DNA of 33,339 nucleotides from contig VBGJ01000031.1 of the NCBI GenBank assembly GCA_005880445.1, positions 1-33,339 of the forward strand. The letters are read 5' to 3'. The notes beneath the pieces were generated by a model. That model made no database searches. It had not been told where the DNA came from and saw only the letters and a list, made by a program, of their open reading frames with translations. Each line of letters begins with the position of its first letter. Within the stretch, counting starts at the first letter, position 1. The position numbers and the translations under genes were made by a program. This DNA comes from Chloroflexota bacterium. Its GTDB lineage: Bacteria > Chloroflexota > Dormibacteria > Aeolococcales > Aeolococcaceae. Below, piece after piece: positions 1-33,339 of this stretch.

Positions 1-2
1 AC

Positions 3-176
3 GTGGGCTACTTCGTGTCCGGACGAATGCACGTGCGCATGGACGATGGTTCGGAGGAAGAGTTCGGAGCCGGCGACGTTCACATCATCCCCCCGGGGCA
101 CGATGCATGGGTGGTGGGCGACGAGCCGGTCGTCGCCGTCGATTGGACCGGCTTCTCGGACTACGCCAAGCGATGA
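3..176 (+). CDS. Cupin-domain protein, C-terminal fragment (5' end outside window)
   Basis: Frame 3 reads [57 protein letters not shown], a typical cupin pattern ([17 protein letters not shown]). Stop TGA overlaps the next start (ATGA). Confidence 0.75.
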
Positions 177-1036
177 GCACGAACATGATCACGACGCGAG
201 ACGGCACCAAACTGTTCTACAAGGACTGGGGAACCGGCCAACCGGTCGTCTTCAGTCATGGTTGGCCGCTGAACGCCGACGCGTGGGACGACCAGCTGAT
301 GTTCGTCGCGTCCCATGGTTACCGCGCGATCGCGCATGACCGGCGCGGCCATGGCCGCTCGAGCCAACCGTGGGACGGCAACGACATGGACACCTACGCC
401 GACGATCTCGCTGCGGTCATCGAGCAGCTCGATCTGAACGATGCGGTGCTGGTCGGCCATTCCACCGGCGGCGGCGAGGTGGCGCGCTACATCGGACGTC
501 ATGGAACCTCGCGCGTGGCCAAGGCGGTGCTGGTGGGCGCTATCGCGCCGCTGATGTTGAAGACGCCGGGCAATCCGGACGGCACGCCCATCGAGGCGTT
601 CGACGGCATCCGTGCGGGAGTCGCCGGGGATCGCTCGCAGTTCTACAAGGATCTCAGCGCACCCTTCTTCGGCGCCAACCGACCCGACTCGACGGTCTCC
701 CAAGGCGTGCGGGACATGTTCTGGCTCTGGTCGATGCAGGTCGGCCTCAAAGCCGCATACGACTGCGTCAAGGTCTTCTCAGAGACGGACCTCACGGAGG
801 ATCTCAAGAAGTTCGACGTGCCGACGTTGATCATCCACGGTGACGACGACCAGATCGTGCCCATCGGCCCGTCGGCGCTGCTCTCCTCGAAGCTCGTCAA
901 GGGCGCGACCCTCACGATCTATCCTGGCGCGCCGCACGGGCTCACCGTCACACTCAAGGAGCAGTTCAACGTCGACCTGCTCTCGTTCATTCGATCTCCC
1001 GCGCGGCGGACCGTGACCACGCAAGCATCCGCCTGA
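173..1036 (+). CDS. Alpha/beta hydrolase, cofactor-free (non-heme) haloperoxidase-like
   Basis: [41 protein letters not shown]...[17 protein letters not shown]...[12 protein letters not shown]...YPGAPHG. Nucleophile elbow GHSTGG plus Asp and His. Start at the ATGA overlap rather than the ORF-track ATG at 107. Confidence 0.9.
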
Positions 1037-1044
1037 GATGTGAT

Positions 1045-1116
1045 TACCCGCACGGGGAGTCGAACCCCGGTTACCACCTTGAAAGGGTGATGTCCTAACC
1101 GCTAGACGATGCGGGC
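1045..1116 (-). tRNA. tRNA-Glu (anticodon UUC)
   Basis: Reverse complement GCCCGCATCGTCTAGCGGTTAGGACATCACCCTTTCAAGGTGGTAACCGGGGTTCGACTCCCCGTGCGGGTA. Cloverleaf: acceptor GCCCGCA/TGCGGGT, anticodon loop CTTTCAA, T-arm CGGGGTTCGACTCCCCG. Confidence 0.95.
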
Positions 1117-1197
1117 TCGCCGCCATGTTAGAGGCGGGCCTGGTCACGGGCCCCGGAGCACCCGGGCCGTGCGACAGGCCGCCGGTATACTCCGCGC

Positions 1198-1656
1198 ATG
1201 CCCGTGCGAGAGATCCTCGGCAAGACAATCGGGTTCGGACTGACGGCTGCCGCGCTCGCCGTCGGCGGGATCCTCGTGCTCATCGGCAGCCACGCGTACA
1301 ACGATTACTTCAACATCTTTCTCGGCTGGGGGCTCGTCGGCCTCGGCGTCGCCACCGGTGGATACGGCGCATTTGCAATCGGCGCCATCCTGTACGACGC
1401 GAAGCTGCGCCGTCAGGAGGAGGAGATCCACATCTCGCCACGCGACGCGCCTCCCGCGCCGCCACCGCCGTGGGGCATGGGCGACATCGGCCGTCCCGGT
1501 GGCGGGGTGGTGCAGGTCGGCGCGCAGGCACCTCGCGGTGGAGGCGCTCCGCGGCTGATGTCTGTGACCGTCTCCAGCATCGACGGCCTGCTGCTCGTCA
1601 CCGGGCTGCTGGCGTGGACGATCCTCACACTCGTCTTTTTCGCACCGACCCACTAG
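1198..1656 (+). CDS. Small membrane protein of unknown function
   Basis: 152 aa with hydrophobic segments (GFGLTAAALAVGGILVLIG; GLLLVTGLLAWTILTLVFF). TATACT -10 box 6 nt upstream of ATG. Confidence 0.6.
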   Translation: MPVREILGKTIGFGLTAAALAVGGILVLIGSHAYNDYFNIFLGWGLVGLGVATGGYGAFAIGAILYDAKLRRQEEEIHISPRDAPPAPPPPWGMGDIGRPGGGVVQVGAQAPRGGGAPRLMSVTVSSIDGLLLVTGLLAWTILTLVFFAPTH

Positions 1657-1678
1657 GCGCGCAGCGCCACGAGTTGAC

Positions 1679-3115
1679 ATGACGGAGGTGTCCGCACCCA
1701 TGCGCACGCGTTTCGCGCCGTCGCCGACCGGTCCGCTCCATTTCGGCTCGGTCCGCACCGCGTTGTTCGGCTGGCTGGCGGCGCGACACAGCGGCGGGAG
1801 CTTCGTGCTGCGCATCGAGGACACGGATCAGGAGCGATACATCCCCGGCAGCGAAGCGCTCATCGTCGAGACGCTGAACTGGCTCGGCCTCGAGTGGGAC
1901 GAGGGGCCGGAGAAGGACGGCCCACACGATCCGTATGTGCAGTCGCTGCGCATTGAGCTGTATCAGGAATGGGCCGACCAGCTGGTGCAGCGCGGCGCCG
2001 CGTACTGGTGCACGTGCGCGCCGGCGCGCCTGGCGGCGATGCGCGAGGAACAGCGAAGGCACTCGCAGCCGACACGCTACGACCGGCGCTGCCTCGGGCG
2101 CCAGGACGAGGTCGCGGCGGAGCGCGCGCAGGGACAACCGGCTGTGCTGCGCCTGCGCATGCCCGACGGCACAACCGAGTGGGACGACGTCATCCGCGGA
2201 CGCGTCGTCTTCGACAACAAGGACATCGACGACCAGGTGCTGCTGAAGTCCGACGGCTTTCCCACGTATCACCTTGCCGTCGTCGTCGACGACCACGTGA
2301 TGGACATCACGCACGTGATCCGCTCCGACGAATGGATCCCCTCGACGCCGAAGCATCTCGCCGTCTACCAGGCGCTCGAGTGGGTCCCTCCGTACTTTGC
2401 GCACGTCCCCGCCGTTCTCGGCCCGGACGGACTCAAGCTCAGCAAGCGGCGCGGCGCGCGCAATGTTCTCGACTACGGCGAGCTCGGCTACGTGCCGGCG
2501 GCGATCGTCAACGCGATGGCGCTGCTCGGCTGGTCATCGGGAACGGAGGCCGAGGTGTTCACCCTGCAGGAGCTGGTCGAGCGGTTCACCCTGGACCGGA
2601 TCCACGCGGCCCCGGCCGTCTTCGACCCCAGACGCCTCGACGACCTCAACGGCGTGCACATCCGGCGCATGGACACCGAGGACCTGGTGCACGCGCTCGA
2701 ATTCCATCTTCCGGGAACCAGCCTGGAGACGCGACGCCGCCTCGTGCCCATGCTGCGCGAGCGCATGGTCACGCTGGCCGACGCGAAGCATCTGGCGGCG
2801 CCTCTCCTCGACGGCGTCGCGCCCGACCAGGCGGATTTCCCACCAAAAGGTGTCGAGCCCGCGGTGGCGCGGGCGATGCTCGATGCGTGCATCGACGCTG
2901 TTGCCGCCGGAATGCTCGAGCATGAAGACGATCTGCTCGAACGCCTTCGCGAGACCGCGAAGCAGCACGCGGCCAAGGTCGGTGCGGCCTTCCGCGTCCT
3001 CTACGTGGCCGTTCTCGGGGAGCCTTCGGGCGTCCCGGTGATCCAGGCGATGGCGTTCCTGGGCAGCGACCGCGCCTTGGAGCGCCTGCGCGCCGCACGT
3101 GCGCGTCTCGGCTGA
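1679..3115 (+). CDS. gltX: Glutamyl-tRNA synthetase
   Basis: MRTRFAPSPTGPLHFGSVRTALFGWLAARHSGGSFVLRIEDTDQERY...KLSKRRGARNV. Class I synthetase with HIGH-like and KLSKR motifs; an internal ATG at 1700 is an alternative start. Confidence 0.95.
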   Translation: MTEVSAPMRTRFAPSPTGPLHFGSVRTALFGWLAARHSGGSFVLRIEDTDQERYIPGSEALIVETLNWLGLEWDEGPEKDGPHDPYVQSLRIELYQEWADQLVQRGAAYWCTCAPARLAAMREEQRRHSQPTRYDRRCLGRQDEVAAERAQGQPAVLRLRMPDGTTEWDDVIRGRVVFDNKDIDDQVLLKSDGFPTYHLAVVVDDHVMDITHVIRSDEWIPSTPKHLAVYQALEWVPPYFAHVPAVLGPDGLKLSKRRGARNVLDYGELGYVPAAIVNAMALLGWSSGTEAEVFTLQELVERFTLDRIHAAPAVFDPRRLDDLNGVHIRRMDTEDLVHALEFHLPGTSLETRRRLVPMLRERMVTLADAKHLAAPLLDGVAPDQADFPPKGVEPAVARAMLDACIDAVAAGMLEHEDDLLERLRETAKQHAAKVGAAFRVLYVAVLGEPSGVPVIQAMAFLGSDRALERLRAARARLG

Positions 3116-3135
3116 CCGCTGCGCGCCCGAGGCGC

Positions 3136-3567
3136 CTACAGCCCGCCGAGCTCTCTGTCGGTTACGCCGGCGGCGGCGCGACCCGGCTCCGATCGTGACC
3201 GGTCGGGCGCCCTGGTCACCGGGCTGGGTGCTCCCTGGCGGGGTGACGGCACAGGCGGGCTCGACGGCGCCGGCGGCTCGGGTGCGCGCCCGCCGGGTGG
3301 ATCCGCCGGCGAGGTCGGAGCCCGACGGAAGCGGTGCGCCACCGCGGCGGCGCCCCGACTCAGCCAGCGGTAGGCGACGCGGTCCGCTCCGCTGGCGCGA
3401 GCGCCGACGAGCACGCCGGTGACGATGGCGCTCACCGGCCAGTAGGCGGCGAAGAGCGAGAGAGCGGCCAGCACGCCAAACGCGGCCAGGATGGGGTGGC
3501 GGCGGATGAAGGAGGGCCCCTGAGGCGCTTGCGTCCCGGCGGTGCCGCCGGCTTCTCTCGCGGTCAT
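3136..3567 (-). CDS. Small membrane protein with proline-rich C-terminus, unknown function
   Basis: MTAREAGGTAGTQAPQGPSFIRRHPILAAFGVLAALSLFAAYWPVSAIVTGVLVGARASGADRVAYRW... Start chosen at 3567, with TAGCCT 7 nt upstream. Confidence 0.5.
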   Translation of the reverse strand: MTAREAGGTAGTQAPQGPSFIRRHPILAAFGVLAALSLFAAYWPVSAIVTGVLVGARASGADRVAYRWLSRGAAAVAHRFRRAPTSPADPPGGRAPEPPAPSSPPVPSPRQGAPSPVTRAPDRSRSEPGRAAAGVTDRELGGL

Positions 3568-3909
3568 GCCGGGAAGGCTACGAAGCCTCGACGGACACCC
3601 CGAGGACCAAATCCTCAACTTCGGTCCCGCTCTGTCGTTACGACGGCGTGACGCAAACGTCTGGCAGCACGTCATCGCCTGCCTTCCAGAATCTGCAGGT
3701 CGGGGTCAATTGGGAGGTTACGCCGATGGGGTTGTTCCGTCGTGCCGCGGCGGTGGTGAGGCTGCTCGACCACGCGCACTGGTGATAGGCACCATCACAC
3801 TCGCGATCTGGCCATCTCGTTTGCAGTTACTGTCACGCGCAGCGCACAGACAAGTATCGGGCTGACCACAATCCCGCTCTGACGCGGTGATTACAGGACG
3901 ATTGGGCAG

Positions 3910-5751
3910 ATGGCGGCAGTGCTTCCCTCGTCCGAGGCCAGGCGCGGGCGCCTGTCACTGACCGGCTCGCATCGGCTGGTCATCTTCGCGAGCGTGCTCG
4001 GGTGCGTGGCCGCGGCGATCTGGCTGGGGCCGCTGCACGCCGTGACGCGACCCGACTCCGCCGTCTCCATCCCGTGGTGGGCCGAGCTCGCGGCCTGCTA
4101 CGCGGCCAGCCTCTGCTACGTCGAGGTGCGGATTCGGGGAACACGCACGACGCTGTCCCTCACCGAGATCCCCGTGGCCGTGGGGCTGTTCGCCGTCGAC
4201 CCCCATGTCCTGCTCGGCTGCTATGTCGCGGGTGTGCTGCTGGGCCACTGGACGCGCCGCGGCATCCAGCCGGCCAAGGACTACGGCAACCTGATGCTCG
4301 ACGCGATGTACATGGCGGTGACCGTGCTCGTCTTCACCGCCATCGGCCCCTCTGCATCCGGCCCGCTGGCGGCGCAGAGCATCGCGGCGCTGGTGGCCGC
4401 GATGGCCGTGGCCGGCTGGGTCGTGGGACCGATTGCGCTCAACCTGGGCATCTTCCTGTTGCAGGGCGAGCTCCGGCTCCGCGAGGTGATCCGCGCGTAC
4501 CTCTTCCAGGTCATCGCGACGACGACGAACACCTGCCTCGGGGTCACCGCGCTCGTCTTCATGGACGGCCGGCCGTGGCTCGCCTTCGTGCTGATACCGC
4601 CGGTGGCGCTGGTGCTGGCGGCGCAGCTCACCGCAAGCGAGAGCCAGCGGCGCGCGGATCGCATGGAGTTCCTCTACCGGACGGCCGACATCCTCCATTC
4701 GTCGTCGCGGGTGAGGGATCGCGCCGGCGAGCTGCTCGCCGGCATGTCACGGATGTTCGGAGTGGGACGTGCCGAGTTGATCGTCATGCCCGAGGAACGC
4801 GGTGCCGCGATACGGTTCACCGCAACCGGGGGCGACGACCACGCCACCGTGTCGTCGTCCGAGCTGACCTACGCGGAACAGGAAGCGCTCAACGCTCTGC
4901 GCAACTCACGCGTCATCAGCAGCAACCAGGATTCACCCGATACGTCGATGGCCCTGCTCTTCGCCGAACGCGGCGTCAAGCACGGCAGCGCCGTCGCGCT
5001 GCGTGGTCATGAGCGCCCGCAGGGGATGCTGCTGCTCGCGGAACCGCTCAACGGCAACCTGCACATGACGTCACAGGAAGAGAGTCTCCTGGTCACGGTC
5101 GCCGGTCAAATCAGTGTTGCGCTCGAGGCAGGTCAGCTGGCGGGCGCCATTCGCACGATGTCGGCGGAAAAGGACGAGCTGCAGCGCCGCGCGTTCTACG
5201 ACCCGCTCACGCAGATAGCGAACCGTTCGCTCTTCACCGAAGCCGTCGGCAAGGCGTTGACCCGCCTGCCGTCGACACGCCGTCCGGTGGCGACGCTGTT
5301 CGTCGACCTGGATGGGTTCAAGGAGATCAATGACGCGCACGGCCACGCGGTCGGCGACAAGGTGTTGAACGCCATCGCCACGCGGCTGCGCGGGCAGATC
5401 CGCAAATTCGACATGGTTGCGCGCTTGGGTGGCGACGAGTTCGGCGTCCTCCTCGACGGCATGCGACATCGCAGCGACGCGCAGATGGTGGCGCAGCGGG
5501 TGGTCGAGGTCTTGCGCCGGCCCATACCCCTCGGTGAGATCGCCGTCAGTGTCGGAGGCAGCATCGGCGTCGCCGTCGTCGACGACCCGAAGGACGTGCC
5601 CGCTCCGGACGAGCTGCTGCGCCGCGCCGACATGGCGATGTACCTGGCCAAGCGGCAGGGCAAGGACCGCTACGTCGTGTTCGACACCAGCGCACGTGAG
5701 CCGGTGATCGCCACCAACGCCCGCGCGACGGTGGAGCCGCCGCCCGCCTGA
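3910..5751 (+). CDS. Diguanylate cyclase: N-terminal membrane sensor, GAF-like region, C-terminal GGDEF
   Basis: 613 aa; multi-TM N-terminus (~1-230), then DPLTQIANRSLF...FVDLDGFKEINDAHGHAVGDKVL...RKFDMVARLGGDEFGVLL. I-site RxxD (RKFD) lies 5 residues before GGDEF. Confidence 0.92.
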   Translation: MAAVLPSSEARRGRLSLTGSHRLVIFASVLGCVAAAIWLGPLHAVTRPDSAVSIPWWAELAACYAASLCYVEVRIRGTRTTLSLTEIPVAVGLFAVDPHVLLGCYVAGVLLGHWTRRGIQPAKDYGNLMLDAMYMAVTVLVFTAIGPSASGPLAAQSIAALVAAMAVAGWVVGPIALNLGIFLLQGELRLREVIRAYLFQVIATTTNTCLGVTALVFMDGRPWLAFVLIPPVALVLAAQLTASESQRRADRMEFLYRTADILHSSSRVRDRAGELLAGMSRMFGVGRAELIVMPEERGAAIRFTATGGDDHATVSSSELTYAEQEALNALRNSRVISSNQDSPDTSMALLFAERGVKHGSAVALRGHERPQGMLLLAEPLNGNLHMTSQEESLLVTVAGQISVALEAGQLAGAIRTMSAEKDELQRRAFYDPLTQIANRSLFTEAVGKALTRLPSTRRPVATLFVDLDGFKEINDAHGHAVGDKVLNAIATRLRGQIRKFDMVARLGGDEFGVLLDGMRHRSDAQMVAQRVVEVLRRPIPLGEIAVSVGGSIGVAVVDDPKDVPAPDELLRRADMAMYLAKRQGKDRYVVFDTSAREPVIATNARATVEPPPA

Positions 5752-5789
5752 TCCCCTGCCGAGGGGTCGGCGCGGGCTACCATGCGGCG

Positions 5790-7130
5790 GTGGGCGCCGT
5801 GAACACCTCTGGTGCGCGTCGTTTGCACCGCGCGCTGGCCAGGCTGCTGGGGACCGATCGCTTCCACGTCGCGCTCTGGACGGGCGACGTGATCGAGGGC
5901 GGCGCGCCGCCGGCATTCACGCTCGCGCTGCGGTCGCGGCATGCCCTCGACGTGCTCGTCGGCGGTCTTCCGGAGCGAGCGTTCGGCCGCGCGTACGTGA
6001 CCGGCGAGCTCGAGATCGATCCGCTCGAGCCCTTCCTCGAGCGCGTGGCGCGCACACCGGCGTGGAGCGTCGCGACCGGCTGGCCGCGCGTGGTGGCAGC
6101 TGCCATCGCGCTCGGCGCGCGCCCGGGCCGCGGCACCCCGGGCGACGCGGAGGCGCACCTGCGCGGCCTGCGCCATTCCCGCGCGCGCGACGCCGCGGCC
6201 GTCCGGCACCACTACGACCTGCCGCCCGAGTTCTACGCGCTGTTTCTCGATCGCACCATGACGTACTCCTGCGCGTACTTCGAGGACGAGGACGTCGACC
6301 TGGACACCGCGCAGCGGGCCAAGCTCGACCTCGTCTGCCGCAAGCTGCGCCTGCGCGCTGACGAGCGGCTGCTGGATGTCGGATGCGGATGGGGCAGCCT
6401 GGTGCTGCACGCGGTGCGCGAGTACGGTGTGCGAGCGGTCGGCATCACGCTGAGCCCGCGACAGCTCGAGGTCGCGCGACGCAGTGCCGCCGAGGCCGGC
6501 CTGCAGCATCGCGCGGAGTTCAGGCTCCTCGATTATCGCGACATCGCCGGCGAGCGCTTCGACGCGATCGCGAGCGTGGGCATGATCGAGCACGTGGGCC
6601 GCGATCAGCTGCGCGAGTATGCGCGATCACTGCAGCGCGCGCTGCGTCCGGGTGGGCGAGCGCTGGTGCACGGCATCACGTGCAGGCCGCAGGCGCGCCT
6701 CAACCGAGCATCGTTCATCAACACGTTCGTGTTCCCCGACGGAGAGCTGGAGGACGCCGGCCGCGTGGTGCGCGAGCTGGAGTTTGCGGGGCTCGAGGTG
6801 CGCGACGTGGAGAGCCTGCGGGAGCACTACGCGCTGACGCTGCAGCACTGGCGTCGCAGGCTCGACCAGCACTGGGACGACGCGGTGCGGCTCGCCGGCG
6901 AGCGCCGCGCGCGCGTCTGGCGCCTGTACATGACCGGCTCCATCGTCGGCTTCCGCCTCGGCTCGATCGCCATTCATCAGACCCTTGCCGTGCGCCCCAC
7001 CGAGACCGGCGGGTCGGGCGTGCCGCTGCTTCGCTCGGACTGGTACCGCGACGGCCGCAGACGCCGGCAGGCGTCACCGGCCCGCGCGCGCACGCAGGCG
7101 GCGCCCCGCGAACCGGCAGCGACACACTGA
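5790..7130 (+). CDS. cfa: Cyclopropane-fatty-acyl-phospholipid synthase family methyltransferase
   Basis: HHYDLPPEFYALFLDRTMTYSCAYFEDEDVDLDTAQRAKLDLVCRKLRL...LLDVGCGWGSLVLHAVREYGVRAVGITLSPRQ...SVGMIEHVG: CFA synthase signature and SAM motif I. Confidence 0.93.
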   Translation: MGAVNTSGARRLHRALARLLGTDRFHVALWTGDVIEGGAPPAFTLALRSRHALDVLVGGLPERAFGRAYVTGELEIDPLEPFLERVARTPAWSVATGWPRVVAAAIALGARPGRGTPGDAEAHLRGLRHSRARDAAAVRHHYDLPPEFYALFLDRTMTYSCAYFEDEDVDLDTAQRAKLDLVCRKLRLRADERLLDVGCGWGSLVLHAVREYGVRAVGITLSPRQLEVARRSAAEAGLQHRAEFRLLDYRDIAGERFDAIASVGMIEHVGRDQLREYARSLQRALRPGGRALVHGITCRPQARLNRASFINTFVFPDGELEDAGRVVRELEFAGLEVRDVESLREHYALTLQHWRRRLDQHWDDAVRLAGERRARVWRLYMTGSIVGFRLGSIAIHQTLAVRPTETGGSGVPLLRSDWYRDGRRRRQASPARARTQAAPREPAATH

Positions 7131-7143
7131 CCACGACGCTGCC

Positions 7144-7929
7144 GTGACCGTGCCGCGGTGCGTCACCATCGCGACATCGGACTCCGGCGGTGGCGCAGGG
7201 GTGCAGGCGGACCTCAAGGCATTCGCGGCCGCGGGCTGCTACGGCGCGTCGGTCATCGTCGCGCTCACCGCGCAGAACACGCGTGCCGTCGTGGCCACGC
7301 ACGTGGTGCCCGACGAATTCGTCACGCGACAGCTCGATGCGGTGTTCTCGGACATCGGCGCCGACGCGGTGAAAACGGGCGCGCTCGTGTCGGAACGCAT
7401 CGTCGGCGTGGTGGCGGCTTTCCTCGGTGCGCTCGGCGATCGGCTGCCGCCGCTGGTCGTGGATCCCGTGATGCGCGCGAGCACCGGGACACAGCTCCTC
7501 ACCGACGACGCCGCGTCATTGATGGTGCAGCGTCTCTTCCCGCTCGCGACCGTGGTGACGCCGAACCTGCACGAGGCGGAGGCGCTCGCCGGTGCATCGG
7601 GGAGCCGCCGCGAGCTCGCAGAGCGACTGGTCGCGCGCGGCGCACGCGCCGTGCTGATCACCGGTGGTCACGGCGAGCCGATCGATCATCTCTTCGATGG
7701 TCGCCGGCACACGGCGATCACAGTAGGTCGGGTCGAGTCGCGCACCACCCACGGTAGCGGCTGCACACATTCCGCGACGCTCGCGGCACAGCTCGCGCGG
7801 GGCGTGCCGTTGGTCGATGCCGCGCGCGCCGCCGCGGAAATCACGGCGTCCGCTGTCGCACACGGGCTCACCGGCATCGGCGGTGGCGAGGGCCCGGTCG
7901 ACGTGCTCGATCTGCGCGCCCGTCGCTGA
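7144..7929 (+). CDS. thiD: Hydroxymethylpyrimidine/phosphomethylpyrimidine kinase
   Basis: From GTG 7144: VTVPRCVTIATSDSGGGAGVQADLKAFAAAGCYGASVIVALTAQNTRAV...VVDPVMRASTGTQLL...VVTPNLHEAEAL...THGSGCTHSATLAA. Confidence 0.92.
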   Translation: MTVPRCVTIATSDSGGGAGVQADLKAFAAAGCYGASVIVALTAQNTRAVVATHVVPDEFVTRQLDAVFSDIGADAVKTGALVSERIVGVVAAFLGALGDRLPPLVVDPVMRASTGTQLLTDDAASLMVQRLFPLATVVTPNLHEAEALAGASGSRRELAERLVARGARAVLITGGHGEPIDHLFDGRRHTAITVGRVESRTTHGSGCTHSATLAAQLARGVPLVDAARAAAEITASAVAHGLTGIGGGEGPVDVLDLRARR

Positions 7930-7931
7930 AC

Positions 7932-8550
7932 GTGTGCACCATCCTGCTCGCCTGGAGATGCGTCGCAGACGCGGACGTCGTGCTCGCGGCCAACCGCGAC
8001 GAGCTCGTCACGCGCGCGAGCGCACCTCCTGGCTTGCTGAGCGAGCATCCGCGGATCGCCGGCGGCCGCGATCTCGTCGCCGGAGGGACGTGGCTCGCGG
8101 TGGCCGCCGACGGCCGGCTCTGCGCCGTGACCAATCGCCGCACCGGCTCGGTGGACGAGGTGCGGCGCGACCCGGATCGACTCTCGCGTGGCGAGATCCC
8201 CATGGCCGCGCTGACGAACGTCGACGAAACGGGTCTCGACGCATTCCTCGACGGGCTCGGTCCTGGGCGCTACAACCCGGTCATCGCGACCGAAGGACGC
8301 GAAGCTGCGGACGCTGCTGGACGGCGCGCTCGCTGCGGCATCGAACGCCGCGGACCTGGAGCTGCACCTGCGCACCGTGCTCGCCGACCACACGTCACCG
8401 ACGGATGACCCACTGGACGCGACGTGCATCCACGGAGACGTGTACGGCACGGTGTCAGCATCGACGGTCGTCGTCGCGAATGATCGTGTCACCTACCGCC
8501 ACGCGGCGGGTCGGCCCTGCGCGACGCCGTTCGAAGAGGTCGCGTTGTAG
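7932..8550 (+). pseudogene. NRDE (TANGO2-like) family protein, apparently disrupted by internal deletion plus frameshift
   Basis: N-part in frame 3: MCTILLAWRCVADADVVLAANRDELVTRASAPPG...GRYNPVI. C-part in frame 1: RPKDAKLRTLLDGALAAASNAADLELHLRTVLADHTSPTDDPLDATCIHGDVYGTVSASTVVVANDRVTYRHAAGRPCATPFEEVAL*. The middle of the family appears absent. Confidence 0.7.
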
Positions 8551-8559
8551 CGCGGTCCC

Positions 8560-8985
8560 CTAGTGGCGGCGGGCCGACGCGTCGCGAAACCGGCGCGCCA
8601 TCTCGGGAACGAGGTTGACGGCGACCACCGGGTGATCGAGCAGGAACTGCCGCAGCCCGCCCACCGGCAGCGTGACGCAGCGAAGCCGTGTCTCGGCGCG
8701 CACCGACGCGGTGCGCGGACCGCCGTCGAGCGCCGCCACCTCACCGAAGAAATCGCCGGGGCCGAGCGTGGCGACCGGGTGGTCGTCGATCAGGACCGAC
8801 GCCGTCCCCTCGAGGATGATGAAGAACTCCGGGCCCTCCATTCCTTCGGTGATGATCCCGTGCTCGGCCAGGAACGTCGCGTCATCGAGCTGCGCGGCGA
8901 TCCCATCGAGCTCCGCTCTCGGCAGTCCGCGGAACAGCGGCATCTTCTCGAGGGTGGGAATCACGTCCTCGCGCGTGGTGGCCAT
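8560..8985 (-). CDS. Single-domain cyclic nucleotide-binding (Crp/cNMP-BD) protein
   Basis: LEKMPLFRGLPRAELDGIAAQLDDATFLAEHGIITEGMEGPEFFIILEGTASVLIDDHPVATLGPGDFFGEVAALDGGPRTASVRAETRLRCVTLP: canonical cNMP-BD with GDFFGEVAALDGGPRTASV cassette; no HTH. Confidence 0.92.
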   Translation of the reverse strand: MATTREDVIPTLEKMPLFRGLPRAELDGIAAQLDDATFLAEHGIITEGMEGPEFFIILEGTASVLIDDHPVATLGPGDFFGEVAALDGGPRTASVRAETRLRCVTLPVGGLRQFLLDHPVVAVNLVPEMARRFRDASARRH

Positions 8986-9049
8986 CGGCGGTTTGCTCCC
9001 TGATTGGCTGGGGCGCGCAGTGTATCCCCCGAGGCCCGCCGTCGCGCTC

Positions 9050-10684
9050 TCAGTGCCCGGTCGCGAGCTGCACCGCCTTCACGAGCAGCATCAGGATCGC
9101 CACCACCAGGTAGCTGCTCAGCGCCGCCAACGCGATCTGGCGCGCGCGCGAGGGAGCGGGCCGCGTGAGGAGCGCGACCGGTGGCATCCGCCACGTGTCG
9201 CGGTCCTCCCGTGCGGAGGCCGGCACCCGCGCGCCTGCTCCACCTCGCTGCACGAGCGCCAGCGAGACCAGCGCCGCAGCCAGGATCGACGCGAGCACAA
9301 CCAGGAGCACCACGATGTCGAGCGACGGGAAGATGGTCGTGGCCACCAGGATGAGAGACAGCACGATCAGCACACCCAGGATCACGCTCGCCAGCGCGTT
9401 GAGCCAGGGTCGGTTCACCCAGGGACCGAGCACATCGCGGTCGTTGCAGAGCAACAGGAGAAACAGGCTCGCGCTGGGCAGCAGCAGGCCGGCAAGCGCC
9501 TGCACCGCCGTCGTGAAGAGACCGAGGGGCGCCCCAGGGATGAGGACGATTGCCGCCGCCAGCGTGACAAGAACCGTGAAGCTCGCGTAGAAGGGCTTCG
9601 CCTCGCTCCACGGCCGGTGCAGCGAGTGGCGAATGCCGAACACGTCGCCGAACGCATATGACGTCGCCAGCGTCACCGCGCTGGCGCCGATGATGGATGC
9701 GTCGATGAGCACCACCGCGAAGATGGCACCGGCGGACGAGCTCACATGCCGGGCCAGACCGGTCGCGACCGCCTGGGCGTTGACGAAGTGCCCCGCTTCC
9801 GGTGCGCCCTGAAACGCCGCAGCCGCGGTGATCATGACGGCCGCGGCCCCGACGATGACGACCAGCGCGCCGATGACCGTGTCGGCGCGCTCGTATGGAA
9901 TCCAGCGCGGCGTGATCCGCTTGTCGATGACGTTCGACTGCTGAAAGAACAGCTGCCACGGCGCCACCGTGGTGCCGACGATGGCGATGATGAGCAGCAC
10001 CGAATTCGATGTGATGCCGCCCTGTATGCCGGGGACAACCAGATCGTGCAGTATCGCGCCGCCGGTTGGGTGCGAGAGCACCGCGAGCGGTATGACGAGC
10101 AGGTTTCCCACCAGGAACGCAAACATCATGCGCTCCCAGGTGGCGAATCGCCCGGTGACGGTGATTCCCACCAACAACAGTGCGGCGATGGGCACTGCGA
10201 TGAACGGCGACAGGCCGAAGTACGCAGCGCCGAGGCTGACGCCGATGAACTCCGTGGTGATGGTGAGGAAATTGAGCAGGAACAGGTCGCCGACGGAAAA
10301 GAATCCCCAGAACCTTCCGAAGCGCTCGAAGATGAGTCGCGCGTGTCCCACACCGGTGACGGCGCCCAGCCGCACCACCATCTCCTGGTTGACGATGAGC
10401 ACGGGGATGAGCAGCAAGAGCGTCCACAACAGGCTCGTGCCGTGGTTCTGCCCCGCCTGGGCGTAGGTGGCCACGCCACCGGCGTCGTTGTCGCCCACCA
10501 TGACGATGAGACCCGGACCCATGATCGCCAGCAGCGCAAGCATTCGCCCGCGCCACGAGCGGCGGACAACCTCGTGCTCGCGGATGGTGCCGAGCGCGCC
10601 CTTGATGTCGCCCAGGTGCGCGTCGTCGAGGACGGCGGACGCACGGGTCGAGCGCCGAGTGTTGTCAGACTTCTCGTCGATCAT
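9050..10684 (-). CDS. NRAMP (SLC11)-family transporter of a non-canonical, putatively Mg2+-related (NRMT-like) type
   Basis: 544 aa, multi-TM. TM1-like segment MGPGLIVMVGDNDAGGVATYAQAG aligns to NRAMP GPG...DPGNxAT. TM6-like segment IVGTTVAPWQLFFQQS aligns to the MPH helix. Start chosen at ATG 10684 with GAGG Shine-Dalgarno 6 nt upstream. Confidence 0.88.
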   Translation of the reverse strand: MIDEKSDNTRRSTRASAVLDDAHLGDIKGALGTIREHEVVRRSWRGRMLALLAIMGPGLIVMVGDNDAGGVATYAQAGQNHGTSLLWTLLLLIPVLIVNQEMVVRLGAVTGVGHARLIFERFGRFWGFFSVGDLFLLNFLTITTEFIGVSLGAAYFGLSPFIAVPIAALLLVGITVTGRFATWERMMFAFLVGNLLVIPLAVLSHPTGGAILHDLVVPGIQGGITSNSVLLIIAIVGTTVAPWQLFFQQSNVIDKRITPRWIPYERADTVIGALVVIVGAAAVMITAAAAFQGAPEAGHFVNAQAVATGLARHVSSSAGAIFAVVLIDASIIGASAVTLATSYAFGDVFGIRHSLHRPWSEAKPFYASFTVLVTLAAAIVLIPGAPLGLFTTAVQALAGLLLPSASLFLLLLCNDRDVLGPWVNRPWLNALASVILGVLIVLSLILVATTIFPSLDIVVLLVVLASILAAALVSLALVQRGGAGARVPASAREDRDTWRMPPVALLTRPAPSRARQIALAALSSYLVVAILMLLVKAVQLATGH

Positions 10685-10694
10685 GTCGGACCTC

Positions 10695-10714
10695 GTGCCG
10701 TCGAGCGACGGCAC
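10695..10714 (-). promoter_or_regulatory. Perfect hairpin immediately upstream of the NRAMP-gene Shine-Dalgarno
   Basis: GTGCCGTCG-CT-CGACGGCAC is a 9-bp perfect inverted repeat directly abutting the GAGG SD (10691-10694). Confidence 0.45.
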
Positions 10715-10850
10715 AGCTGGCGGCGATGCCCGCTCAGCGGCTTACGACGTGACCAAAACCGTGAGCGAGCCTGCAGGAGGCAGCGGTTGGTGAGGACTTC
10801 CGTCGTCGTCCATCGCGGCCTCCGAGCGCCCGACCGTCGGTCGCACCGCT

Positions 10851-10916
10851 GAAGGGGTGGCGCCCGGCGGGCTCCGGCCTCATCAACCGGTCACGCGCCG
10901 GCTGATGCACCCCTTC
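10851..10916 (-). promoter_or_regulatory. Putative expression-platform stem downstream of the M-box
   Basis: Minus strand GAAGGGGTG ... CACCCCTTC (9-bp perfect) enclosing CATCAGCCGG-CGCGTGA-CCGGTTGATG (10 bp with one G-U). No poly-U follows. Confidence 0.5.
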
Positions 10917-11066
10917 TCGTCAGAGCTTTGGCGCTGAACGGCGTAGTCCGGTCGGTCAGCCACTTAGGGAAACCCCTTGTGCCGGGGAAACCTGGTCTGA
11001 CCCGGAGCGTGTCTCCACGGGTGGGGTCAGTGGCCTGTGTCCGTTCAGCCGCCTCGCCGAACGAGG
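10916..11066 (-). promoter_or_regulatory. M-box (ykoK leader) Mg2+ riboswitch aptamer
   Basis: Minus strand: CCUCGUUCGGCGAGGCGGCUGAACGGACACAGGCCACUGACCCCACCCGUGGAGACACGCUCCGGGUCAGACCAGG...GGCUGACCGACCGGACUACGCCGUUCAGCGCCAAAGCUCUGACGAG. It matches the Bacillus M-box as I recall it: CGUUAGGUGAGGC, GGAGAUACGCUGCUGCCC, GACGCC..GGGUCAACAG, CCUAUGCCAUACAGUGCUAAAGCUCUACGA. P1 CUCGUU/GACGAG. Confidence 0.85.
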
Positions 11067-11091
11067 TGCGGCTTTACCGCCGTCAAGTCTA

Positions 11092-12384
11092 TCAGCCGCT
11101 GCTGGCGTCGGCCTCCGCACGACGGCGCCACGAATCGGGGAGCATCGCCTCGAGCACGTCGTCGACGGTGATGACGCCGATGATGTGATCCGCATCGTCG
11201 ACCACGGGAGCGCACGTGAGGTTGAAGTCCGCCATCATGCGCGCCACCTCGGGGAAGTCGTCTGTCGGGTGCACGTGAGTCTTGCCGCGCTGCTTCAAAT
11301 CGGAGAGATGATCACCGTCGGTGTGCTGCACGAGCAGCAGCAGCGGGACCGCGCCGGCGAGGCGGCCTTCGGTGTCGGTGAGGAAGATGTCGGCGGCGAT
11401 CTGCTCCGACACGTCTGCCGAGCGCACGGCCGCGAGCGCATCTGAGACCGTGCCCTCTTCGGGCACCGAGACGAAATCCGGACTCATCAGCCCACCGGCG
11501 CTGTCGGCGTTGTAGCTGAGCAGCGCGCGCACCTTCGCCTGCTGGGCCGGCGGCAGCAGGGCGAGGATCGGCGCGCGGCGTTCCTGGTCGAGCTCGGTGA
11601 TCAGGTCGGCGGCGTCGTCCGTTCCCATCTCGGCGAGCACCGCCGCCGCCTCTGCGTCGGAACGCGACTTGAGAAACTCGACCTGATGCTCGGTGTTCAG
11701 CTCTTCGAACACGTCCGCCTCGAGCTCGGGGTCACCGTGCACCGCTGAGATGATCTCTTCTCCTTCCTCGTGCGACGCGTGCTCGACGATGTCGGCGATC
11801 TGCGCGGGGTGGAGACGGCGCAGGCGGCGTAACGGGAGCAGCAGCCGCGAGGTGGGCACGTGTCCCACGAACGGCTCGACATTCGCCCAGTCGACAAACC
11901 CGCGCGTCTCGCGTGGGCGCGACCGCAGCCGCCGTGGGAGCAGGCGCCGGAGGAAGCTGCCCCTGCCGGGCTCGACGCCGACCACCCGCCACGCGTCCCC
12001 GCCCCGGGCCAGCTCGATGTCGTTCGCGGTGACGAGCCGTCCCGAGTCGACGCTGATCACGCTCCGGCCGAGCACGTCCTCGCGCAGCAGCACCTCGCCC
12101 TGGCGTCGCTCGAAGCGCGCCAGGCTCAGCATCTCGCCGGTCAGCTGCACGCCCTCCGCGGTCAGATCACCGATGCGGTTGAGCGGGACGAACAGGCGCC
12201 GGCCGGCGATGCGCCCGACGAGCCCGCTCACCGGCGGATAGCCGCCTTCGGCGAGGCGAACGATGACGTCGTTGATGCGCCCGAGCCTCTCGCCGGCACG
12301 GTCGACGATCCGGCTGCCCACCACTTGGGTCAGCCACAGACGGGCCGCGGGCTGGGCCGTGTCTCCCGCCGGTGAGAGCTCCAT
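11092..12384 (-). CDS. Soluble MgtE N-domain + CBS-pair protein with N-terminal PRC-barrel-like region; no transmembrane pore domain
   Basis: LHPAQIADIVEHASHEEGEEIISAVHGDPELEADVFEELNTEHQVEFLKSRSDAEAAAVLAEMGTDDAADLITELDQERRAPILALLPPAQQAKVRALLSYNADSAGGLMSPDFVSVPEEGTVSDAL (MgtE_N and CBS1) ... CAPVVDDADHIIGVITVDDVLEAML (CBS2), ending at residue 430 without hydrophobic helices. Confidence 0.92.
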   Translation of the reverse strand: MELSPAGDTAQPAARLWLTQVVGSRIVDRAGERLGRINDVIVRLAEGGYPPVSGLVGRIAGRRLFVPLNRIGDLTAEGVQLTGEMLSLARFERRQGEVLLREDVLGRSVISVDSGRLVTANDIELARGGDAWRVVGVEPGRGSFLRRLLPRRLRSRPRETRGFVDWANVEPFVGHVPTSRLLLPLRRLRRLHPAQIADIVEHASHEEGEEIISAVHGDPELEADVFEELNTEHQVEFLKSRSDAEAAAVLAEMGTDDAADLITELDQERRAPILALLPPAQQAKVRALLSYNADSAGGLMSPDFVSVPEEGTVSDALAAVRSADVSEQIAADIFLTDTEGRLAGAVPLLLLVQHTDGDHLSDLKQRGKTHVHPTDDFPEVARMMADFNLTCAPVVDDADHIIGVITVDDVLEAMLPDSWRRRAEADASSG

Positions 12385-12546
12385 CTGTCATCAGTCTGCC
12401 ACGACCACGGCGCCAGCCACCGTCCGTGCTGTGTCCGTCCTGGTCACGGACAGTGGAGCGATGCGCGCGACGTTCCCGTGGGTTGGAGGTACGTGGTCGG
12501 CGGGCGGTAGAATGCGCGGCCGGAGGAAGGAGATCTGCGCACCATC

Positions 12547-13092
12547 GTGGTCGTCAGCCGGACCGGTGAGCTCGCCGAGGCGCTGCGTCACGGAGTGCCG
12601 CGCGAGATGGCGGTGGTGATCGACGCACGCCCACGAGAGGCCGCCGGCGCGATCAGCGCGTGCACTCCCTTTCCATGGATGCTCGTCGCCGACGCGGGCG
12701 CCGTGCCGGCCCCGGCGCTGGCCGTTGCCCGGCGGCATCCCGTCATCCTCGCGTGGCGCGGTCGACCGCCTGCAGAGGCACCGGCGCACACGCGTGCATT
12801 CACGAGCTTCGCCTCGCTTGCGGAGTTCGTGACCCGCGCGCTGTGTGGAACCGTGGGCGGGATGCGGCTCGGCCGCGGAGTCGGCGTCGATCTCGACTCG
12901 GGTGAGGCGGTGCGTGGCGCGGCGCTGGAGGCGCTCGTCGCGCTGCACCCGGCCGGCTTCGACCTTCCGCTGTCGCGCTTCAACTCCGCCGCGCATGCGC
13001 TGGCGCGTCGTGGGATCGCATGGCGTCCGGCGCACGATGCCGCCGGCGGCGTCGTGCTCGCGCGGGTCGCGCCCGCGGGAGCACGTGCGTGA
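12547..13092 (+). CDS. Unknown protein, first gene of a three-gene cluster with a receiver-domain protein
   Basis: 181 aa ORF; stop overlaps the next GTG (GTGA). TAGAAT -10-like box at 12508. Exact start uncertain. Confidence 0.6.
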   Translation: MVVSRTGELAEALRHGVPREMAVVIDARPREAAGAISACTPFPWMLVADAGAVPAPALAVARRHPVILAWRGRPPAEAPAHTRAFTSFASLAEFVTRALCGTVGGMRLGRGVGVDLDSGEAVRGAALEALVALHPAGFDLPLSRFNSAAHALARRGIAWRPAHDAAGGVVLARVAPAGARA

Positions 13093-13754
13093 AGGCAAAT
13101 CCGGAGGCACTGCTGCTCGAGGACGATGCCCAGACGCTGGAGGAGCTGCGGTCGCACTTCGCGCGCAAGCGCTTCTATCCGCTCGCCGCGCGGAGTGCCA
13201 CGCGCGCGCTCTCCTTGCTCGAGAACAACGGCGAGTCCAGCCGGCCTGTGCTCGCCGTCATCGACTGGGATCTGCGCCTGGCACCCGACAACCGGAGCAC
13301 GTCGGGTGACGTGCTCGCGCGGCTGTCCCATGACTTCGCCGAGTGCCTGGTCATCGTGTACTCGCAGAACATCGACGCGTTCCATGTGCGCAGCGACATC
13401 CACCGGGCACATCCGCGCGCGTGGCTGCACGACAAACGCGACGGTGTCAGCTCACTCATGGTGCGCATCGACCGCATGCTCGACCAGCAGGTCGGCGATC
13501 TGCGCGTGCACCAGGGCACGGTTGTGATCCACATGCCATCGCAGGACGAGCATCACCATCGCGAGGCGGTCCGGCTCGTCGTGCATCATCCCGACATCGT
13601 CACGTTCCACTCCGACACCGCGACCAAGGCGGTGCGGCGCTTCGGCGACTGGCTCACGCGGCACGACTCGATGGTGAAGCTGGTGAGCCTGGGCAACCGG
13701 AAGTACCGCCTCGCCGTCCCCGCGGCGACAGGCCCCGACCCACCGCGCACGTGA
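13089..13754 (+). CDS. Receiver (REC)-domain protein with uncharacterised C-terminal domain
   Basis: MKANPEALLLEDDAQTLEELRSHFARKRFYPLAARSATRALSLLENNG...PVLAVIDWDLRLAP...LVIVYSQ...WLHDKRDG: acidic ED pair, phospho-Asp in VIDWD, T/S-like and Lys positions. Confidence 0.75.
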   Translation: MKANPEALLLEDDAQTLEELRSHFARKRFYPLAARSATRALSLLENNGESSRPVLAVIDWDLRLAPDNRSTSGDVLARLSHDFAECLVIVYSQNIDAFHVRSDIHRAHPRAWLHDKRDGVSSLMVRIDRMLDQQVGDLRVHQGTVVIHMPSQDEHHHREAVRLVVHHPDIVTFHSDTATKAVRRFGDWLTRHDSMVKLVSLGNRKYRLAVPAATGPDPPRT

Positions 13755-14969
13755 ACCTCGGGCTCGCCGACCTGCGTGCTCTGCCGCTTGCGTCCGCGCT
13801 CTTCGATGCGCACGGCGACGTGGTCGCATGCACGCCGGAGTGGCGCGGCGCCGGGCCGGGCGCGGCCGCGTATCCCGTGCGGCGAAGCCGTCTCGTCGTC
13901 TGCGTGGACCCAGCCGCTCCATCGTGCGCGGCGCTTCTCGAGCGACTGCTCGACGAGCTCGACGCAGCGGCGACGGCGGTGGCTGCACCGTGGTCGTTGC
14001 GCCTGCGCATGCTCGCAGCATCGCTGCGCCTGGTGGCCGGCCGCAGCGTGGCGGCGGAGGGCGGCACGTCGGACGATGTGCTGCAGCTCGCCGCCGCGGG
14101 TATCGAGGCGCGCACGGCGCTGCGCCTCGACATCGAAGGCGGCGACGCGCGTCCGGTGCGCGCACCAGAGGCCGCGGCGCTGATCCGGAATCCGCGGCGC
14201 GCACGTCGCCACCGCACGCCGTCACGACGAGCGGGAGCGATGGGGGCTCGGCTTCGCGCGCATCGCCGCAGACGCCATCGGCGCGCTCGTGCATGCGCCG
14301 TACAGCGACGGCGGCGTCACCAGTGCGACGCTGGAGTTTGGCGTGGGGCGGCTCGCCCTGCCGCTGGCAGCGGTGCGTGAGGGACGAGTGCTTCGCGCCA
14401 CACGCGCGTGGGATGAGGAGACGCGCCTCGGCCCCGGTGCGGACGTGTCAGTTGATCCGCGCGCCACCGCGGCGCTGCGCGCGGCGCAAGACGCCGGCGG
14501 CGCCATCGCACGGAGCGGAGGCTGGAGCGCACGGGCCGCGCGTGGACTGGTCTGGATCGCAATTCGACCGGATGACGTCGCCGACCGCGCGCGCGACGTC
14601 ATCGACGGGCTCGCGCACGAACGCGCGCTCACCGATGGCGTGGAGGAGCCGCGACGCGCCCGCATCGGCGCGCTCGGTCACCTCCTCGGCCGCTTGCTCG
14701 GGACGCCCATCCAGCGCGTGCCCGCACCGGCGTGGGTGCGGCGGATGCGCGAGCTGGCCGGGCCCTTCCGGCTCGACATGTCCATCCCCGACTTCGCCGG
14801 CGTCGGCGCCACCGACCCCTCCGTCTGTGCGTTGCTCGCGGCCGAGGTCGGCGAGCGCTTCGAGGTGGACGGGGACTCGCTGTGGCTCACCGTTCGTCCG
14901 TGGGCGGCGCGCGACCCGCTGCTGTCGCCGCTTGCCCGCGCCGATGGAGGCCGAGTCGCGCTGAGCTGA
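13751..14969 (+). pseudogene. PAS-like protein of unknown function, apparently frameshifted near 14180-14215
   Basis: Frame 2: VNLGLADLRALPLASALFDAHGDVVACTPEWRGAGPG...APEAAALIR. Frame 3: GAHVATARRHDERERWGLGFARIAADAIGALVHAPYSDGGVTSATLEFGVGRLALPLA...LLSPLARADGGRVALS*. Protein-like sequence switches frame without an obvious start codon for the second part. Confidence 0.55.
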
Positions 14970-15646
14970 ACCGGCACGCTGCACACGGTGAGCAGAGCGT
15001 GCGCGGTCGCAGCGACCAGCGGATGCACCACCAGCCTCACCGCAGACTCGCCCGCGGCACGCAGCACCGCCTCGAACCGGATCAGGTCGTGCGCGAGCAA
15101 CTGCTCGGCGCGCCGCACCGCGCTGCGCGGCAGCGACGGGGGCTCGTCGCACGCGAGCAGGCGTCGTGCACCCTCGCCGGTCTCGTCGTGCTCCGGTGGC
15201 GCCCCGCGCGTGAAGGCCGCATGCCACACGTCGTGCGCCAGGAGCAGATTGGGACGAAGCCCGCGAAGCGCGTCGTCGAGCCGCGCCGACGACGGCGACG
15301 CGGTGTCCTCGTGCTCCAACAGCGTGAGCAGCAGCAGCGAACGATGCCGCAGCACCCAGTACGCGGCCACGCCGGGCGTGAGGAGCCGGGACACGCGCAG
15401 ATCGGTGACGGCCACCCGCCGTGTCGACGTCGCCTCGCCGTCGGGCTCCAGCACCTCGGCGACGGGCGAGGCGCCGCGCGACGCGATGGTGCAGACGAGC
15501 GCGGTCGGCCGCCAGACAGCGGCGGCCTCGTCCCACCAATCGACGGGCAGGTCGCGGCAGCGACGGGAATCCGGCTCGTGCGCGAGAGCCCGCCAGAGCA
15601 AGGACGGTGCGGCGCGATCGCTCCGCACCGGTGCGAGCAGATCCAT
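14678..15646 (-). CDS. Uncharacterised protein; 3' end overlaps the convergent upstream gene
   Basis: 322-aa ORF MDLLAPVRSDRAAPSLLWRALAHEPDSRRCRDLPVDWWDEAAAVWRPTALVCTIASRG... The part downstream of ~14985 is low-complexity and antisense to the + gene. Confidence 0.55.
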   Translation of the reverse strand: MDLLAPVRSDRAAPSLLWRALAHEPDSRRCRDLPVDWWDEAAAVWRPTALVCTIASRGASPVAEVLEPDGEATSTRRVAVTDLRVSRLLTPGVAAYWVLRHRSLLLLTLLEHEDTASPSSARLDDALRGLRPNLLLAHDVWHAAFTRGAPPEHDETGEGARRLLACDEPPSLPRSAVRRAEQLLAHDLIRFEAVLRAAGESAVRLVVHPLVAATAHALLTVCSVPVQLSATRPPSARASGDSSGSRAAHGRTVSHSESPSTSKRSPTSAASNAQTEGSVAPTPAKSGMDMSSRKGPASSRIRRTHAGAGTRWMGVPSKRPRR

Positions 15647-15734
15647 GAGCTGTGTGGTGGGACGTGAACTGAGACGGTTCCTGGACGGCGCGCGATGGCG
15701 TGCTCAGCAGTATGAGACAGGCACGTCGAAAACG

Positions 15735-16148
15735 CTAGGGGGGTTCCCACCAAGCATCCGGCTCACCGCCCCATGCCGGATCGCGGTGCGCGGCGCGCAC
15801 CACCGTCTTGATGTTCCCACGAACGTTGAAGTCTCCCACGACCTCGCAGTATCGCGGCGCCATCGCCGTGACGAGATCCGTCAGCACCGAGTTCACCACG
15901 TCTTCGTGGTACACGTGCCGGTCGCGAAAGGCGTTGATGTACAGCTTCAGCGACTTCAGCTCCACGCAGCGTGGCCCCGGCACGTAGCGCACGCGCAGCG
16001 TGGCGAAGTCGGGAAAGCCCGAGCGGGGGCACAGGCACGTGAACTCGGGAATCGTGAACTGGATGGTGTAGTCGCGTTCGGGCGTGCGATTGTCGAAGAC
16101 CTCGAGCTTCGCCTCACGGATGGCGCGCTCGCCGTACAGCTCGCTCAT
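15735..16148 (-). CDS. queF: NADPH-dependent 7-cyano-7-deazaguanine reductase
   Basis: FTIPEFTCLCPRSGFPDFATLRVRYVPGPRCVELKSLKLYINAFRDRHVYHEDVVNSVLTDLV: QueF signature with catalytic Cys and the ELKSLK..F..... HE motif. Confidence 0.96.
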   Translation of the reverse strand: MSELYGERAIREAKLEVFDNRTPERDYTIQFTIPEFTCLCPRSGFPDFATLRVRYVPGPRCVELKSLKLYINAFRDRHVYHEDVVNSVLTDLVTAMAPRYCEVVGDFNVRGNIKTVVRAAHRDPAWGGEPDAWWEPP

Positions 16149-16867
16149 CGTGCAGGACCTCGCACGAGCGTGCGCAGCGCCGTCATCGGGACCGGCGCAA
16201 AGGATGTGTTGCGGTCGTACGTGTCGATGCCCTCGGCGCGCTTGAGGAACGTGACGATCGCATACGTCACGGGCGTCGCCAGGATCTCATACAGCACCTT
16301 GACGACCCAGAGGTCGCGAATGATCACGAGCAGCAACGACCAGGGCTGTGTGCCTGCGAACGCGATGGAGATGAACACCACGCTGTCGACCCCCTGGCCG
16401 GCCAGCGTCGAGCCGATGGTGCGCACCCAGAGGAACCGTCCGTTGGTGGCGACCTTGAGCCGCGCCAGCACGAAGGCGTTGAGGAACTCACCCAGCAGGT
16501 ACGCGATCAGCGAGGCGAGCACGAGTCGCGGGGTCTCGCCGAGTACGCGCGCGTACGCGGCTTGGTCGGTGTAGTGGGTGTTCGCCGGGATGGCGATGGC
16601 AGCGGCGATGAAGAGCACGACGACGATGTTGGCCAGGAACCCCGTCCAGATCACCGCGCGAGCCACCCGGTATCCCCACACCTCTGTGAGCACGTCGCCG
16701 AACAGATACGCGAGCGGGAAGATGACGATCGCGGCAGGCACCGTCAGCGGCCCGACATTCGCCACCTTGACCGCGATGATGTTCGACGTCACCAGGGTGG
16801 CGACGAAGAGCGCCGCAACGGCGAGCAGGAGAGGACTCGGAGCGCGAGTTGGTGTGGCCGGCCGCAT
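16145..16867 (-). CDS. yhhQ: Queuosine-precursor transporter (YhhQ/VUT family)
   Basis: LFVATLVTSNIIAVKVANVGPLTVPAAIVIFPLAYLFGDVLTEVWGYRVARAVIWTGF...LIAYLLGEFLNAFVLARLK...RTIGSTLAGQGVDSVVFI. Overlaps queF by 4 nt; start at ATG 16867. Confidence 0.92.
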   Translation of the reverse strand: MRPATPTRAPSPLLLAVAALFVATLVTSNIIAVKVANVGPLTVPAAIVIFPLAYLFGDVLTEVWGYRVARAVIWTGFLANIVVVLFIAAAIAIPANTHYTDQAAYARVLGETPRLVLASLIAYLLGEFLNAFVLARLKVATNGRFLWVRTIGSTLAGQGVDSVVFISIAFAGTQPWSLLLVIIRDLWVVKVLYEILATPVTYAIVTFLKRAEGIDTYDRNTSFAPVPMTALRTLVRGPAR

Positions 16868-16939
16868 GCCGCCCAAGGGTAGTGGGCGGGTGGGCTTCTC
16901 GCACCCCACCGAAGCTTCGCTTCGCCGGGGACCCCGCTT

Positions 16940-19570
<2,631 letters not shown>

Positions 19571-19613
19571 GAACTGGTGATACCGCCGCCGGTTCGCGGC
19601 TAATCTACGGGCG

Positions 19614-20660
19614 ATGCACGTCCGCCTTTCCCGGTGGCGGCTCGCCGGGATCGGCGCCGCCGTGGTCGTTCTGGCCCTGGCGGCGCTCCTCACCCTGAGG
19701 AGCGGCTCCACGCCCGCGGTGACGGCTGCCGGCGCCTCCTTCGCGTCCGGCCGCACGGTGACCGATCTCGCCCGTGCGCCGTGGTACGGCCTCCGGCTGC
19801 TCATCGATCCGCTCCGCTTCAGCGAGCCCCCCGAGCCGGCGCGCAGCCAGCCGCGCATCGACGCGGAGGCGGGCATCCTGGTCGACCTCGACGCGCGCAC
19901 GGTGCTCTGGCAGCACAACGCGCACGAAGAGCTGGCCCCCGCGAGCACGATCAAGCTGCTCACGGCGATGGTCGTGCTGGAGAACTACCGACCAGACGCT
20001 CTGATCACGGTCACCCAGGATGCGCTGGGTCAGGCCGGCGACGAGACCAAGATGTACCTGAAGGCGGGGGACCGGATGACCGTTGCGGAGCTCCTCACCG
20101 GACTGCTGACGGTCAGCGCCAACGACGCCGCGGACGCGCTGGCGGTCGACACGGTGGGCACCGAGCGCTTCGTGGCTGCGATGAACGGACAGGCCGCCGC
20201 GCTGGGACTGCACCAGACCCACGCCACCTCACCGGTGGGGCTCGACGACCCGCTGATGCACTCGTCGGCGTACGACCTCGCCGTGCTCGCCGGCATCGAC
20301 GTGACGCAGTGGCCTCTGGTGCGGCAGATCGTCGGCACGCGATACGCGGTGATCCCGGGGACCGCGGTCCACGGCACGTTCTACATGACCAACCTCAACC
20401 TGCTGCTCAGCATGTACCCGGCGGCGACAGGCCTCAAGACCGGCTACACGGGCAATGCGGGCAGCTGCCTGGTGGGCATGGCGGCGCGCAACGGACATCA
20501 CCTGATCAGCGTGGTGCTCAACTCTTCTGCGTACATCTACTCGCAGACGCGCAAGCTGCTCGACTGGGGCTTCGTGCAGGACGGATTGCCCACCCAGCTG
20601 CCAACGCCGTCGCCGTCGCCGTCACACGCGCCGCCTGCGTCTGCGTCACCGCATCACTGA
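19614..20660 (+). CDS. Serine-type D-alanyl-D-alanine carboxypeptidase (S11, PBP5/6-like)
   Basis: N-terminal signal/anchor; SxxK in ASTIKLL, SxN in SAND, KTG in LKTGYTG. Pro/Ser-rich tail PTPSPSPSH. Confidence 0.93.
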
Positions 20661-21401
20661 ATGCGCCTCACCGTGTTCGGCAGCGGCGACGCGTTCAGCG
20701 GCTGCGGCTGCAACGCAGCCTACGGCATCGACTCGTCGGTGCTCGTCGACTGCGGTGCGCCGGTGCCGGCGATGTCGCGGCGCGCGGCGTTCGACCTGCG
20801 CACGCTGCGCCTGGTGCTGGTCACACACTTCCACGCCGACCACACGTTCATGCTTCCGATCGTGCTCGGCGCGGTCGCGGTCACCGCTGAGCTCGAGCGT
20901 CCCGATCTGACCATCGCGGGACCTTCCGGCATCCGCGAGTACGTGCTCCGGCTCGTCGGCGACGGGTACGGCTCGCACATGCAGGAGTTGATCGCAGAGC
21001 GCGTGTCGCCCAGGTTCGTGACGCTGCAGGACGGGAGCGACGAGCAGCTGCAGGGGTATCGGGTGCGCGCGCACAGCGTCGTGCACAGCCTGGGACCTTC
21101 GCTCGCGTACGCGATCAGCGACACGGGCGGCGCCACCGTCGGGTTCAGCGGTGACTCGACGCTGTGCCCCGGCCTGCACCGCGCGATCAACGGATGCGAC
21201 CTGTTCGTCTGCGAGTGCACCGGGTGGGACGGGCCGGTGCCCGGTGGTCACATGTGGCGTGACGAGGTCGCGTCGCTGGTCGCGACGTACCCGGCGACCA
21301 CCTTCGTCCTCAGCCATCTTGCCGAGCGGCGCACGCTTCCCGGGGCGCTCATCGCGCACGACCTGCTGTCGCTGGACGTCGTCGCCGGCGACCGCGCCTG
21401 A
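20661..21401 (+). CDS. MBL-fold metallo-hydrolase (RNase Z-like)
   Basis: MRLTVFGSGDAFSGCGCNAAYGIDSSVLVDCGA...LVTHFHADHTFMLP...VGFSGDSTLCPGL...FVLSHLAERR: HxHxDH and downstream metal ligands. Confidence 0.9.
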   Translation: MRLTVFGSGDAFSGCGCNAAYGIDSSVLVDCGAPVPAMSRRAAFDLRTLRLVLVTHFHADHTFMLPIVLGAVAVTAELERPDLTIAGPSGIREYVLRLVGDGYGSHMQELIAERVSPRFVTLQDGSDEQLQGYRVRAHSVVHSLGPSLAYAISDTGGATVGFSGDSTLCPGLHRAINGCDLFVCECTGWDGPVPGGHMWRDEVASLVATYPATTFVLSHLAERRTLPGALIAHDLLSLDVVAGDRA

Positions 21402-21405
21402 CGAG

Positions 21406-23694
21406 TCAGACGGGCGAGACGCGGCGGCCGGACGCGAGGATGGATCGCGGCGCCGCGGCGAGGATGCGGCGCCACAGGGTGAGCGCGCGATGCGCTGCCA
21501 CACCGTCCACGCCCTCGGGCGAGAACTCGTAGCGTCCCATCAGCGAGGCGAGCTCGCGCAGCGCGGAAGCCACGCGCGGCACCGCGGCTGCGACTCGATT
21601 CGCATACTCGCGATGCGTCTCACCCGGACGGCGGGGCATGCCCCGCGCGATGCCCAGCGTTTCGAGCCGTCGCCAGGCGCCGCGCGGCGACCGGGGTCCG
21701 AGCAGCCACATACCGTAGCCGAGCACGAGCAGGAGCACCGCTCCGGCTATGGCACCGAGCACCGTGAGCGGGGACGGCCCGGTGGCACCCTTCGGCGTCG
21801 CGCCACCGCCCGCCGGCGGCGCCTCACCGAAGCCGAGCTTGAACGAAGGCCCTGGCGTCGCCGGTGCCGTCGTCGTGGGGGGTGCGACCGCCGCCGCTGC
21901 CGTACCGCGCGCGAACGGGACGTAGTTGCCGGCCGACGACGGTGGGGTCGGCTCGAACGGAATCCATCCGTATCCAGGGAAGTACGCCTCCACCCACGTG
22001 TGCGCGTCGCTGGTGGTCACCACCTGCTGACGCACGCCGTGACGGCCGCCGGTCTGGCTCTGCGTGACGCCCGGACCGTAGCCGCTCACCAGGCGCGTGG
22101 GGATGCCGAGGCTGCGAAGCATCGCTCCCATCGATGAGGCGAAGTACTGGCAGTACCCCGCGTGGCTCACAGTCAGGAAGTAGACGATCGGCCACTCGCC
22201 GTCCGGAACGGTCGGCGGAGCCAGGGTGTATGCGAAGAATCGTGGATTGCGCAGGTGCGACTCGATCGCACTCGCCGCGTCGTACGCATTCGTGGTGCCG
22301 GCGGTCCACTCCTTCGCGAGCCGCGTGATCACATCGGCGCCACCGGTGTCGTCACGCTGGAAGTTCGTGTACTCCAGGAGAAACGGCGGATACTTCGTGC
22401 CCGCCTGCCGCAGCTGACCGGCCGACGCGGTCGGAATCAGCGCGGTGGTGCGCACCTGCGTGCCCGTGCTGATACCGATGTCCATCTGCAGGCTGTCGAC
22501 GGTGAGCAGTGACCCTGGGCGACTCGTATCGATGAGACCGAACGCGATGCCGCTGCGGTCTACGGCGTTCGGCTCACCCGCGAACACCGCGTAGCTGGTC
22601 TGCCCTGTGGCGCCGGGCTGCAAGACGATGTTCGCCTGCACGGCCACCTCGCCGGCGCCGACGCCGCCGTCGGCGAGGCTGCGATCACGCGGCAGGTTGC
22701 CTCCCTTGAAGTGCAGCCCGCCGAACCCGATGTTCTGCAGCGTCCCGCTCCCCTCGTCCGGGAACCAGTTCCCGGCCAGGAACTGGGTGTCGTTGATCAC
22801 GCGCAGGTAGACGGGCGCGTTGGTGTTGACCGTGTACGCGAGAACCTGATGCGGCTGGCTCACCAGCGCACCGCCGGGTACGGTCGCGCCCGCGAACTGA
22901 ATCGCGCCCGCTCCACTGAGGCGGCCCGCGCCCTGCCCGGTCGTTCCGCCGCCGCCACCTGGAAAGAAGCGCGAGGAGATGTCCGCGGTGGAGAACGGCG
23001 GGATCAGCAGCGCGGCCACGGTGAGCAGGACCGCCGCAGCAGCCACGCTCACCGCGAAGCGCGTGCGCATGCCGGGCAGCGGTGGCACGCGCTGCCTTGT
23101 CCATCGCGCCTGCAGCGCGTCGAGGTGCGCGCCCGCGACCACCACGAGCGAGAGGCACACCGCGATCGCCTCGGGGAGCGCGACATTGTTCGGACTCTTC
23201 GTGTTGAGGACATTTATGGCGAGAACTGCGTACAGTGGGAGCACCGCCAGCACCCCACGGAACTCGCGCAGCGCCATCCACGCGAGCCAGTACCCGCAGA
23301 GCCAGAGCACCGCGCACAGACCGACGATGAACGGCCAGTCCGACGAGGCGCCGAGACCGCCCAGCAGCGCCGCGAGATACCGGCCGACCACGTGACCGGC
23401 GGAGCTCACGCCGTCGTACGGCATGGCGCCCAGCGTGGTGGGCACGATCGCCGCCAGGGCGAGAACCGGTGCAAGCACGAGCGTCACGATGCGCGGCACG
23501 CGTGCCTGCGCCAGCAGCGCGCCCTCCACCGCGGCGGCAACCGCCACCACCACCGCGCCGCCCCCGCTGCTGACCCAGCCTCCCGAGAGCACCGCCCACG
23601 CGACCGCGGCCATCAGCGCGGCGCAGATGACGCCACCCGTGAGCGGCCACGGCGCCACCACCCGAAGCGACGGACGCGCCGGGGCGAGCTGCAT
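21406..23694 (-). CDS. Membrane transglutaminase-like protein (DUF3488/TgpA-type)
   Basis: Multi-TM N-terminus then SHAGYCQYFASSMGAMLRSLGIPTRLVSGYGPGV...TSDAHTWVEAYFPGYGWIPFEPTPP: Cys-His-Asp transglutaminase core. Start chosen at ATG 23694. Confidence 0.93.
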   Translation of the reverse strand: MQLAPARPSLRVVAPWPLTGGVICAALMAAVAWAVLSGGWVSSGGGAVVVAVAAAVEGALLAQARVPRIVTLVLAPVLALAAIVPTTLGAMPYDGVSSAGHVVGRYLAALLGGLGASSDWPFIVGLCAVLWLCGYWLAWMALREFRGVLAVLPLYAVLAINVLNTKSPNNVALPEAIAVCLSLVVVAGAHLDALQARWTRQRVPPLPGMRTRFAVSVAAAAVLLTVAALLIPPFSTADISSRFFPGGGGGTTGQGAGRLSGAGAIQFAGATVPGGALVSQPHQVLAYTVNTNAPVYLRVINDTQFLAGNWFPDEGSGTLQNIGFGGLHFKGGNLPRDRSLADGGVGAGEVAVQANIVLQPGATGQTSYAVFAGEPNAVDRSGIAFGLIDTSRPGSLLTVDSLQMDIGISTGTQVRTTALIPTASAGQLRQAGTKYPPFLLEYTNFQRDDTGGADVITRLAKEWTAGTTNAYDAASAIESHLRNPRFFAYTLAPPTVPDGEWPIVYFLTVSHAGYCQYFASSMGAMLRSLGIPTRLVSGYGPGVTQSQTGGRHGVRQQVVTTSDAHTWVEAYFPGYGWIPFEPTPPSSAGNYVPFARGTAAAAVAPPTTTAPATPGPSFKLGFGEAPPAGGGATPKGATGPSPLTVLGAIAGAVLLLVLGYGMWLLGPRSPRGAWRRLETLGIARGMPRRPGETHREYANRVAAAVPRVASALRELASLMGRYEFSPEGVDGVAAHRALTLWRRILAAAPRSILASGRRVSPV

Positions 23695-23708
23695 GCGCGC
23701 GGGTCCGG

Positions 23709-24902
23709 TCAGCCGGCCGCGGACACGGGATGGCCGGCGCTGAGCACGTCGCCGCGGCGAACCAGCCACCAATCGAGCGCCAGCCGCCACGCTGCCGGGA
23801 CACGCAGCGCATGACCTGGTGCCCCGAAGCTCGTCGGTTCCACGAAGATGCAGAGGTGGCGCTGACCGCGGGTGGACGTGTCGACCAGCGCCTCCACCCA
23901 TTCGGAATTGCGGTTCGACGTGATGACGATCAGCGCGCCGCGGCCGCGCCAGCCTTCGCCATGCCTGCGGATGGTGTCGGCAAGAGGGACGGTGCCGTCG
24001 TCACGCGCGAGGGCGAGGTACTCGAGGATGCGCAGGCGTTGCGTCTCGCCGCGACCGGCGCCGAATGCGGTGCCGTCATGGTCGTTGGTGACCAAGCCGA
24101 CCGCCTGCGAGCGCCGCAGCGCGCCGTGGCACACCGATCCGGCGATGGACACCGCGTATTCGAGCGATGACTCGGTGCCGCGCCCTGCGTGCATGCCGCG
24201 CTGCAGATCGAGCATGACGAGCAGGTCCGCGCTCTGTCCCGTGTCGAAGACGCGGCTCATCAGCTGGCCGGTGCGCGCCGTGGAGCGCCAGTGGATGCGT
24301 GACAGACCGTCGGTGGGCGCGTAGTCGCGAATCGTCGAGACGTCGGGCGGCACATCGACGGGGCGGCCACGGCGCACGTCGGCGAGGCTGCTCCCGCTCC
24401 ATTGCGGAATCACGTTGGGAAGCGCGTGGATCGCCGGGTACACGAGCACCTCGGTCTCGCCGGCGACCCGTACGCGCCGGGGGAACAGCCCGAATGGGTC
24501 GCCGAGCCGCGCCTCCAGCGGGCCGAACACGTGCCGGCCGCGCCGCGTGAATGTTCCGCGCGCGGTCCACGAGACGCTGCCTCCCGCCGACAACGAGAAC
24601 GCGCGACCCGGTGCGTAGCCTTCGAGACGGCTGCGGTCGGACACCTCGCAGTACGGCAGACGCAACCCGCTCGTGTTGTGCGCGGTGAACGTCTCCTCGA
24701 ACGGCTCGCCCATCATGTATGAGCCTCCCGGCGACTCGCGCGTGACACGGATCCGGCGCGCCAGCGAGCGCGACCAGAAGAACGCGACCACCAGCAGCAG
24801 CACCAGCACGTATGCGAGCGTGTACGCAAGACGCACACCGGTGATGCCCGCGAAGAACGCGAGCACCGCGACGCACGTGATCAACGGGACTCTGGCGGTC
24901 AT
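23709..24902 (-). CDS. DUF58 domain protein
   Basis: FTRRGRHVFGPLEARLGDPFGLFPRRVRVAGETEVLVYPAI...GLSRIHWRSTARTGQLMSRVFDTGQSADLLVMLD: DUF58 core. Confidence 0.92.
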   Translation of the reverse strand: MTARVPLITCVAVLAFFAGITGVRLAYTLAYVLVLLLVVAFFWSRSLARRIRVTRESPGGSYMMGEPFEETFTAHNTSGLRLPYCEVSDRSRLEGYAPGRAFSLSAGGSVSWTARGTFTRRGRHVFGPLEARLGDPFGLFPRRVRVAGETEVLVYPAIHALPNVIPQWSGSSLADVRRGRPVDVPPDVSTIRDYAPTDGLSRIHWRSTARTGQLMSRVFDTGQSADLLVMLDLQRGMHAGRGTESSLEYAVSIAGSVCHGALRRSQAVGLVTNDHDGTAFGAGRGETQRLRILEYLALARDDGTVPLADTIRRHGEGWRGRGALIVITSNRNSEWVEALVDTSTRGQRHLCIFVEPTSFGAPGHALRVPAAWRLALDWWLVRRGDVLSAGHPVSAAG

Positions 24903-24912
24903 CCGGCTTGCC

Positions 24913-25869
24913 TCACGCCAGCTGGCGGCCCGCCATCGGCACTGCCTCGGTCGCCATCACCTCTTCGACGATGGCGGCCGGCGTCAAACCGCGAAGCTCC
25001 GCGTTCGGACGCACCACGACGCGGTGCGCGAGCACGTGTGGCGCGACACTCTTGATGTCGTCGGGCAGCACGAAGTCCCGTCCGCTGACCGCGGCCCGAG
25101 CCTGCCCAGCGTGCAGCAGACCGAGCGCACCACGCGGCGATGCACCGAGCGCGACGTCGGGATGCTCGCGCGTGCGCTGCACCAGGCGGACGCAGTATTC
25201 CTTGAGCGACGTGTCGCAGTACACCGCGCGGCACGCGTCCTGCGCCTCCCTGATGTCCGCGCCCGACGCCACCGCCTGCAGGTCCGGCAGCGGGCTCTCC
25301 GCCTGAAACCTGTCGAGCATCGCCACTTCCTGGTCGCCGGGCAGGTATCCCAAGCGCACCTTGAGCAGGAAGCGGTCGACCTGCGCCTCGGGCAACGGGA
25401 ACGTGCCTCCGAGCTCGATGGGATTCTGGGTGGCGAGCACGATGAACGGCTCCGGCAGGGGATGCGTGGTGCCGTCGACCGTCACCTGCCCCTCCTCCAT
25501 CGCTTCCAGCAGCGCCGACTGCGTCTTGGGTGTCGCGCGATTGATCTCATCGGCGAGCATCACCTGCGCGAAGATGGGGCCGCGGCGAAACTCGAACGTG
25601 CGCTCCTGCGGGTTGTAGACGCTGACGCCGGTCACGTCGCCGGGAAGCAGATCCGGGGTGAACTGCACGCGCTCGAAGGAGCACCCCGACGCGCGCGCCA
25701 TCGCCTTCGCCAGCATGGTCTTGCCGGTGCCGGGCACGTCCTCGATCAGGATGTGCCCGCGGCAGAAGAGCGCGATGATGCACAGCTCGACCTCCGCCTC
25801 CTTGCCGACGATGACCGTGCCGACGCTGGTGAGAAGACGCCGGGCCATCCCCTGGACGTCGAGGCTCAT
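24913..25869 (-). CDS. moxR: MoxR-family AAA ATPase
   Basis: LFCRGHILIEDVPGTGKTMLAKAMARASGCSFERVQFTPDLLPGDVTGVSVYN...RGPIFAQVMLADEINRATPKTQSALLEAMEEGQVTVDG. Start at ATG 25869. Confidence 0.95.
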   Translation of the reverse strand: MSLDVQGMARRLLTSVGTVIVGKEAEVELCIIALFCRGHILIEDVPGTGKTMLAKAMARASGCSFERVQFTPDLLPGDVTGVSVYNPQERTFEFRRGPIFAQVMLADEINRATPKTQSALLEAMEEGQVTVDGTTHPLPEPFIVLATQNPIELGGTFPLPEAQVDRFLLKVRLGYLPGDQEVAMLDRFQAESPLPDLQAVASGADIREAQDACRAVYCDTSLKEYCVRLVQRTREHPDVALGASPRGALGLLHAGQARAAVSGRDFVLPDDIKSVAPHVLAHRVVVRPNAELRGLTPAAIVEEVMATEAVPMAGRQLA

Positions 25870-26064
25870 GGCGGGCTCCTGCGATCTCCGGCCGAAATGG
25901 CCGGGCTTGGCTCGGTTCCGAGTATAGGCGCCCGCCAGCGCGACCCCGGCATCTCCGGACGCCGGGCCGAACGACACAAGCGCACCAAAGGTGGTGTATA
26001 ACGAGACCGGCGCTTGCAGGCGCTTAGTAGCACACTGCTATACGCTGGTCGGAGGAGGAAGCGG

Positions 26065-26322
26065 GTGGCCGAGGCCGATGAGGAAATCCTCACAACCGGC
26101 GAAGCCGCGGCTCTATGCGGGGTGTCCCGTTCGACATTGCGGCGCGCCGTGGCTCAGGGACATCTTCGCGCGTGGCACACGCCGGGAAAGCATTTGCGCT
26201 TCACGCGGTCAGCTTGCGTGGACTTCGCGCGATCGCTGGGCAGAGTCGACCTGATCGGTCAGCCGTACGCGCGCGAGGGCATGTCACCCGCGCAGTCAGC
26301 GGAGTCGGCGCTGCCCCGCTGA
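26065..26322 (+). CDS. Small MerR/BldC/excisionase-like helix-turn-helix DNA-binding protein
   Basis: VAEADEEILTTGEAAALCGVSRSTLRRAVAQGHLRAWHTPGKHLRFTRSACVDFARSLG: wHTH with GKHLRF wing. GGAGGAGG SD at 26051 before GTG 26065. Confidence 0.82.
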   Translation: MAEADEEILTTGEAAALCGVSRSTLRRAVAQGHLRAWHTPGKHLRFTRSACVDFARSLGRVDLIGQPYAREGMSPAQSAESALPR

Positions 26323-26328
26323 CGCCGG

Positions 26329-26790
26329 TCAGCGCTTCCCGGACAGGAGCCCGCCGACCGAGCCTCCGAACAGGGCGAGCAGATCGCCGGTGAGCAGGTT
26401 TCCCATGTTCATGGGGCCCAGGTCGACCAGCCGGTGCCCGCCCGCGTTGATCGAGGTGGACACCACCTGAGCCTCCTGCAGGAACTGGTACAGCGCACCC
26501 CACACGATGAAGCCGACGGCGACGACGCACCCCTGGTAGAGGCCGAAGCGCCCCGCCTTGCGCGCGGCCAGCCACCCGCCCGCGATCACCGAGAGCAGCG
26601 TGGCCACCCCGACGATGCCGCCGTCGGCCGATTGCGCCCCGCTCGAGCCGAAGGCAACGTTGGCGATGAAGTTGCCGAGGTTGCTCAGCAGCAGCAGGAT
26701 CGCCTCACCGGCAAGCAGCCCGACGGCGCACCAACCCCAGGCAATGGTCCTGCCCGTTTGCTCCGGCGCGGCAGGCTGGGGCGTGGCCAT
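26329..26790 (-). CDS. Small integral membrane protein of unknown function
   Basis: 153 aa, several hydrophobic segments (GWCAVGLLAGEAILLLLSNLGNF; GIVGVATLLSVIAGGWLAA). TATACT 7 nt upstream of ATG. Confidence 0.65.
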   Translation of the reverse strand: MATPQPAAPEQTGRTIAWGWCAVGLLAGEAILLLLSNLGNFIANVAFGSSGAQSADGGIVGVATLLSVIAGGWLAARKAGRFGLYQGCVVAVGFIVWGALYQFLQEAQVVSTSINAGGHRLVDLGPMNMGNLLTGDLLALFGGSVGGLLSGKR

Positions 26791-26867
26791 CGCGGCGAGT
26801 ATACGAAGCTGTCGCCAGCCGGCCGCGGGGCCGATCGCGCGCGAACGGGACGGATAGCCTGCGTACG

Positions 26868-28454
26868 ATGACCACGGTGACGGCGCCCGAGGCGCCGCAT
26901 CGCGCGGCGGTCGCCGCTCCCACCCCCGGTCGCATCGCCTCGTTTCTCGCCGATCCGCGGCGCGCGCTGTGCGCTGCCGTGCTCGCGCTCACCGCCGTCG
27001 TCGGTCTCGACGCGCTCGGCGACCCCGATGTGTGGTGGCATCTGCGTTTCGGTCGGTGGATCCTCGACCACGGCCGCATCCCCACCACCGAGCTCTTCTC
27101 GTACACGGCGGCGGGCCACCCACTGGTGCCACAAGAGTGGCTCGCCGGAGTCATCTTCGCCGTGCTCAACGGCGCGGGCGGGCTGGCGCTGGTCGCCGTC
27201 GTCATGGGTGCGATCACGTGGAGTGGTTTCGTTGCCACCGCACTGCGGGGACGCATGCGCGGTGCCGGACCCGTCGCCATCGCGCTGGGCCTCGTGCTCG
27301 GCGCCAAGGCTGCGCAACCGGTGCTCGGCACACGACCGCAGATGTTCACGTTCGCCCTCCTCTGCTGGACGCTGTGGGTCGTCGACTCGTATCTGCGCCG
27401 GGGTGGACGTCGCGTGTGGATCCTGCCGCCCGTTTTTCTCCTCTGGGCGAATCTGCACGCGGGATTCATCGCCGGCATCGGTGTGCTCGGGCTCATCGTG
27501 ATCGCCGAGGCGGTGAAACGACGTTTCCGCGCCGGCGAGCTGGTGCAGGCCGAGCGCCTGCGGACCCTCGCGGTCGTCACGGGGGTCAGCGCCGCCGTCG
27601 CGTGCATCAATCCGAGCGGTCCCGGCTTGTACTGGTACGCGCTGACGAGCGCGCCGATGGAGCGAGCGAAAGGCATCATCGAGTGGCAGTCGCCCAACTT
27701 CCACGATCCGGGAATGTGGGCGCTGCTGGCGCTCCTCGCCAGCTTCGTTGCGCTGCGCGCCCTCGGCGCACGGCTCGACTGGCGCGACGCGACACTCGCC
27801 GCCGTCGGTGCGGCACTTGCGCTCTATTCGGTGCGCAACACGTCACTCTGCGTCGCGCTCGTCACGCCCGCGTGGATCGCGATGGCGGGACAGGTCGGCC
27901 CCACATTGGGAGCGCGATTCGGCGTGCGCGCAGCACGCGTGCGCGTGACGAGGGCGGCGGTTGCCACGGGCGCCGCCATCGTGTGTGCCGGCGTGGTGGC
28001 GGTGGGCTATACCACGACGCGCGTCGCCGCCGATGCGTCACCCTCCGGCGTGGCGGCGGCATACCCCGCGTGCGCGGTCGATGTGCTGTCGCGCGCGCCT
28101 GGTGCGCAGCGTGTCTTCGCCGCATACGCGACCGGAGGCTTCGTCATCGACCGCCTCTGGCCACGCGCCACCGTCTACGAGTACGGTGAGTCGTACGCGC
28201 TCGGCGCCACGACGTTCGCCGGCTATTACCGCATCGCCTCGGGTACGCGCGCAGCACCCACGGCGTTGCAGCTGCTCGAGGCGAGCCACACCAGCGCCGT
28301 CATGTATCCCGCCGGTGCACTGACCACCGAGCTCGACCACACGCCCGGATGGACGCGCGTGGTCGACGACCACGGCACGCTGCTCTACGTTCGTGGCAAG
28401 GCGTCGTGGGCGTCCGGCTCCGCCTGCGCGGCGAGCCACGCAGCATCGCGCTAG
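26868..28454 (+). CDS. Polytopic membrane protein, GT-C-like, unknown function
   Basis: 528 aa, many TM segments; DPDVWWHLRFGRWILDHGRIPTTELFSYTAAG resembles the recurrent DPDxWWHLxxGRWIxxHGxIPxTDxFSYT family. Confidence 0.75.
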   Translation: MTTVTAPEAPHRAAVAAPTPGRIASFLADPRRALCAAVLALTAVVGLDALGDPDVWWHLRFGRWILDHGRIPTTELFSYTAAGHPLVPQEWLAGVIFAVLNGAGGLALVAVVMGAITWSGFVATALRGRMRGAGPVAIALGLVLGAKAAQPVLGTRPQMFTFALLCWTLWVVDSYLRRGGRRVWILPPVFLLWANLHAGFIAGIGVLGLIVIAEAVKRRFRAGELVQAERLRTLAVVTGVSAAVACINPSGPGLYWYALTSAPMERAKGIIEWQSPNFHDPGMWALLALLASFVALRALGARLDWRDATLAAVGAALALYSVRNTSLCVALVTPAWIAMAGQVGPTLGARFGVRAARVRVTRAAVATGAAIVCAGVVAVGYTTTRVAADASPSGVAAAYPACAVDVLSRAPGAQRVFAAYATGGFVIDRLWPRATVYEYGESYALGATTFAGYYRIASGTRAAPTALQLLEASHTSAVMYPAGALTTELDHTPGWTRVVDDHGTLLYVRGKASWASGSACAASHAASR

Positions 28455-28459
28455 CGCGC

Positions 28460-29119
28460 CTACGGCCCTGCGGCTTCGGGGGCGCCCTGATATCGGTGAT
28501 TCAGGTAGAAACGATTGAACTCCGCGATGCTGAAGTTGGGAATGGGGTCGTACCAGTCCCACGACACGGCGGCGAACGGAACGTCCATGGTGGGCCACGG
28601 GATGATGATCACCTTCGGGTACGCGAAATTCGGGTCCGCGGGCAGAGAGTGGTACCAGTCTCGCAGCTGCTGGAACTGCGTGGAGCATCCGCTGGGACAG
28701 TTGTAGAGCGCAACGGTGTAGCCGTGCTCCAGGTTGTGCACCCAGTATTCCGCCGGGACCACCTTGTTGTATGCGCCCGCCTGGATGGGAGCGTCGCCGT
28801 AGCCGAGGTTGTAGTGGCATCCGCTCGTCGGCGGGTTGTGGTTGTAGGAGACCTGCGCCGGCGGCTGCACGTGCGTGTGCGGCATCTCGTCGATCGCCTG
28901 GCCCACCGCCGGGAGGTTGTTCACCCCCGCGGGCTTGATCGAACCTTTGCTGCCGGCGAAGTAGTTCGCGGTGCTGCTGGTGGGACATGTCGAGTTGCCC
29001 ACGTACTGGATGGTCGGCAGCTGATCGAGGCTGGGATTGTTGCTGGGAGCAGTGGGTGCACCGCACGCCGCCACGGCGAGCGCCAGGGCGAGCGCGAGCG
29101 GTGGCAAGACCCTCATCAC
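28460..29119 (-). CDS. DUF3105 lipoprotein
   Basis: Lipobox ALAVAACG; MPHTHVQPPAQVSYNHNPPTSGCHYN...EYWVHNLEHGYTVALYNCPSGC: DUF3105 pattern. Confidence 0.85.
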   Translation of the reverse strand: MMRVLPPLALALALAVAACGAPTAPSNNPSLDQLPTIQYVGNSTCPTSSTANYFAGSKGSIKPAGVNNLPAVGQAIDEMPHTHVQPPAQVSYNHNPPTSGCHYNLGYGDAPIQAGAYNKVVPAEYWVHNLEHGYTVALYNCPSGCSTQFQQLRDWYHSLPADPNFAYPKVIIIPWPTMDVPFAAVSWDWYDPIPNFSIAEFNRFYLNHRYQGAPEAAGP

Positions 29120-29172
29120 GCGATCACTCTACCAATGGCAGGTTGGGGTACCGCACGTTGTACGGTCGGCGC

Positions 29173-29784
29173 ATGCGGCTCATCGGGCTGACCGGCGGCA
29201 TCGCCACAGGCAAATCAGAGGTGGCGGCCATGCTCGCTGAGCACGGCGCCACGGTGGTCGACGCGGACGAGCTGGCCCGCGAGGTGGTGCGTCCAGGCGA
29301 GCCGGCGCTTGCCGACATCGCAAGCCGGTTCGGTGCCGGTGTGCTCACCCCGGACGGCACCCTCGATCGCGAGCGGCTCGGAGAGATCGTGTTCGCAGAC
29401 GCGAGCGCACGGCGTGATCTCGAGGGCATCACGCACGCACGCATCGCGGCGCTCATGCAGCAGCGCATTGCAGACGCGGCCGCGCGTGAGGCGCCCGTCG
29501 TCGTCCTCGACATCCCCTTGTTGCTCGAGCGCGACCTCGAGAACACGGTCGACGGCGTCCTGCTCGTGCACGCGCCCGCCGGGGTGCAGCTGGCGCGCGT
29601 CGCGTCACGCGATCACCTGACCGATGACGCGGCGCGTCAGCGGCTCGCCGCACAGCTGCCCATCGATGAGAAGCGCACCCGTGCCACGTGGATCATCGAC
29701 AACAGCAGCGACCTCGATTCGACGCGGCGTCAGGTGGATGCGTGGTGGCGTGAAGTCATCGAGGTTCGCCCACCAGGCCGGTGA
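29173..29784 (+). CDS. coaE: Dephospho-CoA kinase
   Basis: MRLIGLTGGIATGKSEVAAMLAEHGATVVDADELAREVVRPGEPALADIASRFG...VLDIPLLLE. P-loop and CoaE motifs; start at ATG 29173. Confidence 0.95.
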   Translation: MRLIGLTGGIATGKSEVAAMLAEHGATVVDADELAREVVRPGEPALADIASRFGAGVLTPDGTLDRERLGEIVFADASARRDLEGITHARIAALMQQRIADAAAREAPVVVLDIPLLLERDLENTVDGVLLVHAPAGVQLARVASRDHLTDDAARQRLAAQLPIDEKRTRATWIIDNSSDLDSTRRQVDAWWREVIEVRPPGR

Positions 29785-30412
29785 GCAGCAGCCCGAGCAT
29801 CTGCTCTTCGTCATGCGCAAACGCCTCGGCGCTGTCGCGTTGTAGCGTGCCGATCACGTAGCCGGTGAGCACCATCTCCGCGGCGCCGAAGACAATATAG
29901 GTGGCCAGCTGTGGATCGAGATCGCGCGCCACCTCACCCTTGTCCCGCGCCTCTTGGATCATCGACTCGATGGCGTCGAAGGCGACCAGCACGGTGCCGA
30001 TGTCGTGCGACTCGAGAAACTCATACGAGCGGCTGATCTCGTTGATCATGATCGTCATCAGATCGGGCTCGCGGCGAGAGATCTCCACCCAGAAGTGCAC
30101 CAGGCGCCGCATCCGCTCGGCGAACGGCAGCGGCATGCTGCCCACCTCGTGCAAGTATCCGATGTATTGCGCCCACCGCTCGGAGAAGATGGCGGCCAGA
30201 ATGTCGTCCTTGTTGCGGAAGTAGTGGTACACGAGCCCATACGCGATCCCGGCCTGCTCGGCGATGTCCGCAACGCGAGCGCCGTGAAATCCCGAGCGTG
30301 CAAAGACCTCCGTCGCCGCGGCGAGGATCCGCTCACGCGTTTCGGCGCTGCGCTTGCTGCGTGGTGCGCGTCGCTGCTCCGCACTCTCCGCGCCCTCCGC
30401 GCCGGCGTTCAT
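29756..30412 (-). CDS. TetR-family transcriptional regulator
   Basis: RSAETRERILAAATEVFARSGFHGARVADIAEQAGIAYGLVYHYFRNKDDILAAIF: TetR N-terminal HTH. ATGA overlap with the upstream CoA-transferase gene. Confidence 0.94.
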   Translation of the reverse strand: MNAGAEGAESAEQRRAPRSKRSAETRERILAAATEVFARSGFHGARVADIAEQAGIAYGLVYHYFRNKDDILAAIFSERWAQYIGYLHEVGSMPLPFAERMRRLVHFWVEISRREPDLMTIMINEISRSYEFLESHDIGTVLVAFDAIESMIQEARDKGEVARDLDPQLATYIVFGAAEMVLTGYVIGTLQRDSAEAFAHDEEQMLGLLLTGLVGEPR

Positions 30413-31578
30413 CGCACGGCGCCCTCCGCGGCGAGCGCGTCGAGCGCGGCGTCGTCGTAGCCCGCGTCACCGAGGACATTGCGCGTGTCCGCACCCCAGC
30501 CGGGCGGCTGGCGCCGCACACGCCTCTCGGAGCGGCTGAGCCGGATGGGAAAGCCGACCTGCGCGACCGGACCGGCGGCGCCGGGCGCGAGCCACATCCC
30601 GCGGTGCTGCACCTGCGCTTGGTCGAACACCTCGTCCAACTGCAACACCGGCTCGCAGCACACGTCTTCGTCGCCAAGCTGCGCGGCGAGCTCGGATCGC
30701 GTCTGCTGCGCGAGCGTGCTCTGTAGCTCATCCGCCACGCGTTGTCCCTCGGCGCCGTCGGCGAATGCCGAGTCGGCCAGGTGCGGCAGCCCCAGCGTGG
30801 TCACCAGCTCACGCCAGAACTTCGGCTCCAGCGCACCCACGCTCACCGCGCCGTCCGCACACCTGTACATGCGGTAGCAGGGATACCGTCCGTTGAGCGT
30901 GAGCGTCGCGGGGCCGGCAACCTCGCCGGTTGCGAAGTACACGGCGGCATGCGGCGCCATCCACGCGATCAACCCGTCGAGCATGGCGATGTCGCAGTGC
31001 TGTCCCTCGCCGCTCCGTGACCGCTCGTGCAGCGCGGCGAGAATCGCCACCGCGGCGTGCAGCGCCCCCGCGCCGATGTCGCCCACCTGCAGCGCCGGCA
31101 TGGCGGGCACGCCGTCGGTGCGCCCACCGATGCTGAGCACGCCGGCACGCGCCGCATAGTTGAGATCGTGACCAGCCCGCTCGCGAAACGGTCCATCCTG
31201 GCCATAACCCGTGACGCTGCACATGATGATGCGCGGATTGATCGTGCGTAGCGCTTCGTAGCCAAGCTCGAGACGGTCCATGACGCCCGGCCGGAAGCTC
31301 TCGAGCACGACATCGGCGGTGGACACGAGCCGCAGGAAGGCGTCGCGCCCGGCGGGATGCTTGAGGTCGAGCGCCACCGACCGCTTGTTGCGATTCAGCG
31401 CATGGAACATCGCCGAGTACTCGTCCACCAGTGGGGGCATCCAGCGGAGGTAATCACCCGAGGTGGTGTCCTCGATCTTGATGACGTCGGCACCGAGGTC
31501 GGCGAGGAGCAGCGTACAGAACGGGCCGGGAAGCAGCCGCGAGAGGTCGAGGATGCGCACGCCGTCGAGTGCCGTCAT
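30409..31578 (-). CDS. CaiB/BaiF (family III) CoA-transferase
   Basis: MTALDGVRILDLSRLLPGPFCTLLLADLGADVIKIEDTTSGDYLR...FHALNRNKRSVALDLKHPAGRDAFLRLVSTADVVLESFRPGVMDRLELGYEAL...YGQDGPFRERAGHDLNY. Confidence 0.95.
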   Translation of the reverse strand: MTALDGVRILDLSRLLPGPFCTLLLADLGADVIKIEDTTSGDYLRWMPPLVDEYSAMFHALNRNKRSVALDLKHPAGRDAFLRLVSTADVVLESFRPGVMDRLELGYEALRTINPRIIMCSVTGYGQDGPFRERAGHDLNYAARAGVLSIGGRTDGVPAMPALQVGDIGAGALHAAVAILAALHERSRSGEGQHCDIAMLDGLIAWMAPHAAVYFATGEVAGPATLTLNGRYPCYRMYRCADGAVSVGALEPKFWRELVTTLGLPHLADSAFADGAEGQRVADELQSTLAQQTRSELAAQLGDEDVCCEPVLQLDEVFDQAQVQHRGMWLAPGAAGPVAQVGFPIRLSRSERRVRRQPPGWGADTRNVLGDAGYDDAALDALAAEGAVR

Positions 31579-31658
31579 CGTCGCGCGAGTGTAGCAACCG
31601 CCCTACTTGTGACTGCGCTGCGAAAGGCCCTGTGTTAGATTCGACGTGAGGTCGCTTG

Positions 31659-32696
31659 ATGGTCACCAACGGCGACGTGATACGCACACTGGAGCGGGTT
31701 GCAGACCTGCTCGAGATCACCGGCGAAAACGTCTACAAGGTGCGCGCGTACCGCACTGCGGCGGTCCAGGTGGAGAACCTCGGCGAGCCGCTCGCCGACA
31801 TCGCGGCCCGCGAGGGCCTGCTCACCCTCGGAGGGTTCGGGCCCGCCATCGCGGAGAAGGTCTCGGAGCTGCTCGCCACGGGCCGGCTCGGGTTCCTGGA
31901 GCAGCTCGAGGCGAAGGTGCCGCCGACGCTGCTCGCGATCTGCGAGCTCCCCGGCGTGGGCCCGCGGACGGTGGCGCTTCTGTGGCACGAGGCGGGCATC
32001 ACCACCATCGACGAGCTGGAGGCGGCGGCCAGGAGCGGCCGGCTCGCCGGCACCCCTCGGCTGGGCGCCAAGACGATCGAGCGACTGGTGGCAGCGCTCG
32101 ATGCCCGCAGCGATCATGGCGCCGCCCCACGTCGGGCGCGCGTCGAGGTCGAGCCGCTGGCGCAGATGCTGTGCGACGCGCTGCGCGCGCTGCCCGAGGC
32201 CACGCACGTCGCCGTCGCCGGATCGTTTCGCCGCGGTCGCGCCACGGTGGGCGACCTCGACATCGTCGTGGCGACACATGAGCCGGCGCGCGTTCTCATT
32301 GCGTTTGCCGCGCTTCCTCAGGTGGAGCGAGTGCTGCTGCGCGGCGACACCAAGTGCTCGGTGCACGCCGGCAACGGGTTTCAGGTCGACTGCCGCGCAG
32401 TGGCCTCGGAGGAGTTCGGCTCGGCGATGCAGTACTTCACCGGCTCGCAGGCGCACAACGTCAGGCTGCGCGGACGCGCGCTCCGCATGGGGATGACCCT
32501 GAACGAGTACGGCCTCTTTCGTATCGACGACGCCGTACGCGTCGCCGGGGAGACCGAGGAGGGGATCTACGAAGCGCTCGGCCTGCGGTGGATCCCACCG
32601 GAACAGCGCGAGGACAAGGGCGAGATCGACGCCGCAGTGATCGAGGCCGTCGACGTCATCGGCACGCGCTCCAAGAAGACTGCGAAGCAGGTGTAG
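31659..32696 (+). CDS. Family X DNA polymerase (PolX-like) lacking the C-terminal PHP domain
   Basis: HhH region ELPGVGPRTVALLWHEAGITTIDEL; polymerase core GSFRRGRATVGDLDIVVA and GFQVDCRAV; ...GLRWIPPEQREDKGEIDAAVIEAVDVIGTRSKKTAKQV* ends where PolX PHP would begin. Confidence 0.9.
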   Translation: MVTNGDVIRTLERVADLLEITGENVYKVRAYRTAAVQVENLGEPLADIAAREGLLTLGGFGPAIAEKVSELLATGRLGFLEQLEAKVPPTLLAICELPGVGPRTVALLWHEAGITTIDELEAAARSGRLAGTPRLGAKTIERLVAALDARSDHGAAPRRARVEVEPLAQMLCDALRALPEATHVAVAGSFRRGRATVGDLDIVVATHEPARVLIAFAALPQVERVLLRGDTKCSVHAGNGFQVDCRAVASEEFGSAMQYFTGSQAHNVRLRGRALRMGMTLNEYGLFRIDDAVRVAGETEEGIYEALGLRWIPPEQREDKGEIDAAVIEAVDVIGTRSKKTAKQV

Positions 32697-32698
32697 GC

Positions 32699-33223
32699 AT
32701 GGACGAGCTCGTCATCAAGGTGCCGGCGCCGTTCAGCGGCATCGAGGATGTCGGCTTCAGCGCCCGGTATCCGGCGCAGCCACGGCTGGAGCCGCTGCGC
32801 GACGTTCCCTTCTTCGTGGAGGGGCCGCCGCGACCGATGCAGATCCTGGTGCAGCGCCTGGCGCTGTTCGCCGACAAGGACCAGCTCGTCGGTGCAGGCG
32901 ATGACGAGGCCTATTCGTGGACGCAGCCGGTGCAGCTGACCGACGAGGTTTGCATCATGGCGTTTCGCGACCACAGCACGCACGCCCCGCTCGGCATCGA
33001 CGCCGGTGCGGATGCGGCGCAGGTGATCAGGAGCTACGTCTGGAACCTTGTGCGTCCGTTGGCGTTCACGTTTCTTCGCGACTGCGTCAGGCTCGGCGGC
33101 CTGCGTCTTGCCGAGCGCATCTCGGTGGTGCTCGACACCGGGAGCCCGCCGCTGGTCGACCTGGAGATGCAGCGCGCCGCCATCACGCGCGAGAACGGGA
33201 GCCTGCTGCTCTTCGGTTTCTAG
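32699..33223 (+). CDS. Uncharacterised protein
   Basis: 174 aa MDELVIKVPAPFSGIEDVGFSARYPAQPRLEPLRDVPFFVEGPPRPMQILVQRLALFADKDQLVGAGDDEAYSW...; starts 2 nt after the polX stop. Confidence 0.6.
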   Translation: MDELVIKVPAPFSGIEDVGFSARYPAQPRLEPLRDVPFFVEGPPRPMQILVQRLALFADKDQLVGAGDDEAYSWTQPVQLTDEVCIMAFRDHSTHAPLGIDAGADAAQVIRSYVWNLVRPLAFTFLRDCVRLGGLRLAERISVVLDTGSPPLVDLEMQRAAITRENGSLLLFGF

Positions 33224-33339
33224 GCGAAGGGGTTGACCACTTCCACGATGCCATATACACGTCCATGCTCAAAGTCTTCGGAGAACATTTGAGAGAGCCC
33301 GAATCGTTCCGCATACGCCCACATGTGCGCGTCGGACCA
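33220..33339 (-). CDS. PIN-domain (VapC-like) protein, C-terminal fragment (5' end outside window)
   Basis: Reverse-strand reading WSDAHMWAYAERFGLSQMFSEDFEHGRVYGIVEVVNPFA*: typical PIN C-terminus (D..x..A...G....SEDF.HG..Y....VVNPF). Confidence 0.8.
   Translation of the reverse strand, partial: WSDAHMWAYAERFGLSQMFSEDFEHGRVYGIVEVVNPFA

Follow-up and report, generated by a model that had tools for sequence, protein, structure and literature searches.

An Mg2+-import locus of the NrmT/NRMT kind whose M-box riboswitch appears to act through a small conserved upstream ORF

M-box-controlled NrmT Mg2+ importers encoded beside an MgtE-like fragment were reported by Shin et al. 2014, with a proposal of cytoplasmic feedback, and many such MgtE fragments were described as riboswitch-regulated and co-transcribed (PMC4072509). 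In the case of Acidobacterium capsulatum, co-expression of the fragment gave no gain in Mg2+ rescue, and the NrmT seemed to be mainly Mn2+-specific (PMC4072509). In Mycobacterium tuberculosis, a translational M-box with a short ORF, uORF2, has been demonstrated by experiment, and the uORF2 peptide (Rv1805A) was called mycobacteria-specific (PMC12810186). Here we analyse a 33,339-nucleotide stretch of DNA, hereafter the window, from a Dormibacterota-type genome; it carries a locus for Mg2+ import that belongs to the known NrmT/NRMT type. The novelty lies in its M-box, which appears to work by way of a tiny conserved gene formerly thought to be only mycobacterial.

The locus consists of four co-directional minus-strand elements, an MgtE_N/CBS protein, an M-box, an NRAMP gene and a cNMP-binding protein, all named in an initial annotation of the window and all confirmed here. 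Its reading of the group as a Mg2+ module also stands, with the DxxG/TxxA site of an NRMT, a real M-box and acidic residues at several MgtE cytosolic Mg2+-site positions. The neighbourhood is conserved: MgtE_N lies beside the NRAMP gene in about 72 of 80 related NRAMP loci, far above chance. The combination had been taken as undescribed; this novelty is ruled out by Shin et al. 2014, who had already reported it with the same feedback idea (PMC4072509).

The first gene (11092–12384, minus strand) encodes a protein of 430 amino acids in which Pfam, run over the window, finds MgtE_N (E = 6.5e-23) and CBS (E = 6.5e-15) domains and no MgtE pore domain, as expected of the pore-less sensor first described. 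An N-terminal PRC barrel, overlooked in that description, gives a weak match. PDB matches include the MgtE cytosolic domains 2oux and 2yvy, at E about 1e-29. At the positions of TtMgtE E59, D91, D95, D247 and D250, the aligned window protein carries D, D, D, D and E, and its homologues mostly D, D, D, D and E/D; acidic residues at the aligned Mg2+-site positions are nearly invariant across about 101 homologues. The aligned fragments depart from MgtE at two of its cytosolic Mg2+ ligands, D226 being replaced by N and E216, which we take to be a ligand position, being variable. The Mg2+-site positions, E216 excepted, follow PMC5882242. The pore-less protein probably senses cytosolic Mg2+ and would exert post-translational feedback on the importer. 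Its near-invariant acidic positions and its conserved adjacency to NRMT also favour the model of the initial annotation, a speculation shared with Shin et al. (PMC4072509), in which NRMT is under direct control of the riboswitch and is gated by the MgtE fragment, the uORF being a mere by-product of the leader. The single published test, in which co-expression of the fragment added no rescue (PMC4072509), speaks against that model, as does the conservation of the uORF described below, and we regard it as unlikely.

The NRAMP-family gene (9050–10684, minus strand; 544 amino acids; Nramp PF01566, E = 1.1e-73) starts at an ATG preceded by the Shine–Dalgarno (SD) sequence GAGG, and a GTG at 10714 is likewise open. 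Its metal-site motifs, DNDAGG in TM1 and TTVAPW in TM6, give the DxxG/TxxA signature, and the DxxG and TxxA/T site is near-invariant among the aligned homologues. The best PDB relative is EleNRMT (7qia, 192 bits), with any other entry at 64 bits or less and MntH entries at 44 or less. By these comparisons the transporter resembles NRMT more than it does Mn/Fe NRAMPs and is a predicted Mg2+ importer. A function in Mn2+ import, or in Mn2+ and Mg2+ import, loosely tied to Mg2+ control, would agree with the rescue of Mn2+ transport by the A. capsulatum NrmT (PMC4072509) and with the carriage of Mn2+ by EleNRMT (PMC8806188), but M-box control and the full NRMT metal-site signature in the window oppose it, as does the view of Shin et al. 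that the riboswitch is a useful marker of Mg2+ specificity (PMC4072509); we hold it to be highly improbable. The host genome, at 86% completeness, yielded no CorA, no MgtE pore (PF01769) and no MgtA-type ATPase. Two CNNM/CorC-type proteins are present, so NRMT is perhaps not the sole Mg2+-related transporter.

The last gene (8560–8985, minus strand), 64 bp after the NRAMP stop, encodes a lone cNMP-binding-domain protein of 141 amino acids (E = 1.1e-16). Its proposed membership of the module is doubtful: the gene adjoins NRMT here, but among related loci it lies 3′ of NRMT only in a few close relatives (L003, L037, L042 and L062). As a core part it is rejected for most relatives, which do not keep it, and it is a lineage-specific neighbour.

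The RNA element seen earlier as M-box-like is a bona fide M-box aptamer (RF00380; 10904–11072, minus strand), which cmscan matches over its full length, positions 1–169, at 121.8 bits against a threshold of 44 (E = 5e-27). Since it lies between the sensor and transporter genes, it can control the transporter and not the sensor gene; the RNA layer has more to it than the earlier reading supposed, with a conserved uORF intervening. Directly 3′ of the sensor stop, we read a −10-like hexamer, TAGACT, with TGA as in an extended −10 (11086–11091, minus strand); it is absent from the output of a sigma-70 scan and is a possible promoter of the M-box transcript. No terminator-like site was found between 10904 and 10684, which suggests that the platform is translational or Rho-based and leaves the identity of the aptamer unaffected. 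A search for another known RNA family 3′ of the M-box gave nothing credible (Acido-1, 16.9 bits against 50, on the opposite strand). The 3′ strand of the M-box P1 helix, GAAGGGGTG (10908–10916, minus strand), is a 9-bp complement to 10851–10859 and a candidate anti-anti-SD. Its partner lies in CACCCCTTCAGCG (10847–10859, minus strand), a candidate anti-SD that could pair either with this strand or with the SD region of the uORF. Pairing between the M-box end and the anti-SD exceeds that of shuffled sequences in the window (p = 0.033) and in two relatives (0/300 in L114; 0.007 in L122), and the complement shows compensatory changes between the window and L122. The anti-SD/SD2 pairing, drawn by eye, is not significant in the window by duplex energy (p = 0.32 against shuffled sequence), because GC-rich shuffles pair well too.

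The uORF, which was overlooked in the initial annotation, encodes 23 amino acids, MDDDGSPHQPLPPAGSLTVLVTS, beginning MDDDGSPHQPLPP (10742–10813, minus strand). It has a strong GGAGG SD (10819–10823, minus strand), kept in relatives, and a proline at position 7, both short-ORF traits of the uORF2 type, and it starts 91 nucleotides past the M-box end, compared with 91–96 in most mycobacterial uORF2s. Scored against a mycobacterial uORF2 profile, it ranks first of 328 SD-preceded starts, but at only 0.4 bits, and 30th over all 3580 starts in the window; the uORFs of three relatives (L003, L037 and L036) reach 8–9 bits, above all 328 window starts. In four mycobacterial-type loci, the order is M-box, uORF2 (MSPxDSPYP..) and NRMT (51–53% identity), and in 17 of 17 Dormibacterota-type leaders examined the uORF precedes NRMT, mostly with no M-box. 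Actinobacterial relatives have uORFs for which we infer CTG starts. Conservation of the N-terminus, the SD and the M-box distance across phyla argues against a mere leader by-product. The codon AGT at position 6 is almost invariant among Dormibacterota-type leaders, which keeps conservation of the uORF start at the RNA level alone in play as a residual explanation; one leader, L111, keeps DGSP with a TCA serine codon, which argues for conservation of the peptide. From these similarities, the window uORF is likely to be the counterpart of mycobacterial uORF2 (Rv1805A type, MSxxDSP...).

Between the uORF and NRMT, the minimum-free-energy fold places the uORF 3′ end (10745–10754) onto the NRMT start (10679–10688), enclosing a hairpin (10695–10714) just before the SD (10679–10754 overall, minus strand). 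Thirteen leaders share a covarying consensus structure before the NRMT SD, whose score is matched by 0 of 500 shuffles; the window does not preserve the outer stem of this structure. Folding with the ribosome at different positions gave mixed results, pairing of the uORF end with the NRMT SD is weak at each single locus, and in the window the accessibility of this SD stays at 0.16 throughout when a ribosome is modelled at the uORF stop. We consider it reasonably likely that a translational M-box gates the uORF, that translation of the uORF opens the NRMT start and that the MgtE fragment gives feedback. The importer transcript would begin where the sensor gene ends, or close by, and would include the M-box. 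With ample Mg2+, the P1 helix would form and free the anti-SD, which would block the uORF; at low Mg2+, P1 would open, its 3′ strand would capture the anti-SD and the uORF would be translated. Ribosomes arriving at the uORF end could then unwind the paired region in which the NRMT start is hidden. Such a switch would be the same translational platform as the pe20 M-box of M. tuberculosis, and the uORF2 there is the probable homologue of the window uORF.

The peptide MDDDGSP also places acidic residues and a proline at the very start, as in MgtL. Dormibacterota-type uORFs have a mean of 2.5 acidic residues in codons 2–5, compared with 0.35 in 289 background starts, and E/D-X0-1-E/D occurs near the start in 10 of 12, compared with 10% of background; in MgtL, drop-off and EttA dependence stem from such a motif together with proline (PMC11282234). 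More distant relatives have uORFs beginning MDPGS or MEPGS, and most Dormibacterota-type leaders have the uORF but no M-box. The leader peptide may be broader than the mycobacterial M-box system, serving NRMT in several phyla, whether an M-box is present or not, and itself sensing Mg2+. At low Mg2+, ribosomes would drop off at the acidic N-terminus, which would change either the folding of the leader or the access of Rho and allow NRMT synthesis; since such a start would destabilize ribosomes at low Mg2+, M-box and nascent peptide would be two independent sensors in series in one leader. However, mycobacterial and CTG-start versions mostly carry one early acidic residue only, no EttA orthologue was found above the cut-off, and drop-off at low Mg2+ runs in the wrong direction should exposure of the NRMT start require translation of the uORF end. 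We entertain this reading as a tentative one, and favour the M-box-gated uORF.

Similar to NrmT of Clostridium acetobutylicum (Ca_c0685/Ca_c3329), the locus combines an NRAMP-related transporter, an M-box and an adjoining gene for MgtE cytosolic domains; unlike there, the M-box separates the fragment gene from the transporter gene and is followed by a conserved uORF, and the fragment bears a PRC barrel. The transporter shares with EleNRMT (PDB 7QIA, PMC8806188) the DxxG-TxxA site and a Trp replacing the first proton-pathway His, but is longer, with a C-terminal extension, and is known here from its sequence. As in the M. tuberculosis pe20 and rv1535 M-boxes (PMC12810186), a spacing of about 91 nucleotides, an SD and a short ORF MxxxxSP occur with a candidate anti-SD/anti-anti-SD and no intrinsic terminator; the downstream gene here is NRMT, not PE/PPE, and the phylum is another. 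A likely Rv1805A counterpart stands ahead of NRMT in other phyla, even at loci where no M-box is detectable. This suggests that the conserved function of the peptide is the control of Mg2+ importers and not PE/PPE biology, and that mycobacterial 'Mn2+-type' M-box operons encode NRMT Mg2+ importers. As in MgtL of Escherichia coli and Salmonella mgtA (PMC11282234), acidic residues and a proline open a leader ORF ahead of a Mg2+ importer, a likeness of composition; the MgtL RNA leader is not an M-box, whereas the window leader has one, and the system opens a simple way to study a riboswitch and a leader peptide in series.

All four elements of the initial annotation are present on the minus strand of the window, as judged from Pfam domains, an Rfam M-box match and gene coordinates. 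A 430-aa sensor protein with a PRC-barrel N-terminus and MgtE_N and CBS domains, without a pore domain (11092–12384), is followed by an M-box riboswitch (10904–11072, 121.8 bits), an NRAMP-family gene (start 10684, end 9050) and, 64 bp past its end, a gene for a lone cNMP-binding protein, the last two recognized by domain matches. The M-box is placed between sensor and transporter, an order also seen in L048, L051, L065, L067, L092 and L104; among named genomes, Candidatus Dormiibacterota MAGs are the closest. The M-box lies upstream of an MgtE-like gene in many other loci of the Actinomycetota sample and in some from the window's class, and in a third locus type the MgtE-like gene precedes the transporter within ~60 nt, with the leader absent. 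The MgtE-like and NRAMP-family genes adjoin in ~72 of 80 related transporter loci, and the module is already a known kind (Shin et al. 2014, PMC4072509). Some Dormibacterota (L032, L038, L101) have one MgtE-like gene, then a tandem pair of transporter genes. L004/L114, from genome G045, retain M-box and transporter, with a tRNA upstream of the M-box and no MgtE-like gene beside the transporter within the fetched locus. The window has a tRNA gene at 1045–1116 (minus strand, 61.6 bits in the Rfam scan).

On sequence grounds, the transporter is an NRAMP-related Mg2+ transporter (NRMT). In NRMTs, DxxG-TxxA/T replaces DxxN-A/CxxM (PMC8806188), and the window protein carries DNDAGG and TTVAPW, common to nearly all aligned homologues. 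Its best solved relative is EleNRMT (PDB 7QIA, 192 bits), with MntH entries at 44 bits or below. Because CorA, an MgtE pore and an MgtA-type ATPase were not found in the host genome (86% complete), though it does encode two CNNM proteins, NRMT may be the main Mg2+ importer.

Mg2+ sensing by the MgtE-like protein through an altered set of sites is plausible. The Mg2+-site residues of MgtE include D91/D247, D95, D226/D250 and E59 (PMC5882242). Among aligned sensor homologues, positions matching T. thermophilus MgtE E59, D91, D95 and D247 are acidic with almost no exceptions; at the D250 position most have E or D, and at that of D226 there is N. The position of E216, also a Mg2+ ligand in MgtE, is variable. 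That the MgtE-like protein gates NRMT is conjectural and was proposed earlier by Shin et al. (PMC4072509), in whose work a co-expressed Acidobacterium fragment gave no additional rescue.

Overlooked initially, a 23-aa upstream open reading frame (uORF, MDDDGSPHQPLPPAGSLTVLVTS, 10742–10813, minus strand) starts 91 nt past the M-box, preceded by GGAGG. Aligned leaders show it in 16 of 16 close, Dormibacterota-type relatives (MEGDDSPNPR.., MDDGESPTSR.., MDAGDSPTSR.., MDGGDSPQSR.. and MEDGDSRRSG.. among them), in most of which the M-box was undetected. In actinobacterial NRMT leaders the uORF takes the form LSADRGSPHQP.., with a putative CTG start; in L111, L066, L073, L075 and L049 it occurs without a detected M-box. 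The L062 leader, with no scored M-box, has CGAGAAGGGACGCG upstream of the uORF, a possible M-box 3′-end remnant. Directly 3′ of the sensor stop codon, TGATAGACT could act as promoter for the M-box transcript; it is not among the sites reported by a consensus promoter scan. A terminator scan found no intrinsic terminator between M-box and NRMT.

In M. tuberculosis, an anti-SD stretch has two alternative partners, the translation-start region of uORF2 and the end of the M-box (PMC12810186). In the window, GAAGGGGTG, the 3′ strand of the M-box helix P1 (10908–10916), is perfectly complementary to CACCCCTTC (10851–10859). This pairing beats most shuffles in the window (p = 0.033), L122 (0.007) and L114 (0 of 300), and two of its pairs differ compensatorily between the window and L122. 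The competing pairing of the anti-SD with the uORF Shine–Dalgarno can be drawn in the window, but is not significant against shuffles. In the window's MFE fold the 3′ end of the uORF pairs back on the NRMT start, and across 13 leaders the consensus structure around the NRMT Shine–Dalgarno has 6 pairs changed on both sides and a covariation score matched by 0 of 500 shuffles. Modelled Shine–Dalgarno accessibility in the window does not shift with ribosome position. From the P1/anti-SD complementarity and the structure near the NRMT start, we propose a likely chain in which low Mg2+ would open P1, open P1 would let the uORF be translated, and this translation would expose the NRMT start, the last coupling being predicted from folding alone.

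The peptide could be an independent Mg2+ sensor resembling the enterobacterial leader peptide MgtL, in which acidic residues and a Pro near the start make ribosomes drop off when Mg2+ is low (PMC11282234). Codons 2–5 of Dormibacterota-type uORFs encode on average 2.5 acidic residues against a background of 0.35, recalling MgtL, and retention of the uORF where the M-box is absent fits a separate sensing role; however, the acidity is weaker in other lineages and the direction of control speaks against a sensing peptide, which we consider unlikely.

The window uORF resembles mycobacterial uORF2. Four genomes in the Actinomycetota M-box sample are taken to be mycobacteria because each has three or four M-boxes, with PPE-like or ileS-like genes downstream. 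Their M-boxes are followed at 91–96 nt mostly by AGGAGGTGAG.. and MSSSDSPDRS.. or MSPGDSPYPK.., which fit published uORF2 in having Pro at position 7 (PMC12810186). The mycobacterial-type loci L156, L159, L161 and L162 run from M-box through uORF2 to NRMT (51–53% identity) and are probably that paper's 'Mn2+-type' (manganese transporter) class. Against a profile of the mycobacterial peptides, the window uORF ranks first of 328 Shine–Dalgarno-preceded window starts; its own score is low (0.4 bits, rank 30 of all 3,580 starts), so the assignment leans on position and intermediate relatives. The uORFs of L003, L036 and L037 score 8–9 bits, exceeding all 328 window starts. Within the literature searched, an M-box/uORF control layer ahead of NRMT outside mycobacteria appears undescribed. 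The uORF2 peptide has been termed mycobacteria-specific (PMC12810186), but our results say otherwise, pointing to a uORF2-type peptide that is not confined to mycobacteria.
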